Positions 1 through 64,000 of a stretch of 64,000 bases of DNA are shown here, piece by piece; positions within the stretch are counted from its first letter, which is position 1; every line of letters begins with the position of its first letter. Under the pieces are notes generated by a model. The model was given only the letters and a program-made list of their open reading frames with translations. It was not told where the DNA came from and did not search any database. The stretch spans positions 1 to 64,000 of the forward strand of contig JAFTWA010000042.1 of the NCBI GenBank assembly GCA_017465565.1. The letters run 5' to 3'. The position numbers and the translations under genes are program-made. This stretch comes from Tyzzerella sp. (GTDB lineage Bacteria; Bacillota; Clostridia; Lachnospirales; Lachnospiraceae).

Positions 1-117
1 TAGAGATACTCAAGAGGATTTTTTTGTATTGTCCAGCTTATTCATTTATAGAAGAGTATACCGTTTAAAATAGTATGGTCTGCTTGAAATGAACGTAATA
101 ACCGACCGTTGGCTGCA

Positions 118-148
118 TTGACAAAAATTTTCGGGGGGGGGGTATAAT
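118..148 (+). promoter_or_regulatory. Promoter with a ten-G homopolymer in its spacer
   Basis: A consensus -35 box (TTGACA, 118-123) and a consensus -10 box (TATAAT, 143-148) are separated by 19 bp. The spacer is AAAATTTTC followed by ten G residues (133-142). The usual optimum is 17 bp, so loss of two G would restore it. The transcript would start near 155 and reach the surface-protein gene at 241. Bases 1-117 show no gene that I can support. Confidence 0.8.
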
Positions 149-240
149 GGAATAAGATGTAGGGTCATGTGAGGTTGTATTGTAGAAATATGACTGGCAC
201 ATGATTTATTTGTGTAAATTAAAAATGGAGGAAAGATGAA

Positions 241-2001
241 ATGAAAAAAGTATTAAGTATGTTGACAGCTATTTCAATGATTCTATGTTTAACGGCAATG
301 CCTGTTAATGCTACAGAATCCACTGCTGTAGAAGTCTCGACTGCAGCCGAATTAGTGGCAGCTTTAACAGAAGATAAAGATGTTATCTTTACAAAAGATA
401 TTACGGTTGAAGCAACTAAAGGTGGCTACAATATGGCTGGTATCATACAAAACGGAGAAACAATTGACGGGAATGGTTATTCGTTAACTGTAAATGGTGC
501 CAACGATACTTGGGATTGTGCGGTCTATACTCAAGGCGGAACAATCAAGAATTTAACAATTGGCGGAGCGTTCCGTGGTGTATTTACAGCTGGATGTAGT
601 GAAGATATTATTCTTGATAACGTACTTCTCGATAACGTATGTTATACATTCAATTCCGATGAGGCGAATTCAGAACATAGTGTCATTGTTAAAAACTCGA
701 TAATAAATGGATGGACAAGCTTTACTAGGGTGTATAAGTCAGTAGTTTTTGAAAATTGTAAATTTGGTGCAGGGACTGGTTCATATAAATATGCATTTTG
801 CAGACCATATTCAGATACAACATTTATAAATTGTACTTTCGAAGAAAATTATGAATTTGATTCGAAGCAATGTGATAATAAATTTATAGATTGTATGGTT
901 GGAAATAAACATATTAATCAAGAAAATATCGTGGAGTTGTTAGGAGATAGTGCTGCAAATGCTGTTGTTTTAGCTGCAACACATAAGCTTGTAAAAGTTG
1001 AAGAAGTAGGGGCTACATGTACAAAAGCTGGAATGAAAGGCTATTTTGAATGTCAATTATGTGGAGAAGCATGGTTTGATGAAGAATGTAAAGAAATGGT
1101 TAATAGCTCAGAAGATTTAGTAATTAAAGCTTTAGGTCACAAATTTGTTGACGGAGTATGCGTATGTGGACTTAGCATCAAAGTAGAAGCAGAAGTTACA
1201 GATACAGTACCAACCACATCAACAGGTGGAACTACAGAAGAAAAGGTAGAAGTACCAGAAGTAAAAGAAGTAACAGTAGTTGAAACTACAGAAACTAAGC
1301 AGGCAGAAAACTCTGTGAAAGCGGAAGCAACTGAAATTGTTGAAACTGTTATGACAGAAGGAACAGACAAACTTGTTGAAGAAAAAGTTATTACAGAAGA
1401 AACTGCAAAGAATCTTGAAGCAGTAACAGCAGCAATCAACGGCAACGGTGCTGAAATGGTTGAAAAAGGCTTGTTGACAGCAGAAGAAGTTTCTGCGATT
1501 AAAGAAGCGGCTGATAAGGGTGAGACAATAGTTGTAGCCGAAGTGAAATTAGAAGAAGTTGAGACAAAAGAAGTTGCAGCAGCAGTTCAAACAGCAATCG
1601 AAACAAAGGCAGCTGAAAAAATTGCAGAAGATGCAGTAGTTGCTCAATACCTTGATGTATCAGTAGTATTAAAAGCAGCTGGAAAAGAATTAGGTACAAT
1701 TGATAAGTTAGATAAAAAGATTACAATTACAGTAGCAATTCCAGAAAACTTAAAAGCTGCTAACAGAGCATATCATGTTCTTAGAAATCACGATGGCGTT
1801 GTGGAAGTATTAGATACAAAGACAAATGCTGATGGAACAATTTCATTTACAACAGATCAATTTTCAACATATGCGTTAGCATACACAGAAAAAGCACCAA
1901 ACACAGGTGACAATAGTGCGGTGATGACATACGCAGTATTAGCAGTAGCGGCTATGGCTGTAGTGGTTGTTTTAAATAAAAGAAATTCTTTTTCAAAATA
2001 G
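241..2001 (+). CDS. Cell-wall-anchored surface protein with beta-helix-like domain
   Basis: The 586-residue product starts with a Sec signal peptide of about 25 residues. Residues about 30-235 are rich in short Gly/Asn/Val/Ile turns, as in right-handed parallel beta-helix (pectate-lyase-like) folds. Residues about 255-310 hold spaced Cys pairs (CxxC, CVC) like the small Cys-rich modules of clostridial surface proteins. A Glu/Val/Thr/Lys-rich stalk follows. The C-terminus has a sorting-signal layout: PNTGD, a hydrophobic stretch and a short basic tail. It is therefore probably exported and covalently anchored by a sortase; no sortase gene is in the window. The ribosome-binding site GGAGG lies near 227-231. 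An out-of-frame ATG five bases upstream of the start hits a stop at once. The ligand or function is not recognisable. Confidence 0.75.
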   Translation: MKKVLSMLTAISMILCLTAMPVNATESTAVEVSTAAELVAALTEDKDVIFTKDITVEATKGGYNMAGIIQNGETIDGNGYSLTVNGANDTWDCAVYTQGGTIKNLTIGGAFRGVFTAGCSEDIILDNVLLDNVCYTFNSDEANSEHSVIVKNSIINGWTSFTRVYKSVVFENCKFGAGTGSYKYAFCRPYSDTTFINCTFEENYEFDSKQCDNKFIDCMVGNKHINQENIVELLGDSAANAVVLAATHKLVKVEEVGATCTKAGMKGYFECQLCGEAWFDEECKEMVNSSEDLVIKALGHKFVDGVCVCGLSIKVEAEVTDTVPTTSTGGTTEEKVEVPEVKEVTVVETTETKQAENSVKAEATEIVETVMTEGTDKLVEEKVITEETAKNLEAVTAAINGNGAEMVEKGLLTAEEVSAIKEAADKGETIVVAEVKLEEVETKEVAAAVQTAIETKAAEKIAEDAVVAQYLDVSVVLKAAGKELGTIDKLDKKITITVAIPENLKAANRAYHVLRNHDGVVEVLDTKTNADGTISFTTDQFSTYALAYTEKAPNTGDNSAVMTYAVLAVAAMAVVVVLNKRNSFSK

Positions 2002-2022
2002 TAGGATGACATAACAAAAATT

Positions 2023-2051
2023 GAGGTCCACGAGATTAATTCGTGGGCCTC
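2023..2051. terminator. Bidirectional intrinsic terminator
   Basis: An 11-bp stem (2023-2033 with 2041-2051, one G-U pair) encloses a 7-base loop. It is A-rich on the left and T-rich on the right. It sits between the convergent surface-protein gene and tyrA and can serve both, with the better U-tract for tyrA on the minus strand. Confidence 0.85.
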
Positions 2052-2058
2052 ATTGTAT

Positions 2059-3159
2059 TTAACGTTCATACACAATATATCTATATTTTTGAAGCACTTC
2101 TACCGCCTTCTTAGAAGAGCCTTCATCATAGAACTCAATTCTCAGAACACCTTCTTCGAATTCTCGATTATGAATGATTCCAATATTTTTCAAGTTGATA
2201 TTATTGGCGGCTAGAATCGTTGCAATAGCTGCGATTCCACCGGCTTCATCCACGATATCGCAGTATACGGCAAACATTCTTTTGATAGGTCCAGAAGAAC
2301 CGCCAGGAATAGAATTGCGGTAATTCTTCGAGGTTTCAAACATACTGTAAATGTCATGCGCATCTTCATTCTGGACAGAAACCTTAGCTTCTTTCAAAAG
2401 TGCAATATAGTCATCTAATATATTTACAATATTATCTTTGTTTTTTAAACAGACATGCTGCCACATAGTAGGTGATGAAGAGGCGATTCTTGTGATATCC
2501 TTGAAACCGCCTGCAGCCAGATGCTTCATAAGCTCATCTTTTCCGTCTTTTTGTTTCACAAAATTAACAAGTGTCGCAGCTATAATATGTGGAAGGTGAC
2601 TAATTGCACCAGTAATATAATCATGCTCTTTGTAGTCAAGTATTACAGGCAATGCCTTTAATGATTCGATAAAAGCAGCGTATTCGTCTACGCGTTCTTT
2701 TGCAACTTTACGGGTAGGAGTGACAATGTAATAAGCATTTTCAATCAGTATGGCTTTAGAATTTACAAATCCGGATTTCTCAGAACCAGCCATTGGATGC
2801 CCGCCGATAAAATGTTCTTCCATACCCAATGCAATAATTTCTTCGTGGATAGAAGTCTTCACACTGCCCACGTCTGTGATAATACATTCTTGATGTAAGT
2901 GATTTTTCAGTTGTTTTAAGTATGCTGTATTATAAGAAACTGGCGCGCACAAGAAAATATAATTACAATTGTTGAAGTTATCATCGATAGTAGTGCAGGC
3001 TACATCAATTACAGATTCCTGTGTTGCAAGAGCGAGCGTTTCTTTATTTTTATCAAAGGCAACGATTTCGTAATCAGGATAATATTGGCGGATCGCTTTT
3101 GCGATAGAGCCGCCGATTAATCCAAGACCTACAAAACCAATTTTTTTTGCTGTATTCAT
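2059..3159 (-). CDS. tyrA: Prephenate dehydrogenase with ACT domain
   Basis: This enzyme converts prephenate to 4-hydroxyphenylpyruvate with NAD(P)+ in tyrosine synthesis. The N-terminus has a Rossmann fold with GLGLIGG. The family motif HPMAGSEKSG follows at about residue 120. A C-terminal ACT domain (about residues 295-366, with DEAGGIAAIA) suggests amino-acid feedback inhibition. I chose the ATG at 3159 (366 residues) over the ATG nine bases upstream. GAGG lies 9 nt before the chosen start but abuts the other one. The gene is alone on the minus strand, with its own promoter (3393-3421) and an unusual leader of about 225 nt. Confidence 0.93.
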   Translation of the reverse strand: MNTAKKIGFVGLGLIGGSIAKAIRQYYPDYEIVAFDKNKETLALATQESVIDVACTTIDDNFNNCNYIFLCAPVSYNTAYLKQLKNHLHQECIITDVGSVKTSIHEEIIALGMEEHFIGGHPMAGSEKSGFVNSKAILIENAYYIVTPTRKVAKERVDEYAAFIESLKALPVILDYKEHDYITGAISHLPHIIAATLVNFVKQKDGKDELMKHLAAGGFKDITRIASSSPTMWQHVCLKNKDNIVNILDDYIALLKEAKVSVQNEDAHDIYSMFETSKNYRNSIPGGSSGPIKRMFAVYCDIVDEAGGIAAIATILAANNINLKNIGIIHNREFEEGVLRIEFYDEGSSKKAVEVLQKYRYIVYER

Positions 3160-3206
3160 TCTAATCATCCTCGTTTACTGTTTTTCTTTGGATTTTAAGT
3201 GCATTT

Positions 3207-3371
3207 GGGTATATAGAGAAAAATATTCTTTCAATACCCATGTTTACGTCTAAATGAGGGTATTTTAGATAGAAAATTTTCTGTATGCCCAAACATACTG
3301 AAAAGTAGTAGTTAAAGTGAAAAAACATCCTGGTTATTGGGTATAGAATCTCTAAAATTTAGTAAATACCC
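3207..3371 (-). promoter_or_regulatory. tyrA leader with three repeated 33-nt nested hairpins
   Basis: Three modules of exactly 33 bp occur at 3207-3239, 3258-3290 and 3339-3371. Each is GGGTAT, 21 bases, then ATACCC (ATGCCC in the middle one) on the + strand. Each encloses an inner A/T palindrome of 11-13 bases that can form a 4-bp stem (for example AGAAAATTTTCT). All three lie between the predicted tyrA promoter and its start, so they would be transcribed as three two-tier hairpins. No U-tract follows, so they are not terminators. A protein-binding RNA motif, an unknown cis-regulatory RNA or DNA operators are all possible. Confidence 0.6.
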
Positions 3372-3392
3372 GAAAGCCTATTCCTGTTTCTG

Positions 3393-3421
3393 ATTTTAGT
3401 ACATAAAAAATCTAATGTCAA
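3393..3421 (-). promoter_or_regulatory. tyrA promoter
   Basis: On the minus strand TTGACA (3421-3416) is followed by a 17-bp spacer and TAAAAT (3398-3393). Transcription would start near 3386, giving a leader of roughly 225 nt. Confidence 0.75.
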
Positions 3422-3524
3422 CACTAACTTGCTTTAAAGTGTGAAAGTGTTCGAACTGAAGAGCAAAAGTGTTAGATAATTCTGAAAATTCCAAAGAAAA
3501 AATTGTGTAAATTAAATAAAACAG

Positions 3525-3553
3525 TTGAAAAATTCAAATAATTTTAGTACAAT
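3525..3553 (+). promoter_or_regulatory. Promoter of the EF-G-like gene
   Basis: TTGAAA (3525-3530), a 17-bp spacer and TACAAT (3548-3553) lie 39 bp before the start codon. Three copies of AAAGTGT (3436, 3444, 3466) lie upstream, with no known role. Confidence 0.7.
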
Positions 3554-3592
3554 AACAACATGTGATACTACAATAAGGAGGCAAAAGTAGTT

Positions 3593-5668
3593 ATGAAAGT
3601 TTATAGAACGGACGAAATTAGAAACGTAGTACTATTAGGACACGGAGGAAGCGGAAAGACTAGTTTAGTTGAAGCTATGTTATACGTATCAGGCGCAACT
3701 AATAGAATGGGAAAGATTGCTGACCACAACACAGTAAGTGATTTTGATAAAGAGGAGCAAAAACGTGAATTTTCAATTAGTACAAGTTTAATCCCAATTG
3801 AATGGGAAAAAGCAAAAATCAATGTATTAGATACACCAGGATACTTTGATTTTGTCGGTGAAGTGGAAGAGGCAGTAAGTGCGGCTGACGCAGCTGTAAT
3901 CGTTGTTTCTGGTAAAGCCGGCGTAGAAGTTGGTACAGAAAAAGCTTGGGAACTTTGTGACAAGTACAAACTTCCAAGAATGATTTATGTAACAGAAATG
4001 GATGTTGACGATGCAAGTTTCCGTCAGGTTGTAGAAGATTTGACAGCGAAATACGGAAAGAAAATCGCTCCACATTTCCAACCAATTCGTGAAAATGAAA
4101 AATTAGTTGGTTATGTTAACGTAATTAAAAATGCAGGCAGAAGATACACAGGCGTTGGACAAAGAGAAGAATGTGATATTCCTGATTATTGTTTACCAAA
4201 CTTACAAATCTGCCGCGAGGCTTTAATGGAAGCTGTTGCTGAAACAAGTGAAGATTTCATGGACAGATATTTTGCAGGAGAAGAATTCTCAGTAGAAGAA
4301 ATCCGTGCGGCAATGCGTACACAGGTTTCAGACGGAAGTATCGTACCAGTTGCTATGGGTTCTAATACACAGGCTCAAGGTGTTGCGAACTTATTATCAG
4401 ATATCGTTCGTTTCTTCCCAAGCCCAGATAAGAAAAATTGTGCAGGTATCAATCGTAAGACAAACGAAATTTTTGAAGCAAACTATGATTTTGCAAAATC
4501 TAAGAGTGCATATGTATTTAAGACAATGGTTGACCCATTCATCGGTAAATACTCATTTGTAAAAGTTTGCTCTGGTGTATTAAAAGGAGATGATACCCTT
4601 TACAATACTTCAAATGATACAGAAGAAAAGCTTGGCAAATTATATACAATGATAGGTAACAAACCAGTAGAAGTTCCAGAACTTCATGCAGGTGATATCG
4701 GTGCTATCGCTAAATTACAGGCAGTTCAAACTGGTGATACACTTTCAACAAAGAATACACAGGTTATGTATGGTAAGACAGAGTACTCTAAACCATATAC
4801 ATATATGAAATATGTTGTTAAGACAAAAGGCGATGAAGATAAAGTATCTCAGGCTCTTGCTAAGATGATGGCAGAAGACGTCACACTGAAAGCCGTTAAT
4901 GACAGTGAAAACCGTCAGGCATTAATCTATGGTATGGGCGACCAACACTTAGAAGTAGTTGTAAGCAAATTAGCTGCGCGCTACAAAGTTGATGTTTCAT
5001 TAGACACACCAAAGGTTGCCTTCCGTGAAACAATCCGTAAGAAATCAGACGTTGATACAAAATACAAGAAACAGTCTGGTGGACATGGACAATATGGTCA
5101 CGTTAAGATGACATTTGAACCTTCTGGTGATTTAGAAACACCTTACGTATTTGAACAAATCGTAGTTGGTGGAGCCGTTCCAAAGAACTACTTCCCAGCA
5201 GTAGAAAAAGGTTTACAGGAATCTGTGGTAAAAGGTCCTGTAGCTGGATATCCAGTAGTAGGTGTAAAAGCTGTATTATACGATGGATCTTACCATCCAG
5301 TAGACTCTTCTGAAATGGCATTCAAGACTGCAACAGTTCAGGCATTTAAGAAAGGTTTCATGGAAGCAAGTCCAGTATTATTAGAACCAATCGCAAATAT
5401 CAAAGTTACAGTACCTGATGAATATACAGGTGATGTAATGGGTGATTTGAATAAACGCCGTGGCCGTGTGCTCGGTATGACACCAATCACAGGTGGAAAA
5501 CAGATTATCGAAGCTGATATCCCTATGACAGGTGTATTTGGATACTGTACAGTACTTCGCTCAATGACAGGCGGACGTGGAACATATGAATATGAATTTG
5601 TTCGTTATGAACAAGCACCATCAGATGTTCAAGAAAAAGAAATTGCTGCAAGAGCAAATGAAGAATAA
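3593..5668 (+). CDS. Elongation factor G-like GTPase (EF-G paralogue)
   Basis: This 691-residue translational GTPase is collinear with EF-G. G1 is GHGGSGKT (residues 16-23), G3 is DTPG (80-83), and domains II-V follow, including the GGHGQYGHV and GGRGTYEYEF regions. G1 has GHGGSGKT instead of the GHVDAGKT of housekeeping EF-G, and G3 reads DTPGYFDF instead of DTPGHVDF, as in the EF-G2/FusA2-like paralogues. The G4 motif is TEMD (134-137) instead of NKxD, which is unusual because Asn and Lys contact guanine. The gene has its own promoter, a strong AAGGAGG site and a terminator, so it is monocistronic and outside the str operon. Its role is unclear; paralogues have been linked to ribosome recycling or stress. 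Confidence 0.85.
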   Translation: MKVYRTDEIRNVVLLGHGGSGKTSLVEAMLYVSGATNRMGKIADHNTVSDFDKEEQKREFSISTSLIPIEWEKAKINVLDTPGYFDFVGEVEEAVSAADAAVIVVSGKAGVEVGTEKAWELCDKYKLPRMIYVTEMDVDDASFRQVVEDLTAKYGKKIAPHFQPIRENEKLVGYVNVIKNAGRRYTGVGQREECDIPDYCLPNLQICREALMEAVAETSEDFMDRYFAGEEFSVEEIRAAMRTQVSDGSIVPVAMGSNTQAQGVANLLSDIVRFFPSPDKKNCAGINRKTNEIFEANYDFAKSKSAYVFKTMVDPFIGKYSFVKVCSGVLKGDDTLYNTSNDTEEKLGKLYTMIGNKPVEVPELHAGDIGAIAKLQAVQTGDTLSTKNTQVMYGKTEYSKPYTYMKYVVKTKGDEDKVSQALAKMMAEDVTLKAVNDSENRQALIYGMGDQHLEVVVSKLAARYKVDVSLDTPKVAFRETIRKKSDVDTKYKKQSGGHGQYGHVKMTFEPSGDLETPYVFEQIVVGGAVPKNYFPAVEKGLQESVVKGPVAGYPVVGVKAVLYDGSYHPVDSSEMAFKTATVQAFKKGFMEASPVLLEPIANIKVTVPDEYTGDVMGDLNKRRGRVLGMTPITGGKQIIEADIPMTGVFGYCTVLRSMTGGRGTYEYEFVRYEQAPSDVQEKEIAARANEE

Positions 5669-5677
5669 TGGAATTCC

Positions 5678-5707
5678 GTGGGGCATGGTTAAGAAACCGT
5701 GCCCCAC
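5678..5707 (+). terminator. Intrinsic terminator
   Basis: A 13-bp stem (5678-5690 with 5695-5707, one G-T pair) has an AAGA loop and is followed by TTGTTTATTT. Confidence 0.9.
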
Positions 5708-5736
5708 TTGTTTATTTAAAGTAAAAGTGCTATAAT
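5708..5736 (+). promoter_or_regulatory. trkA-trkH promoter
   Basis: TTGTTT (5708-5713), a 17-bp spacer and TATAAT (5731-5736) with an extended -10 TG. The -35 box overlaps the tail of the preceding terminator. Confidence 0.7.
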
Positions 5737-5779
5737 TTCCCTTGCATTAGCAAATAATATTATTATGAGGATAGGTAAA

Positions 5780-7138
5780 ATGAAAATCGTAATTATTGGT
5801 GATGGAAAAGTAGGATATAAGCTTGCAAAGCAGCTTTCAGAAGAAAACTACGACATTGTACTAATTGATAATAATGCCGTAAAGTTAAAAGAAGCGATTA
5901 ATAATTTAGATATTATCTGTGTAAATGGAGATGGTGTGAGTGCGGACGTGCAGATTGAAGCTGGTGTACCAGAGGCTGACCTGGTGATTGCCTGTGCATC
6001 TGCTGATGAGCATAATATGCTTAGCTGTCTGATTGCAAAAGGATTGGGAGCTGAAAATACAATTGCCCGGGTTAGAAATCCAATTTATTATCGCCAGATA
6101 GATATGATAAAAGAAGACTTGCACCTTAGTATGGTGGTTAATCCAGAGCTTGCGGTGGCAACAGAAATTGCAAGAGTCATGATTTTCCCGGATGCAAATA
6201 AGATAGAAACTTTTATGAAAGACCGATTAGAACTGGTTGAATTCCCAGTCAGAGAAAATAATCCGCTGATTGGAAATAAATTGGCTGATATTTATAGAAA
6301 GTATCAAATCAAAATACTGGTGTGTGCAATCCAAAGAGGTAAAGAAGTATATATTCCAGATGGAGAATTTGTTCTTCAGGAGGGAGATAAGCTTCATATT
6401 GCAGCAACACACAAAAATATTGAACAGTTCTTTGGCAAAATGGGAAAACGTAAGAACCGCATCCAAAAAGTGATTATCTGTGGAGGTGGCCGGGTTGGAT
6501 TTTATCTTGCAAGACAGCTTAGCAACATGGGAATGCAGGTAAAGATTATCGAGCATAATCTCGAAAAGTGTGAGAATTTATGCGAACAGCTTACGAATGT
6601 AACCATTATTCATGGTGATGCAACAGATCATGACCTTTTGATTGAAGAAGGGGTTAGAGAGGCTGATGCATTGATTGCGCTCACAGGTATTGATGAAGAG
6701 AATATTATTATGGGACTTTTTGCAAAGAAACAGGGTGTACGTAAAATTATCGCAAAAGTAAACGAAGACTCTAGAGCACAGATGATTGATGGCCTTGGTA
6801 TCGATAGTGTCGTATCTGCAAAGTCTGCCACAGCTGATGCGATTTTAAGTTATGTTCGCGCAAGACAGAATTCCCTGCGGAGCGCAAATGTAGAATCAAT
6901 GTATCGTCTGGTAGACAACAGAGTGGAAGCGTTAGAATTTATCATTAACGAAGAAACAAATTATACAAATATTCCATTAAAAGATTTACGCACAAAAAAG
7001 AATACGTTGATTGCATGCATTGGAAGAAATCGTAAAACAATCATTCCAAGTGGTAATGACAGTATTCAGGTTGGCGACAGTGTTGTTATTATAACAAGAG
7101 AAAAGAAATTACAAGATATCACAGATATTTTGGAATAG
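5780..7138 (+). CDS. trkA: Trk potassium uptake regulatory subunit TrkA
   Basis: This is the peripheral, nucleotide-binding subunit that gates the TrkH channel. Its 452 residues hold two RCK (TrkA-N plus TrkA-C) halves. The first Rossmann motif is GDGKVG near the N-terminus and the second is GGGRVG at about residue 237. Acidic residues end the second beta strands (LIDN, IIEHN), consistent with NAD(H) binding. I prefer the ATG at 5780, which GAGG precedes by 9 nt, over the ATG at 5765. The stop lies within the ribosome-binding region of trkH, so the two are translationally linked. Confidence 0.93.
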   Translation: MKIVIIGDGKVGYKLAKQLSEENYDIVLIDNNAVKLKEAINNLDIICVNGDGVSADVQIEAGVPEADLVIACASADEHNMLSCLIAKGLGAENTIARVRNPIYYRQIDMIKEDLHLSMVVNPELAVATEIARVMIFPDANKIETFMKDRLELVEFPVRENNPLIGNKLADIYRKYQIKILVCAIQRGKEVYIPDGEFVLQEGDKLHIAATHKNIEQFFGKMGKRKNRIQKVIICGGGRVGFYLARQLSNMGMQVKIIEHNLEKCENLCEQLTNVTIIHGDATDHDLLIEEGVREADALIALTGIDEENIIMGLFAKKQGVRKIIAKVNEDSRAQMIDGLGIDSVVSAKSATADAILSYVRARQNSLRSANVESMYRLVDNRVEALEFIINEETNYTNIPLKDLRTKKNTLIACIGRNRKTIIPSGNDSIQVGDSVVIITREKKLQDITDILE

Positions 7139-7147
7139 GTGATGAGT

Positions 7148-8593
7148 ATGAATGCGAAAATGACAACTTATATTATTGGAAGAATGCTGGGAGTTGAAGC
7201 ATTAGTGCTTTTAATACCTGCATTTGTGTCTGTAATCTATGGCGAAGATGGCTGGAGGGCATTTGGATTCACAAGCATCATTCTTTTGCTTTTGTATCTG
7301 GTCTTTGGACGTAAGAAGCCAGGGGATACGAAGATTTATGGGAAAGATGGTTTTGTGATTATTGCAAGTGCCTGGATATTATGGTCCATTTTCGGGGCCC
7401 TGCCCTTTTGGGTTTCAGGAACAATTCCTTCATATGTGGATGCAGTATTTGAAACGATTTCAGGATTTACAACGACAGGATCTACGATATTAACGGATAT
7501 TGCATCACTTCCGAAAGGAATGAATTTCTGGCGTTGCCTTACACACTGGATTGGTGGCATGGGCGTGCTCGTGTTTGTAATGGTTATTGTATCCTTGGAA
7601 GATAATAATTCTATGCACTTGATGCGTGCCGAGGTTCCGGGCCCTGAAACAGATAAATTGGTGCCCAAAGCAAGAGATACCGCTAAGATTTTATATTCCA
7701 TGTATTTCGCATTGACTGTAGCACAGGTGATTTTCCTGCTGCTCGGTGGCATGGATTTATATGACAGTGTGATTCATGCATTTAGTACAGCTGGAACAGG
7801 TGGATTTAATAACCGCAATAACAGTGTTGCTTATTATGACAGTGCGTATATTGATGGTGTAATTACGATATTTATGATTCTGTTTGGAATCAATTTTAAT
7901 ATGTATTATTTCCTGCTGCTTAAGAAAGTGAAAGCAGTATTTCAAAATGAAGAAGTCAGGGCATATCTTGGAATTATATTAGCAGCAACGGCAATGATTA
8001 CAATTAATATTCTGCATATTTATGAAACACCATTAAAGGCCTTGAGATATGCTGCGTTCCAAGTGGCAGCAATTATTACAACTACCGGTTTTGCGACTGC
8101 CGACTATAATTTGTGGCCAGAATTTTCAAAATGCATTCTGCTGCTGCTGATGATTGTAGGTGCATGTGCCGGCTCTACTGGCGGTGGTATGAAGGTTTCT
8201 AGAATTTTGATTTTGCTGAAAAGTATAAAACGAGAAATGAAACGTTTACTTCATCCGAAATCGGTGAGTATTGTAAAAGTAAATGAAAAAAAAGTCGGAA
8301 CAGATACAATGCAAGGTGTATATATGTATTTTATTGCATATATTGTGATATTTATTGGTTCGGTGCTTTTGGTATCTTTGAATAATTTTGATTTTGCAAC
8401 AACATTTAGTGGTGTTTTAACCACAATGAATAATGTTGGACCTGGTATTGCAGCAGTTGGACCAATTGAAAATTTTGCGGCATTTTCAGATTTTTCTAAG
8501 ATTGTATTTTGTCTGGATATGTTGATTGGACGACTTGAAATTTTCCCATTCCTGGTATTGTTCTCGCCAGATTTGTGGAGAAGAAAGTTCTAA
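7148..8593 (+). CDS. trkH: TrkH family potassium transporter
   Basis: This integral membrane protein is the ion-conducting subunit partnering TrkA. About ten hydrophobic segments are visible. Selectivity-filter-like loops of the four M1-P-M2 repeats include TTTGST, GTGGFNNRNN and TTGFAT, followed by the GSTGGG segment. AGGTGA (7137-7142) places the start at the ATG at 7148; the in-frame ATG at 7142 and GTG at 7139 are less well spaced. Length is 481 residues, normal for the family. The final residues are basic and cytoplasmic. Confidence 0.93.
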   Translation: MNAKMTTYIIGRMLGVEALVLLIPAFVSVIYGEDGWRAFGFTSIILLLLYLVFGRKKPGDTKIYGKDGFVIIASAWILWSIFGALPFWVSGTIPSYVDAVFETISGFTTTGSTILTDIASLPKGMNFWRCLTHWIGGMGVLVFVMVIVSLEDNNSMHLMRAEVPGPETDKLVPKARDTAKILYSMYFALTVAQVIFLLLGGMDLYDSVIHAFSTAGTGGFNNRNNSVAYYDSAYIDGVITIFMILFGINFNMYYFLLLKKVKAVFQNEEVRAYLGIILAATAMITINILHIYETPLKALRYAAFQVAAIITTTGFATADYNLWPEFSKCILLLLMIVGACAGSTGGGMKVSRILILLKSIKREMKRLLHPKSVSIVKVNEKKVGTDTMQGVYMYFIAYIVIFIGSVLLVSLNNFDFATTFSGVLTTMNNVGPGIAAVGPIENFAAFSDFSKIVFCLDMLIGRLEIFPFLVLFSPDLWRRKF

Positions 8594-8606
8594 AAAGGAG
8601 TTGTTT

Positions 8607-10202
8607 ATGAAAAACATGAAAAAGAAAATAATAGGTGCAATTGGTATTTTACTGGCTGCGGCTATTTACTATTATGTGACGTTGCCGGCAATCAATATCC
8701 ATGCAGTTGGATTCTGGTTTTTTATTATGCTATTGATTGTGGCTGTGATGGGTTACTATATCGCACGTAAGCGTCTTGCACTGAATGAGTTAAAGGAATC
8801 AAAAGCAGTAAAAGGATTTCTGACTGCATTGTTAGTGGTTGTGGCAGTGTATTTGGTTGGCTCTGTTTTATCGTCGCCAATTATTAACGCCAAGAAATAT
8901 CAGCAGCTTTTAAAGGTCGAAGATGGGGAGTTTACGAAAGATATTGAAGAACTTTCATTCGACCAGATTCCGCTTCTTGACAGAGCGTCCGCAACGCTTT
9001 TAGGAAATCGAAAGATGGGAAGCATGATTGATATGGCTTCCCAGTTCGAGGTGGATGAGATATACAGCCAGATTAACTATAATGACAAACCAGTGCGTGT
9101 TTCGCCATTGAAATACGCAAGTCCAATTAAGTGGCTGACGAATCAGGCGGATGGGATTCCGGCTTATATTATGATTGATATGGCGACCCAGACCACAGAG
9201 CTTGTGAAATTGGAAAGTGGTATTAAGTATTCGACATCAGAATATTTTAACCGAAATATTTACCGTCATCTGCGTTTCAATTATCCGACGTATATCTTCG
9301 GCGAATTGAGCTTTGAAATTGATGAAGAAGGAGTTCCATACTGGGTTTGTCCTGTGAAGAAATTCAGTATTGGGTTATTCGGTGGTGAGACAGTAGGGCG
9401 TGTTGTTTTATGTAATGCGATTACTGGGGAAACGTTGGATTATGCGATTAAAGATGTTCCGCAGTGGATTGACCGCGCATATTCTGCCGATTTGTTAGTA
9501 GCGCTCTATGATTATCATGGAACGTTAAAGCATGGGTTCATCAATAGCGTGCTGGGGCAGAAGGATTGTCTTGTCACAACAGATGACTACAATTATCTTG
9601 CAATCAATGATGACGTGTGGGTATACACAGGTGTGACTTCCGTGAGTGGAGACCAGTCGAATGTTGGATTTGTACTCATGAATCAGCGTACAATGGAAAC
9701 AAAATTCTATGCAATTGAAGGAGCTACGGAGCATTCAGCCATGGATTCCGCGGAAGGGCAGGTTCAGAATCTGAAGTACGAAGCTACGTTCCCGTTGCTC
9801 TTAAATATCAGTGGAGAGCCAACTTATTTTATCGCTTTGAAAGATAATGCAGGCCTGGTTAAGAAGTATGCCATGGTAAATGTGCAGAAATACCAGGTGG
9901 TAGGAATTGGCGATACCGTGGGTGAGTGTGAGAAGGAATACCAGGAGCTTCTTCTGAAGGAAGGAATTCAGATTGTGGAGGATAACCGTGAAATGGATTC
10001 CATAACAGGTGTAATCACAAAGATTGCCCAGGGCGTCGTGGATGGAAATTCACATTATTATATTATGATTGAGGGCTCGGATGATATTTTCGATGTGTCT
10101 GTGGTAGAACATCTGGATATTATCAGATATGAAATTGGACAGGAAATCACAATGGAATACAAGATTGATGAAAATGTAAATGTGGTATTATCAATCAAAT
10201 AA
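8607..10202 (+). CDS. Membrane protein of unknown function
   Basis: The 531-residue product has three predicted N-terminal membrane helices (about residues 6-25, 30-50 and 70-90). A large hydrophilic domain of about 430 residues follows, probably extracytoplasmic. I recognise no catalytic motif. The C-terminal 60 residues (beginning near DSITGVITKIAQG) look like a small beta-barrel domain. AAGGAG at 8595-8600 sets the start at 8607. It lies 13 bp after trkH and ends in a strong terminator, so it is probably the last gene of a trkA-trkH-X operon and may be linked to ion or envelope homeostasis. That link is inference from position only. Confidence 0.6.
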   Translation: MKNMKKKIIGAIGILLAAAIYYYVTLPAINIHAVGFWFFIMLLIVAVMGYYIARKRLALNELKESKAVKGFLTALLVVVAVYLVGSVLSSPIINAKKYQQLLKVEDGEFTKDIEELSFDQIPLLDRASATLLGNRKMGSMIDMASQFEVDEIYSQINYNDKPVRVSPLKYASPIKWLTNQADGIPAYIMIDMATQTTELVKLESGIKYSTSEYFNRNIYRHLRFNYPTYIFGELSFEIDEEGVPYWVCPVKKFSIGLFGGETVGRVVLCNAITGETLDYAIKDVPQWIDRAYSADLLVALYDYHGTLKHGFINSVLGQKDCLVTTDDYNYLAINDDVWVYTGVTSVSGDQSNVGFVLMNQRTMETKFYAIEGATEHSAMDSAEGQVQNLKYEATFPLLLNISGEPTYFIALKDNAGLVKKYAMVNVQKYQVVGIGDTVGECEKEYQELLLKEGIQIVEDNREMDSITGVITKIAQGVVDGNSHYYIMIEGSDDIFDVSVVEHLDIIRYEIGQEITMEYKIDENVNVVLSIK

Positions 10203-10213
10203 ATGCAAATGAC

Positions 10214-10253
10214 AAAAAGGTATGTTAAGCGTAAAGGATTAACATACCTTTTT
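10214..10253 (+). terminator. Intrinsic terminator
   Basis: A perfect 15-bp stem (10214-10228 with 10239-10253) ends in five T. The A-rich left arm makes it potentially bidirectional. Confidence 0.9.
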
Positions 10254-10266
10254 ACTTTACTGATAA

Positions 10267-10295
10267 TTGAATTAGGACATCAATTCATGTATAAT
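10267..10295 (+). promoter_or_regulatory. Promoter of the SIS/flavoprotein/cmk operon
   Basis: TTGAAT (10267-10272), a 17-bp spacer and TATAAT (10290-10295). It lies directly upstream of AGGAGG and the GTG start at 10328, which argues against a longer gene start. Confidence 0.75.
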
Positions 10296-10327
10296 AAATT
10301 AGATAGGATAAATTCAGGAGGCACATC

Positions 10328-10981
10328 GTGAAAAAGGGTAACATAAGACAAGGAAAGATTTTAGATGAAGTTTTGAAGACAGATGCAATGAGAATCGAAG
10401 AAACATTGGAACATCTTGACAAAGATGCGTTTAAAAATGCTGTGGATACCATATTGAAAGCAAAAAAAGTCTATGTGATAGGGATTCGCAGTTGTGCTCC
10501 GTTAGCTGAGTTTTTATGTTTTTATCTGAACGTGATTTGTGATAATGTAACGTTAGTGCGTACTAATAGTGTGAGTGAAATTTTTGAACAGATTATTCGA
10601 ATTGGTGAAAAGGATGTAATTATTGGAATCAGTTTTCCAAGGTATTCTATGAGAACATTAAAAGCATTGGAATTTGCAAGTGAGCGGAAAGCGAAGGTAA
10701 TCACTTTAACAGATAGTGTTCATTCGCCGATTAACCTTTATTCATCCTGCAATTTGATAGCGCGGAGTGAGATGGTTTCAGTTGTGGATTCTTTAGTAGC
10801 ACCACTTAGTGTTATTAACGCGCTTGTGACAGCTATGTATATGAGAAAAAAAACAGAAGTTCTTTCAACTTTAGATACATTGGCGAATTTATGGGACGAC
10901 TATCAGGTGCATGGTAGTGATGAGCTGAACCAGGTGGAAGATTCAGTTACATATAATTATAGAGAAAATGAGGAAGAATAG
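10328..10981 (+). CDS. SIS-domain protein related to MurR/RpiR, without HTH
   Basis: The 217-residue product matches the linker and SIS sugar-phosphate-binding half of MurR/RpiR regulators. The SIS motif region starts near VYVIGIRSCAPLAEFL, and GISFPRYSMRTLKALEFA fits the second half. RpiR proteins are normally about 280 residues with an N-terminal HTH of about 75 residues. That domain is absent here, and an in-frame TAG 24 nt upstream plus the promoter position show it is not simply mis-started. The start is GTG with AGGAGG 6-11 nt upstream. The gene abuts the flavoprotein gene. It may be a sugar-phosphate isomerase-like or sensory protein rather than a DNA-binding regulator. Confidence 0.7.
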   Translation: MKKGNIRQGKILDEVLKTDAMRIEETLEHLDKDAFKNAVDTILKAKKVYVIGIRSCAPLAEFLCFYLNVICDNVTLVRTNSVSEIFEQIIRIGEKDVIIGISFPRYSMRTLKALEFASERKAKVITLTDSVHSPINLYSSCNLIARSEMVSVVDSLVAPLSVINALVTAMYMRKKTEVLSTLDTLANLWDDYQVHGSDELNQVEDSVTYNYRENEEE

Positions 10982-12208
10982 ATGAGCAAAGTACTTGTAG
11001 TTGGCGGTGGTGCTGCCGGTATGTTCGCAGCGGTTTTTGCGGCCTACAATGGGAATGAAGTGCATATATTTGAAAAGAATGAGAAGCTGGGTAAAAAAAT
11101 ATTTATTACAGGAAAAGGCAGATGCAATATCACCAATGCCAGTGATATGGATACGCTTTTCGCTTCAGTGGTAACTAATTCAAAGTTTTTGTACAGCAGT
11201 TTTTATGGGTATACGAATCAGGATGTCATCGATTTCTTTGAAAGAATTGGTGTCAGAACGAAGATTGAACGTGGGAACCGTGTATTTCCTGTCTCAGACC
11301 ACTCTTCGGATGTAATCGGTGGACTAACAAAAGAGTTGCACCAATTAGGAGTAGAGATTCATTTGAACACGGCTGTCAAAAAAGTGGTGGGAAAGGAAAA
11401 GTTTGAATATATTGAATTATCCAATGGAAAGAAAGTAGAAGGGGACGCTTGTATTGTAGCAACGGGCGGTTTCTCTTATCAGACGACAGGGTCTACCGGA
11501 GATGGATATAAGTTTGCAAGAGAATTAGGGCATCAGGTGACCGAGATTCTCCCCGCACTTGTGCCATTAGAAATCAAGGAATGGTATGCAAAGGAATTGC
11601 AGGGATTGTCTCTTCGCAATGTAAATGCAGCAATTTATGATGGCAACAAGAAGTTGTATGATGATTTCGGGGAAATGTTATTTACCCATTACGGTGTCAG
11701 CGGTCCGCTAATGCTGAGCGCGAGCAGTTACATCGGGAAGAAATTGCAGGAAAAAGAACTGAAATTAGTCATTGATTTGAAGCCTGCACTGACTTTGGAA
11801 CAGCTTGATCAAAGAGTACTGAGAGATTTTGAGGAAAACATGAACAAGCAGTTTAAAAATGCGATTGGTAAATTGTTCCCGGCAAAATTGATTCCAGTTA
11901 TGTTAGAATTAAGTGGAATTGATCCAGATAAGAAGGTAAACTTGATTTCAAAAGAAGAGAGACTGGCATTTGTGTCACTCATCAAGAATTTTACAATGAC
12001 AATTACAGGGCTTCGGGATTTTAATGAGGCGATTATTACCAAGGGTGGAATTAAGGTAAAAGAAATTAATCCATCTACAATGGAATCAAAATTGGTACCA
12101 GGACTCTATTTCGCCGGAGAAGTACTTGATTTGGATGCACTGACAGGCGGATTTAATTTGCAGATTGCATGGTCTACAGGCTATGCGGCAGGTTCGAATA
12201 TATATTAA
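10982..12208 (+). CDS. HI0933-family FAD-dependent oxidoreductase
   Basis: This is a soluble flavoprotein of the HI0933/BaiN-like family, 408 residues. The N-terminus has the dinucleotide-binding motif VGGGAAG. The family motif GKGRCNITN follows at about residue 44. The C-terminus contains GGIKVKEINPSTMESK and GLYFAGEVLDLDALTGGFNLQIAWSTG-type FAD-contact segments. Members are often annotated NAD(P)/FAD-dependent oxidoreductase or aminoacetone oxidase; the substrate is not certain. The start follows the preceding stop without a gap, with GAGGAAG as ribosome-binding site. Confidence 0.88.
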   Translation: MSKVLVVGGGAAGMFAAVFAAYNGNEVHIFEKNEKLGKKIFITGKGRCNITNASDMDTLFASVVTNSKFLYSSFYGYTNQDVIDFFERIGVRTKIERGNRVFPVSDHSSDVIGGLTKELHQLGVEIHLNTAVKKVVGKEKFEYIELSNGKKVEGDACIVATGGFSYQTTGSTGDGYKFARELGHQVTEILPALVPLEIKEWYAKELQGLSLRNVNAAIYDGNKKLYDDFGEMLFTHYGVSGPLMLSASSYIGKKLQEKELKLVIDLKPALTLEQLDQRVLRDFEENMNKQFKNAIGKLFPAKLIPVMLELSGIDPDKKVNLISKEERLAFVSLIKNFTMTITGLRDFNEAIITKGGIKVKEINPSTMESKLVPGLYFAGEVLDLDALTGGFNLQIAWSTGYAAGSNIY

Positions 12209-12228
12209 ATCAAAAGGAGAAAAAGGAT

Positions 12229-12885
12229 ATGGGATACAATGTAGCAATTGATGGACCAGCAGGAGCTGGAAAAAGTACAGTCGCAAAGCGTGTGGCGAAG
12301 GAATTGGGATATGTTTATGTGGATACAGGGGCAATGTACCGTGCGCTCGCAGTATTTTTCTTGAAGCAGGGCTTAAAACCAGAAGATACTGAGAAAATTG
12401 CAGAGGTTTGTAAGAATGCAGAGGTATCAATTGGATATGAAAATGGAGTTCAGCAGGTTTATCTGAATGGTGAAAATGTAACAGGACAGCTTCGCGAAGA
12501 AGCAGTTGGAAATATGGCATCTGTAAGTTCTGCAATCGGAGCGGTTCGTGCACAATTATTAGAATTGCAGAGAGAACTTGCGAGAACAAAGGATGTGGTA
12601 ATGGATGGCCGCGACATTGGAACCAATATTTTACCAAATGCAGATGTAAAGGTGTATTTGACTGCAAGCGTGGAGACAAGAGCAAAGAGAAGATATTTGG
12701 AACTTCAGGAAAAAGGCGTGGCGTGTGATTTACAGGAAATTGCACATGATATAGAAGAACGTGATACACGTGATATGAACCGTGAGATTGCGCCACTGAA
12801 ACAGGCAGAGGATGCAGTGTATTTAGACAGCTCTGCTATGACTATTGATGAAGTGGTTGACGCAATCAAAGCATTATGTAAATAG
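12229..12885 (+). CDS. cmk: Cytidylate kinase
   Basis: This enzyme phosphorylates CMP and dCMP with ATP. The 218-residue protein has the P-loop GPAGAGKST at residues 9-17, the DTGAMYRA substrate motif at about 32-39 and the DGRDIGT motif at about 125-131. I chose the ATG at 12229, preceded by AAAAGG, over an upstream in-frame TTG/ATG that would overlap the flavoprotein gene. It is followed by ispH at a 15-bp distance. Confidence 0.95.
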   Translation: MGYNVAIDGPAGAGKSTVAKRVAKELGYVYVDTGAMYRALAVFFLKQGLKPEDTEKIAEVCKNAEVSIGYENGVQQVYLNGENVTGQLREEAVGNMASVSSAIGAVRAQLLELQRELARTKDVVMDGRDIGTNILPNADVKVYLTASVETRAKRRYLELQEKGVACDLQEIAHDIEERDTRDMNREIAPLKQAEDAVYLDSSAMTIDEVVDAIKALCK

Positions 12886-12900
12886 GAAAAGGGAACTGAT

Positions 12901-13755
12901 ATGGAAGTAAGACTGGCAAAAACGGCAGGATTTTGTTTTGGAGTAAAGCGTGCAGTGGACACTGTTTACGGGCAGGTAGAGCTTCGGGAAGGAGAAAAAA
13001 TATATACGTATGGACCGATTATTCACAATGATGAGGTTGTGAAGGATATGAAGCGAAGGGGTGTTGAGGTGATTCACAGCGAGGAAGAACTGAAAAATCT
13101 CACTTCGGGCGTAGTGATTATACGTTCTCACGGCGTTCCAAAAAGAATTCATACGATTCTGGAGAAAAACGGAATTACCTGTGTAGATGCAACTTGTCCA
13201 TTCGTGAAAAAGATTCATCGAATTGTCGAAAAAGAGAGCAAAGCAGGAAAGCATATTGTGATTATCGGAGATGCAAAACATCCAGAGGTGGAAGGCATCA
13301 GAGGATGGGCAGAGAGTGGTGTGACAATTATTAAGACAGAGGAAGAAGCGAATGAATTTTTGCCACCTTGTGGAACTGAAGTTTGTATTGTCTCACAAAC
13401 GACATTTAATTACAATAAATTCAAATATTTAGTTGAAATAATTTCAAAAAAAGTTTATAATGTAAGTGTTTTAAATACAATTTGCAATGCGACAAAAGAG
13501 CGTCAGGTTGAGGCTGAAGCGATTGCAAAAGAGGTGGATGCTATGATTGTCATTGGTGACAAGCACAGTTCCAATACTCAAAAGCTATTTGAAATATGCG
13601 ATAGAGCATGTAGCAATACGTACTATATACAGACACTTGAAGATTTGAATGTGAATCAATTAAAGTCGGTACAAACAGTAGGTATTACAGCAGGGGCTTC
13701 AACGCCCAAGAATATAATTGAGGAGGTTCAAAATTATGTCGGAATTAACTTTTGA
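12901..13755 (+). CDS. ispH: 4-hydroxy-3-methylbut-2-enyl diphosphate reductase
   Basis: This is the last enzyme of the MEP isoprenoid pathway, forming IPP and DMAPP with a [4Fe-4S] cluster. The three cluster cysteines are in GFCFGVKRA, DATCPFVKKIH and NTICNATKERQ. Length is 284 residues, normal for stand-alone IspH. In some Clostridia IspH is fused to an S1-domain protein. Here the two genes are separate but overlap by 20 bp in different frames, which gives translational coupling. Confidence 0.95.
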   Translation: MEVRLAKTAGFCFGVKRAVDTVYGQVELREGEKIYTYGPIIHNDEVVKDMKRRGVEVIHSEEELKNLTSGVVIIRSHGVPKRIHTILEKNGITCVDATCPFVKKIHRIVEKESKAGKHIVIIGDAKHPEVEGIRGWAESGVTIIKTEEEANEFLPPCGTEVCIVSQTTFNYNKFKYLVEIISKKVYNVSVLNTICNATKERQVEAEAIAKEVDAMIVIGDKHSSNTQKLFEICDRACSNTYYIQTLEDLNVNQLKSVQTVGITAGASTPKNIIEEVQNYVGINF

Positions 13756-14872
13756 ACAAATGTTAGAAGAGTCATTGAAAACAATACGTAATGGAGAGGT
13801 TGTAGATGGTACAGTCATTGATGTAAAACCTGACGAAATCATTTTAAATATAGGCTACAAAGCTGACGGTATCATTACTCGCAGCGAGTACACAAACGAA
13901 GCAAATGTAGATTTGACTACAATAGTGTCTGTTGGCGATACAATGTCAGCAAAAGTTTTGAAAGTAAATGATGGCGAAGGTCAAGTGCTTCTCACATATA
14001 AGAGATTAGCAGCAGAAAAGGGCAACGAAAGATTAAAAGAAGCTTTCGAAAACAAAGAAGTATTAAAAGCTACAGTGGCACAGATTCTTGGTGGTGGATT
14101 AAGCGTAGTAGTTGGTGAAGCAAGAGTATTCATCCCAGCAAGCTTAGTATCTGATGTATATGAGAAAGACCTTAACAAATACCAAGGTCAGGAAATCGAA
14201 TTTGTAATCAGTGAATTCAACCCAAGAAGAAACAGAATTATCGGTGATAGAAGACAACTCTTAGTTGCAGAAAAAGCAGAATTGCAAAAAGCTTTATTCG
14301 AAAAGATTCAGGTTGGTGATACAGTAACTGGCGTTGTTAAGAATGTAACAGATTTCGGTGCATTCATCGACTTAGGTGGTGTAGACGGATTATTACATAT
14401 TTCAGAAATGTCTTGGGGAAGAGTTGAAAATCCTAAGAAAGTATTCAAAGTTGGCGAAGAAGTGAAAGTTCTTGTAAAAGATATTAACGATACAAAAGTT
14501 GCTCTCAGCTTAAAGTTCCCAGAGTCAAATCCATGGGTAAATGCAGCAGAGAAGTATGCAGTGGGCAATGAAGTAACAGGTAAAGTTGCAAGAATGACAG
14601 ACTTTGGCGCGTTTGTTGAATTAGCACCAGGTGTTGACGCATTATTACATGTATCTCAGATTTCAAGAGCACATGTTGAAAAACCTTCTGACGCATTATC
14701 AGTTGGTCAGGAAATTACTGCAAAAGTTGTTGAACTAAATGAAGCAGACAAGAAGATTAGCTTAAGCATGAAAGCTTTAGAGCCAGTAGCTGCAGAACCA
14801 GTTGTTGAGGAAGCAGCAGAAGAAGTGGCAGAAGAAGCAGTTGCTGAAGCGGCAGAAGAAACAGCTGAATAG
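13736..14872 (+). CDS. S1 RNA-binding domain protein (ribosomal S1-like)
   Basis: The 378-residue protein holds four S1 (OB-fold) repeats, at about residues 15-80, 100-165, 190-260 and 275-345. The last two carry the clear signature VTDFGAFIDLGGVDGLLHIS and its variant. The C-terminal 30 residues are almost only Ala, Glu and Val. It probably binds mRNA on or near the ribosome, as firmicute S1 homologues do, although these are shorter than the six-domain E. coli S1. GAGGAGG (about 13720-13726) precedes the ATG at 13736, which lies inside the end of ispH. Confidence 0.88.
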   Translation: MSELTFEQMLEESLKTIRNGEVVDGTVIDVKPDEIILNIGYKADGIITRSEYTNEANVDLTTIVSVGDTMSAKVLKVNDGEGQVLLTYKRLAAEKGNERLKEAFENKEVLKATVAQILGGGLSVVVGEARVFIPASLVSDVYEKDLNKYQGQEIEFVISEFNPRRNRIIGDRRQLLVAEKAELQKALFEKIQVGDTVTGVVKNVTDFGAFIDLGGVDGLLHISEMSWGRVENPKKVFKVGEEVKVLVKDINDTKVALSLKFPESNPWVNAAEKYAVGNEVTGKVARMTDFGAFVELAPGVDALLHVSQISRAHVEKPSDALSVGQEITAKVVELNEADKKISLSMKALEPVAAEPVVEEAAEEVAEEAVAEAAEETAE

Positions 14873-14894
14873 TAAGAGTAAATTACGCTCATAT

Positions 14895-14925
14895 CAAATA
14901 GAGACTACATGTTAGTCTCTATTTG
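14895..14925 (+). terminator. Hairpin between S1 gene and rnfC
   Basis: A perfect 13-bp stem (14895-14907 with 14913-14925) has a 5-base loop. The T-rich part is inside the stem and the following bases are TGCGTGTG, so it is a weak terminator at best. It could be an attenuator or mRNA-stabilising stem before the rnf operon. No clear rnf promoter was seen between 14872 and 14979. Confidence 0.6.
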
Positions 14926-14978
14926 TGCGTGTGGGCATATGTCAAAAAAATGTCAAAAGTAAAGGAGAGGAAGAAAGG

Positions 14979-16298
14979 ATGGCATTATTAACATTCAAAG
15001 GTGGAATTCATCCAAATGATGGAAAAAGTTTGGCAAAAGACAAAGCAATTAAAGCTATTTTGCCAACAGGTAATTTGGTGTACCCACTCTCACAGCACAT
15101 CGGAGCACCTGCAACTCCAGCAGTAGCGGTAGGTGATAAAGTGCTTGTGGGACAGAAAATTGCAGAAGCTGGCGGATTTGTATCAGCTCCAATTTATGCT
15201 TCAGTATCAGGTACTGTAAAAGCAATCGAACCTCACTTTAATCCAACTGGATCAAAAGTGAACTGTATCGTCATTGAAAATGATGGCGAATACAAAGAAG
15301 TAGAATACGCTCCAGTGAAACCATTTGCGGAATTAACAAAAGAAGAAATTCTTGGGTTAATCGGAGATGCTGGTGTTGTAGGTATGGGTGGTGCTGGTTT
15401 CCCTACCAAGGTAAAGCTTTCACCAAAGGAGCCAGACAAAATTGATTACATTATTGCAAACTGTGCGGAATGTGAACCTTACATTACAGCTGACTACAGA
15501 AGAATGCTGGAAAATCCAGAAGAGTTAGTGAGTGGTATGAAGGTTGTATTAAGTTTGTTTGATAATGCAAAAGGTATTTTCGGTGTAGAAGACAACAAAC
15601 CAGATGCAATCGAAAAATTAAGAGAGCTTACAAAAGACGAACCTCGTATGGAGGTAATGGCATTAAAGACAAAATATCCACAAGGTGCGGAACGTCAATT
15701 AATCTATGCTACAACAGGAAGAGCAATCAACTCTACAATGCTTCCGGCAGATGCAGGATGTGTTGTTGACAACGTTGAGACATTGATTGCCATTCACAAT
15801 GCGGTAATAGGTGGCAGACCACTTACATCGCGCATCGTAACAGTTAGTGGTGATGGAGTAAATGAACCTGGTAACTTCAAGGTATTATTAGGTATGAATC
15901 AAAAAGAGGTAGTAGAAGCAGCAGGCGGACTCAAAGGGGAACCAGAAAAAGTGATTTCTGGTGGTCCAATGATGGGATTTGCTATGTTTACGCTGGATAC
16001 TCCAATTACAAAGACATCTTCATCTATTCTTTGCTTAACAAAAGATGAAGTTGCGGAACATGAGCCAAGTGCCTGTATCAATTGTGGGCGCTGTGTAGAT
16101 GCTTGCCCAAGCAGAATCATTCCTTCTAGACTTGCAGACTATGCAGAACGTTTTAACGAAGAAGCGTTCGTGAAATGGGAAGGTATGGAATGTGTGGAAT
16201 GCGGTTCTTGCAGTTTCGTATGTCCTGCAAAGCGTCACTTGAAACAATCAATCGGTTCCATGAAGAAAATTGTTCTAGCAAATAGAAGAAAGAAATAA
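14979..16298 (+). CDS. rnfC: Rnf complex subunit C
   Basis: This is the peripheral NADH-binding subunit of the Rnf ferredoxin:NAD+ oxidoreductase, which couples electron flow to Na+ or H+ export. The Gly-rich segment GMGGAGFPTKVKL (about residues 137-149) matches the NADH/FMN site of Nqo1-type proteins. Two [4Fe-4S] motifs follow, CINCGRCVDACP and CVECGSCSFVCP. The start is the ATG at 14979 behind AAGGAGAGGAAG; an earlier in-frame start would lie in the hairpin. 439 residues is the usual short clostridial form, without the long C-terminal extension seen in Proteobacteria. Confidence 0.95.
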   Translation: MALLTFKGGIHPNDGKSLAKDKAIKAILPTGNLVYPLSQHIGAPATPAVAVGDKVLVGQKIAEAGGFVSAPIYASVSGTVKAIEPHFNPTGSKVNCIVIENDGEYKEVEYAPVKPFAELTKEEILGLIGDAGVVGMGGAGFPTKVKLSPKEPDKIDYIIANCAECEPYITADYRRMLENPEELVSGMKVVLSLFDNAKGIFGVEDNKPDAIEKLRELTKDEPRMEVMALKTKYPQGAERQLIYATTGRAINSTMLPADAGCVVDNVETLIAIHNAVIGGRPLTSRIVTVSGDGVNEPGNFKVLLGMNQKEVVEAAGGLKGEPEKVISGGPMMGFAMFTLDTPITKTSSSILCLTKDEVAEHEPSACINCGRCVDACPSRIIPSRLADYAERFNEEAFVKWEGMECVECGSCSFVCPAKRHLKQSIGSMKKIVLANRRKK

Positions 16299-16325
16299 AG
16301 AATAGAAAAGGAGAGGTGAACAGAC

Positions 16326-17255
16326 GTGAGTGAAAATTATAATATTTCATCTTCACCACATATACGTTCAAAGGTAACAACAAGCAATATCATGTTGATG
16401 GTTATCATTGCATTATTACCAGCAACAGCCTTTGGGGTATATAATTTTAAGTTATCTGCATTGCTTGTGGTGGTAATCACAACAGCATCAGCAGTATTAA
16501 CAGAATATATTTATCAAAAACTGATGCACAAAAAAGTTACAATCAGTGACTATAGTGCAGCTTTGACTGGTTTATTGTTAGCACTTAACTTACCAGCAAA
16601 TGCTCCATGGTGGATGTGTATTCTTGGCAGTGTATTTGCTATTTTAGTTGTAAAACAGGTATTCGGTGGTCTTGGCCAGAACTTTATGAATCCAGCACTT
16701 GGTGCAAGATGTTTCCTTCTAATTTCTTTTACAGGAAGAATGACAACATTTGTATATGATGGTGTATCAGGAGCCACACCACTTGCTTTATTAAAAGCTG
16801 GTGAAAGCGTAGATGTACTGGATATGTTTGTTGGTAACATCGCAGGTACAATCGGTGAAACATCGGTAATTGCAATCTTAATTGGTGCAATTTTCCTTGT
16901 AGTGATGGGTGTTATTAGCATCAGAATCCCAGTTACATATATTCTGTCATTTACTATTTTCGTGATTGTTTTTGGCGGACACGGATTAGATGTTAATTAT
17001 GTAGCAGCACACCTCTGCGGCGGTGGTTTAATGTTAGGTGCCTGGTTTATGGCAACGGATTATGTAACATCACCAATTACAAAGAGCGGACAAATCGTTT
17101 ACGGTATTTGCCTTGGTGCGTTAACCGGTTTATTCAGAATTTTTGGAGGATCAGCAGAAGGCGTTTCTTATGCAATTATCTTCAGTAACCTTTTAGTACC
17201 ACTTATTGAAAAGGTTACTCTTCCAAAACCATTTGGTAAAGGAGGAGAAAAATAA
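16326..17255 (+). CDS. rnfD: Rnf complex subunit D
   Basis: This is a membrane subunit of the Rnf complex with about nine hydrophobic helices. The segment SGATPLALLK (about residues 143-152) matches the covalent FMN site region of RnfD/NqrB, which carries FMN on a Thr. The start is GTG at 16326, behind GGAGAGGTG. The stop TAA overlaps the ATG of rnfG by one base. Confidence 0.94.
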   Translation: MSENYNISSSPHIRSKVTTSNIMLMVIIALLPATAFGVYNFKLSALLVVVITTASAVLTEYIYQKLMHKKVTISDYSAALTGLLLALNLPANAPWWMCILGSVFAILVVKQVFGGLGQNFMNPALGARCFLLISFTGRMTTFVYDGVSGATPLALLKAGESVDVLDMFVGNIAGTIGETSVIAILIGAIFLVVMGVISIRIPVTYILSFTIFVIVFGGHGLDVNYVAAHLCGGGLMLGAWFMATDYVTSPITKSGQIVYGICLGALTGLFRIFGGSAEGVSYAIIFSNLLVPLIEKVTLPKPFGKGGEK

Positions 17256-17860
17256 TGAAGAATATTATAAAAAATACACTGATTCTTACAGCGATTACAT
17301 TAGTGTCAGGTGTGTTACTTGGCCTTGTATATGAGATTACAAAAGAGCCAATCGCGCTTGCAAAAGAGGCTGCAAAAAACGAAGCTTATCAGGCAGTAAT
17401 GGCTGATGCGGATGCATTTGAAGCTTATGCTGATTACGATGCGAAAGAAGCTGCAAAAGCAATCGCTGATATTGCAGGCTGTGAAATAAATGAGGTTGTT
17501 GTTGCGAAAGCAGGCAGCGAAGCAGTTGGTTATGTTGTAACAACTACAACAAGCGAGGGCTACGGCGGAGATATCCAGATTTCAGTAGGTATCGCAAATG
17601 ATGGTACAGTAACCGGCATGGAAATCCTTTCAATTGGTGAAACAGCAGGTCTCGGTATGAATGCTGACACACCAGAATTTAAAGCACAATATGCCGGCAA
17701 ACAAGTAGAAGCATTTGTTGTGACCAAAACAGGTGCATCTGCAGATGAGGAAATCGATGCAATCAGTGGTGCAACAATTACATCAAACGCTGTAACAAAT
17801 GCAGTGAACTCAGCAATTGTATATTTCAATAATGTGTTAGGAGGTAGTGCAAATGAATAG
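17255..17860 (+). CDS. rnfG: Rnf complex subunit G (covalent FMN carrier)
   Basis: The 201-residue protein has one N-terminal membrane helix and an extracytoplasmic FMN-binding domain. SGATITS near residue 170 is the (S/T)GAT flavinylation motif, modified on Thr by ApbE; an apbE gene is at 48438-49403. The ATG overlaps the rnfD stop, and the end overlaps rnfE by 8 bp. Confidence 0.94.
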   Translation: MKNIIKNTLILTAITLVSGVLLGLVYEITKEPIALAKEAAKNEAYQAVMADADAFEAYADYDAKEAAKAIADIAGCEINEVVVAKAGSEAVGYVVTTTTSEGYGGDIQISVGIANDGTVTGMEILSIGETAGLGMNADTPEFKAQYAGKQVEAFVVTKTGASADEEIDAISGATITSNAVTNAVNSAIVYFNNVLGGSANE

Positions 17861-18554
17861 ATGCGTTGAAAGACTTTACAATGGTCTTATTAAAGAAAAC
17901 CCTACCTTCGTATTAATGTTAGGTATGTGTCCTACGTTAGCGGTAACAACATCCGCAATCAATGGTGTTGGTATGGGACTTACAACAACAGTCGTTCTTG
18001 TAATGTCTAACATGTTAATTTCGATGCTTCGAAAAATTATTCCAGATTCTGTACGTATGCCTGCGTTTATCGTAGTAGTAGCATCATTCGTTACAATCGT
18101 ACAGTTCTTATTAGAAGGCTTCATTCCAAGCCTCTACGATTCACTTGGATTATATATTCCACTTATCGTAGTAAACTGTATCATTTTAGGCCGTGCAGAA
18201 AGCTACGCTTCTAAGAATCCAGTTTTACCATCTATCTTCGATGGTATTGGTATGGGTCTTGGGTTTACAGTAGGTCTTACATCAATTGGTATCGTGAGAG
18301 AAATTATTGGCGCAGGTCAAATCTTCGGATTACAGATTATGCCAGAAGCTTATGAACCAGTAACAATCTTTATCCTGGCACCAGGTGCATTCTTAGTACT
18401 TTCAGGCTTAGTTGCACTTCAAAACAAAGTAAAAATGAATCTTGCTAAGAAGGGTAAAGAAGTAAAACAGACAAGTGGATGCGGCGACTGCGGAAGCTGC
18501 GGAAACGCATCAGCATGTGGCGGAAAAGTTTTCCCTACAGGAAATGAAGAATAG
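17853..18554 (+). CDS. rnfE: Rnf complex subunit E with Cys-rich tail
   Basis: This membrane subunit of the RnfA/E pair has about six helices. The pair forms the pseudo-symmetric core that carries an intramembrane [2Fe-2S] cluster. The C-terminus carries an extra Cys-rich tail with CGDCGSCG and a further Cys after ASA, five Cys in about 14 residues, which the core family lacks. The ATG at 17853 follows GGAGG; a GTG two codons earlier is less likely. It overlaps rnfG by 8 bp. Confidence 0.93.
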   Translation: MNRCVERLYNGLIKENPTFVLMLGMCPTLAVTTSAINGVGMGLTTTVVLVMSNMLISMLRKIIPDSVRMPAFIVVVASFVTIVQFLLEGFIPSLYDSLGLYIPLIVVNCIILGRAESYASKNPVLPSIFDGIGMGLGFTVGLTSIGIVREIIGAGQIFGLQIMPEAYEPVTIFILAPGAFLVLSGLVALQNKVKMNLAKKGKEVKQTSGCGDCGSCGNASACGGKVFPTGNEE

Positions 18555-18566
18555 GAGGAGTACATA

Positions 18567-19142
18567 ATGGGTGAATTATTAATTATCGCAGTTGGTTCTG
18601 CACTTGTAAATAACGTTGTACTTAGCCAATTCTTAGGTATTTGTCCATTCCTTGGTGTTTCTAAAAAAGTAGAAACAGCAGCTGGTATGGGTGGCGCTGT
18701 AATCTTCGTTATTACAATCGCATCATTTGTAACAGGTTTAATTTACGAATTTCTTTTAGAGCCTACAGGATTTGAATATTTGCAAACCATCGTATTCATT
18801 CTTGTAATTGCGGCCTTAGTACAATTTGTAGAAATGTTCTTAAAGAAAGTAATGCCGCCGCTGTATCAGGCATTGGGTGTTTATTTACCACTTATCACAA
18901 CAAACTGTGCGGTATTAGGTGTTGCTCTTAACAACGTGCAATATGAATACAATATTTTACAGGGTGTAGTAAATGGTTTTGCAACAGCTGTTGGTTTTAC
19001 AATTTCAATTGTAATCATGGCTGGTATTCGTGAAAAGATAGAATGTAACGACGTAACTCCAGCGTTCAAAGGAACTCCAATCGTTCTTGTAACAGCAAGT
19101 CTTATGGCTATCGCATTCTTCGGATTCTCAGGATTGATTTAG
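18567..19142 (+). CDS. rnfA: Rnf complex subunit A
   Basis: This 191-residue membrane subunit is homologous to RnfE and NqrE, with about six helices. Conserved segments such as [19 protein letters not shown] and [15 protein letters not shown] contain the Cys residues that hold the intramembrane cluster in the A/E pair. The spacing of 12 bp from rnfE and the AGGAGG site support operon membership. Confidence 0.95.
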
Positions 19143-19155
19143 GAGGGCAGAAGAT

Positions 19156-19950
19156 ATGATAAGTATAACAGGAATTATTTTAGCTGCCGTTATCGTAGGT
19201 GGCGTAGGTTTATTCATTGGTGTTTTCCTGGGATTTTCAGGCAAAGCATTTGCAGTTGAAGTGGACGAAAGAGAAGAAGCTATTGTTGGTGTTCTTCCGG
19301 GAAATAACTGTGGTGGTTGTGGATATGCAGGATGTTCTGGTCTTGCAGCAGCTATCGTAGCAGGAGAAGCAGAGGTTTCAGGCTGTCCGGTTGGCGGTGC
19401 ACCAGTCGCAGCAAAGATTGCCGAAATCATGGGTCAGGAAGCTGGCGAAACGATTCGCAAAACTGCATTTGTAAAATGTGGTGGTACTTGTGAAAAGGCT
19501 GGCAAGGATTACGAATACACTGGTGTCGAAGATTGCAGAGTGATGGCATTTGTTCAAAATGGCGGACCAAAATCTTGTAACTACGGATGTATGGGGTATG
19601 GCTCATGTGTGAAAGTGTGTCCATTTGATGCGATTCATGTGGTTGACGGTGTGGCAGTTGTTGACAAAGAAGCTTGTAAGGCTTGTGGAAAATGTGTGGC
19701 TGCATGTCCAAAGAACCTCATCGAATTAGTTCCATATGAACAAAAACATTTAGTACAATGTAGTTCACAGGACAAAGGTAAAGACGTGATGTCTGTATGT
19801 AAGGTTGGATGTATCGGATGTAAGATGTGTCAGAAGGTTTGCCCAAGTGAAGCAATCACAGTGGAAAACAATATCGCGCATATTGATCCAGAGAAATGTA
19901 CAAACTGCGGATTATGTGCAGAAAAATGTCCAAAGAAGATTATCTTATAG
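19156..19950 (+). CDS. rnfB: Rnf complex subunit B (polyferredoxin)
   Basis: This subunit is the probable entry point for electrons from reduced ferredoxin. It has an N-terminal membrane helix, then the Fe4S domain motif CGGCGYAGC. Four further CxxCxxCxxxC-type groups follow, around [40 protein letters not shown] and [12 protein letters not shown]. The 264-residue protein could thus carry about five [4Fe-4S] clusters, normal for clostridial RnfB. It is the last gene of the operon. Confidence 0.95.
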
Positions 19951-19997
19951 AAATGAAAATATTATAGGGATACATGCTGAAAAGCACTCAAGAGTAG

Positions 19998-20046
19998 ACT
20001 GCTCTACAAAACAAAGTTTTTAATGATGTTTTGTAGAGCAGTTTTT
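19998..20046 (+). terminator. rnf operon terminator
   Basis: A perfect 16-bp stem (19998-20013 with 20027-20042) is followed by a run of T. Confidence 0.92.
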
Positions 20047-20074
20047 TGTTTGTAACGACAAGTGAAAAAAACAG

Positions 20075-20103
20075 TTGACTTTTGTAATCTATGATGTTAA
20101 TCT
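20075..20103 (+). promoter_or_regulatory. Promoter of the ABC importer operon
   Basis: TTGACT (20075-20080), a 17-bp spacer and an extended -10 TGT-TAATCT (20095-20103). The leader to the first gene is about 165 nt. Confidence 0.6.
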
Positions 20104-20124
20104 CAACATATAGGAAAACAGATT

Positions 20125-20140
20125 AGGAAAACGTTTACCT
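20125..20140 (+). promoter_or_regulatory. LacI-type operator
   Basis: AGGAAAACGTTTACCT is a 16-bp palindrome with one mismatched pair and the central CG typical of LacI-family operators. It lies about 15 bp after the predicted transcription start of the importer operon. The likely binder is the LacI-PfkB fusion at 25724. A degraded copy with one base missing (AGGTAATGTTTTCTT) starts near 20155. A catabolite-response (CcpA) site is an alternative. Confidence 0.65.
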
Positions 20141-20274
20141 AACTGTTTAAAAGTAGGTAATGTTTTCTTTGTCGAGTAAGAGAAAGGAGGTTTAGGAGTG
20201 TTTATTTTTCAATAAACTCAGATGGAACCTTAGTTTCCCTAGAGTGATAAAAGTTAGAGAGGTGATATTTTAAA

Positions 20275-21186
20275 GTGGGTATATTAAAAAAAGTTCAGGA
20301 AAAGCAAGTGAAAAAACAGGGGACGCTAAAGAGGAAGATAATGCCATATGCAATGGTTACACCGGCAGTGTTGTTTTTTATTGTATTTACAATTTATCCT
20401 ATGTTAGACATGATTGTACTAAGTTTTCATGAGTATAATGTGCTTACTGACAGAAAGTATGTAGGGTTAAAAAATTATGAATACCTGATTAAAAACATTG
20501 ATTTTGGATTGGCGCTTAAAAATACATTTGTGTATACCGTATGCTTGGTATTCTTTCTTATATTCTTTTCGCTTGTATTTGCAGTATGTCTGGAAAAGGA
20601 AAGCAAAATAAATGCAATAGTACAGCGGATTATGTTCTTTCCTCATATTTGTTCCATGCTTGCGATATCATTAGTTTTCCAATGGCTTATGGATGAAAAT
20701 GGGCTGTTTAATGCAGTGCTTAATGTATTTAAACTTCCTGGTTTAAGGTGGCTGGAAAGTTCTACAACTGCTCTTATTTCAGTCGTGATTGTTGCAGTAT
20801 GGAAAGGAATTGGTTATCATACATTGATTCTATTGTCGGCCTTAAAGTCGATACCGAGAGAAATTATTGAGGCATCAGAAATTGATGGAGCGGGTCCGAT
20901 AAGGAAATTTTTTAAAATTATTGTTCCAATGTTGTCACCACAGATATTTTTGCTGCTTATTACAATAACAATTTCATCGTTTAAAGTATTCGATTCTGTG
21001 CGAATTTTGACGGCCGGAGGACCAGGTAAGTCTACCATGGTAGTCGTATATTATATTTACCTTTATGCACAACAATATTTGAAATATGGAATTGCAGCGG
21101 CAGCAGGTACTATTCTGATTTTGATTTTGATTGTTATGACAATTATATATTTTAAGGTTGTTGAAAAGAAAGTACATTACGAGTAG
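20275..21186 (+). CDS. ABC sugar-type permease (MalF/UgpA family)
   Basis: This is an inner-membrane subunit of a CUT1-type carbohydrate importer. The 303-residue protein has about six helices and the EAA loop for the ATPase (EASEIDGAGPIRKFFKIIVPML, about residues 198-219). The start is GTG at 20275 behind GAGGTGAT; no ATG is nearby. No ATPase gene is in the cluster, so a shared MsmK/UgpC-type ATPase encoded elsewhere is probably used. Confidence 0.9.
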   Translation: MGILKKVQEKQVKKQGTLKRKIMPYAMVTPAVLFFIVFTIYPMLDMIVLSFHEYNVLTDRKYVGLKNYEYLIKNIDFGLALKNTFVYTVCLVFFLIFFSLVFAVCLEKESKINAIVQRIMFFPHICSMLAISLVFQWLMDENGLFNAVLNVFKLPGLRWLESSTTALISVVIVAVWKGIGYHTLILLSALKSIPREIIEASEIDGAGPIRKFFKIIVPMLSPQIFLLLITITISSFKVFDSVRILTAGGPGKSTMVVVYYIYLYAQQYLKYGIAAAAGTILILILIVMTIIYFKVVEKKVHYE

Positions 21187-21202
21187 GAAAGAAGGTGGAA
21201 CA

Positions 21203-22036
21203 GTGAAAAACAAGCATAAGAAAATAGCAAAGAAAACGATATCTGTTGCAGTAAAATTGTTGATAGCATTATTTTTCCTTTTTCCTTTTTACTGGATGCT
21301 TATTACATCGGTAAAGCCTTATCTTGAAACACTGCAATGGCCGCCAACACTTTGGCCTGAACAGTTTACATGGAGTGGTTACGAGGAAGTAATTTCTTCA
21401 ATGGATATCGGTAGATATTTAAGCAATACAATCATAGTAACATTTACTATCATTGGTATGCAATTCTTTATTAATGTTCCGGCAGCATATGCTTTTGCAA
21501 GATTCGAGTTCAAGGGAAAAGCAGCTGCATGGGGAGTTGTCATGGCTTCGTTTATGATTCCAGGGCAAATTACATTTATTACAACGTATTTTATGTTTGC
21601 TGATATGGGAATCTTGAATACCCTTTGGCCTCAAATTTTACCTTTTGGGGCAAATGCTTTTGCCATCTTTCTTTTAAGGCAGAATTTTAAGCAGATTCCT
21701 ACAGAATTGCTGGAAGCTGCCAGATTGGATGGAGCAGGAGAATGGAAAATTATAATGAAGGTAATGATTCCAATGTCAATGTCTTCCTTGATAGCTGCGG
21801 CTCTCTTTAGTTTTATCGGTCATTGGAATGCATATTTCTGGCCTTTAGTTATGACTCAAGATGATAAACTTCGACCGATTACTATAATGGTTGAGCGTAT
21901 CAAAGATTTAGAGCAAGGAATGAATTACACAAATATAATGGCTGGAACGACAATTATAACGTTACCTATTTTAATTTTGTTCCTTTTCTTTAGTAAACGT
22001 ATTATCCAAGCGATGGCGTATCGCGGAATGAAATAA
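21203..22036 (+). CDS. ABC sugar-type permease (MalG/UgpE family)
   Basis: This is the second permease of the importer, 277 residues with about six helices and the EAA motif EAARLDGAGEWKIIMKVMIPM. GAAGGTGG precedes the GTG at 21203; an upstream in-frame ATG would overlap the previous gene. The length from the GTG matches the family. Confidence 0.9.
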   Translation: MKNKHKKIAKKTISVAVKLLIALFFLFPFYWMLITSVKPYLETLQWPPTLWPEQFTWSGYEEVISSMDIGRYLSNTIIVTFTIIGMQFFINVPAAYAFARFEFKGKAAAWGVVMASFMIPGQITFITTYFMFADMGILNTLWPQILPFGANAFAIFLLRQNFKQIPTELLEAARLDGAGEWKIIMKVMIPMSMSSLIAAALFSFIGHWNAYFWPLVMTQDDKLRPITIMVERIKDLEQGMNYTNIMAGTTIITLPILILFLFFSKRIIQAMAYRGMK

Positions 22037-22058
22037 AATTTTCAGGAGGTTAAAAGTT

Positions 22059-23381
22059 ATGAAAAAAATATTAGCGGTTTTTATGACGTTGTGTCTTTTG
22101 ATGTTATCAGCATGTGGTGGAAATAAAGATGGCAATTCAAATAATGGTACACAGCAAGGTTCCAATAATGAAGATGGTCATCCGGAATATGTGACAGAAC
22201 CAATTTCCATTGAGTTTTGGCATACATTTGGTTCGGGACAAGCGGCTGCTTATATGGAAGATGCTGTTAAAAGATTTAACGAAACAAATGAGTATGGAAT
22301 TACAGTGGTGTCAAATTACATAGGTGGATATGTAACCCTGCGTTCAAGTCTTACAACGGCGATTGGCTCAAAGACGAATCCACAAGTCGCTATCTTAGGA
22401 CTTTCAGATATCCTTGCTTCTCATGGGGTGCTGTGTGATATGTCTTCCTATGCAGAGAGAGATGGTATTGATTTAGATGCATTCATTGATGGAGTGCAGA
22501 CAAGTATGTATTATGAGGACGCATTAACAGCTATGCCATTCGTAAGATCATGCACATTATTCTATTATAATATAGATATGTGGAATGCAGCAGGATTTAC
22601 GGAACCACCTAAAACAATTGAAGAATTAGAGCAGCAGGCAGCTGCCGTTGCTGCGAAGAACGGATGTGCTGGATTCTGTATGCCAATTGATGTGAGCTTT
22701 TATCAAGAAGCACTTCTTAACTCTATGGGAGCAGAGGGAATTATTGATGAAGACCATAAAGGAGCAAGTTGTTTGGAAGACGGTACCTTAGAAACACTTT
22801 TGACAGACTGGAAATCATGGATAGATGAAGGCTGGTGTGTGGCACCTGCTCTTACAGATACAATTAATATGGTTCAGCAACAATTGTTCGCAAAAGAATT
22901 AGCATCGTGTGTAGCAAGTAGTGGATCTATGGGAGCAATTTTGACTTATGCAGAACAAGCAGGAGTAAATATAGGAGTGGCACCTATGCCTGGATATGAG
23001 GGAGCTTATGGTGTAGGAAGTGGAGGAGATGTTTCAATAATCTCTGCCAATAATAATGAGCAACAGATGGCTGCTTCTTGGGAATTTGTAAAATTCTTGA
23101 TGACTGACGAAGAAATTGCTTTGAGAAGTGAAATGACAGGTTATTTGCCAGTGACGTCTGCAAGTGCGGCGTTAATGGAGGACTTATTTTCGACTAATGA
23201 AAATTATCAGATTGCATATGATGCACGCCTTGATTCTGTGGATCTAAGGGGAAGTACTTACCGTTCAGAGTGGCAGACACATGTAAGCGCTGCTGTTTCA
23301 TATGTTGTTCAGGATAAATCTATGACTCCGAAGGAAGCAGTGGAATATCTGAAGGAAATGAGTGGAACGGTATTTTATTAG
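22059..23381 (+). CDS. ABC importer substrate-binding lipoprotein
   Basis: The 440-residue protein has a lipoprotein signal peptide with lipobox LSAC (Cys at about residue 20) and a Gly/Asn-rich linker. An extracellular solute-binding domain of family 1 follows (IEFWHTFGSG at the start, as in UgpB/MalE-type proteins). It delivers the ligand to the two permeases just upstream. The nearest functional analogues by layout bind glycerophosphodiesters or oligosaccharides; the ligand cannot be read from the sequence. Confidence 0.9.
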   Translation: MKKILAVFMTLCLLMLSACGGNKDGNSNNGTQQGSNNEDGHPEYVTEPISIEFWHTFGSGQAAAYMEDAVKRFNETNEYGITVVSNYIGGYVTLRSSLTTAIGSKTNPQVAILGLSDILASHGVLCDMSSYAERDGIDLDAFIDGVQTSMYYEDALTAMPFVRSCTLFYYNIDMWNAAGFTEPPKTIEELEQQAAAVAAKNGCAGFCMPIDVSFYQEALLNSMGAEGIIDEDHKGASCLEDGTLETLLTDWKSWIDEGWCVAPALTDTINMVQQQLFAKELASCVASSGSMGAILTYAEQAGVNIGVAPMPGYEGAYGVGSGGDVSIISANNNEQQMAASWEFVKFLMTDEEIALRSEMTGYLPVTSASAALMEDLFSTNENYQIAYDARLDSVDLRGSTYRSEWQTHVSAAVSYVVQDKSMTPKEAVEYLKEMSGTVFY

Positions 23382-23400
23382 AGATGAAAAGGGGAACGCG

Positions 23401-24696
23401 ATGGATAGAAAATTGATTGTGATTTCCGCAGATGCATTAACCTGCGAAGATCTTGAGTATTTACAAACCCTTCCAAACTTTCAGAAGTATCTTGCAGGTG
23501 GAAGCAGGGCAACTAGTGTACGTTCTATTTATCCGACGATTACTTATCCGTGCCATACAACAATTGCAACTGGTGTGTGGCCGGAGAAACATGGCATTAC
23601 AGGGAATTTTGAATTGAAACCAGAGCTAGACAGAGTACCGTGGAGATGGTTTTACCATCACGTGCAGTGGCAGGAAAATATTTTCTCCGCAGCGAAGAGG
23701 GCAGGTCTGACAACGGCTGGGATATTCTGGCCTGTTACAGGGAATCATCCGGATATAGACTACTTGATTGCGGAATATTGGCCACAGCCAGGAGATACTG
23801 ATATCAGAGAAGTGTACCGAAGAGCAGGATCATCCGAAGAGGTTCTTGACATCATAGAAGAGGAACTTCAAGGGATTAGAATCTGTTCACACCCTGACAC
23901 TGATGATTTCCAAATTCGCTGCGCATGCAGTATGATTCGGAAATTCCAGCCAGATCTCCTGATGCTTCATCCGGGAAATGTAGATGCATACAGACATAAT
24001 TATGGTCTGTGGAATGACAAAGTTACCGTGGGAGTAGAAGAGACAGATAAATACATTGGGCAAATCATGAGTACTGTAGAGGAGATGGGATTGCTTGAAA
24101 AGACGAATCTAGTTTTGACGAGTGATCATGGAATGCTGAATGTAAGTCGTATTATTAACATCAATGTTCTTTTGGCTGGGGCAGGCCTTATTACAACAAA
24201 TAAAGAAGGAAAAATCTGCGAATGGCAGGCGTATTGCCAATCAGGAGGAACCCAGGCACTGGTATATTTATCGGATTCTACAGATGAAGATTTAAAGAAA
24301 AAGGTTGGACAATTACTGCATAAATGGCAGGAAGAAGGCGTTTATGGAATTGGAAGAGTATATACAGAAGAAGAGTGCCGAAGGGAAGAACATCTAGGAG
24401 GACCATTTTCTTTTGTATTAGAAACAGATGGATATACAGCATTTGGAAATGGTGCCTCGGGTGCTGTGGTGTCAAATTACGATATCTCAGATTATCGTTA
24501 TGGCCGTGCAACTCATGGACATTTGCCAGACAAGGGACCACAGCCGGTATTTGTTGCAAAAGGACCTAACATCCGTGCGAATAGTGTAAAAGAAGGAATG
24601 CACCTGATTGATGAGGCACCTACTTTTGCGAAGATTCTTGGAATTGAGTTAGAGAATGCGGATGGAGTAGCGATAGAAGAATTTGTTTGCGGGTAG
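23401..24696 (+). CDS. NPP-type phosphodiesterase (alkaline phosphatase superfamily)
   Basis: The 431-residue protein belongs to the nucleotide pyrophosphatase/phosphodiesterase family. The nucleophile Thr lies in YPTITYPCHTT (about residues 46-56). Metal ligands are visible in SADA (7-10), HPGNVDAYRHNYG, TSDHGM and ATHGH. There is no signal peptide, so it acts in the cytoplasm on an imported compound. I chose the ATG at 23401, preceded by AAAGGGGA, over an upstream ATG that overlaps the binding-protein gene. Candidate substrates are nucleotide sugars, dinucleotides or glycerophosphodiesters. Confidence 0.85.
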   Translation: MDRKLIVISADALTCEDLEYLQTLPNFQKYLAGGSRATSVRSIYPTITYPCHTTIATGVWPEKHGITGNFELKPELDRVPWRWFYHHVQWQENIFSAAKRAGLTTAGIFWPVTGNHPDIDYLIAEYWPQPGDTDIREVYRRAGSSEEVLDIIEEELQGIRICSHPDTDDFQIRCACSMIRKFQPDLLMLHPGNVDAYRHNYGLWNDKVTVGVEETDKYIGQIMSTVEEMGLLEKTNLVLTSDHGMLNVSRIININVLLAGAGLITTNKEGKICEWQAYCQSGGTQALVYLSDSTDEDLKKKVGQLLHKWQEEGVYGIGRVYTEEECRREEHLGGPFSFVLETDGYTAFGNGASGAVVSNYDISDYRYGRATHGHLPDKGPQPVFVAKGPNIRANSVKEGMHLIDEAPTFAKILGIELENADGVAIEEFVCG

Positions 24697-24710
24697 AAAG
24701 GAAGAAAACG

Positions 24711-25631
24711 ATGCGTATAGATGATATGAAATTATTGGAGCGCTTGAAGAAGCCTCAGGGAATAGTTGATGTTGTTCTGGATACGGATACATATAATGAA
24801 ATTGATGATCAATTTGCTTTGTCATATTTACTGCGCAGCCCAGAGGAAGTGAATCTGAAAGCAGTGCTTGTGGCACCGTTTAAAAATTACAGGGCAGCGA
24901 CTCCTGGTGAGGGGATGGAAAAAAGCTATGAAGAAATCATGCGTCTTTTGACAGTGTGTGACAGAGAAGATTTCAAGCCAATGGTTTATAAAGGCAGCAG
25001 GGAATATCTGCCAGATGAAAATACATTTGTGGAATCAGAGGCGGCTAGAAAATTGGTAGAACTTGCGAAAGCGCAGGAAAAAGAAAAACCATTATATGTA
25101 GTTGCAATCGGCGCGATTACCAATGTGGCATCGGCACTTTTGATGGCGCCTGAAATTGCAGAAAAAATAGTGATAATCTGGCTGGGCGGACACGCACATC
25201 ATTGGCCAGATAATAAAGAATTCAATTGTAAACAGGATGTAGCAGGAGCAAGGGTTCTCTTTAACAGCAAAGCTCCATTAGTGCAGCTTCCATGCATGGG
25301 AGTGGTTTCATCGTTTGTGACAACAAAATACGAAATAGAACATCATTTACTAGGTAAGAATAAATTATGTGACTATTTGGTGAAGTCTATTACAGACGAG
25401 GCGGTTGAATGCAATAGAGGGAATTTTTGGAGTAAGCCAATCTGGGATGTATGCGCCGTTGCATGGCTCATGAAAGGCAATTTCATGGAGGAGCGTATTG
25501 TTTCCCGTCCGATTCCGCAATATGACCATAGATGGTCTTTTGATGATGAGCGTCCACCTATGGTGTATGTGTCGCATATTTATCGTGACAAACTGATTGA
25601 AGATCTTTTTACGAAATTAAGTGCAAATTGA
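24711..25631 (+). CDS. Nucleoside hydrolase
   Basis: The 306-residue enzyme is of the inosine/uridine-preferring nucleoside hydrolase family, which splits ribonucleosides into base and ribose. The Ca-binding N-terminal motif is VVLDTDTYNEIDDQFAL (about residues 20-36), matching DTDxxxxxDD. The Asp for the metal near the C-terminus lies in KPIWDVCAVAW. It follows the phosphodiesterase gene by 14 bp with an AAAGGAAG site. The sequence is divergent, so related ribosides are possible substrates. Confidence 0.83.
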   Translation: MRIDDMKLLERLKKPQGIVDVVLDTDTYNEIDDQFALSYLLRSPEEVNLKAVLVAPFKNYRAATPGEGMEKSYEEIMRLLTVCDREDFKPMVYKGSREYLPDENTFVESEAARKLVELAKAQEKEKPLYVVAIGAITNVASALLMAPEIAEKIVIIWLGGHAHHWPDNKEFNCKQDVAGARVLFNSKAPLVQLPCMGVVSSFVTTKYEIEHHLLGKNKLCDYLVKSITDEAVECNRGNFWSKPIWDVCAVAWLMKGNFMEERIVSRPIPQYDHRWSFDDERPPMVYVSHIYRDKLIEDLFTKLSAN

Positions 25632-25662
25632 TAGCATATTTTCTGTGTTTATTTTCTTTGAA

Positions 25663-25691
25663 TGGAAAAAAATACCTTCATACGATATAAT
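25663..25691 (+). promoter_or_regulatory. Promoter of the LacI-PfkB regulator gene
   Basis: A perfect TATAAT (25686-25691) is paired with a weak -35 (TGGAAA, 25663-25668) at a 17-bp spacing. No operator matching the one at 20125 is seen here. Confidence 0.5.
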
Positions 25692-25723
25692 GGAGAAAAT
25701 TATGTAGAAAAGAGGAATTAACA

Positions 25724-27490
25724 ATGACAATTAAGGAAATTGCACAACTTGCTGGTGTATCTGTTGCCACAGTTTCAAAGGTTTTGAATAGAAAGGATAG
25801 CCATATTAGTACGGAAACAAGAGAGCGTATCTTAAAAATTGCGAAGGAGTGTCACTACACTCCTTATGGAGATGTGCTGAATAAGCAAAAAACTCGAAAA
25901 TTTTTAATTGGTATTATGATAGATTCTCAAAGTGGAAATGATCGTGTTGTTTCAGAGCTCGCAAGAGCTTTGGGGCGCAAGGGATATAGTGCAATTCTAG
26001 CTTCAAGCAAGACATCGGAAGATGAATATAAAAACTATATGATGCTGCTTTCGTATCAGGTAGATGGGATCATTTGGAATCCTGTAAAGAATTATGATGA
26101 GCGTCAAGAAACATTATTGAAAGAAAGTGGAGTTCCATATGTAGTATTAGATTTCAGAAAAGAGTCCACCATTTTTAATATTAGTTTTGATTATAAAGAA
26201 ATGGGTTACAAAATGACGCAAATGTTGATAGAGCGAGAGCACTGTGAAATTATGTGTCTTTTAGAGATTCATGGAGCGCGTGCGGAGTTGTTCTTCCAAG
26301 GGTATCTCCAGTGTCTGTTTGATAATGGCATTGTTTTTCGCGATTCATTGATACAAAAATGGAACAAAGATGAACCGTTTATATTCAATCTTTCGGAGTG
26401 TACGGGGGTAGTATGTTTTGATTTGAATCTTGCAAGACGCATATCAGCAATGGCGAAAGAACAAGGATTAAGTGTTCCAGAAGATTTATCTATTGTTGCG
26501 GCTGGCAAAGGTGAAGTCGGTGAGACAGAAGAGGACATTACTACGCTTGGCTATCCGATACGTCAACTCAGTCAATTTACAATAGACAGGTTAGTAAATA
26601 AGATTGAAGGCATTGAAGAGGCACCAGTGCGTTTTCAAATGCGTCACGAGTTTAACCATCTTAATAGTCTGCATACCAAATCTTATCCTCAGACAAAACG
26701 AATCATTGTCATTGGTCCAGTCTGTATGCTGACAGAATTAGAAATGTCCGAAAATATGGGATGTGAAGGAAATGCTGTTGCAAAAACAAATCGACTGAAA
26801 GTGGATGGCAGTATTTCACAGTCATATGAATTGGAACAGGTGGGACTGAATAGTTACCTGATTGGTAAAATTGGACGTGACCATTTTGGAGTATACTTGT
26901 ACAGATATTTAAAAGAAAATAATTTTCACATGGATGGCATCCAGATAGAGTCGGATAGCCAGACTGCCCATTTATATCAGCTTTCTTATGGAGATAAAAA
27001 GCAGCATCTGATTGCTTCCGGTAGTGATGTATTGTATCTAGATGGCGAGGAGTTAAAGATGTACCGCCATTTATTCTACCGTGCAAGGTTCTGTCTGCTT
27101 TATGAACAAATGGGTATCGACAAATTGAAGGAGGCTATTGGATTGGCACGCGAGATGGGAGTGTCACCTATTTTAAGATGCGATTTCGGAAATCTGGGAC
27201 AGGTAGATGTAGATTTAGATGTGGATATGGTTTTGATTTATCAGGAGAATGTGCAGGATTTTATAGCCAAGGCAGACCTGTATCTGGAAAAGGGAGCAAA
27301 AGCAGTCGCTGTTTTGTCTTCCGATGAATGGTATGGAAAAGATTGCGCTGGTAATGAGATTCATGAGAATTTAGGTGTAACACAAAGAAAGAAGATGGAT
27401 GCTATAACAGCCCAGATGCTTTCTAATATGACCGAGAACCACAGCTTTCTAGGGTCATTAAAAATTGCTGTGGAAACATGTAACAAATAA
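25724..27490 (+). CDS. LacI-family regulator fused to a degenerate PfkB kinase domain
   Basis: The 588-residue protein is much longer than the usual 330-350. Residues 1-50 form the LacI HTH and hinge helix. Residues about 55-315 are a periplasmic-binding-protein-like sensor. Residues about 325-588 align with ribokinase-like kinases: a VIGPVCM start, then SYLIGKIGRDHFG and a Gln/Glu-containing LLYEQ strand. The kinase is probably inactive. The GGKGAN substrate loop reads DGSISQS (about 360), and the anion-hole GAGD reads KKMD (about 553-556), keeping only the Asp. The C-terminus may be a second ligand sensor. It likely represses the importer operon through 20125-20140. Confidence 0.8.
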   Translation: MTIKEIAQLAGVSVATVSKVLNRKDSHISTETRERILKIAKECHYTPYGDVLNKQKTRKFLIGIMIDSQSGNDRVVSELARALGRKGYSAILASSKTSEDEYKNYMMLLSYQVDGIIWNPVKNYDERQETLLKESGVPYVVLDFRKESTIFNISFDYKEMGYKMTQMLIEREHCEIMCLLEIHGARAELFFQGYLQCLFDNGIVFRDSLIQKWNKDEPFIFNLSECTGVVCFDLNLARRISAMAKEQGLSVPEDLSIVAAGKGEVGETEEDITTLGYPIRQLSQFTIDRLVNKIEGIEEAPVRFQMRHEFNHLNSLHTKSYPQTKRIIVIGPVCMLTELEMSENMGCEGNAVAKTNRLKVDGSISQSYELEQVGLNSYLIGKIGRDHFGVYLYRYLKENNFHMDGIQIESDSQTAHLYQLSYGDKKQHLIASGSDVLYLDGEELKMYRHLFYRARFCLLYEQMGIDKLKEAIGLAREMGVSPILRCDFGNLGQVDVDLDVDMVLIYQENVQDFIAKADLYLEKGAKAVAVLSSDEWYGKDCAGNEIHENLGVTQRKKMDAITAQMLSNMTENHSFLGSLKIAVETCNK

Positions 27491-27535
27491 GATGTAATAA
27501 ATATAAATTTATATTAGGGAAGGTGAGAGAATGAA

Positions 27536-29089
27536 ATGAAAAAGCAGAAATATTTTCTCGCGGTTTTAATTGTATTAATTAGTATATTTGGAGTGGCTTG
27601 TGGAAATGAAAATGAGAGTTCTGCAGTTATTGTAATTGGAGAGGATACAAATCAAGAACTGGCCGAAAAAATCCAAGATGCAATGGGCAAATCTGTTGAT
27701 ATTGTTAAAGATACAGAAAAAACCAAGGCAACTACGGAAATTTTGATTGGAAATACAAATAGAGAGAAGTCACAGGCGGGCAGCAAAGGGCTTCGTGAAA
27801 ATGATGGATGGATTCGGTTTTATGATGGCAGCATTGTAATTCAGGGCAGTACATCAGAAAAATTAGAAAGCCTTGCTAATTATTTTGTGGAAAACTATGT
27901 GCCGGCGTGGAGAAATGGCGAAGATTTCCCAACTGGTTATGAAGATAATTATGTGGAATTAGGGAAATATTCTCTTCAGTCATTGTCTTTTGACGATACA
28001 GAAATCTATGAATATAGTATTGTGACAAAAGATGGAGAAGAAACATCAGACGCATTGATGTTACAAGAACATATTGAAGCAATGTCTAGTTATAAGCTTC
28101 CAATTATCTCAGCAACTGATTTAAAGGAAGGACAAAAAGCGATTGTCTTTGGAAGCAGTGAGGCAAGGGATGCTTCTGCGAAATGTAAGGAATTAGGAGA
28201 ACAGGAATTTCTGATGGAAGTGGATGGAGATACTCTATATCTGTGTGCATGGGATGTGTCGGAAGAATATGTTTTAGCTTATATGTTTTTGGGTGAGACA
28301 ATTGGCTGTCAGTTAAATACAGATACACCATCAGCGGCTGTATTGGCGTATACAGACTATAGCTTTAAGTTCACAACGGCATTTGATGGTTCCGGTAAAT
28401 TTAATGCAATGTGTACCCAGACCGCTCATTACCCTGTGCAGAATGAATTTAATGTTTTACAGGGTGGTTGCACAGACGGGGAATATCTTTATCTTGTTAT
28501 GCAGGATCAGATTAAGAACAGTCTGAACTGTGTAATTATGAAGGTTGACCCTTCAAATTGGGAAATTGTGCAGGTGAGTGATCCACTCCCAATCGACCAT
28601 GGTAACAGTATTACATATTTACCTGATGAGAATCAATTTGTGATTTCGAATTGTGATCCAGATCCGACACTAGTAAGCTATGTAAAAGCAGATAGTTTGG
28701 AGCTTATAGAAACAGTAAAAGTTCCTTATACGGTATTTTCGTATGCATGGAGTCAGGAAAGGCAACAGTTTGCAGCAATGGGCTCTAATAAGGTTATGCT
28801 TTTGACTGATGAGAATCTAAAAGTAACAGAATCTTTTAATGGACTAGCAAGCAATTTTTCGAATCAAGGGTATGTAGTGGATGATGAATATGTTTATGTG
28901 GTTTCGATTTCGAGTAACAATATTCATGTGTGTGATTGGGAAGGAAATTGGATAGAAACTATCGGTATTCCTGTGGGAACCGAGATGGAAAGTATGGTGC
29001 CATACGGAGAAGGTGACCTATATTACACAACATTTTGGAATAATGGTGCTGACGTATTTGCAACTATTTTCTATAGAAGATTGTACTAA
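27536..29089 (+). CDS. Lipoprotein with C-terminal beta-propeller-like domain, unknown function
   Basis: The 517-residue protein has a lipoprotein signal peptide with Cys in GVACGN (about residue 22). Residues about 27-270 contain two segments of the kind EILIGNTNR / KAIVFGSSEARD, similar to the accessory N-terminal domain of some glycoside hydrolases; no hydrolase active site is seen. Residues about 285-517 have repeating aromatic/Asp blades (DGEYLYLV, DDEYVYVV, GEGDLYYT), suggesting a beta-propeller. It may be a surface carbohydrate-binding component of the nearby importer. An out-of-frame ATG five bases upstream ends at once in ATGAAATGA, overlapping this start. Confidence 0.6.
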   Translation: MKKQKYFLAVLIVLISIFGVACGNENESSAVIVIGEDTNQELAEKIQDAMGKSVDIVKDTEKTKATTEILIGNTNREKSQAGSKGLRENDGWIRFYDGSIVIQGSTSEKLESLANYFVENYVPAWRNGEDFPTGYEDNYVELGKYSLQSLSFDDTEIYEYSIVTKDGEETSDALMLQEHIEAMSSYKLPIISATDLKEGQKAIVFGSSEARDASAKCKELGEQEFLMEVDGDTLYLCAWDVSEEYVLAYMFLGETIGCQLNTDTPSAAVLAYTDYSFKFTTAFDGSGKFNAMCTQTAHYPVQNEFNVLQGGCTDGEYLYLVMQDQIKNSLNCVIMKVDPSNWEIVQVSDPLPIDHGNSITYLPDENQFVISNCDPDPTLVSYVKADSLELIETVKVPYTVFSYAWSQERQQFAAMGSNKVMLLTDENLKVTESFNGLASNFSNQGYVVDDEYVYVVSISSNNIHVCDWEGNWIETIGIPVGTEMESMVPYGEGDLYYTTFWNNGADVFATIFYRRLY

Positions 29090-29110
29090 TTGTTACTGAA
29101 AGGAGAACAT

Positions 29111-32100
29111 ATGAATAGCGAAGTAAATGTTCAGGAAAAAAGGAAACGTGATAAAAAGAAATTGATAGGATTACTGGGAGTAATTCTGCTGGCAGGTATT
29201 GCGGTTCTGTTCCTTGTTTTTTACAACAGAGGTGAGGATAAGACGACATGGCTGAAGCGTCAATTACAAGATTCTTCTGAAAAGACAATTGAGATAGACG
29301 AAAATATATATATTACAGAATCACTTGTAATAAACGGCAATAAAACAATCAGTGGTACAGGTACGATTGTGTACAGACCGAAGAAAGCAGAGAAATTGAA
29401 ATTAGAGGAATACCGTATTCCAGAAGATGAATGTCAGGCAACAAAAATTGCTGATTTGTCAGAAGTAAACGCTATGTTTGATGTTTCTGATGGTGGTCAG
29501 TTGACTATTACGGGCAGTGTAACGGTAGATGCAAATAACAAAGCACTTGGCGTAAAGGTGGATGGAAATGGTACATTGACTGTCTCTGATTCGGCAGTAC
29601 TTACAGGGGGATTAGGTTCAAATATTCTAAATGGTGGAAGCCTGACTATATCTGGAGGCAGGATTGAAGCAGAAAACGGCTATAATATTATGACAAATGG
29701 ACGTATGTTGGTGACAGACGGAGAAATTACTGGCAGTGGCAAACGTTTGATGAATATTGTGGCAAGTGGAACTGTGGACATTGAAGGTGGTGCTGTTTCT
29801 GGAGCGCAGGGAACAAATGTATATTTGACAGATGGAAACATCTCAGTAAGTGGTGGAACCATTGATGCAGCAGAACTTGATAATGTTTTTGTTGAAAATG
29901 GAGAAATTGAGGTTACAGGTGGAACAATCCAGGCTGGAAATCACGGTGTGCACAATACAGGAACTGTTGTTATGACAGGCGGGACTTATATTGGTAACAC
30001 CAATAATCTATATAATGAAGGTCGTGCTACTGTAAAGAATTTGAGTTTTGGAAATTCTTTGGCACAGAATATTGTAAACACTGGAAAGAATGCGCAGATG
30101 GAAATGACAGATGCGGTAATAGAATCGGCTACAACCCATGGTGTATATAATGCACGTGGTGCGAAATTAGACGTGGAAAAGCTGACCGTAAAATCTGCCT
30201 TAGCAAAAGGAATACATAATGGTGGAGGTTACTTAACTGGTAAGAATATCACTATAGTAAGTACTGGCGGAGCAGGTGTCGGAAATGAGATAGAGAAAGG
30301 CTGGACAGAAAAAGGGAAAGTAACCATTGAAGGTCTTAAAGTACTGAAAGCAAGTAATTTCAATTTGCTCAATTCCAGTGGAGAGATGACAATTCATGAT
30401 GCAGAATTAGGGATGATTGCTACTAATAGCATTCAGGTTATCGGTGGTACTCTTAATTTGAAAGACATTGAGGTTGCAGGTACTACAGGTACAGGGACGT
30501 CCCATGGTATCTATATGTTGGGTGGCACAATCAATGCGGAAAACTTAAGTATTGAAAGAAGTGTCAGCCGTGGTATTCAAAACCGGGGTGGCCAGTTTAA
30601 TGGTAAAAATATTACGGTTAAAAATATTTCAGGAACTGGTATTGGAAATCTAGTAGGTGTAGATGATGTCAGTCAAGGCACCATAACGATTGATGGGCTG
30701 AATGTAACAGGTGTAAAGGGATATTCAATTCAGAATACAAATACAGGAACCATTAACATTACCAATGCAGTGGTTGAAGTGGCTAACACAACGGGTGTGC
30801 GTATCGATGATGGTGCAATAAACCTTACAGATGTGAAGCTTATAGGTGTAACATCCGAAAATGAGGCGGCGAGTAAATATAATGGCATCACTGCAAAGGG
30901 TGGTACACTTACGCTTAAGAATACAACTATCAAGAGTATGTTAGGAAGAAGTATCAGTAATGAAGGTGCAGAGATTATAGGTACAAACATTACTGTAAAT
31001 GGTACTGGGGGAAGCGGTGTTGCTACTCTGAATGGTACAACTAAGATTAATAAATTAACAACAACCGGAGTATACGGATACAACGTAGATGCACAAGGTG
31101 GAAAGACAATTATCATTGATGGAACGTTGAATTCGAGCGAAACGACAAATGTCCGCGTAAAAGAAGGTACATTACATCTTGAAAATGTTTTGGTAGACGG
31201 GGCACCTGCGGTAGTAGCTGCTGACGGAACCGTAAATAAGTACAATGGCATTACAGCAACCGGTGGAAATATGGTTTTGAAGAATGTCACGGTACAAAAT
31301 ACGGCAGGACGTTGTCTGAACTGTACAGGAACTATCGTGACAGGAGAAAATGTAGTTGTAAAAAATGCTACAGGAACAGCGGTTTATAATAGTAATGGAA
31401 GTATCGACATTGATGGACTTGAAGCGAGTGGCGGCACTGGTCATAATGTGGATGTGCAGTCAGGAAGTGTAAGCCTCAAGAATGCAGTTCTTGGCGAGAC
31501 AAAGACAACAAGTGTGAATATTGCAAATGGAAGTCTTTCTTTGAAAAATACATTGATAGATGGAGCACCAGCAATTGCAGATGAAAAAGGAGAAATCAAG
31601 TCTTATCACGGAATTACTGCAAATGGTGGAAAAGTGAGTTTGGATACCGTTACCATTCAAAATACAGCTTCCCGAAATTTGAATAATAATGCTGCAGAAA
31701 TCACAGGAAAGAATGTAGTTTTGAAAAATGCTGGTACAACAAGCTTATACAATAATGGAACAGTAACAATCGATGGATTGGAAATCAAGGGAAAAGAAGG
31801 AATTGCGGCACACAATGTGGACAGTGCAGGAACACTAACACTGAAGAATGCAACGTTATGCCAGACAGGTACGACAAGTATCAATCTAAGACAAGATTCT
31901 GTTACAACATTGGAAAATGTAGTGATAGAAGGTACAACATCGGGTCATGGTATTTATCTCAAAAAGAGTGCAGCCTTGAACTTTGATGGATTGACTATTA
32001 AGAATGTAGCGGGCAGAGCATTGACTAATGGTTATGAAAACATCGATGGGGGAACCGTTAACGGAAAAAACCTTGTGGTTAACACTACAGGAGGCACAGC

Positions 32101-35100
32101 AGTAGCCAATGTAACCGGAATTATGAAGATTGATGGATTTGAGGCGAGCGTTGGGACTGGTCATAATGTGGATGTGCAGTCAGGAAGTGTAAGTATCGAG
32201 AATGCAGTTCTTGGTGAGACCAAGACAACAAACGTAAATATCGAAAAAGGAAGTCTTTCTTTGAAAAATGCATTAATAGATGGAGCACCAGCAATTGCAG
32301 ATGAAAAAGGAGAAATCAAGTCTTATCACGGAATCACTGCAAATGGTGGAAAAGTGAGTTTGGATACCGTTACAATTCAAAATACAGCTTCCCGAAATTT
32401 GAATAATAATGCTGCAGAAATCACAGGAAAGAAAGTAGTTTTGAAAAATGCGGGTACAACAAGCTTATATAATAATGGAACTGTAACAATTGATGGATTG
32501 GAAATCAAGGGAAAAGAAGGAATCGCAGCACACAATGTGGACAGTGCAGGAACACTAACGCTGAAGAATGCAACTTTATGTCAGACAGGTACGACAAGTA
32601 TTAATCTAAGACAAGATTCTGTTACAACATTAGAAAATGTAGTGATAGAAGGTACAACGTCAGGTCATGGAGTTTATGTCAAGAAAAATGCAACCTTAAA
32701 TTTTGATGGATTGACTGTTAAGAATGTAGCAGGCAGAGCATTAACGAATGGTTATACAAATGTTGAAGGCGGAAGCGTTATCGGTAAAAAACTCGTGATT
32801 GACACCACGGGAGGCACGGCAGTTGCCAATGTAACAGGAACTGTGAAGCTTGATGGGGTTACCATTGATGGAAGAACGGGGTATGCGGTTGATAACTCTG
32901 AAACTATGGAACTGAGAAATGTTGAAATCGAAGCATACGAAAAAGCTTCTGCAATCAAAAATACTGGTGAACTGATAGTAGACGGCGGAACAATTAATGC
33001 AGGAACCTATGCTGGTATTAATCACGTGTCAGGCTCGGTAACGCTGGAAGGAACATTGACTGTCAACACTTCAAGCTACCCTATTTACCTGGATCCAGAT
33101 AAGGAAGTAGAAACACTCAATCTTGCAGAGGGAGTAACGTTTATTGCGGAATCAAGGATTAATTTGCCAACGAGCCATGTTATAACCGTACTTGGAGAAA
33201 TCGGAAACACTCCAGAACAAGTAATTGCATTTACACCAGCAAATGTCACATCGGGGACAGTTTATGTAGATACACCGAATGTTGAGCTGGCGAAAAAACT
33301 TGCAGATATGAATGTATTTAAGCCAAAAGGAGTGTCAGCAATCGCTGGCGAAGGTGACAATGCTGATAAGTTAGTGGCAGGGACTGTTGTATTTGATGAA
33401 GAAGCAACGATAATCGAGGTTTCTACATGGGCAGATTTAAAAACTGCGATTGAGAATACAGAAGAAGGCGATAACTTACATATTGTTCTTTTAAATAATA
33501 TTGATGAGACTGAAGAGAGTGTCATTACAGTCGGTCTAAAAGCAACTACGAAAGTAACGCTTTCAGATAATGGAAAAGGTTACATGATTAAGAGAACGGA
33601 TTTGACAAATGCCTTATTTAAAGTGAATCCAGTTTCTGTCATGAACATTGATGGAACACTTACGATAGATGGGGCATCTGACAAGACAAGCCAATCTAAA
33701 GAAGCAATTTTCCTAAATGAAGGTACGCTGACTATTGGTAGCGGTGTGACTATAAAGAATGGTTATAAATCAAGTTCAGATAACAGCCTTTCGGGCACTG
33801 GAAAATCAGCAGGTGCGATTGAAAGTACCGGAACACTGGAGATTAATGGTACAGTAACTGCTTCTGGAAGTAAAAATTGCAGCGCAATTGCAGTATTAAG
33901 TGGAACGTTCACAACAAATGGTGCAAAATTAAACAGCAATATCAGTAGCCGTGCGGTTCGTATTGCCTCAGGAACAGCAGTATTAACGAATACAGAGATT
34001 TGCAACAATACATTTACTACAAAGAAAACATCTGGAGCGGGATTACTGATTGATAATGGTTCTGTCACTATTAGTGGAGGCACAATTAGTAACAATAAAA
34101 CATATGCTTATACAAATACAGATAAAGATACAGATTCTAACGGAGCGGGCATTTATGTGATGAATACTGCAAGTCTGACAATCGAAAATTGTACACTTGG
34201 AGGTAATGAGGCTGGTGGATATGGTGGCGCAATTGGAAGTACTAGCAGTGGAAAGGTGAAATTGACCAATTGTGTGCTCAATGGCAATAAAGCAGGCACA
34301 CACGGAGCTGCAATCCGAATCAATAAGAAAAACAGTACGAGTATTCTTGAAATGATAGGATGTACTGTAACAAATAATACAGCTGCGCAACAAGCAGGTG
34401 CAATCATCAGTAATGCTAAGACTGTAACTATGACAAATTGTACTTTCACTGGTAATACAGCTGAGGGATATGTAGGTGTGCTATTTTTCAACGAAACTAA
34501 TAGCCAGGAAGTTACGCTAACAGATTGTGAAATTAACAGTAATACAGGTACGACGGGTGTCGGAGCCATTCGAATTGACAATGGAAAGCTTACTTTGAAT
34601 AATTGTGAAGTGAAAGATAATATAGTCACGAGTGGTAATGCAGGTGCAATTTGGGCTGGTAGCAGTAATGAACTCATATTAAATAATACAGAAATTAGCG
34701 GTAATACGGCCAGTGGTTCTGGTAATGGCGGAGCAATTTATGTGAATAATTCAGGAGCAATTACCTTGAACAATTGTACAGTTACAGGTAATAGTAACGC
34801 ACAAGGTGGTGCATTCTATATTACTCATCCTTCAGCTAGTGTGACCGTAGAAGGCGGTACCATATCAAATAATGTAGCAACTACTGGACGTGGTGGTGCA
34901 GTACGAATAGAAAATGGAACCATCACGATTACGGGATGTACGATTAGTGATAATAGTGCGCCGACATCTGGAGGAGCTTTCTTCATCAACCAGTACACGG
35001 CAAAGGATGGAACGTATTATCATGGGAAAGTTTATATGACTTCATGTACTTTGAATGGTAATAGTTCAAATGGAGATGGTCCAACAATTCATGTGGCAGG

Positions 35101-35209
35101 AACCTTGTCATTAAAGAATTGTAAGATAAATAATATTTCATCAGTGAATGATGCAAACAAGGATCAGATTTGTCAAACAGATATTGCAACTGTAACAAAC
35201 GAGGAATAA
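29111..35209 (+). CDS. Giant beta-helix repeat surface protein with N-terminal membrane anchor
   Basis: The 2,032-residue protein starts with a basic cytoplasmic tail and one membrane helix (about residues 22-42). It lacks a cleavage site and a C-terminal sorting signal, so it looks like a type II anchored surface protein. Residues about 60-1330 are made of short Gly/Asn/Thr-rich strands (NGGS, GTVTIDGL, GHNVDVQSG) of a right-handed beta-helix. A linker follows at about 1330-1520. The last 500 residues carry GGAI/NGGAIY-type repeats like polymorphic membrane (PMP) proteins. Residues about 772-1251 are two copies of a 240-residue unit. AAGGAG sets the start at 29111. Binding or degrading a polysaccharide, or adhesion, are possible; no catalytic residues are evident. 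Confidence 0.75.
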   Translation: MNSEVNVQEKRKRDKKKLIGLLGVILLAGIAVLFLVFYNRGEDKTTWLKRQLQDSSEKTIEIDENIYITESLVINGNKTISGTGTIVYRPKKAEKLKLEEYRIPEDECQATKIADLSEVNAMFDVSDGGQLTITGSVTVDANNKALGVKVDGNGTLTVSDSAVLTGGLGSNILNGGSLTISGGRIEAENGYNIMTNGRMLVTDGEITGSGKRLMNIVASGTVDIEGGAVSGAQGTNVYLTDGNISVSGGTIDAAELDNVFVENGEIEVTGGTIQAGNHGVHNTGTVVMTGGTYIGNTNNLYNEGRATVKNLSFGNSLAQNIVNTGKNAQMEMTDAVIESATTHGVYNARGAKLDVEKLTVKSALAKGIHNGGGYLTGKNITIVSTGGAGVGNEIEKGWTEKGKVTIEGLKVLKASNFNLLNSSGEMTIHDAELGMIATNSIQVIGGTLNLKDIEVAGTTGTGTSHGIYMLGGTINAENLSIERSVSRGIQNRGGQFNGKNITVKNISGTGIGNLVGVDDVSQGTITIDGLNVTGVKGYSIQNTNTGTINITNAVVEVANTTGVRIDDGAINLTDVKLIGVTSENEAASKYNGITAKGGTLTLKNTTIKSMLGRSISNEGAEIIGTNITVNGTGGSGVATLNGTTKINKLTTTGVYGYNVDAQGGKTIIIDGTLNSSETTNVRVKEGTLHLENVLVDGAPAVVAADGTVNKYNGITATGGNMVLKNVTVQNTAGRCLNCTGTIVTGENVVVKNATGTAVYNSNGSIDIDGLEASGGTGHNVDVQSGSVSLKNAVLGETKTTSVNIANGSLSLKNTLIDGAPAIADEKGEIKSYHGITANGGKVSLDTVTIQNTASRNLNNNAAEITGKNVVLKNAGTTSLYNNGTVTIDGLEIKGKEGIAAHNVDSAGTLTLKNATLCQTGTTSINLRQDSVTTLENVVIEGTTSGHGIYLKKSAALNFDGLTIKNVAGRALTNGYENIDGGTVNGKNLVVNTTGGTAVANVTGIMKIDGFEASVGTGHNVDVQSGSVSIENAVLGETKTTNVNIEKGSLSLKNALIDGAPAIADEKGEIKSYHGITANGGKVSLDTVTIQNTASRNLNNNAAEITGKKVVLKNAGTTSLYNNGTVTIDGLEIKGKEGIAAHNVDSAGTLTLKNATLCQTGTTSINLRQDSVTTLENVVIEGTTSGHGVYVKKNATLNFDGLTVKNVAGRALTNGYTNVEGGSVIGKKLVIDTTGGTAVANVTGTVKLDGVTIDGRTGYAVDNSETMELRNVEIEAYEKASAIKNTGELIVDGGTINAGTYAGINHVSGSVTLEGTLTVNTSSYPIYLDPDKEVETLNLAEGVTFIAESRINLPTSHVITVLGEIGNTPEQVIAFTPANVTSGTVYVDTPNVELAKKLADMNVFKPKGVSAIAGEGDNADKLVAGTVVFDEEATIIEVSTWADLKTAIENTEEGDNLHIVLLNNIDETEESVITVGLKATTKVTLSDNGKGYMIKRTDLTNALFKVNPVSVMNIDGTLTIDGASDKTSQSKEAIFLNEGTLTIGSGVTIKNGYKSSSDNSLSGTGKSAGAIESTGTLEINGTVTASGSKNCSAIAVLSGTFTTNGAKLNSNISSRAVRIASGTAVLTNTEICNNTFTTKKTSGAGLLIDNGSVTISGGTISNNKTYAYTNTDKDTDSNGAGIYVMNTASLTIENCTLGGNEAGGYGGAIGSTSSGKVKLTNCVLNGNKAGTHGAAIRINKKNSTSILEMIGCTVTNNTAAQQAGAIISNAKTVTMTNCTFTGNTAEGYVGVLFFNETNSQEVTLTDCEINSNTGTTGVGAIRIDNGKLTLNNCEVKDNIVTSGNAGAIWAGSSNELILNNTEISGNTASGSGNGGAIYVNNSGAITLNNCTVTGNSNAQGGAFYITHPSASVTVEGGTISNNVATTGRGGAVRIENGTITITGCTISDNSAPTSGGAFFINQYTAKDGTYYHGKVYMTSCTLNGNSSNGDGPTIHVAGTLSLKNCKINNISSVNDANKDQICQTDIATVTNEE
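31424..32863 (+). repeat. 720-bp tandem duplication inside the beta-helix gene
   Basis: Two units of 720 bp (31424-32143 and 32144-32863) encode nearly the same 240 residues. Long stretches, for example around 31560-31900 and 32280-32620, differ at only scattered bases. The unit is in frame, so copy-number change would keep the gene open. Confidence 0.85.
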
Positions 35210-35228
35210 AAAGTATATAAAAACAGAT

Positions 35229-35271
35229 ACATAGGCTGCTGGTGGAATATGTTCGATGCAGCAGTCTATGT
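35229..35271 (+). terminator. Hairpin after the beta-helix gene
   Basis: A 13-bp stem (35229-35241 with 35259-35271, one G-T pair) is followed by only TTTATTAAGG. It may be a weak terminator or a processing hairpin. No convincing promoter lies between it and the gene at 35295, so the downstream catabolic genes may depend on read-through. Confidence 0.6.
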
Positions 35272-35294
35272 TTATTAAGGAAAGGAAAAAAGAC

Positions 35295-36083
35295 ATGAAG
35301 TATTCAGCTAGTTCTTTGAGTTTTCCTCAAGGTTCTGTCAGAGGGTTGAAAAAGCTAGATAAGAGAATCGGAATTGAAATCTTTTACGAATTTGCCAGTG
35401 AAGATATGTGGAATCATGTTCTAGAGGAAGCAATGGATCATCGAGAAGGTGAATTCAGTATTCATAGTCCGATGTTTTATGCAAACGTGGGTTACAGTGA
35501 TGAAAAAGAGTTGATTCGGGAACTCAGTGTTCCGTTTGAACTTTATCATAGGTTCAATGGTCAATTTTATGTATTACATTCCCAGGGAGAAGGTTATATT
35601 CCGAGTGATGAGATTGAAAGAGCAGATTTACGAAGGAAAGTAACTGAGAGAATTAAGACTTTTTCCGAGATTTGTGAAAGTGAAGGAATAACACTGGTAA
35701 TAGAAAATTTATATCAGGGAACTCCAGGACCACTATTTAGTCAAGAAGAATACATACAGTTATTTGACGCAGTTCCGAAAGCAAAGGCCTTAATCGATGT
35801 GGGGCATGCAGTACTTGGACGGTATGATATTTATGAGGTACAAAAGGCCTTAAAAGAACGATTGATCGGCTATCATGTCCATGATAACGATGGAATACGA
35901 GACTTTCATTGGAGAATGGAAGCGGAAAATGGCGTGGTAGATTGGGATAAGTTCTGTCTAGGTGTGAAGAAATACACACCGGATGCAACTCTGGTTATGG
36001 AATATGTACATGCAAAACCAGATGATTACACAGATGATATGGAAAAATTTGAAAGAAAAATGAAAGATATTAACATTATGTAA
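35295..36083 (+). CDS. Sugar phosphate isomerase/epimerase-like TIM-barrel protein
   Basis: The 262-residue protein fits the xylose-isomerase-like AP-endonuclease-2 TIM-barrel family. Probable metal ligands are Glu in LVIENLYQG, Asp/His in ALIDVGHAV, His in GYHVHDNDG and Glu in LVMEYVH. Members include sugar epimerases, IolE-type dehydratases and deglycosylases; the substrate is not evident. AAAGGAAAGG precedes the ATG at 35295, and earlier in-frame starts lie within the hairpin. It is followed closely by the PHP gene. Confidence 0.75.
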   Translation: MKYSASSLSFPQGSVRGLKKLDKRIGIEIFYEFASEDMWNHVLEEAMDHREGEFSIHSPMFYANVGYSDEKELIRELSVPFELYHRFNGQFYVLHSQGEGYIPSDEIERADLRRKVTERIKTFSEICESEGITLVIENLYQGTPGPLFSQEEYIQLFDAVPKAKALIDVGHAVLGRYDIYEVQKALKERLIGYHVHDNDGIRDFHWRMEAENGVVDWDKFCLGVKKYTPDATLVMEYVHAKPDDYTDDMEKFERKMKDINIM

Positions 36084-36101
36084 AAGAGGTTGGATAGAAG
36101 A

Positions 36102-36872
36102 ATGAAAAAAGTAATTGCGGATTTGCATACACATACTTTGGCAAGCGGTCATGCATACAGTACTATTCAGGAAATGGCGCAAAGGGCATCTGAGATGGGT
36201 ATTAAGCTATTGGGTATCACAGAGCATGGTCCAATGGTTCCATCAAGCTGTCAGCCAATTTATTTTCATAATTATAAAGTGATTAACCGGTATTATAATG
36301 GAGTGCGGCTACTTATGGGCGCCGAAGTAAATATTCTCGATTATGATGGCAATTTGGATTTGACATCAGGTGATATGCGTTGGTTTGATATTTGTATTGC
36401 CGGAATTCATAATAATGTATGCTATAGTGCTGGTTCAGTTATGGAAAATACACGAGCATATTGTAAGGTGATGGAAAACCCAGATGTGGATATCATCAGT
36501 CATCCAGACGACGGACGTGTGCCTGTGGATTATGAGCAGTTAGTGCGTAATTCTAAAGAAACGAATGTACTACTTGAGCTAAATAATTCTTCGCTGAATC
36601 CTTTCAATGTCCGTGCAAAAGGAAATAGTGCAGAAAATATGCGTACGATGATGAAATATTGTGAAAAATATGATGTTCCGCTTATTATTAACAGTGATGC
36701 ACATTACAGCATGGAAGTTGGAGATTTCAGCCGGGTACAATCACTGATTGAAGAAGTCCATTTCCCACAAGAACTGATTGTAAATTATTCAGTGGAGAAT
36801 GTTTTAAAATATCTGCATCGATTTGACAGTGAAAAATTATTGAAAGAACTGAAAGAAAAAGAAGTTATATGA
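36102..36872 (+). CDS. PHP-domain phosphatase (YcdX-like)
   Basis: The 256-residue protein has PHP-family metal motifs: DLHTHT near the N-terminus, GITEHGP, a Glu in GAEVNIL, IAGIHNN, SHPDDGR and a terminal NSDAHY. The layout matches YcdX-type phosphatases with a trinuclear metal centre. It could remove phosphate from a sugar phosphate or nucleotide in this island. The start is ambiguous between a TTG at 36090, which touches AAGAGG, and the ATG at 36102. Confidence 0.8.
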   Translation: MKKVIADLHTHTLASGHAYSTIQEMAQRASEMGIKLLGITEHGPMVPSSCQPIYFHNYKVINRYYNGVRLLMGAEVNILDYDGNLDLTSGDMRWFDICIAGIHNNVCYSAGSVMENTRAYCKVMENPDVDIISHPDDGRVPVDYEQLVRNSKETNVLLELNNSSLNPFNVRAKGNSAENMRTMMKYCEKYDVPLIINSDAHYSMEVGDFSRVQSLIEEVHFPQELIVNYSVENVLKYLHRFDSEKLLKELKEKEVI

Positions 36873-36902
36873 AATAGGATATAAAAAAGGAGGTGGGCAG
36901 CA

Positions 36903-37757
36903 ATGCCATTAGTTACATCGGAAAAAATGTTATCAGATGCGCAGAAAGGCGGCTATGCTGTAGGTGCATTTAACGTGGAAAATATGGAAATGGTGAAAGC
37001 AGTTATTGCAGCAGCTGAAGAATTACATGCACCAGTCATGTTACAGACTACACCATCAACAGTGAAATATGGAACTTTAGATACATATGCTGCAATTGTT
37101 GCAGCAGAGGCAAAAAAGGCTTCTGTTCCAGTATGTCTTCATTTGGACCATGGCAGTAGTTATGAATTGGCAATTGCAGCAATGGAAGCTGGCTATACAT
37201 CTGTTATGATTGACGGTTCGGGCGAAGCATTTGAAGATAATGTGGAAGTAAGTAAAAAAGTAGTAGAAGCTGCGAAAGAGAAAGGAATTCCTGTGGAGGC
37301 AGAACTTGGGAAAGTTGGCGGAAAAGAAGACGACTTGGAAGCAGATGCAGACACAAATACAGATCCACAAGAAGCAAAAGCGTTTGTAGAAAGAACAGGT
37401 GTGTCTTCTCTTGCAATTGCAATTGGTACAGCTCATGGATTTTATGTTGGAACGCCTGTATTAGATAAGGAAAGAGTATCAGAAATCAAAAAAGTAGTAT
37501 CTGTGCCATTGGTATTACATGGAGCGTCAGGACTGTCAGAAGATGATGTAAAAGAATGTGTTGCACGTGGTATATGTAAAGTAAACTTTGCAACAGAACT
37601 CCGCGTGGCATATACAGATGCAGTGAAAAAGTTATTGGCTGAAAAACCAGAAACATTTGACCCTAAAAAATTAGGTGTTGTTGGTATGGAAGCCGTGAAG
37701 GAAATCGTAAAAAGCCGTATGCTTATGTGTGGATGTGAAAACAGAGCAAATGGTTAA
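36903..37757 (+). CDS. Class II fructose/tagatose-bisphosphate aldolase
   Basis: The 284-residue enzyme is a zinc class II aldolase that splits a ketose 1,6-bisphosphate into DHAP and glyceraldehyde 3-phosphate. The Zn/active-site segments are LHLDHGSS (about residues 80-87), EAELGKVGGKED, IGTAHGFY, VLHGASG and CKVNFATELR. The size and motifs suit the GatY/KbaY/FbaA subgroup and cannot separate fructose from tagatose specificity. The GatD-like gene nearby favours tagatose. AGGAGGTGG precedes the ATG. Confidence 0.9.
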   Translation: MPLVTSEKMLSDAQKGGYAVGAFNVENMEMVKAVIAAAEELHAPVMLQTTPSTVKYGTLDTYAAIVAAEAKKASVPVCLHLDHGSSYELAIAAMEAGYTSVMIDGSGEAFEDNVEVSKKVVEAAKEKGIPVEAELGKVGGKEDDLEADADTNTDPQEAKAFVERTGVSSLAIAIGTAHGFYVGTPVLDKERVSEIKKVVSVPLVLHGASGLSEDDVKECVARGICKVNFATELRVAYTDAVKKLLAEKPETFDPKKLGVVGMEAVKEIVKSRMLMCGCENRANG

Positions 37758-37767
37758 AGGGGACAAA

Positions 37768-39279
37768 GTGAAACGATATTTGTTAGGTATTGATATTGGT
37801 ACAAGTGCCTGCAAGGTTGCAGTGTTTGAGAAAAATGGCCGGGTAGTTGCAACTGCAAATGGCAACTACCCAGTTTATTATCCACGTCCGGGTTGGGCGG
37901 AACAAAATCCAGAAGAATGGTGGAATGCCTTATGCGGTGCTATTCAAGAGGTATTGAAAACGGGGAATGTCGCTCCAGACGAGATTGCAAGTGTGGGAGT
38001 TGACGGACAAAGTTGGTCCGCAATTGCAGTAGACAAGGAAGGTAAAGTACTTACTAATACACCAATTTGGATGGATACAAGAGCAAAAGATATTTGCGAT
38101 GAGCTGAATGAAAAATGTGGTGCAGACAAATTTTTGGATTTATCAGGAAATTCTTTACAGCCATCATATACAACAGCAAAAATTATCTGGTACAAGCGTA
38201 ACAAACCAGAGATATATAAAAAGATTTATAAAATTTTGCAGTCTAATAGTTATATAACATATCGATTGACTGGAAATATGACACAAGATGTGTCACAAGG
38301 ATATGGACTCCATTGTTTCGATATGCATACAGGAACATGGAGTGAAGAAATGTGTGAAATGCTCGACATTCCAATGGAAATTCTTCCAGACATTTATCAA
38401 TGCCATGCAGTCATTGGAATAGTAAATGAGAAGGCATCTGTAGAGTGCGGCCTTGCAGTAGGTACACCAGTTGTTGCGGGTGGCTTAGACGCAGCTTGTG
38501 GAGCACTTGGAACAGGTGTCATTCATAACGGTGAAACACAGGAACAAGGTGGGCAGGCAGGCGGTATGAGCATTTGTCTCGATACATGTAAGGCAGACCC
38601 TAGGTTGATTCTGAGTTTTCACGTGGTACCCGATTGTTGGTTATTGCAAGGTGGAACAACTGGCGGCGGTGGAGTTATGAGATGGCTGGAACGTGAATTT
38701 GCTGATTTTGAAAGAGAAGAAGGCAAGCACGTTGGAAAGAGTTCATTAGAACTATTTAATGAAATCGCAGAGAAAGTTGCAGCAGGAAGCGAGGGAGTAA
38801 TCTTTTTACCATACATGTCAGGTGAACGATCACCAATTTGGGATCCTGATGCAAAAGGTGTATTCTACGGATTAGATTTCAGTAAGACGAAGGGTCATTT
38901 TGTGAGAGCTGCTATGGAAGGCGTGGCGTTTTCTTTAAAGCATAACTTAGAAGTCGCAAAAGAAGCTGGAGCAGAAGTAAGCACGCTCCGAGCAATGGGC
39001 GGTTCTGCAAATTCTCTGCTGTGGACGCAGATTAAATCCGATGTAACTGGAAAACCAATTGTTGTTCCTTCATCAGATACTGCAACGACGTTAGGAGCAG
39101 CGATACTGGCAGGTGTGGGAATTGGTATGTACAAAGATTTTGAGGAGGCGGTGAGGTTAACCGTAAGAAATCAACGTTTTCACGAACCAAACGGTGATAA
39201 TTTTGAGGTGTATGAAAAGAATTATCAAATTTATTTAGAATTGTACAACCAATTAAAAGGCACAATGAAGAAAAGCTAG
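37768..39279 (+). CDS. FGGY-family carbohydrate kinase (xylulokinase-like)
   Basis: The 503-residue kinase opens with the phosphate-binding motif GIDIGTSACKVAVF. It has GVDGQSW and WMDTRAKD in the N-terminal sugar-binding domain, and GGLDAACGALG, YMSGERSPIWDP and RAMGGSANS in the C-terminal half. It phosphorylates a sugar or polyol with ATP. AAAGGGGA positions the start at the GTG at 37768; the in-frame ATGs at 37750 and 37729 overlap the aldolase gene. In this cluster it could make the phosphorylated polyol for the GatD-like dehydrogenase. Confidence 0.87.
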   Translation: MKRYLLGIDIGTSACKVAVFEKNGRVVATANGNYPVYYPRPGWAEQNPEEWWNALCGAIQEVLKTGNVAPDEIASVGVDGQSWSAIAVDKEGKVLTNTPIWMDTRAKDICDELNEKCGADKFLDLSGNSLQPSYTTAKIIWYKRNKPEIYKKIYKILQSNSYITYRLTGNMTQDVSQGYGLHCFDMHTGTWSEEMCEMLDIPMEILPDIYQCHAVIGIVNEKASVECGLAVGTPVVAGGLDAACGALGTGVIHNGETQEQGGQAGGMSICLDTCKADPRLILSFHVVPDCWLLQGGTTGGGGVMRWLEREFADFEREEGKHVGKSSLELFNEIAEKVAAGSEGVIFLPYMSGERSPIWDPDAKGVFYGLDFSKTKGHFVRAAMEGVAFSLKHNLEVAKEAGAEVSTLRAMGGSANSLLWTQIKSDVTGKPIVVPSSDTATTLGAAILAGVGIGMYKDFEEAVRLTVRNQRFHEPNGDNFEVYEKNYQIYLELYNQLKGTMKKS

Positions 39280-39310
39280 TTGAAACGAAGGGAGATTAAG
39301 AAACTGAGTT

Positions 39311-39982
39311 ATGGAAGTATTTACATTTGAGCAATTACAATACGTGATGAAAAAACCCTCGAAATTACGAAAGAAAAATCCAACTATTATATTCTTGCAT
39401 GGTGCAGGTACGCGTGGTGTAGATATCAGTGTGTTAAGTAAAAATGCATTTTTCTCTAAAAATAGTCATGTTAGTGACGAGGAATTTCCTTTTGTAGTTT
39501 TCGCGCCACAGTGCTATGCAGATACTTGGTTTGATATTTTTGAACAACTGCAAGAATATGTAAAGATGGTGGCTTCCCATCCATTGGTGGATGAGAGAAG
39601 ATTGTATCTTATTGGAAATAGTATGGGCGGTTATGGTGCATGGCAGTTGGCTATGACCATGCCGAATTATTTTGCCGCGATTGTGCCGATTTGTGGTGGA
39701 GGAATGAAGTGGAACACAGGTCGTTTGAAGAATATTCCAGTGTGGGCATTTCATGGCAAGGAGGATCTGGTTGTCTCAGTGGAAGAAAGCATTCGTATGG
39801 TGGATGCAGTAAATGAAAATGGTGGGACAGCAAAACTTACATTGCTAGATAATACAGGACATAATAGTTGGGATTATGCCTATGCGCAGAAGCAGCTATT
39901 TGATTGGCTGTTGCAGCAAGAAAACATAGGAACATTACAATTTGATAACAAAGAATATAGCGACAGCAAGACGTTTGGTTAG
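39311..39982 (+). CDS. Alpha/beta hydrolase (predicted esterase)
   Basis: This 223-residue cytoplasmic hydrolase has an HG oxyanion segment (IIFLHGAG) and the nucleophile elbow GNSMGG (Ser at about residue 102). The acid Asp lies in GKEDLVV and the His in TGHNSWD. It resembles phospholipase/carboxylesterase and PHB-depolymerase-like esterases. In a sugar cluster it may deacylate an imported ester; the substrate is unknown. It ends 12 bp before the dehydrogenase gene. Confidence 0.85.
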   Translation: MEVFTFEQLQYVMKKPSKLRKKNPTIIFLHGAGTRGVDISVLSKNAFFSKNSHVSDEEFPFVVFAPQCYADTWFDIFEQLQEYVKMVASHPLVDERRLYLIGNSMGGYGAWQLAMTMPNYFAAIVPICGGGMKWNTGRLKNIPVWAFHGKEDLVVSVEESIRMVDAVNENGGTAKLTLLDNTGHNSWDYAYAQKQLFDWLLQQENIGTLQFDNKEYSDSKTFG

Positions 39983-39994
39983 GAGGGATAAAGC

Positions 39995-41044
39995 ATGAAA
40001 GCAGCAGTTGTCTGTGCAAATGAAGATGTACAGTATTTAGACTATGAAGAACCCCAGGTAAGCCCTGGAATGGTGAAAATAAAAGTGAAAGCTTCTGGTA
40101 TCTGCGGTTCTGATATTCCAAGAGTATTACATCACGGTGTTCATTTTTACCCGATTGTACTTGGACATGAATTTTCAGGAGACGTAGTAGAAGTGGGTGA
40201 AGGGGTGACAAAAGTAAAAGTAGGAGATAGAGTAACAGGTGCACCTTTACTCCCATGTTTAAAATGTGATGACTGCCAAAATGGAAATTATTCGCTTTGT
40301 AAGCATTATAGCTTTATTGGTTCCAGACAACAGGGGAGCAATGCTGACTATGTTGTGATTCCAGAGCGTAATACAGTACCATTTGATAAGAGTATTTCTT
40401 ATGAACAAGGAGCAATGTTTGAGCCTTCTACAGTTGCGCTTCACGGGTTAATGCAAAACGATTATAAAGGCGGAGAATACGTAGCAGTCCTAGGCTGTGG
40501 AACCATTGGTATTTTTACCATGCAATGGGCAAAAATCTTAGGTTCCAAAAAAGTGGTTGTGTTTGATATAAGTGATGAAAGATTAGCACTGGCTACAAAA
40601 CTTGGTGCAGATGAGGTTGTGAATACATCAAAAGAAGATTTCTTGAAATCAGCTATGGAAATTACAGGTGGAAAAGGATACGGCTATGTATTTGAAACAG
40701 CTGGACAGGTTCCAACAATGCACATGGCCTTTGAATTAGCAGGAAATAAATCCCATGTATGTTTCATTGGAACACCACATGTTGACCTCGCATTTACTCC
40801 AAAAATGTGGGAGAATATGAACAGGAAAGAATTTAAATTAACAGGTTCTTGGATGTCATACAGTGCTCCATTCCCTGGACGAGAATGGGAATTGACAGCA
40901 CACTATTTTGCGACAGGCCAGTTGAAATTTGATCCACAATTCATCTTTAAAAAAATACCAATGAGTCAGGCGCAGGAAGCATTTCAGATGTTTAAAACAC
41001 CTGGTTTGGTACAAGGAAGAATATTGCTGGTGAATGAAGACTAA
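39995..41044 (+). CDS. gatD: Galactitol-1-phosphate 5-dehydrogenase-like zinc dehydrogenase
   Basis: The 349-residue medium-chain zinc dehydrogenase has catalytic Zn ligands in GICGSD and GHEFSG and four Cys of the structural Zn site (CLKCDDCQNGNYSLC). NAD binding is at GCGTIG. Segments GSDIPRVLHHGVHFYPIVLGH, PLLPC, YSFIGSRQQG and LTGSWMSYSAPFPGREWE closely match what I recall of E. coli GatD, which oxidises galactitol 1-phosphate to tagatose 6-phosphate. Another polyol phosphate or free polyol cannot be excluded. Confidence 0.82.
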   Translation: MKAAVVCANEDVQYLDYEEPQVSPGMVKIKVKASGICGSDIPRVLHHGVHFYPIVLGHEFSGDVVEVGEGVTKVKVGDRVTGAPLLPCLKCDDCQNGNYSLCKHYSFIGSRQQGSNADYVVIPERNTVPFDKSISYEQGAMFEPSTVALHGLMQNDYKGGEYVAVLGCGTIGIFTMQWAKILGSKKVVVFDISDERLALATKLGADEVVNTSKEDFLKSAMEITGGKGYGYVFETAGQVPTMHMAFELAGNKSHVCFIGTPHVDLAFTPKMWENMNRKEFKLTGSWMSYSAPFPGREWELTAHYFATGQLKFDPQFIFKKIPMSQAQEAFQMFKTPGLVQGRILLVNED

Positions 41045-41055
41045 GGAGGCAGGTT

Positions 41056-41985
41056 ATGATTTTAACTGTTACACTGAATGCAGCGATTGACAAGCGATAT
41101 GTGGTAGAGAATTTTAAGGTCGGTGAAGTGAATCGTGTAAAAGAGTGTGTGTACACCCCAGGTGGAAAGGGGTTAAATGTATCAAAGCCAGCAGCAATTG
41201 CCGGTGCAAAAGTAGTAGCCACTGGTTTTGTAGGCGGTCATGCAGGAAATTACATTGAAAATGAGCTGAAGCCATTTGGAATTGAAAGCGCATTTTACCA
41301 TATGAAAGAAGAAAGCAGATCTTGTATCAATATATGGGATTCAGTTCAAAAAGTGCAGACAGAGTTCTTGGAGCCAGGATTTACTGTTTCGAAAGAGGAT
41401 TTTGAAGGATTCGTAGAAACATTCAAAAAGCTGGTGAAGGATGCTGACGTGGTTGCAATGTCCGGAAGTGTTCCAAAAGGGCTTGATGGAGAAGCATATC
41501 AGAAACTGATTACCATTGCGAAGGAAGCAGGAAAGAAAGTGATTTTGGATACAAGTGGTGCGCTTTTGACAGCGGGAATCGAGGCGAAGCCAACGATGAT
41601 TAAGCCAAACATTGATGAAATTCGCATGTTGACAGGCAGTAGCTGTGATGATTTGAACGAAATTGTAGAAGCAGCAAAGAAAATTCATGAAGATGGGGTG
41701 GAAATCGTAGCAGTTTCACTTGGTGGAGAAGGGGCTATTGTAGTAAGCGCAGAAGGTACTTATCGTGCCATCGTTCCAAAGACGGATGCTGTAAATACAG
41801 TTGGATGCGGCGATTCTATGATTGCAGGATTTGCATTGGGACTCAGTGAGGGCTTGTCCGTTGCTGATACCCTGAAGAAGGCAAGCGCAATTTCAGTAGC
41901 TGCAGCTTTGAGAGAAGAAACTGGTTTTTTTATAGTAGAAGATATGGAGAAAATCTTTCCACAGATAGAGATTGTGAAATGCTAG
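41056..41985 (+). CDS. 1-phosphofructokinase / tagatose-6-phosphate kinase family
   Basis: The 309-residue PfkB kinase is of the FruK/LacC type. Motifs are LNAAIDKRYVV at the start, GGKGLNVSKPAA and the anion-hole NTVGCGDSMIAG with the catalytic Asp. With the GatD-like dehydrogenase just upstream and the class II aldolase, it fits tagatose 6-phosphate to tagatose 1,6-bisphosphate conversion. Phosphorylation of fructose 1-phosphate is the alternative. It starts 12 bp after gatD. Confidence 0.85.
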   Translation: MILTVTLNAAIDKRYVVENFKVGEVNRVKECVYTPGGKGLNVSKPAAIAGAKVVATGFVGGHAGNYIENELKPFGIESAFYHMKEESRSCINIWDSVQKVQTEFLEPGFTVSKEDFEGFVETFKKLVKDADVVAMSGSVPKGLDGEAYQKLITIAKEAGKKVILDTSGALLTAGIEAKPTMIKPNIDEIRMLTGSSCDDLNEIVEAAKKIHEDGVEIVAVSLGGEGAIVVSAEGTYRAIVPKTDAVNTVGCGDSMIAGFALGLSEGLSVADTLKKASAISVAAALREETGFFIVEDMEKIFPQIEIVKC

Positions 41986-42033
41986 TTTTAGGTGAACATT
42001 TGATACAATACAAATAATAGAGAGGATGAAACT

Positions 42034-42930
42034 ATGAAAGTATTATGTTTTGGTTCGTTAAACATAGATTACACATACAAATTGGACCACTTTGTACAAA
42101 AAGGAGAGACTATTTCTTCCGAAAACCTGATTGTATGTAGTGGCGGCAAAGGTCTGAATCAGTCCATTGCATTGTCAAAAGCAGGAGCAGATGCTTATCA
42201 TGCTGGAGCTATTGGAGAAGATGGAAGATTTTTGCTGGAACAATTGGAAGAAGCTGGTGTAGATACAGAGTGTGTGGCAGTGTTGGCTGACGTAAGAAGC
42301 GGCAACGCAATTATTCAAAACGATAAAAGTGGAGATAACTGTATTATTTTGTATGGTGGTGCAAATCAGGCAATTACGAAAGAACAAGTGGATGATGTCA
42401 TGCAGCGTTTTGAAAAAGATGATTTTCTTGTTCTTCAGAACGAGATAAATGAGCTTGACTATATTATGAAATGTGCCAGTGAAAAAGGAATGAAGATTGT
42501 ACTTAATCCGTCACCAATGAACGAAAAAATACTTAGGCTTCCTTTGGAATGTGTGGATTATTTCATGGTAAATGAAATTGAAACATCTCAGATACTCGAG
42601 AAAGAAAATGTACAAGATATGAGCGGTGTGGAAATGGCAAAAGAATTAAGAGCTAAGTTTCCAAATGCAGCAATTGTATTGACTATGGGAGAAATGGGTT
42701 CTTTATATATGGACTCAAATGAAATAATAGAACAACCTGCTTATAAGGTACAGGCAGTTGATACAACAGCGGCAGGTGACACTTTTGCAGGATTTTTTAT
42801 CGGTGGAATTATGAAGGGATTAGAAGTGAAGGATGCAATGAATGAGGCTGCTAAAGCGTCAGCAATTGCAGTAACCAGACAAGGAGCAGCACCTTCTATT
42901 CCAACATGGGAAGAATTAGAAAAGTTTTAA
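42034..42930 (+). CDS. Ribokinase-like PfkB sugar kinase
   Basis: The 298-residue kinase has ribokinase signatures: GSLNIDYTY at the start, SGGKGLNQSIALSKAG, LNPSPMNEK and the anion-hole VDTTAAGDTFAGF. It would phosphorylate ribose or a close sugar, which fits ribose release by the nucleoside hydrolase at 24711. It is the last gene of the catabolic run and is followed by a good terminator. Confidence 0.85.
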   Translation: MKVLCFGSLNIDYTYKLDHFVQKGETISSENLIVCSGGKGLNQSIALSKAGADAYHAGAIGEDGRFLLEQLEEAGVDTECVAVLADVRSGNAIIQNDKSGDNCIILYGGANQAITKEQVDDVMQRFEKDDFLVLQNEINELDYIMKCASEKGMKIVLNPSPMNEKILRLPLECVDYFMVNEIETSQILEKENVQDMSGVEMAKELRAKFPNAAIVLTMGEMGSLYMDSNEIIEQPAYKVQAVDTTAAGDTFAGFFIGGIMKGLEVKDAMNEAAKASAIAVTRQGAAPSIPTWEELEKF

Positions 42931-42947
42931 TTTTATATTGCTGAAAC

Positions 42948-42971
42948 AGAGTGTACAGAAATGTGCACTCT
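42948..42971 (+). terminator. Intrinsic terminator of the sugar island
   Basis: A 10-bp stem (42948-42957 with 42962-42971, one G-T pair) has a GAAA loop and is followed by ATTTTTGTT. Confidence 0.9.
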
Positions 42972-43050
42972 ATTTTTGTTCAACAGAATGTGCAGCTACA
43001 CTTACATCAAATAAAATAGAAATCTTTAAAATATCTGTGCGAAACGTCAG

Positions 43051-43079
43051 TTGACTTCAATTCTTTTATATGCAATAAT
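43051..43079 (+). promoter_or_regulatory. Promoter of the HTH-AAA gene
   Basis: TTGACT (43051-43056), a 17-bp spacer and AATAAT (43074-43079) with an extended -10 TG. Confidence 0.6.
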
Positions 43080-43120
43080 GATTGTATCGAAGATGATACA
43101 TTTACAGCGGAGGCGAATTT

Positions 43121-45073
43121 ATGGATTATACATATAATGATAAAAGTAAGGATTTAACAATTGAAGAAGAAGCAAAGCAGATGAATGATGAAATTGTGGA
43201 TCGATTAATTGCTTATCGAAAGCATTTAAAACTAACACAGCAGGATATTGCAGATGCAACAGGAATACAGAGAGCCAATATTGCCAGGATAGAGAGCAAA
43301 AAAAGTATGGTTTCGTTAGAAAGCCTCAAAAAATATGCAAGAAGTCTTGGCTTTGAACTGCGATTTGAAATGGTGAAGCCAGAGAACGCGGATAAAAAAC
43401 TTCCTTTACCGATTGGCTGTTCGGATTTTCGCAGAGTTTGTACACAGTATTGTTATGTGGATAAAACGCTGCTTATTAAAGATATTTTGGATGAGAATAT
43501 TACCGTGTCTTTGTTTACCAGACCGCGCCGATTTGGGAAGACTTTAAATATGGATATGGTCCGTGTATTCTTTGAGAAAACAGATATGGATACCTCTGTT
43601 TATTTTATGGATAAAAAAATCTGGAAATGCGGAGAAGTATACCAAGAACATCAAGGAAAGTATCCGGTTATATTCTTAACGTTTAAAGATGTAAAATTTA
43701 CGACTTGGGAAGAGAATGTTGCTTACCTGAAGTTTGTCTTTGCAACAGAGTTTAATAGACATCCAGAATTATTTGATAGTTGTATGTGCAATTCGTTCGA
43801 GAAAAAATATTTTGCCAGAGTTGCTTCGGGGGAGGCTTCCGAGATGGATTTGACACAGGCATTATTTTATTTGACGCAGATGCTTGATAAGCATCACAAA
43901 GTTGCACCGATTATTATTATTGATGAGTATGATAGTCCGGTTCAACAGGGATACATGAAAGGCTATTATGACCAAGCCATTTCTTTTGTACGAAGTCTGT
44001 TTTCAGGTGGATTTAAAGATAATCCACATTTGAGTTATGGGTTTATGACCGGGATACTGCGTGTTGCAAAAGAAAGTATTTTTAGTGGACTCAATAATCT
44101 AAAGGTGAATTCAATTTTAGAAAATGATTATAGTCAGTATTTCGGATTTACACCAGAGGAAGTGCGAGAGATGGCTGAATATTATGGTGTGCATGAAAAA
44201 TACGAAGAGATTTGTAAGTGGTATGATGGTTACCGATTTGGAGAGAGTCATATTTTTAATCCATGGTCAGTTATCGGATATTTTAATAGCAAATGTACGC
44301 CAAAGCCATTCTGGGTATCGACGAGCAGCAATGATATCATAGGTGAAGTTATGGAAAATGCTACAGACGAGATTCGTGAAAATCTATATCTATTGTTGCA
44401 AGGTGAGTCTATTTGCACATCAGGCGATACAAGTGTGATTTATCCGAACATCAAAAAGGATTCGGACTCTGTGTTTAGCTTTTTGCTGGTGGCAGGATAT
44501 TTAAAAATTGTGGAAATTACTGAATTGTGGAATGGGGAAGTTGTATATAAAGTGGCCGTTCCGAATATGGAGATTTCCGCTATTTACAGAAAAGAGATTC
44601 TTTCAAAGTTAACAGATGTGATTCCATACTCTACAGGAAAGGCAATACAGGAAGCAATATATCGAAGTGATGTGGATGATTTGCAAAAACAGTTACAAAA
44701 ACTTCTTATCCAGTCAGTAAGTTATAACGATGCTGCCAATGAAAGTTTTTATCATGGATTTATGCTAGGGCTTTGTGCTATGTTGGATAGTGTATACTAT
44801 TTGTCATCCAATCGAGAGGCAGGCGAAGGTAGATTTGATATTCAACTCATGCCACGAAAGAAAGAATTACCAGGTGTTTTGATTGAATTAAAGTCGGGGA
44901 AGAAATGTACAAAAGAAAAACTTGTTGAATTGGCAAATGAGGCTCTAAGGCAGACAGAACTCCGTAAGTATGACGAAGGCATGATAATGCAAGGCATTAG
45001 AGAAATAGTAAGATATGGAGTGGCATTTTGTGGGAAGAAAGTAGAAATTGTTATGAAAGTAGGAGATTCTTAA
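43121..45073 (+). CDS. XRE HTH fused to AAA ATPase-like and PD-(D/E)XK nuclease-like domains
   Basis: The 650-residue protein has three parts. Residues about 28-75 are a Cro/C1-type HTH close to HigA-like antitoxins (LTQQDIADATGIQRANIARIE). Residues about 90-400 match the predicted AAA-ATPase family, with a Walker A variant RPRRFGKT (about 133) and Walker B IIIIDEYD (about 265). Residues about 540-645 match the partner PD-(D/E)XK domain, with RFDI then VLIELKSGKK. Proteins of this AAA/nuclease type are common and multicopy in Bacteroidetes and Clostridia and of uncertain role, possibly mobile or defence related. The HTH fusion is the odd point. GGAGGCG precedes the ATG. Confidence 0.8.
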   Translation: MDYTYNDKSKDLTIEEEAKQMNDEIVDRLIAYRKHLKLTQQDIADATGIQRANIARIESKKSMVSLESLKKYARSLGFELRFEMVKPENADKKLPLPIGCSDFRRVCTQYCYVDKTLLIKDILDENITVSLFTRPRRFGKTLNMDMVRVFFEKTDMDTSVYFMDKKIWKCGEVYQEHQGKYPVIFLTFKDVKFTTWEENVAYLKFVFATEFNRHPELFDSCMCNSFEKKYFARVASGEASEMDLTQALFYLTQMLDKHHKVAPIIIIDEYDSPVQQGYMKGYYDQAISFVRSLFSGGFKDNPHLSYGFMTGILRVAKESIFSGLNNLKVNSILENDYSQYFGFTPEEVREMAEYYGVHEKYEEICKWYDGYRFGESHIFNPWSVIGYFNSKCTPKPFWVSTSSNDIIGEVMENATDEIRENLYLLLQGESICTSGDTSVIYPNIKKDSDSVFSFLLVAGYLKIVEITELWNGEVVYKVAVPNMEISAIYRKEILSKLTDVIPYSTGKAIQEAIYRSDVDDLQKQLQKLLIQSVSYNDAANESFYHGFMLGLCAMLDSVYYLSSNREAGEGRFDIQLMPRKKELPGVLIELKSGKKCTKEKLVELANEALRQTELRKYDEGMIMQGIREIVRYGVAFCGKKVEIVMKVGDS

Positions 45074-45081
45074 TAGCAGTA

Positions 45082-45139
45082 TTGACAAGTTGGTCTATTA
45101 ATGATAGACTAAAGAAAAAGTGGTCTATAGCAAATAGAC
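45082..45139 (+). promoter_or_regulatory. Autoregulated promoter with two BlaI-type operators
   Basis: TTGACA (45082-45087) and TAGACT (45105-45110) form a promoter with a 17-bp spacer. Two identical dyads, GTCTAT-N5-ATAGAC (45093-45109 and 45123-45139), are 30 bp apart. The first overlaps the -10 box and the second the transcription start region, as expected for repression by the BlaI-like protein encoded next. Confidence 0.8.
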
Positions 45140-45159
45140 TATAATTGGAGGTGGATGTT

Positions 45160-45522
45160 ATGAGTGAAATGAAACTTGGAATTGTAGAATCTCATTTCGC
45201 GGATATTATTTGGGATAATGAACCATTATCTTCTGGGGAATTAGTTAAATTATGTGAAGAACGTTTGCAGTGGAAAAAATCCACTACATACACGGTGCTA
45301 AAGAAGCTGTGTGAAAGAGGAATCTTTCAGAATGAAAATGGAACCGTAACATCACAGATTTCAAAATCAGAGTTCTACGCGTTGCAGAGTGAACAGTTTG
45401 TAGAAGAGACATTTGAAGGCTCGCTTCCTGCGTTTATTGCAGCTTTTACTACCAGAAAACAGTTATCAAAGGAAGAAATCAAAGAAATACGTAGGATGAT
45501 TGATTCCGTAGGGGAGGAATAG
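45160..45522 (+). CDS. BlaI/MecI-family transcriptional repressor
   Basis: The 120-residue winged-helix repressor has the family pattern (IIWDNEPLSSGELVKL, WKKSTTYTVLKKLCERGIF). BlaI proteins bind palindromic operators as dimers and are cleaved after signalling by a membrane M56 peptidase. The cognate peptidase follows 2 bp downstream. GGAGGTGG sets the ATG at 45160. The two dyads just upstream are the likely targets. Confidence 0.9.
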   Translation: MSEMKLGIVESHFADIIWDNEPLSSGELVKLCEERLQWKKSTTYTVLKKLCERGIFQNENGTVTSQISKSEFYALQSEQFVEETFEGSLPAFIAAFTTRKQLSKEEIKEIRRMIDSVGEE

Positions 45523-45524
45523 CT

Positions 45525-47387
45525 ATGGAAAATATTTTTTTGACAGTTCTAAATTTGAGCATATCAGCAAGCTGGTTAATTGTTATAGTAATTTTATGTC
45601 GGCTAATATTCAAAAAAGCACCGAAAAGTATGCGATATATTTTATGGCTTTTGGTTGGAATAAGATTAATATGCTCCATCTCTTTAGAAAGTCCATGGAG
45701 CATGATTCCAAGCGCGGAAACAGTTCCAGTGGAGATTGTGGATGCGAAGATACCAAAGATAGAAACTGGGATTGATTCTGTGAATCAAGTTGTGAATCCT
45801 ATTTTGGCAGAAACAATGGCACAGAATCCAGTGGAGAGTGTCAATCCGATGCAGGTAGTGATAAGCGTTGCTTCAGTAATCTGGATAATAGGTGTGGCCG
45901 CAATGCTTGCATATATCTTCGTCAGTTATCTGCGAGTGAAGAGGAAAACACGTGCCTCTATTAAATTGAAAGACAAAATTTGGGTATGTGATGATATTAC
46001 CTCACCGTTTATTTTGGGATTTGTACGGCCACGAATATTTATTCCATCAAATACGAACGAGGAAGAAATCCCTTATATTGTTGCACACGAAGAGGAGCAT
46101 CTGAGATATCGTGATAACTGGTGGAAACCACTTGGATTCCTAATCTTAGCAGTTCATTGGTTTAATCCTCTTGTTTGGATTTCCTATGTATTAATGTGCA
46201 GAGATATGGAGCTTGCCTGTGACGAACGCGTTATCTGGAGAATGAATTCGGACGAGAAGAAAAAATATTCAGAAATATTATTATCTTTTGGTGAATTGAA
46301 ACGTGTTGTGACGACCTGTCCAGTGGCTTTTGGAGAAGTAGGAATTAAGCAGAGAATTAAGTCTATTGTAAATTTCAAAAGACCATCTGGGTGGATAATT
46401 GCGGCTGCTTTATTGATTTCTGTAGTTATTGGCGTGTGCTTTATGACAAATCCGGATGGAATCCTTACTGACAATCTGGCTAAAACGAGTTCTATAATTT
46501 CTAACAATAATAGCAATTCACGTACTGCTGAAGATGAGGATTTTATTTATTATTTTTATATGCCGACTGTGAAAAAAATGTCTAAAGCAGATAACTCGGT
46601 TGAGGATATCTATACATTTGAGGATATTTATACAATTGTCAATGCATTTGAATGTTTTGGGGACAGGCTGTATTTTCTCACATATAAAGGTGAGTTGATT
46701 TCCATGGACAAAAACGGGGAGAATCTTTTAAAAGCCAGATTTTCATTGGATGACTCGGAAGAACTTTTGGAGTATGATTCACCTACTCCTACACCTTATG
46801 TTTTTGGAGATAATCTTTATTTCATACCAAGCGATTTGAGCGCTGCCTATCGTGTGGACCCTGATACTCTTGCCCTTAAGCTTGCGGATCCTGGAATAGC
46901 ATATCAACATATAACATCTGATAAAACGATTTTTATAAAAAAAGCAGAGGATGAAGTAGGAAGACTTTACGTAAAACCTGACAATGAAGATATGACTTTA
47001 TTTTCCGCCGAAGATGAAAGTGTAATATTGAATCGTGTAAATTTTACAGATTATTATGTTTTTTATATGGCATTTAAATCGAATGATTTTAGTACTCTTT
47101 ATCTGTATCGGGTTGACCTGGATGGAGAAAATAAGGTTTCAATAAAAGAAGTTGGTGTGGCTAACAATACTGGTAATATTAAATATGATAATGAGTATAT
47201 TTATTTAGTTGCTAGTGAAGATGAATACCTAAAAATACATAAGGAAACTTTAGAGGAAACAAATATAGCATCTATGGTAGATGATGTGAATAAAGTTCAT
47301 AATCATGAAATTTCCAATGAAAAATTCTTTCATGCATTTTTTGAGTACTATATTGATGGTGAAACCGGTGAAAAGGTGGAATTATAA
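45525..47387 (+). CDS. M56 (BlaR1-like) membrane metallopeptidase with propeller-like sensor
   Basis: The 620-residue protein has N-terminal helices (about 8-50 and 111-135) and the zinc motif HEEEH at 188-192. A further Glu ligand region ELACDE follows, and a final helix lies at about 288-305. In BlaR1/MecR1 the extracellular C-terminus is a penicillin-binding domain with SxxK. Here it is a 300-residue domain with repeated YFYMPTV/RLYFLTY/NLYFIPS strands, like DUF5050/beta-propeller sensors, and I see no SxxK-SxN-KTG set. It probably senses an envelope signal other than a beta-lactam and inactivates the adjacent repressor. Confidence 0.85.
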   Translation: MENIFLTVLNLSISASWLIVIVILCRLIFKKAPKSMRYILWLLVGIRLICSISLESPWSMIPSAETVPVEIVDAKIPKIETGIDSVNQVVNPILAETMAQNPVESVNPMQVVISVASVIWIIGVAAMLAYIFVSYLRVKRKTRASIKLKDKIWVCDDITSPFILGFVRPRIFIPSNTNEEEIPYIVAHEEEHLRYRDNWWKPLGFLILAVHWFNPLVWISYVLMCRDMELACDERVIWRMNSDEKKKYSEILLSFGELKRVVTTCPVAFGEVGIKQRIKSIVNFKRPSGWIIAAALLISVVIGVCFMTNPDGILTDNLAKTSSIISNNNSNSRTAEDEDFIYYFYMPTVKKMSKADNSVEDIYTFEDIYTIVNAFECFGDRLYFLTYKGELISMDKNGENLLKARFSLDDSEELLEYDSPTPTPYVFGDNLYFIPSDLSAAYRVDPDTLALKLADPGIAYQHITSDKTIFIKKAEDEVGRLYVKPDNEDMTLFSAEDESVILNRVNFTDYYVFYMAFKSNDFSTLYLYRVDLDGENKVSIKEVGVANNTGNIKYDNEYIYLVASEDEYLKIHKETLEETNIASMVDDVNKVHNHEISNEKFFHAFFEYYIDGETGEKVEL

Positions 47388-47414
47388 GATTTAGGATGCA
47401 GAGGTGGTGATTGG

Positions 47415-47550
47415 ATGAAGAAACAAATATACCACTGGAGACGAATTGGAAAGTGGGCAATATGAAGTGGAAATGAAAGATGAATATTTTGAAATTTATC
47501 TGGAAGTGCCTGAGCGAGAGTATGACAGCCGAGGTTACCTCATGTTCTAA
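47415..47550 (+). pseudogene. Short frameshifted gene remnant
   Basis: GAGGTGG precedes an ATG at 47415 whose frame stops after 16 codons. The +1 frame from there reads about 40 plausible residues to a TAA at 47548 (TTGDELESGQYEVEMK, then EIYLEVPEREYDSRGY). This looks like the end of a decayed or frameshifted small gene after blaR1. I do not recognise the family. Confidence 0.4.
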
Positions 47551-47570
47551 ACAGTTAAGAGAAATTTAAG

Positions 47571-47599
47571 TTGACATAATTTTTCGGAATTCATATAAT
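47571..47599 (+). promoter_or_regulatory. Consensus promoter of the structured RNA
   Basis: TTGACA (47571-47576), a 17-bp spacer and TATAAT (47594-47599) are a perfect sigma-A promoter. The start would be near 47606. Confidence 0.88.
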
Positions 47600-47605
47600 A
47601 ATAGT

Positions 47606-47774
47606 AGCAACAGGCAACATGAGTGTCTGTTTAAGCGTAGAAACAAGAGGGTGTACCGGAATGCATTGTCTTGTGGAGCTTTCAGGAGGGGTTGTGCAGC
47701 GATACCTCAAACCGGTGTAGGTAGCGATACCGAAAGAAAATGCAATAGTAACCCTGTCGCGAGACAGGGTTTTT
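47606..47774 (+). ncRNA. Structured RNA of about 170 nt ending in an intrinsic terminator
   Basis: There is no open frame, but many helices are possible. They are a bulged hairpin 47609-47613/47627-47631 with an inner ACA/TGT, ACAAGA/TCTTGT (47643-47648/47669-47674), GAGG/CCTC (47686-47689/47705-47708) and a GGTA-GCGA-TACC tetraloop hairpin (47720-47731). Two longer pairings, ACCGG with CCGGT (47655-47659/47712-47716) and TGCATT with AATGCA (47662-47667/47739-47744), cross and imply a pseudoknot. A perfect terminator (8-bp stem 47751-47758/47763-47770, GCGA loop, T-tract) ends it 18 bp before the PBECR4 start. It could be a stand-alone RNA (the raiA class is one I would test), a riboswitch-like leader or an RNA antitoxin. 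Confidence 0.7.
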
Positions 47775-47792
47775 CTATCGGAAAGGAGATAA

Positions 47793-48371
47793 ATGGATTT
47801 ACTAAAGAAATGTGCTTTAGGGTTTAATATTCTATTAAAGCACAAATATCATTTTATATTGGGAAGAAAAGGAAAAATAAAAGAATTTACTATTTCTTTT
47901 GATAAGTCAGATTTTCATCATCTAGCAGGCTTACATAAATTAAAGGACAATGCAAAAGTACAATATGGAAAGCGTGCAGATATCTTTGATTCAATTCTAA
48001 CTGGAGAAATCACTCTGGAGCAAATTCAAAAAAGCGAATTTTATAATAAAATGGAAAATCGAATAGAACCATTATGCTGTTTGGAAGAAATGTTGGATAA
48101 TAATAATTTAATTTTTCACTATAATGAAAAGGTTAATCAATATTCTGTTATTAAAGCAGATTATTTACTGGAAAATCGATATTTTGACGAAAGTGTTTTT
48201 CTGTTTTTAGGAGCTAGGGGTGAAGATGGAAAAGAACAGATGTGTAGAACTTTCTTTCCTAAACAAGAAATTGATTATACTCAGGGACAAGCGAAATATA
48301 CGCTTCTGAAAAAAGAAAAAATTAATTGTGAAACCCATGAAGTCGAAGTTCAATATAATCGTTTAATGTAG
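47793..48371 (+). CDS. PBECR4-like domain protein (putative RNase-fold)
   Basis: The 192-residue protein matches, by its FTISFDKSDFHHLAGLHKL segment (about residues 32-50), my recollection of the PBECR4 domain. That family was named for a fold shared with Barnase/EndoU/ColicinE5/RelE nucleases in phage and mobile contexts. Further family-like segments are KMENRIEPL and a late SVFLFLGAR then CRTFFP. Conserved His residues (HHLAGLH) could be catalytic. AAAGGAG follows directly on the upstream RNA terminator, so expression depends on read-through or another signal. The gene stands alone and is convergent with apbE. Confidence 0.65.
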   Translation: MDLLKKCALGFNILLKHKYHFILGRKGKIKEFTISFDKSDFHHLAGLHKLKDNAKVQYGKRADIFDSILTGEITLEQIQKSEFYNKMENRIEPLCCLEEMLDNNNLIFHYNEKVNQYSVIKADYLLENRYFDESVFLFLGARGEDGKEQMCRTFFPKQEIDYTQGQAKYTLLKKEKINCETHEVEVQYNRLM

Positions 48372-48405
48372 TGTTTATCCCAAATGTTAAAATATAAGGG
48401 GCAAC

Positions 48406-48422
48406 AGATATTACCAATATCT
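48406..48422. terminator. Weak bidirectional hairpin
   Basis: A 7-bp stem (AGATATT/AATATCT, 48406-48412 and 48416-48422) with GGG/CCC outside it lies between the convergent PBECR4 gene and apbE. The T-rich tail is short. Confidence 0.45.
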
Positions 48423-48437
48423 ATTACCCTGCTTTTG

Positions 48438-49403
48438 TTACATTCTTGTATCTATGATTTTATAATCATCTGTTATAAAAATAGCCTCAATACCATTAAG
48501 TGTTTCGATAAGCTTTTTCCCTTCTTCAAGTCCTAATGCAAAGCAAGACGTACTAAGTGCATCTCCGTCCACAGATTTCTCAGAAAGTATCGTAACACCT
48601 AATAACCCATTATCACAAGGATAACCAGTCTCTGTGTTTAAAATATGATGATATAGTTCCCCGTCTACTTCAAAGTATCGTTCATAACAGCCAGATGTTA
48701 CCACAGATAAATCAGAAATAGATTCTGTAGCAATCATCTTAGATTCTTCAAATGGTTTCTTGATTCCAATCGTAAAATCGTTTCCATTAGGTTTCGAACC
48801 CACTGCTAAAATATTTCCTCCTAAATCGATCAAAGCACTTTCTACACCTTCGATGAGAAGGTATTCTTTTAATCTATCTGCCATATACCCCTTTGCAATT
48901 CCACCGAGATCGATTGCCATCTCTGGGTCTGTCAATGTGACTGTATTTCCATCAATTATGATATTTTTATAAGAAACATGTGATAGTGCATCTTGAATAT
49001 CTGCGTCTTCAGGAACAACTCCAGGATTGTTTTTAAAATCCCAAAGTTCACTTAGAGGGGCAATAGTAATATCAAAAGCACCATTTGTTAACTCGCCATA
49101 ATAGATTCCCTGCTCTAATAATTCAATTGTTGTGTCTGAAACAGTAACTGGTGTTCCTTTAGAATTATTAATCTGAGAAATCTCACTGGTTTCTATGGTG
49201 CGGCTAATGGTATTTTCAAATTCCTCACAAAATGCGAAACACTGGTCTAAAAGAGTTTCATCTTGAGAATCATAAATCTTAATAGAAATTACTGTGTCGA
49301 AATAAATTGCTGTACGTGATATGGGTTCTGACGTTTGGAAAGAGCAGCCACAGAGCAGCATACTGCATAAGATAAAAGCGTATAATACGCGAAGTTTTTT
49401 CAT
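48438..49403 (-). CDS. apbE: FAD:protein FMN transferase (ApbE), lipoprotein
   Basis: This membrane-attached enzyme transfers FMN from FAD to Thr in (S/T)GAT motifs of extracytoplasmic proteins. The 321-residue protein has a lipobox LLCGC (Cys near residue 20). ApbE segments are FDTVISIKIYD, GAFDITIAPLSELWDF, DLGGIAKGYMAD and the FAD-binding SALIDLGGNILAVGSKPNG. Substrates in this window are RnfG (motif SGATIT) and probably RnfD. AGGAGG precedes the ATG. It is divergent from the NusG-II/Gx pair, which often goes with such flavin systems. Confidence 0.93.
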   Translation of the reverse strand: MKKLRVLYAFILCSMLLCGCSFQTSEPISRTAIYFDTVISIKIYDSQDETLLDQCFAFCEEFENTISRTIETSEISQINNSKGTPVTVSDTTIELLEQGIYYGELTNGAFDITIAPLSELWDFKNNPGVVPEDADIQDALSHVSYKNIIIDGNTVTLTDPEMAIDLGGIAKGYMADRLKEYLLIEGVESALIDLGGNILAVGSKPNGNDFTIGIKKPFEESKMIATESISDLSVVTSGCYERYFEVDGELYHHILNTETGYPCDNGLLGVTILSEKSVDGDALSTSCFALGLEEGKKLIETLNGIEAIFITDDYKIIDTRM

Positions 49404-49481
49404 AAACTACCTCCTAAAACTATATAAAAGTATATCACAGGAATAGCTTGTGAACAATCGAACAAACAATCGAACATGTGG

Positions 49482-49510
49482 TTGCATCTTGAAATGTGTT
49501 ATGCTAGAAT
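49482..49510 (+). promoter_or_regulatory. Promoter of the NusG-II gene, with upstream direct repeat
   Basis: TTGCAT (49482-49487), a 17-bp spacer and TAGAAT (49505-49510) with extended -10 TGC. Two copies of ACAATCGAACA (49454-49464 and 49466-49476), 12 bp apart, lie just upstream in the divergent region with apbE and may bind a regulator. Confidence 0.6.
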
Positions 49511-49529
49511 AGACGGGAGAGGTAATAAC

Positions 49530-49892
49530 ATGAAGTTAAAGAAAATGGATTTAATTTTGATTCTGGTTGTCGTAGCATTGGCAATTGGAGGAATGTTAAT
49601 ATATAGAGGATTCGGGGCAAAAGAAGCAGGCACCGTGATTGTGGAAGTGGATGGAGAAGCTTTCGGAGAATATTCACTTGATGAGAATCATGAGATCCTG
49701 ATTAATGATACGAATGTGCTGATTATTGAAAATGGTCAGGCGAATATGTACGAGGCGAATTGCCCGGACCAGATTTGTGTGAAGCATAAGCCTATTTCAA
49801 AGAATGGGGAGACGATTGTATGCCTTCCTAATAAAGTGGTTGTGACGATTACAGAAGCGGAAAAAAGTGAATTGGACGCGGTAATTGACTAG
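49530..49892 (+). CDS. NusG domain II-containing membrane protein
   Basis: The 120-residue protein has one N-terminal membrane helix (about residues 7-25) and an extracytoplasmic domain. The pattern NCPDQICVKHKPISKNGETIVCLPNKVVV is typical of the NusG-II family found in small secreted firmicute proteins. Two Cys are close together in CPDQIC and a third is in VCLP, so redox or metal binding is possible. GGGAGAGG precedes the ATG at 49530. Such proteins are frequently encoded with ApbE and Gx-type proteins; a role in extracytoplasmic flavin or redox metabolism is inferred. Confidence 0.82.
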   Translation: MKLKKMDLILILVVVALAIGGMLIYRGFGAKEAGTVIVEVDGEAFGEYSLDENHEILINDTNVLIIENGQANMYEANCPDQICVKHKPISKNGETIVCLPNKVVVTITEAEKSELDAVID

Positions 49893-49901
49893 GAGATTAG
49901 C

Positions 49902-50393
49902 ATGAAAACAAGAGTTGCATATTTTGGTGTGTTTACAGCCTTGGCTCTGATATTCAGTTATGTAGAGTCACTGATTCCAATTAATTTTGGCATTCCTGGA
50001 ATCAAGCTGGGACTTGCCAATTTGATTATTGTCATTGCGCTATACAAGATGAACATAAAAGAAGCTTATGTTTTATCAGTGGTGCGAGTTGTGTTGGCTG
50101 GATTTATTTTTGGAAATTTGTTTAGCATTGTCTATAGTCTGGCTGGCGGACTTCTTAGTTTGACAGTTATGACATTGCTTAAGAAAAGTAATAAATTTAG
50201 CCTGTTTGGAATTAGCATGGCGGGCGGAGTATTTCATAATGTGGGACAACTCATTGTTGCCATGGTTGTTTTGGAAAGTTTGAATATTGCATACTACATG
50301 CCAGTGCTTTTGATTTCCGGACTTATTACAGGATTTGTGATTGGTATCGTGGCAGGAGAGATGTTGAAGCGTCTCCAAAATCTGCGAATTTAA
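49902..50393 (+). CDS. Gx transporter / heptaprenyl diphosphate synthase component I family
   Basis: This 163-residue integral membrane protein has about five helices and the family opening VAYFGVFTALALIFSYVESLIP and GIPGIKLGLANLI. It resembles ECF-transporter S components. Despite the old name, a synthase role is not established for this type. It starts 9 bp after the NusG-II gene and probably works with it and ApbE, perhaps moving a flavin or prenyl substrate (inference). Confidence 0.82.
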   Translation: MKTRVAYFGVFTALALIFSYVESLIPINFGIPGIKLGLANLIIVIALYKMNIKEAYVLSVVRVVLAGFIFGNLFSIVYSLAGGLLSLTVMTLLKKSNKFSLFGISMAGGVFHNVGQLIVAMVVLESLNIAYYMPVLLISGLITGFVIGIVAGEMLKRLQNLRI

Positions 50394-50446
50394 TTTACAT
50401 AAACATAAAGCTATAGTGAAAGAGCAACATACACAGTGGAGGAATT

Positions 50447-51058
50447 ATGATTACATATATTAGAGGAGAACTGATTGCAATTGAAGAGGAGAAAGTGATT
50501 GTAGATGTAAATGGTGTTGGATTTGGAATCTTTATGCCAGGAACGGCTATGAACTATCTTCCTGCAATTGGAGAAGAAGTAAAGCTTCACACATACATGA
50601 ATGTGCGCGAGGATGCCATGCAGTTATTTGGGTTCCTTACAAGAGACGATTTGAAGGTATTCAAGCTTGTGATTGGAGTGAGTGGTATCGGTCCAAAAGG
50701 CGGACTTAGTATTTTGTCCAAACTTTCTCCAGACGAGCTTCGGTTTGCAGTTATGGCTAACGATGCGAAAGCAATTTCAGCAGCACCAGGAATTGGGAAG
50801 AAGACAGCTGAGAAGCTGATTATTGAATTGAAAGACAAGCTTAGTATTGAAGATGTATTGGAACGTAATGCAGGTGAAGCTTCCGCACAGGCACCTGTCA
50901 GTGCAGCAAATGAAGCTCAGACAGAAGCAATTCAGGCACTTGTTGCGTTAGGCTATGGTAATACAGAGGCGGTAAAGGCTGTAAAGAAAGTACCAATGGA
51001 TGAGAATACATCGGTGGAAGATATTTTAAAAGCAGCATTAAAGTATATGATGTTTTAG
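50447..51058 (+). CDS. ruvA: Holliday junction DNA helicase subunit RuvA
   Basis: This 203-residue protein forms the tetramer that binds four-way DNA junctions and loads RuvB. It opens with the OB-fold MITYIRGELIAI. The helix-hairpin-helix repeats include GVSGIGPKGGLSILS and APGIGKKTAEKLIIELKDKL. The C-terminal domain III that contacts RuvB has EAIQALVALGYGNTEAVKAVKKV. It is followed by ruvB at 18 bp. Confidence 0.95.
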   Translation: MITYIRGELIAIEEEKVIVDVNGVGFGIFMPGTAMNYLPAIGEEVKLHTYMNVREDAMQLFGFLTRDDLKVFKLVIGVSGIGPKGGLSILSKLSPDELRFAVMANDAKAISAAPGIGKKTAEKLIIELKDKLSIEDVLERNAGEASAQAPVSAANEAQTEAIQALVALGYGNTEAVKAVKKVPMDENTSVEDILKAALKYMMF

Positions 51059-51076
51059 TGCGGACGGAGACATAAG

Positions 51077-52078
51077 ATGGGAAAAAGAATTGTAACAACA
51101 GGGAATTTAGAAGAGGATTTAAAAATTGAAAATCATTTGCGTCCGCAATTATTAAAGGACTATATTGGGCAGGAAAAGGCGAAAGAGACGCTTAAGATTT
51201 ATATAGAGGCAGCGAAGTCTAGAAAAGAATCTTTGGACCATGTGTTATTCTATGGACCTCCAGGACTTGGTAAGACAACGCTTGCTGGCATTATTGCAAA
51301 TGAAATGGGTGTGAACCTTAAGATTACATCGGGTCCGGCAATTGAAAAGCCGGGGGATATAGCAGCGGTTCTAAGCGGACTTCAGGATGGAGACGTTCTA
51401 TTTGTAGATGAGATTCATCGCCTTAGCAGACAGGTGGAAGAAGTATTGTATCCAGCTATGGAAGACTTTGCTATTGATATTATGATTGGAAAGGGAGCAA
51501 CAGCCCGTTCCATTCGTCTGGATTTGCCGAAGTTTACACTAGTAGGGGCGACAACCCGTGCTGGTATGCTTACAGCGCCACTCCGCGACCGTTTTGGCGT
51601 TGTGCAGAGACTGGAGTTCTATACAGAAAAAGAATTGCAGACCATTATTCTTCGCTCTGCAAAGGTATTAGATGTTGAGATTGAACCAAATGGAGCTCTC
51701 GAGATGGCAAGACGTTCCAGAGGGACCCCAAGACTTGCGAATCGTCTGTTGAAAAGAGTGCGTGACTTTGCCCAGGTAAAATACGATGGCGTAATAACAG
51801 AGGAAGTGGCAGATTATGCGCTTAACCTGTTAGATGTGGATAAGTATGGTTTGGACCACAGTGACCGCAATATCCTGCTTACAATTATCGAAAAATTCCA
51901 AGGTGGGCCGGTAGGACTTGATACACTTGCGGCTTCGGTTGGAGAGGATGCGGGAACGATTGAGGATGTCTACGAACCATATTTATTAAAGAATGGGTTT
52001 ATTCAGAGAACACCAAAAGGCAGGGTTGCTACAGAGCGCACCTATCACCATTTAGGAATTCCTTATGAAAATCAATAA
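51077..52078 (+). CDS. ruvB: Holliday junction DNA helicase subunit RuvB
   Basis: This 333-residue AAA+ motor drives branch migration. Walker A is GPPGLGKTT (about residues 60-68), Walker B is FVDEIHRL, sensor 1 is [18 protein letters not shown], and the C-terminal winged helix ends with [13 protein letters not shown]. Length and motifs are normal. Confidence 0.96.
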
Positions 52079-52083
52079 AAGAG

Positions 52084-52112
52084 TTGGTTTTTTTGGACAG
52101 ATAGTTTATAAT
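52084..52112 (+). promoter_or_regulatory. zapA promoter
   Basis: TTGGTT (52084-52089), a 17-bp spacer and TATAAT (52107-52112), just after the ruvB stop. Confidence 0.6.
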
Positions 52113-52147
52113 AGATAGATAGTTAGGAACGTTCAAGGAGGTTTTCC

Positions 52148-52558
52148 ATGGTGTCTTCAAAGAATTGTACAGAAGTATTAATAGGTGGAAAAGTATTCAC
52201 ATTAAGTGGATTTGAAAGTGAAGAGTATTTACAAAAAGTATCTACATATCTGAATCATAAGATAGCAGAATGTACTAGTATAGATGGTTACCGCAGACAA
52301 AGTGCAGAGAATCGAAGTGTTTTACTTGCATTAAATATAGCAGATGATTATTTTAAGGCAAAGAAGCAGGGTGCTATATTAGAGACAGATGTGGAACAGA
52401 AAGATAAAGAAATGTATGATTTAAAGCATGAACTGATTTCAACACAGATTCGCTGCGAGAATTTGGAACATGAACTGGAAAAGCTGAAAGAAGAGAATCA
52501 GCGTTTGCAGATGACGGTTGTGAAATTAGAGACAGAGAAAAAGAATCAGAAAAGATAG
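52148..52558 (+). CDS. zapA: Cell division protein ZapA
   Basis: This FtsZ-ring stabilising protein has 136 residues. The N-terminal domain contains the conserved GGKVFTLSGFESEEYLQKVSTYLN pattern and SVLLALNIADDYFK. The C-terminus (about residues 75-136) is a Glu/Lys-rich coiled coil. AAGGAGG precedes the ATG. Confidence 0.88.
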   Translation: MVSSKNCTEVLIGGKVFTLSGFESEEYLQKVSTYLNHKIAECTSIDGYRRQSAENRSVLLALNIADDYFKAKKQGAILETDVEQKDKEMYDLKHELISTQIRCENLEHELEKLKEENQRLQMTVVKLETEKKNQKR

Positions 52559-52583
52559 GCCGCCATTTTGACGGCCTTTTTTT
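52557..52583 (+). terminator. Short terminator overlapping the zapA stop
   Basis: AGGCCG (52557-52562) pairs with CGGCCT (52572-52577) and is followed by a run of T. The ribosome-binding site of the next gene is immediately downstream, so partial read-through is likely. Confidence 0.65.
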
Positions 52584-52594
52584 GAGGAGGATAT

Positions 52595-54964
52595 ATGCAA
52601 AAACGAGTGGAGATTCTTTCGCCGGCAGGCTCATACGAAAGCTTAAAAGCAGCCATTGCAGCAGGTGCAGATGCGGTGTATATAGGCGGAAGCCGCTTCG
52701 GCGCCAGAGCCTATGCAGATAATCTGGAGGAAGAAAAACTATTAGAAGTTATTGATTATGTTCATCTGCATGGCAGAAAGATTTATTTGACCATTAACAC
52801 GTTGTTGAAAGAAAATGAACTGAAAAATGAGCTTTATGAGTACCTTCTTCCATATTATAAGCAGGGACTGGATGCAGTGATCGTGCAGGATATGGGTGTT
52901 CTGCAGTATGTAAAAGAGCAGTTTCCAGATTTGCCTATTCATGCCAGTACACAGATGACGATTACAAATCTCCTGGGAGCGCAGTTTTTGGAGAAACAGG
53001 GGGTAGAGCGTGTCGTTACGGCAAGAGAGATGCAGCTTGGCGAGATTGAGGAGATTACAAGGAACACGAAGCTGGAAATCGAAAGCTTTGTTCACGGAGC
53101 GCTCTGTTATTGCTACTCGGGACAATGCCTTTACAGCAGTCTTCTTGGAGGCAGAAGCGGCAACCGCGGACAGTGTGCACAGCCATGCCGCCTTCCATAT
53201 AAGGTGAATGGGGACAAGGACAGCCAGTATGTGCTCAGCTTGAAGGACATTTGTACATTGGAATATATTCCAGAGCTTGTGGAATCAGGAATCTATTCGT
53301 TCAAAATAGAAGGGCGAATGAAGAAGCCAGAGTATGTTGCGCTTGTAACTGCAATGTATCGCAAATACGTGGATTTGTATCTTGCAAAAGGGAAAGCAGG
53401 ATTTAAGGTTGACCCAAAAGACCGGGAGATGCTGATGGATTTATACAACAGAGGCGGCTCCCATGGCGGGTATTATCACACGAAAAACGGCAGAGAGATG
53501 GTATCGCTGACGCGTCCGAACCATGCAGGAGTACCAGCGCTAAAGGTGCTGCGCCAGAATGGAAAGAATGTGACCGTGAAGGCGCTTGTGGACATTCATC
53601 CGGGTGATGTAATTGAGATGCCGGATAAGAGCGAGACATTTACATTTGCAAATGCAGTGAAAATGGGACAGAATACGACGTTTATTACCCATAAGAAGCA
53701 GGTTTTTGGGCAGAATCATGTACTCAACCGTACGAGAAATGAAAAACTTCTTACGGATGTGAAAGACAATATCATTTCTCAGAAGGTAAAAGAAAAAATT
53801 AATGGGAAATTAATACTTTCCTTAGGAGAATCTGCTAAACTGATATTGTATTATGAAGATAAGCAGGTGGAAGTGACTGGAGATGCCCCGCAGGAGGCAG
53901 TGAACCAGCCAATGGACAGTGCACGTATCGAAAAACAGATGCGTAAGACTGGAAATACAGAGTTTGAATTTGCTAAGCTGGACATCGATCTTCACGGCAG
54001 TTTATTTATGCCGATGCAAGGCTTAAATGAACTGAGAAGAAAGGGCTTGGAAGAATTAGAGCAGAAGATTTTGTCCGCATACAGACGTGAAGCAGGGGAA
54101 AAATTACCATATCGCGCTAGAGTATGTGATAAAGCAGCTGCAATGAAGCTTTGTGTTTATGTGGAGCATTTAGAACAGTTTGAGGAGGTTCTCCTTGCGG
54201 AGTCTGTAAATCGAATTTATCTTGATTGTAATGCAGTAGATGAGATATGGAAGAATCCAAATGTGGATAACATGATTCAAAAAGCGCACCAGAGTGGAAA
54301 AGAATTGTTTTTAGGTCTGCCACATATTTTCCGAAAGAAAACACGTGAGAAATATGAGGCGGCATATGAGCATATTTTAGAAGCAGATTGGGATGGAGTG
54401 CTCATCCGAAATTATGAGAGCTATGAATTCTTAAAGACTCATGGGTATGCAAAAAAGATTGTGACTGATTATAATTTGTATCAGTTTAACCAGTATGCGA
54501 AAGCGTTTTGGAATGGGGAAGGCGTAGAATCTACGACTGCACCGTTGGAACTTAATTATAAGGAGTTAGAAGAGGTGGGTCTTGAAAATAGTGAATTAGT
54601 CGTCTATGGACATTTGCCAATGATGGTTTCTGCACAGTGCGTGAAGAAAACGACGGCAGGATGTAAGAAGCAGAAGGGCACTGTGACACTAAAGGACCGC
54701 TATCAGAAAAATTTTGTGGTAAAGAATCATTGTGACTATTGTTACAATATGATTTATAATACAGCACCGGTTGTACTTTCGGACCAAAAGAAGGAGATTC
54801 TGAACCTGAATCCGAAGGCGGTTCGTATGCATTTTACGATAGAGGACCGAAGGGCTGTGAAAAATATGATTCGTTTATATGAAGAAGTATTCTTTAAAGA
54901 TTATCCAGCAAGGGAGCCGGATGTGGAATTTACGAGAGGTCATTTTAAACGGGGAATTAAGTAG
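52595..54964 (+). CDS. U32 family peptidase with DUF3656-type C-terminus
   Basis: The 789-residue protein has the U32 domain in its first half: ILSPAGSYESLKAAIAAGADAVYIGG at the start, then HASTQMTITN, ESFVHGALCYCYSGQC, and RGQCAQPCR with the Cys set. A C-terminal region of about 370 residues is found in long clostridial members. U32 proteins include collagenase-like peptidases and tRNA or ubiquinone hydroxylation proteins (TrhP, UbiU/V) that bind Fe-S, so peptidase activity should not be assumed. GAGGAGG precedes the ATG. Confidence 0.88.
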   Translation: MQKRVEILSPAGSYESLKAAIAAGADAVYIGGSRFGARAYADNLEEEKLLEVIDYVHLHGRKIYLTINTLLKENELKNELYEYLLPYYKQGLDAVIVQDMGVLQYVKEQFPDLPIHASTQMTITNLLGAQFLEKQGVERVVTAREMQLGEIEEITRNTKLEIESFVHGALCYCYSGQCLYSSLLGGRSGNRGQCAQPCRLPYKVNGDKDSQYVLSLKDICTLEYIPELVESGIYSFKIEGRMKKPEYVALVTAMYRKYVDLYLAKGKAGFKVDPKDREMLMDLYNRGGSHGGYYHTKNGREMVSLTRPNHAGVPALKVLRQNGKNVTVKALVDIHPGDVIEMPDKSETFTFANAVKMGQNTTFITHKKQVFGQNHVLNRTRNEKLLTDVKDNIISQKVKEKINGKLILSLGESAKLILYYEDKQVEVTGDAPQEAVNQPMDSARIEKQMRKTGNTEFEFAKLDIDLHGSLFMPMQGLNELRRKGLEELEQKILSAYRREAGEKLPYRARVCDKAAAMKLCVYVEHLEQFEEVLLAESVNRIYLDCNAVDEIWKNPNVDNMIQKAHQSGKELFLGLPHIFRKKTREKYEAAYEHILEADWDGVLIRNYESYEFLKTHGYAKKIVTDYNLYQFNQYAKAFWNGEGVESTTAPLELNYKELEEVGLENSELVVYGHLPMMVSAQCVKKTTAGCKKQKGTVTLKDRYQKNFVVKNHCDYCYNMIYNTAPVVLSDQKKEILNLNPKAVRMHFTIEDRRAVKNMIRLYEEVFFKDYPAREPDVEFTRGHFKRGIK

Positions 54965-54972
54965 GTGATTGA

Positions 54973-56427
54973 TTGGCTAATATTATTGTCGAATGCGCGA
55001 AATATTTTATGATTATTTTGATTGCAATATACGCATTTCAGTGTTTTTCCGTGTTCAGTTTTGAAGACGGGGAAGAAAAAAGAAGTATTTTCCGCAATCA
55101 GAATCGACTTATGTTTACGATACATTTCATGGCATATGTTGGAATGTATTTTAAAATTGAAGAAGCGAAGATATTAATATTCTATTTGGCACAGGTTATG
55201 ATGCTGGCGGCAATTATCATGCTGTACACTAAGATTTATCCCAAGGTGTCAAGGCTGGTTGTAAATAATATGTGTATGCTTTTGACCATCGGTTTTATTA
55301 TGATTACCAGATTGTCTTATAATAAAGCTGTAAAACAGAGCATTATTGTGGCCTTTTCTGTTGCGCTGAGTCTGATTGTTCCGACCATTATCCGAAAGGT
55401 AAAGGGTCTTGCAGAGCTTCGTATTCTTTATGCACTTGTTGGGATTACAGCACTGGCGGCAGTTGTTGTAACCGGGCAGGTATCAGGAGGCGCAAAGCTT
55501 GGATTTGAAATTGCAGGCTTTGGGATACAGCCATCGGAGTTTGTAAAGATTTTATTTGTATTCTTCGTTGCAGCAAGCTTTAACCGCTCGACAGCATTTA
55601 AAGATGTTGTTATCACTACCATTGTGGCAGCGTCGCATGTGTTAATTTTAGTAATATCGAAAGATTTAGGGGCAGCATTGATTATCTTTGTGGTTTATCT
55701 GGTAATGCTATATGTAGCAACAAGACAGCCGCTTTATGCGGCAGCAGGACTTGCAGCAGGAGCGGGCGCTTCGGTGGTGGCATATCATTTGTTTAATCAC
55801 GTAAGAGTGCGTGTGCTTGTGTGGCAGGATCCGTTTGCAGCGTATGATAAAGGCGGTTATCAGGTTGCGCAGTCGCTCTTTGCGATTGGAACTGGAGGAT
55901 GGTTTGGAACTGGGCTTTTCCAAGGGGAAGCAGATTCTATTCCGGTTGCAGACGAAGACTTTATATTTGCAGCGATTTCAGAGGAAATGGGTCTGATTTT
56001 TGCCCTGTGCATGATTTTAATTTGCCTAAGCTGTTACGTGATGTTTTTAAATATTGCAATGCAGCTTCAGAACAGATTTTATAAATTAGTAGCATTAGGT
56101 CTTGGAACGTGTTATATTTTCCAGACATTTTTAACTATCGGTGGTGTGACAAAATTCATACCATCTACCGGAGTGACCCTGCCGTTGGTAAGCTATGGCG
56201 GAAGCTCTGTTCTTAGTACTTTAATTATGTTTGCAGTCATTCAGGGATTGTATATCTTAAAAGAAGACGAGGAAGAAGAATTTGAGAGAAAAAAAGAACA
56301 ACAATTACGGGAAGAGAGAAAGAGAAAAGCGTGGGAAGGCAGGGAACGAAGGAATCGACATTATCTCATTGAACTTGAACGAGGAACCCCAGAAAAGGCG
56401 CCAGCCCGTAGAACCAAGAAGAAGTAG
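54973..56427 (+). CDS. FtsW/RodA/SpoVE-family peptidoglycan glycosyltransferase
   Basis: This SEDS-family lipid II polymerase has about ten helices in 484 residues. Signature segments are GFGIQPSEFVKI, KDLGAALIIFVVYLVML, QSLFAIGTGGWFGTGLFQG, FIFAAISEEMG and STGVTLPLVSYGGSS. The start is a TTG at 54973 behind AGGTGA. A charged C-terminal tail of about 55 residues (many Glu, Arg, Lys) overlaps the next gene, a class B PBP, which is the normal SEDS partner. It could be FtsW-, RodA- or SpoVE-like. Confidence 0.92.
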   Translation: MANIIVECAKYFMIILIAIYAFQCFSVFSFEDGEEKRSIFRNQNRLMFTIHFMAYVGMYFKIEEAKILIFYLAQVMMLAAIIMLYTKIYPKVSRLVVNNMCMLLTIGFIMITRLSYNKAVKQSIIVAFSVALSLIVPTIIRKVKGLAELRILYALVGITALAAVVVTGQVSGGAKLGFEIAGFGIQPSEFVKILFVFFVAASFNRSTAFKDVVITTIVAASHVLILVISKDLGAALIIFVVYLVMLYVATRQPLYAAAGLAAGAGASVVAYHLFNHVRVRVLVWQDPFAAYDKGGYQVAQSLFAIGTGGWFGTGLFQGEADSIPVADEDFIFAAISEEMGLIFALCMILICLSCYVMFLNIAMQLQNRFYKLVALGLGTCYIFQTFLTIGGVTKFIPSTGVTLPLVSYGGSSVLSTLIMFAVIQGLYILKEDEEEEFERKKEQQLREERKRKAWEGRERRNRHYLIELERGTPEKAPARRTKKK

Positions 56428-57871
56428 TTCTTCAAAAGGTAATACAAAAAGAAAAAGCAGCAAGAAGGATAAGAAGGTAAGCAATAAAGAGTTTGCCAGA
56501 GTAACCTATTTGTTTGTGGCACTGTTTTTGGCTATGATGGGATACTTGGTGTACTTTAATGCAGTTCAGAGTAAAGATATTATTAATAGTCCTTATAATG
56601 TGCGCCTGGATTCCATGGCTGACAGAGTAGTCAGAGGCAAGATTCTGGATAAAGGCGGAAATGTTTTGGCTGAGACCAAAGTGGCAGACGATGGAACCGA
56701 AACGAGAGTTTACCCATATGGTGAGCTGTACGCGCATGTGGTGGGGTATGATTCGAAAGGAAAGTCTGGCTTAGAGTCTGCTGAGAATTTCAATCTTCTT
56801 ACTTCAAATGCATTCTTTATGGAAAAGCTTGTAAAGGAGATTCGGGAAGAGAAGAATATTGGGGACAATGTGATTACCACGCTGGACACGAATGTTCAAA
56901 AAGCAGCATATGATGCCCTGGGAAATTATAAGGGGGCTGTTGTTGTCATGGAAGCCAGCACAGGGAAAATTCTGGCAATGGTTTCAAAACCAGATTTTGA
57001 TCCAAATATGATTCCGACGGATTGGGAAGAGATTTCCACAAGTGAAGAAAGTGTACTTTTAAATCGTGCCACACAGGGAGCCTATGCTCCTGGCTCCGTG
57101 TTTAAACTGGTTACTGCGCTGTCGTATATACGCGAGAATGCAGACTATGAAAACTATTCTTATGTTTGTGAGGGTGAAATTACCCATGAGGAAACAACCA
57201 TTCATTGTGCAAATGAACGAGTGCATGGCTCAGAAAATCTGATAGATTCTTTTGCGTATTCATGCAATTCCTCTTTTTCAAACATGGGGTTGACTTTGGA
57301 TTTGGCAAAATATAGAAATACGGCGGAGGATTTGCTGTTTAACTCAAAATTGCCATCGGTTCTGCCATATTCACAGAGCAAGTTCCAGCTGACGAAAGAG
57401 TCCGGGACCTCTGAGGTTATGATGACTGCCATGGGACAGGGAAAAACACAGGTAAGTCCATATCACATGGCACTTATCTCGGCTGCGGTTGCAAATGGCG
57501 GTATTTTGATGGAACCATATCTGGTTGATGAGATTGTAAATTACACAGGAACAAGTGTGGAAAAAAATATGCCAGATAAATATGCAACGCTTATGAGTTC
57601 GGAGGAGGCTGCACAGTTAAAAGAATATATGGCGGCTGTGGTCGAATATGGAACAGCAACGTCTCTTGGCGGCGAGAGCTATACGGTTGCCGGAAAGACT
57701 GGAACGGCTGAGTACAGTAGTGACAAAGAAAAAGCGCATTCATGGTTTACTGGTTTTACAAATGTGGAAAATCCAGAGCTGGTTATCAGTGTGGTTGTGG
57801 AAAGTGCAGATAATTCAGGAATGAGTGCGGTTTCTGTTGCAAAAAAAGTATTAAATGCGTACTATTATTAA
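56282..57871 (+). CDS. Class B penicillin-binding protein (transpeptidase)
   Basis: This is the D,D-transpeptidase partner of the SEDS protein. It has a basic cytoplasmic tail, a membrane helix at about residues 77-95, and an extracellular transpeptidase domain. The catalytic motifs are SVFK (SxxK, in APGSVFK), SCN (SxN) and KTGTAE (KTG). The start is uncertain. The frame opens with a TTG at 56282, which overlaps the SEDS gene by 146 bp; a TTG near 56372 is another option. No ATG precedes the membrane helix. Its short pedestal resembles PbpA/FtsI-type proteins of Gram-positives. Confidence 0.88.
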   Translation: MREKKNNNYGKREREKRGKAGNEGIDIISLNLNEEPQKRRQPVEPRRSSSSKGNTKRKSSKKDKKVSNKEFARVTYLFVALFLAMMGYLVYFNAVQSKDIINSPYNVRLDSMADRVVRGKILDKGGNVLAETKVADDGTETRVYPYGELYAHVVGYDSKGKSGLESAENFNLLTSNAFFMEKLVKEIREEKNIGDNVITTLDTNVQKAAYDALGNYKGAVVVMEASTGKILAMVSKPDFDPNMIPTDWEEISTSEESVLLNRATQGAYAPGSVFKLVTALSYIRENADYENYSYVCEGEITHEETTIHCANERVHGSENLIDSFAYSCNSSFSNMGLTLDLAKYRNTAEDLLFNSKLPSVLPYSQSKFQLTKESGTSEVMMTAMGQGKTQVSPYHMALISAAVANGGILMEPYLVDEIVNYTGTSVEKNMPDKYATLMSSEEAAQLKEYMAAVVEYGTATSLGGESYTVAGKTGTAEYSSDKEKAHSWFTGFTNVENPELVISVVVESADNSGMSAVSVAKKVLNAYYY

Positions 57872-57886
57872 AAATGGGGAATGCTT

Positions 57887-58225
57887 ATGAAATATTATCA
57901 TGCTCTTTATTTGAGCGATGAATTGGCTCTGCGGAAAACAGAAATTTTACACAAAATAGAGCGTGGCGAGTGGCAGTTGAATAAATATCTGATTGTGTTA
58001 ACGAAAAATGAACGGAATCATTTGGAATTTTTTGACTCTGTTCTGCTCATACAGAAGACTTTCTCAAAAGACGATTTGTTCGTGGTGGGAATTGCTGATG
58101 GCCGCTCAGGGGCGTTAGATTTAGTTCGGCAGATTACAGAAGAAGTATATGCGGAAACAAAGGGCACAGATATTCGTAACTATTTATTAAAAAAGCAACA
58201 AGAATATGAGGAAAGCAACGTATAG
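57887..58225 (+). CDS. Small conserved protein of unknown function
   Basis: The product has 112 residues, is soluble and acidic/basic mixed. It opens with KYYHALYLSDELALRKTEIL and contains NKYLIVLTKNERNHLEFFDS. No known domain is recognised. GGGGA supports the ATG at 57887 over the ATG two codons upstream. It lies between the PBP and DUF2953 genes with tight spacing, so it is probably co-transcribed. Confidence 0.7.
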   Translation: MKYYHALYLSDELALRKTEILHKIERGEWQLNKYLIVLTKNERNHLEFFDSVLLIQKTFSKDDLFVVGIADGRSGALDLVRQITEEVYAETKGTDIRNYLLKKQQEYEESNV

Positions 58226-58232
58226 GTGAAGT

Positions 58233-59135
58233 ATGCTACATATACTATTAACGATACTGAAAATAATAGGTATTATATTACTTGCAATATTGGGAATCCT
58301 AATATTGTTACTTCTTGTTGTAAATTTTGTTCCTGCCCGGTATCAGATAACGGCAGAGTCAAAGGGAGACTTGAAGACGACGAGTGTACATGCAAAATTT
58401 TCATGGCTCTTACATTTGATTTCAGGACAAGTTACTTATGAAAATGAGAAGCTGGATTGGAAGGTAAGGGTTGCGTGGAAGAAGCTTCCGGGGGTGGAAA
58501 CTAAAGCCTCACAGTCAGCGGAGGATGAGTCAGCAAGTGGCGGTGCGGAAACGGAGCAAAACGTGGCTGAAAAAAGTGAGCCTGCAGAGAGTGAGTCAGT
58601 AAACGGCGAGCCAACTGAAAGCAAGGTAGTGGAGAGTGAATCGACAGAAGAGTCACAAGAGACGACAAAGCAATCTGAGGCGGAGCAACAGGCGGAGCCG
58701 AAAAAAACAAGTATCTTTGAAAAGATAAAATATACAATCCAGAAGATTTGTGATAAGATAAAAGCAATCTTAAATATGAAAGATAAGGTTGTTGCATTCA
58801 TAAAGGATGAAATTCATATCGCGGCATTTGGCAGACTGAAAAAAGAGATTTTCCGTTTGGCTAAGTTCCTTAAGCCGAAGAAGATTAACGGTGCTGTTCG
58901 TTTTGGAATGGCGGACCCAAGTCAAACAGGACAAATTTTAGCCGTGCTAAGTGTCCTATATCCATTTTATGGAGAAAATGTAGAGATTTATCCAGAGTTT
59001 GATAAGAAGATTTTAGAAGGCAATTTATATATCAAGGGCCACGTCAGAGGCGTTTACGCAGTGATTGTGGCATGGAATCTTATCTTTGATAAAAATGTCA
59101 GAACTATGATACAAAGCATTAAAACATTTAAGTAA
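58233..59135 (+). CDS. DUF2953-type membrane protein
   Basis: The 300-residue protein has an N-terminal membrane helix (about residues 5-28). A domain of the DUF2953 kind follows (NFVPARYQI, VHAKFSWLLHLISGQVTYE), then a Glu/Ser/Ala-rich low-complexity linker (about 88-150). A second conserved part (RFGMADPSQTGQILAVLSVLYPFYG) ends the protein. Family members are often encoded next to gerW/ytfJ in sporulating Firmicutes, as here, but the function is unknown. AGGTGAAG precedes the ATG. Confidence 0.8.
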   Translation: MLHILLTILKIIGIILLAILGILILLLLVVNFVPARYQITAESKGDLKTTSVHAKFSWLLHLISGQVTYENEKLDWKVRVAWKKLPGVETKASQSAEDESASGGAETEQNVAEKSEPAESESVNGEPTESKVVESESTEESQETTKQSEAEQQAEPKKTSIFEKIKYTIQKICDKIKAILNMKDKVVAFIKDEIHIAAFGRLKKEIFRLAKFLKPKKINGAVRFGMADPSQTGQILAVLSVLYPFYGENVEIYPEFDKKILEGNLYIKGHVRGVYAVIVAWNLIFDKNVRTMIQSIKTFK

Positions 59136-59156
59136 TGTTATTAGGAGGAAAATATA

Positions 59157-59549
59157 ATGACAGAAAACAAATTTAGCTCAACGGTATCAGCATTGTTCCA
59201 GGGGATGGACGGAATCGTGTCGTCAAAGACAGTGGTAGGAGATGCAATCCATGTAGGAGATACTATTATTTTACCACTCGTTGATGTTTCGTTTGGAATT
59301 GGAGCAGGAGCATTCAGCGGTGAAGGTAAAGACAAGGGCGCGGGTGGTCTTGGTGGAAAGATGTCTCCATGTGCAGTACTTGTGATTCAAAATGGCAAGA
59401 CAAAGCTTGTTAACATCAAAAATCAGGATGCAATCACTAAGATTCTTGATATGATTCCAGATGTGATGGATAAAGTGAAAGAAAAGAAAGAAGATAAGAT
59501 GACTGAAAAAGATGTTGTTGAAATTTTAGACCAGGCAGAACAAGCATAG
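59157..59549 (+). CDS. gerW: GerW/YtfJ family sporulation protein
   Basis: The 130-residue protein has the family segments VVGDAIHVGDTIILPLVDVSFGIGAG and GGLGGKMSPCAVLVIQNG. In Bacillus, GerW (YtfJ) is needed for proper germination. The gene implies that this organism, or its recent ancestors, form spores. AGGAGG precedes the ATG. Confidence 0.9.
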   Translation: MTENKFSSTVSALFQGMDGIVSSKTVVGDAIHVGDTIILPLVDVSFGIGAGAFSGEGKDKGAGGLGGKMSPCAVLVIQNGKTKLVNIKNQDAITKILDMIPDVMDKVKEKKEDKMTEKDVVEILDQAEQA

Positions 59550-59602
59550 AATAGGCCTAAGCTGCATACTATAATATCAATAGATGGTTTAGAGGTCGGA
59601 AC

Positions 59603-59740
59603 ATGAAAAGGGTAATTGGATTTGCGGTATTCTTTATTGCAGTTGGCATGATAATTGGAATGCTATTGCCAAATACATTTACAGAAGTGATGATTGTTCT
59701 GATTTGTCTGCTTCTGGGATATAATCTTTTTTGTTGTTAA
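59603..59740 (+). CDS. Small membrane protein (45 residues)
   Basis: The frame encodes 45 residues with two hydrophobic stretches (FAVFFIAVGMIIGMLL and VMIVLICLLLGYNLF) joined by a PNTFTE turn, so a helical hairpin is likely. GAGG at 59591-59594 is an acceptable ribosome-binding site, and TATAAT (59570-59575) lies upstream without a good -35. It ends five bases before the left arm of the large inverted repeat. The function is unknown. Confidence 0.6.
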   Translation: MKRVIGFAVFFIAVGMIIGMLLPNTFTEVMIVLICLLLGYNLFCC

Positions 59741-59744
59741 ATTG

Positions 59745-60478
59745 CGAGGTCTGTTGCAAAATAAAGAGAAAATAAAAATCATAATATGCGATTTTATCCA
59801 CCACTTTTCGTGGTGGTTTTTTTGTGTAAACACAAGAAATCGAAGGGCAGCTTTCCATATGCAATATTTTTGATGTTCCGCGGATGGAAATTCTTTGTTT
59901 TGAGCAGATTTTCCTCCTTTTTTAGGCCGTATTTTCCGTATACAAGATAATTGGCCTCTGACAGTAAAGTTTTGAGGCAAAATCTATGCATAGTGAAGAA
60001 GATTTTTTACATATGGAAAATGAATCTTTTTGCAAACGCACAGCCAGAATTTGAACGCATATTTTGCCTCGGAAATTTGTGACTGTTTGAACGAGTTTTT
60101 AACAACTGACTTTTTGTCTCACAAGGCTGTAAGAAAATCAACGAAAGACTGCAGATGTACTTCTACGGATGAAGGCTGCTGAAATATTTTAAAAAGATTC
60201 ATTTTCCATATGTAAAAAATCTTCTTCACTATGCATAGATTTTGCCTCAAAACTTTACTGTCAGAAGCCAATTATCTTGTATACGGAAAATACGGCCTAA
60301 AAAAGGAGGAAAATCTGCTCAAAATAAAGAGTTTTCATCCGCGGAACATCAAAAATATTGCATATGGAAAGCTGCCCTTCGATTTCTTGTGTTTACACAA
60401 AAAAAACCACCACGAAAAGTGGTGGATAAAATCGCATATTATGATTTTTATTTTCTCTTTATTTTGCAACAGACCTCG
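59745..60478. repeat. 734-bp inverted-repeat (foldback) element
   Basis: Two arms of 287 and 288 bp (59745-60031 and 60191-60478) are reverse complements with about five mismatches and one indel in a T-run. The central 159 bp (60032-60190) are unique. Each arm carries, near its outer end, a perfect terminator hairpin (CCACCAC-TTTTC-GTGGTGG plus T7) that faces the adjacent gene. The outer tips read GGTCTGTTGCAAAATA, which resembles the CTGTTGCAAA tips I recall from IS6-family elements. No transposase frame or clear target duplication is visible. It may be a non-autonomous element or two copies of one repeat. Confidence 0.85.
59798..59823 (+). terminator. Terminator in the left arm
   Basis: CCACCAC (59798-59804) pairs with GTGGTGG (59810-59816), followed by seven T. 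It serves the 59603 gene. Its mirror copy in the right arm (about 60399-60425) terminates prs on the minus strand. Confidence 0.9.
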
Positions 60479-60485
60479 ATTTTTC

Positions 60486-61664
60486 TTATTCAAATTTCGC
60501 TCTGTGCTTTTCAATCAACTGATGAATCTTTTCAGACGGATCCAGTACGCTGCTGATTGAGATATCATGATTCAATGAATCGATGAATAATGCAAGATAT
60601 TTGCTCATATCAGCGCATGTGAAGTAAGGTTTTGCCTTTAATTCATCTGGAAGATAAGTGAGGTTTGTTGTGATGATGCGGTCAATATAACCTTTTTCAT
60701 AGTATTCATCAAATTTTGCAAAGCCATCTGTGAAGAGACCGAATGTAGTAAATACAAATACGCGGTTTGCTCCACGTTCTTTGATTTTCTTTGCAACATC
60801 TAACATACTTTCGCCAGAAGAAATCATGTCGTCAACGATAATCGCATTCTTACCCTTTAAGTCATCTCCCAAGAATTCATGTGCTACGATAGGGTTCTTG
60901 CCGTTAACAACGATAGAGTAGTCGCGGCGTTTGTAGAACATACCCATATCCACACCAAGTACGTTTGATAAATAAACGGCACGGTGCATAGCGCCTTCGT
61001 CAGGGCTGATAATCATAAGGTGATCCTTGTCAACTCTTAAATCAGGCTCAGCACGAAGTAAAGCCTTCATAAACTGATAGTTAGGTGAGATATTATCAAA
61101 TCCGATGATAGGAATAGCATTCTGTACACGTGGGTCATGGGCATCAAATGTGATAATATTTGAAACGCCCATTGCGATTAATTCTTCTAATGCAAGTGCG
61201 CAGTCAAGCGATTCACGTTTTGTACGCTTGTGCTGGCGGCTTTCATATAAGAAAGGCATAATAACATTAATACGGCGGGCCTTACCAGTTGCTGCTGAAA
61301 TGATACGTTTTAAATCTTGATAGTGGTCGTCTGGCGACATGTGATTTAAGTGTCCATTTACGGTATAAGTAAGACTGTAGTTACATACGTCTACCATAAC
61401 AAATAAGTCAGTACCACGGATGGATTCACGAAGAATACCCTTTGCTTCCCCTGAACCAAAACGAGGACATGCACTGTCTACTAAATAATTTTCATTGTCA
61501 TAGTTTGCTAATGTAGCTAAATCAGATTCTTCACTAACTGCGTTCTTACGGAAAGAAACGATATAATCATTTACTTTCTGTCCAAGTTCCTTGCAACTAT
61601 CCAATGCTGCAATTTTAAGTGGAGCAGTTGGAAGAGTTTTCTCTAATAATGTTATATTTGACAT
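60486..61664 (-). CDS. prs: Ribose-phosphate pyrophosphokinase (PRPP synthetase)
   Basis: This enzyme makes PRPP from ribose 5-phosphate and ATP for nucleotide, His and Trp synthesis. The 392-residue protein has the FDAHDPRVQNAIP segment and the PRPP-binding VDDMISSGESMLDVAKKIKERGA. It is longer than the usual 310-320 residues, with extra N-terminal sequence typical of a clostridial subgroup. GGAGG sets the start at 61664; an ATG four codons earlier includes that site. The stop lies 8 bp from the inverted-repeat element, which supplies its terminator. Confidence 0.92.
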   Translation of the reverse strand: MSNITLLEKTLPTAPLKIAALDSCKELGQKVNDYIVSFRKNAVSEESDLATLANYDNENYLVDSACPRFGSGEAKGILRESIRGTDLFVMVDVCNYSLTYTVNGHLNHMSPDDHYQDLKRIISAATGKARRINVIMPFLYESRQHKRTKRESLDCALALEELIAMGVSNIITFDAHDPRVQNAIPIIGFDNISPNYQFMKALLRAEPDLRVDKDHLMIISPDEGAMHRAVYLSNVLGVDMGMFYKRRDYSIVVNGKNPIVAHEFLGDDLKGKNAIIVDDMISSGESMLDVAKKIKERGANRVFVFTTFGLFTDGFAKFDEYYEKGYIDRIITTNLTYLPDELKAKPYFTCADMSKYLALFIDSLNHDISISSVLDPSEKIHQLIEKHRAKFE

Positions 61665-61702
61665 GATTGCCTCCATAAAGTAAAAATAATCTTAACACGT
61701 AC

Positions 61703-61731
61703 ATTCTAACAAAAAACGACAAACGCTTCAA
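61703..61731 (-). promoter_or_regulatory. prs promoter
   Basis: On the minus strand TTGAAG (61731-61726), a 17-bp spacer and TAGAAT (61708-61703), with an extended -10 TG. Confidence 0.7.
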
Positions 61732-61747
61732 GATTTTAATTGGGAAT

Positions 61748-61776
61748 TTGCTTTTTTTCTTAAAATTTAGTATGAT
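61748..61776 (+). promoter_or_regulatory. Promoter of the DUF512 gene
   Basis: TTGCTT (61748-61753), a 17-bp spacer and TATGAT (61771-61776), divergent from the prs promoter. Confidence 0.65.
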
Positions 61777-61811
61777 ATGAATAAGTATGTAGAAATGTAG
61801 GGGAAATAATA

Positions 61812-63122
61812 ATGAAGCATGAACATATTGTAAAACAGGTGGAACCTGGGAGCATCGCAGAAGAACTTGGAATTGAACCAGGCGACAAGCTGATCAGTAT
61901 TAACGATAATGAGATAGAAGATGTTTTCGATTATCATTTTTATGTGAATGATGAAGAATTAATATTATTGATAGAGAAGCCAGATGGAGAAGAATGGGAA
62001 TTAGAGATTGAGAAGGATTATGAGGAAGACCTAGGGATTGTCTTCGAACAGGGTCTTATGGATGAATATCGTTCCTGCAGAAATAAATGTATGTTTTGTT
62101 TCATTGACCAGATGCCAAAGGGAATGAGAGAGACGCTTTATTTCAAGGATGATGATTCCAGACTTTCCTTTTTGCAGGGAAACTATATTACACTTACAAA
62201 TATGAGTGACCATGATATTGACCGCATTGTAAAATATCATCTGGAGCCAATCAACATTTCGTTCCATACAACGAACCCAGAGCTTCGCTGCAAAATGCTG
62301 CACAATCGTTTCGCAGGGGAGGCACTTAAGAAGGTGGACAAGTTCTATGAGGGCGGCATCCAGATGAATGGGCAGATTGTTCTTTGTAAGGGAATCAATG
62401 ACGGCGAAGAGCTGGAAAGAAGTATTTGTGATTTGTCAAAATATCTTCCGAATCTGCAAAGTGTATCGGTGGTGCCAGTCGGGCTTACCAAATACCGGGA
62501 TGGTCTGTATCCGCTGGAATCCTTTACAAAAGAAGATGCGGAGAAGGTTTTGGATATCATTGAAAAATGGCAGAAGAAAATCTATGAAGAGTATGGAACC
62601 CATTTCATTCATGCGGGAGATGAATGGTATATTCTCGCAGAGCGCGAGGTCCCAGAGGAAGAACGCTATGACGGATACCTGCAGCTTGAAAATGGTGTTG
62701 GAATGCTTCGCCTTTTGAAAAATGAATTCCAGGAAGCATATGAGGCGCTGGAAGGTGATGATAGGGAACTTGAGATGTCTATGGTGACTGGAGTTCTTGC
62801 ATACGATTATCTTGCAGAGTTCATCAAGCGTCTGAACATGAAGTTCCCAAATGTAAAAGTGCATTTGTACAAGATTATCAATCATTTCTTCGGGGAAAAG
62901 ATTACGGTGGCAGGCCTTATTACAGGGCAGGATTTGATGGCACAGCTTAAAGGCAAGGAGCTTGGAGACTGCCTTCTTCTTCCATGTAATATGCTTCGAA
63001 GTGGCGAGGAGGTTCTTTTGGATGATGTTACGCTGAGTGAGATAAAAGAAACTTTACAAGTGGAGATAGATATTGTAAAATCAAGCGGACAAGATTTTAT
63101 TGAAGCAATTATTGAAAGATAA
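61812..63122 (+). CDS. PDZ/radical-SAM protein with DUF512
   Basis: The 436-residue protein begins with a PDZ-like domain (PGSIAEELGIEPGDKLISIND, residues about 12-32). A radical-SAM Cys motif CRNKCMFCF follows at about residue 89, giving CxxxCxxC. The C-terminus is the DUF512 domain, with LITGQDLMAQLKGK and LLPCNMLRSGEEVLLDD. The family is widespread in Firmicutes, usually beside the GTPase gene der as here, and its reaction is not known to me. A 27-bp gap separates it from der. Confidence 0.88.
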   Translation: MKHEHIVKQVEPGSIAEELGIEPGDKLISINDNEIEDVFDYHFYVNDEELILLIEKPDGEEWELEIEKDYEEDLGIVFEQGLMDEYRSCRNKCMFCFIDQMPKGMRETLYFKDDDSRLSFLQGNYITLTNMSDHDIDRIVKYHLEPINISFHTTNPELRCKMLHNRFAGEALKKVDKFYEGGIQMNGQIVLCKGINDGEELERSICDLSKYLPNLQSVSVVPVGLTKYRDGLYPLESFTKEDAEKVLDIIEKWQKKIYEEYGTHFIHAGDEWYILAEREVPEEERYDGYLQLENGVGMLRLLKNEFQEAYEALEGDDRELEMSMVTGVLAYDYLAEFIKRLNMKFPNVKVHLYKIINHFFGEKITVAGLITGQDLMAQLKGKELGDCLLLPCNMLRSGEEVLLDDVTLSEIKETLQVEIDIVKSSGQDFIEAIIER

Positions 63123-63149
63123 TATATAAAAAGAAAATAGGAGAAAATT

Positions 63150-64000
63150 ATGAGTAAACCAGTAGTAGCAATTGTTGGAAGACCGAACGTAGGAAAATCA
63201 ACATTATTTAATGCGCTGGCAGGTGAGATGATTTCCATCGTAAAAGATACACCAGGTGTTACAAGAGACAGAATTTATGCGGAAGTAACATGGTTAAACC
63301 GTGACTTTACTTTGATTGACACAGGTGGTATTGAGCCGGACAGCAGAGATATTATTTTATCACAGATGAGAGAGCAGGCACAGATTGCCATTGACACAGC
63401 AGATGTTATCATTTTCCTGACAGATGTAAGACAGGGATTGGTAGATTCTGATTCCAAGGTGGCGGATATGCTCAGACGCTCTGGAAAGCCAGTTGTCTTA
63501 GTAGTAAACAAAGTGGATAGTTTTGAGAAATTCATGTCAGATGTATATGAATTCTACAACCTTGGTATTGGCGATCCAATGCCAATTTCAGCAGCATCAA
63601 GACTTGGTATTGGTGATATGCTGGATGAAGTGACAAAGCATTTTCCAGAAGGTACTGGTGAAGAAGAGGAAGATGACAGACCAAGAATCGCAATCGTAGG
63701 AAAGCCGAATGTAGGGAAGTCTTCGATTGTAAATAAACTGCTTGGAAAGAACCGTGTTATCGTATCGGATATTGCGGGGACAACACGTGATGCGATTGAT
63801 ACAGCAATCAAATACAATGGCAAGGAATATGTGTTTATTGATACGGCGGGGCTTCGCAGGAAGAATAAGATTAAAGAAGAATTAGAGCGTTACAGTATTA
63901 TCCGTACAGTAACGGCTGTAGAGCGTGCTGACGTGGTGCTTATGGTAATCGATGCAACAGAAGGCGTCACAGAGCAGGATGCGAAGATTGCCGGGATTGC
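63150..64000 (+). CDS. der: Ribosome biogenesis GTPase Der, partial
   Basis: This double GTPase acts in 50S subunit assembly. The first G domain has [22 protein letters not shown] and NKVD. After an acidic linker (EEEEDD) the second begins with [17 protein letters not shown] and DTAGLRRK. The gene runs off the end of the window, so only about 283 residues are visible and the KH-like C-terminal domain is missing. TAGGAG precedes the ATG. Confidence 0.96.

Follow-up and report, generated by a model that had tools for sequence, protein, structure and literature searches.

The window, that is, the whole 64-kb stretch of DNA that was analysed, holds at 47571..48371 a unit in which a promoter, a structured RNA, a terminator and a protein gene follow one another on the plus strand (Table 1). 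The original prediction had described this order as that of a type III toxin-antitoxin locus, and its elements were recovered: the promoter is perfect, the RNA of approximately 170 nt is structured (47606-47776 folds at -56.7 kcal/mol, z -3.58 versus shuffles), the terminator is strong, with a stem at 47750-47771 followed by a T-tract, and the gene starts 18 nt past the T-tract. The pairing of RNA and gene also holds in relatives. In 1.1 kb, 2 terminator-like sites were found versus 0.3 expected, and GGAAAGGAG is located 4 nt upstream of the ATG of the window gene. A stretch resembling the 5' hairpin of the window (AGGCAAC...GTGTCT, by eye) was seen at another locus, L151. Elsewhere in the window, a BlaR1-type protein is encoded at 45525-47387, in which only the M56 peptidase part (7-281 of 620) was above the Pfam cut-off; as its C-terminal half matches no known sensor, its signal may differ.

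Table 1. Features of the drum-PBECR4 unit and the basis of each assignment
Feature	Position	Strand	Basis
Sigma-70 promoter	TTGACA 47571-47576, 17-nt spacer, TATAAT 47594-47599	+	12/12 consensus matches
Predicted transcript of ~170 nt, candidate RNA antitoxin	47606..47774	+	Both ends predicted from the promoter and terminator sites
5' hairpin outside the Rfam model	47609..47631	+	Predicted fold
drum RNA (RF02958), full model	47633..47748	+	93.8 bits, model positions 1-112 of 112
Pseudoknot, ACCGG 47655-47659 with CCGGT 47712-47716	47655..47716	+	Covariation in 30 drum sequences
Intrinsic terminator separating RNA from gene	47750..47774	+	9-pair stem and T-tract
PBECR4 gene, 192 aa, candidate toxin, predicted BECR-type RNase	47793..48371	+	PF18813 match

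The RNA was identified as a full-length member of drum, a family that Rfam types as Gene; sRNA, with a score far above the gathering score of 43 (E 1.2e-16). As drum was the sole Rfam match at gathering within the 64-kb window, raiA, which had been put forward as an alternative, was set aside; the four non-drum matches at 47400-48500 (E <= 10) were below the cut-off, and none was raiA. The RNA had also been thought to be a new type lacking tandem repeats. The lack of repeats was borne out, but the class itself was already known. A match to an Rfam class occurring without PBECR4 had been named as evidence against the pairing; a known class was indeed matched, but drum occurs with PBECR4.

Drum is a single fold of approximately 115 nt with a pseudoknot. 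The pseudoknot had been called probable, and the alignment of 30 drum sequences upheld it: two-sided changes were observed at 5/5 pairs between the ACCGG loop and CCGGT, and 96.7% of the cells at these pairs were paired. For the fold as a whole, 93.0% of cells were paired, and the covariation score was 0.737 versus 0.322 for shuffled alignments (0/500) and at most 0.183 when slid; in these comparisons, as in those for class B below, the slid controls allow for relatedness, while the shuffles do not. The k-turn of drum folds in magnesium (PMC8191799, available in part). Neither a function of drum nor a link to PBECR4 was found in the parts available of PMC8191799, PMC7779021, PMC7657543, PMC5512222, PMC9403866, PMC11980606, PMC5086642 and PMC12373285. 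The 2017 description of drum was not among the literature searched, and an earlier mention of the downstream gene is therefore possible.

In the case of the protein, PBECR4-like segments had been proposed. The homology was correct, but its extent had been understated, as the match spans the complete domain: PF18813 covers residues 4-190 and profile positions 2-187 of 188 (E 3.4e-42, 145.4 bits, cut-off 27), and no other Pfam family was above the cut-off in the window protein. H43 and G46 are invariant across 26 diverse PBECR4 members, some just 12% identical to the window protein, and T170 is invariant in 35 closer members. In the AlphaFold2 model (35 sequences; mean pLDDT 92.2, pTM 0.85), H43 lies within helix 38-44 and T170 in strand 167-178. 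PBECR domains have been predicted to be metal-independent RNases, characterised by a histidine placed in a helix and by a Ser/Thr towards the C-terminus, and solo versions occur in phages (Iyer et al. 2017, PMC5512222); the portion of that paper available to us names no RNA partner for the PBECR domains of polyvalent proteins, and the string PBECR4 is absent from it. A sequence search for solved structural relatives gave a ribosomal protein as its best match (E 0.31), which is not credible; the RNase fold is therefore predicted from membership of the Pfam family, and the putative RNase function from that family together with Iyer et al. No PADLOC model matched the drum-PBECR4 system, and a known defence family was accordingly rejected. 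PBECR4 was also seen inside two longer proteins, L079 (516 aa) and L093 (391 aa), the remainder of which had no Pfam match at E <= 0.1; an RNA and a terminator-like site lie upstream of both genes.

Two partly overlapping draws, 200 genomes from the same family and 295 from the same order, were searched for drum and PF18813. Drum was present in 17/200 and 12/295 genomes, and PBECR4 in 39/200 and 32/295 genomes, respectively. The cut-off was passed at 30 distinct drum loci. In 25 of them a PF18813 match follows immediately in the same orientation, 2 have a PBECR4 remnant (a C-terminal piece at G111:C58 and an N-terminal piece at G280:C12), and 3 have no PBECR4 near (G130:C38, G118:C52 and G463:C1). 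The sub-threshold drums of G260 and G406 were excluded from the 30; the former is followed by a PBECR4 piece, the latter by none. In the window's own genome, PBECR4 follows both drums. The second of these pairs (L006, G000:C37) comprises a drum of 89 bits at 45804-45914 and a PBECR4 match from 45986, the gene of which has one in-frame TAA. In 14 control genomes no drum was found, and PBECR4 was found once, in Lactococcus lactis. A phylum-wide draw gave PBECR4 in 3/299 genomes, 2 of them already known; the system thus looks common in Lachnospiraceae and related groups and rare in the rest of the phylum.

The association was likewise examined from the side of the protein. A scan of named genomes with drum-branch protein queries gave 124 relatives, of which 80 were kept and 73 examined at Rfam's own thresholds. 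Drum was present at 71 of the 73 loci, a proportion that, the queries being drum-branch proteins, speaks for that branch only. The co-occurrence in related genomes that the original prediction had asked about was therefore observed from both sides. One of the two misses, L148, is a record that starts at the gene. At the other, L173 ([Clostridium] citroniae, 2929-3570), the N-terminus of the PBECR4 frame does not resemble those of the family, and the 6.5 kb of the locus contain no drum; as the frame is open over 213 aa, a decayed gene was rejected, and L173 is a counter-example to the RNA-gene pairing. Judging by record titles, most of the named loci are from Lachnospiraceae and some are from other Clostridia; five are from Treponema, all of them in MAGs, for which contamination is possible. 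Plasmid relatives were found in 21 matching records, and in the three that were fetched (two Enterococcus and one Streptococcus suis) drum was present each time, at 51.8, 50 and 46.4 bits, all above the cut-off. No phage relative of the window protein was found in 50,697 phage records, and none was confirmed in IMG/VR.

The layout of the unit was also conserved. In a selection of 52 named and plasmid loci with drum, the drum end and the gene start were a median of 52 nt apart, with 41 of the 52 distances at 35-70 nt. Promoters and terminators were surveyed at 49 of the 74 drum-bearing loci (46 named, 3 plasmid). A terminator-like site lay between drum and gene in 48/49 relatives versus 27/228 control stretches, and the best promoter site before drum matched at least 10 of 12 positions in 47/49 relatives versus 3/196 control windows, being perfect in 33 of those 47. 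At L121, an insert with ORFs resembling an IS transposase separates drum from the gene. At L185 (2422-2587, minus strand), a TwoAYGGAY RNA (RF01731) lies shortly upstream of the drum-PBECR4 unit on the opposite strand.

Pooling both draws gave 84 PBECR4 loci, after pieces of one gene were merged (G029, G117) and the sub-cut-off G374:C110 was omitted. When the upstream DNA of these loci was read, PBECR4 genes lacking drum mostly had other RNAs at the same position. Classified by motif, the loci comprised 26 drum (one of them sub-cut-off), 29 class B (including G292, filed by its protein only because the contig ends there), 6 class C, 5 class D (one with its RNA gone) and 2 class E, with 16 loci left without a class; classes D and E were defined by inspection. 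Motif and model assignment was used instead of BLAST clustering of the upstream regions, which mixed classes A and B, probably via the shared promoter. A terminator-like site was located within 100 nt before the gene in 65/82 PBECR4 loci, versus 19/93 other ORFs, 80/496 random positions and 11/82 shuffled upstream regions. At 17 loci including classes B, C and D, Rfam (E up to 1) returned tRNA matches and one sub-cut-off sRNA match, and nothing else.

Class B consists of two tandem units, each with a GUUG-loop-CAAC hairpin and an A-rich linker, and the unit number ranges from one (G031) to three (G111:C7). The loops of the units pair with segments elsewhere in the RNA, and the loop of a first hairpin pairs with the 3' end. 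In an alignment of 22 of the 29 loci filed as B (A4), three pseudoknots covaried, 94.8% of cells were paired, and the covariation score was 0.408 versus 0.173 for shuffles (0/500) and at most 0.106 when slid. Class C consists of two tandem H-type pseudoknots with 7-bp loop pairings, of which 6 or 7 of 7 pairs are kept in each of 6 sequences despite letter changes. At L077 (1160-1355), a further tandem RNA type was noticed by eye before PBECR4, with two hairpins whose loops, TTGC and CTGC, have possible pairing partners (GCAA and GCAG) that follow A-rich linkers.

The class B model R1 found 20 places in 16 of the 200 genomes. Eleven of the places adjoin PF18813 matches, although 9 of these had been used in building the model; two lie beside PBECR4 remnants, and seven have no gene. 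Three of the seven are partial RNAs, and the four full-length class B RNAs with no PBECR4 near are at G007:C1, G096:72016, G145 and G072:475874. R1 also matched beside the PBECR4 genes of two phages, Erysipelothrix phage phi1605 (89.6 bits) and Streptococcus phage Javan100 (83.3 bits), of a Lactiplantibacillus plasmid (64.1 bits) and of two IMG/VR contigs (approximately 130 bits), all of them absent from the model. Class B had 9 matching plasmid and phage records, of which four were fetched. Carriers of PBECR4-RNA units include plasmids, two phages and two IMG/VR contigs. A further IMG/VR scan with one class B protein gave no relatives, although class B relatives do occur there. On one of the IMG/VR contigs (L222, 1-9354), class B RNA and PBECR4 lie amid large ORFs that resemble serine recombinases by eye, and the contig may therefore represent an integrative element and not a phage. 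The window's genome also has a class B RNA before a PBECR4 gene (L007, G000:C54, 20099-20240, minus strand), whose frame looks broken and which is close to a tRNA gene cluster.

RNA and protein have been inherited jointly. On a tree of 56 intact PBECR4 proteins from the 84 loci, the five RNA classes required 4 changes, the least possible, when 7 unassigned rows were left out; with these rows as a sixth group, 8 changes were required versus a shuffled mean of 28.9. Distances between drums and between their PBECR4 proteins were correlated (Mantel r 0.81, p 0.0001; 35-36 selected named and plasmid loci with drum), which shows that the two travel together, as any two joined genes may, and does not speak to function.

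Among the 84 loci, an intact PBECR4 gene, defined by a start codon, a full match and a length rule, was present at 57, and an RNA was near in 57/57. The gene was broken in all 6 loci without RNA (e.g., G117 and G038), while 14 loci kept the RNA beside a broken gene; of the remainder, 4 had an RNA and a gene without a start by the rule, and 3 were cut by contig ends. RNA presence was associated with gene intactness (Fisher p 1.6e-4), with the RNA at 9 unassigned loci judged by eye and not blind to the state of the gene (G439 also by model). L173, which is outside the 84-locus set, runs against this pattern, having an open gene and no drum. The pattern of loss in the 84 loci would suit a toxin and its antidote.

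Several loci contain the RNA as a unit of its own. At L151 (2700-4330), two further drums with near-identical promoters, each with its own promoter and terminator, lie behind the gene with no PBECR4 gene of their own, and at L164 (2450-3000) two tandem promoter-drum-terminator units precede one gene. On the Ligilactobacillus salivarius plasmid L119, a class B RNA of 52.4 bits lies beyond the gene on the opposite strand, convergent to it (3440-3800, minus strand); by eye, its units look like self-contained H-type pseudoknots (CAGG/CCTG and CAAG/CTTG). At L075, a class B RNA of 97.3 bits is located downstream of the gene on the same strand. A leader acting in cis alone does not fit these four arrangements.

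On the whole, the unit is probably a toxin-antitoxin locus of type III-like design, in which the toxin is not of the ToxN type and drum is one antitoxin. Most transcripts would end at the terminator and yield the drum RNA of approximately 170 nt in excess, and the folded, pseudoknotted RNA would bind PBECR4 directly and block it. If drum fell through element loss or phage takeover, free PBECR4 would act as a toxin, cutting cellular RNA and stopping growth, and the locus may thereby serve defence or maintenance. Drum would be one of several RNA classes serving different solo PBECR4 branches.

A different role for the same RNA was considered, namely, that of a cis-regulatory leader in which a ligand- or stress-sensing attenuator chooses between the terminator and read-through into PBECR4. 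The position of drum before the gene, with a terminator-like site between them in 48/49 loci, is what such a leader would have, and a conserved pseudoknotted RNA with a k-turn would suit a riboswitch (PMC8191799, available in part). However, although a 5'-leader position fits most loci, it does not fit L119, L075 and L151, where the RNA is on the opposite strand, downstream or solo, and L164 has two full units. Several distinct RNA classes occupy the same place on one gene family, and the RNAs outlive the gene, whereas genes without RNA are mostly broken. In the predicted fold, moreover, the terminator stem is separate from the drum core. We therefore consider an attenuator unlikely.

The RNA could instead be a working part of the effector, serving as a guide, scaffold or sensor that activates PBECR4 in a ribonucleoprotein defence system. 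Proximity and joint inheritance would fit this equally, and the AbiF protein, a precedent, has structural links to Cas13 (PMC12373285, available in part). No spacer-like segment was seen, however, the loops changing together with partners inside the RNA, and activation would explain neither the mostly broken genes without RNA nor the persisting RNAs without a gene; this reading appears quite improbable. That an orphan sRNA merely precedes an unrelated gene by chance could draw on the three drums with no PBECR4 near, but 25/30 loci plus 2 remnants, 71/73 named loci and a near-constant spacing oppose it, and the pairing spans mostly Lachnospiraceae, other Clostridia, Treponema MAGs, and Enterococcus and Streptococcus plasmids. 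The probability of a chance neighbourhood is negligible.

The preferred reading, a toxin neutralised by RNA, has close parallels. ToxIN, CptIN and TenpIN (AbiQ) have one promoter, a pseudoknotted RNA, a Rho-independent terminator and an RNase gene (PMC5086642, available in part). The drum-PBECR4 unit has the same arrangement, and promoter, RNA, Rho-independent terminator and gene were found, as sequence sites, in the window and its relatives. The tandem pseudoknot repeats of type III antitoxins are shared by PBECR4 classes B and C and not by drum, while class B differs in that it also pairs loops between units. The protein is not ToxN, CptN or TenpN, PF18813 being the sole Pfam family above the cut-off. 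As both a ToxN-type toxin and repeats in drum are missing, the unit was not filed as ToxIN, although it most likely works like ToxIN. A second parallel is AbiF/RCd22 of Clostridioides difficile, in which the abiF RNA (RF03085) binds a toxic protein directly and thereby neutralises it, both in cis and in trans (PMC12373285, of which part was available). According to that text, an Rfam RNA with promoter and terminator lies upstream of the protein gene, as in the drum-PBECR4 unit; in contrast, the protein is Abi_2 and HEPN-like, and its RNA holds two motifs of 33 and 35 nt. Neutralisation was established experimentally for AbiF/RCd22; for drum-PBECR4 it is predicted from sequence.

Both families were known beforehand, and what is new is the suggestion that drum and PBECR4 belong together. 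Drum, for which the literature searched gives no function, thereby gains a partner and a testable role, and other orphan RNAs of its kind may be antitoxins too. Going further, we lean towards the view that all solo PBECR4 proteins together make up a superfamily independent of ToxN, whose members are RNase toxins neutralised by RNA. Its hosts would be Clostridia, Bacilli and perhaps Treponema, with loci on chromosomes, plasmids and phages, and its antitoxin RNAs would include drum, classes B and C with their tandem pseudoknots, and classes D and E. Common to these RNAs would be the pairing of a hairpin loop over an A-rich linker, and they would have diverged along with their toxins. RNA-neutralised toxins would then extend beyond ToxN and AbiF to a further RNase family, served by several kinds of RNA; if true, drum would receive its function and several RNA families without an Rfam match would be added. 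On the E. faecalis plasmid pKUB3006-2 (L115, 2841-4992), an AbiH abortive-infection gene follows drum-PBECR4 and a PemK/MazF toxin lies further on, a gene set that is a possible defence or maintenance cluster.
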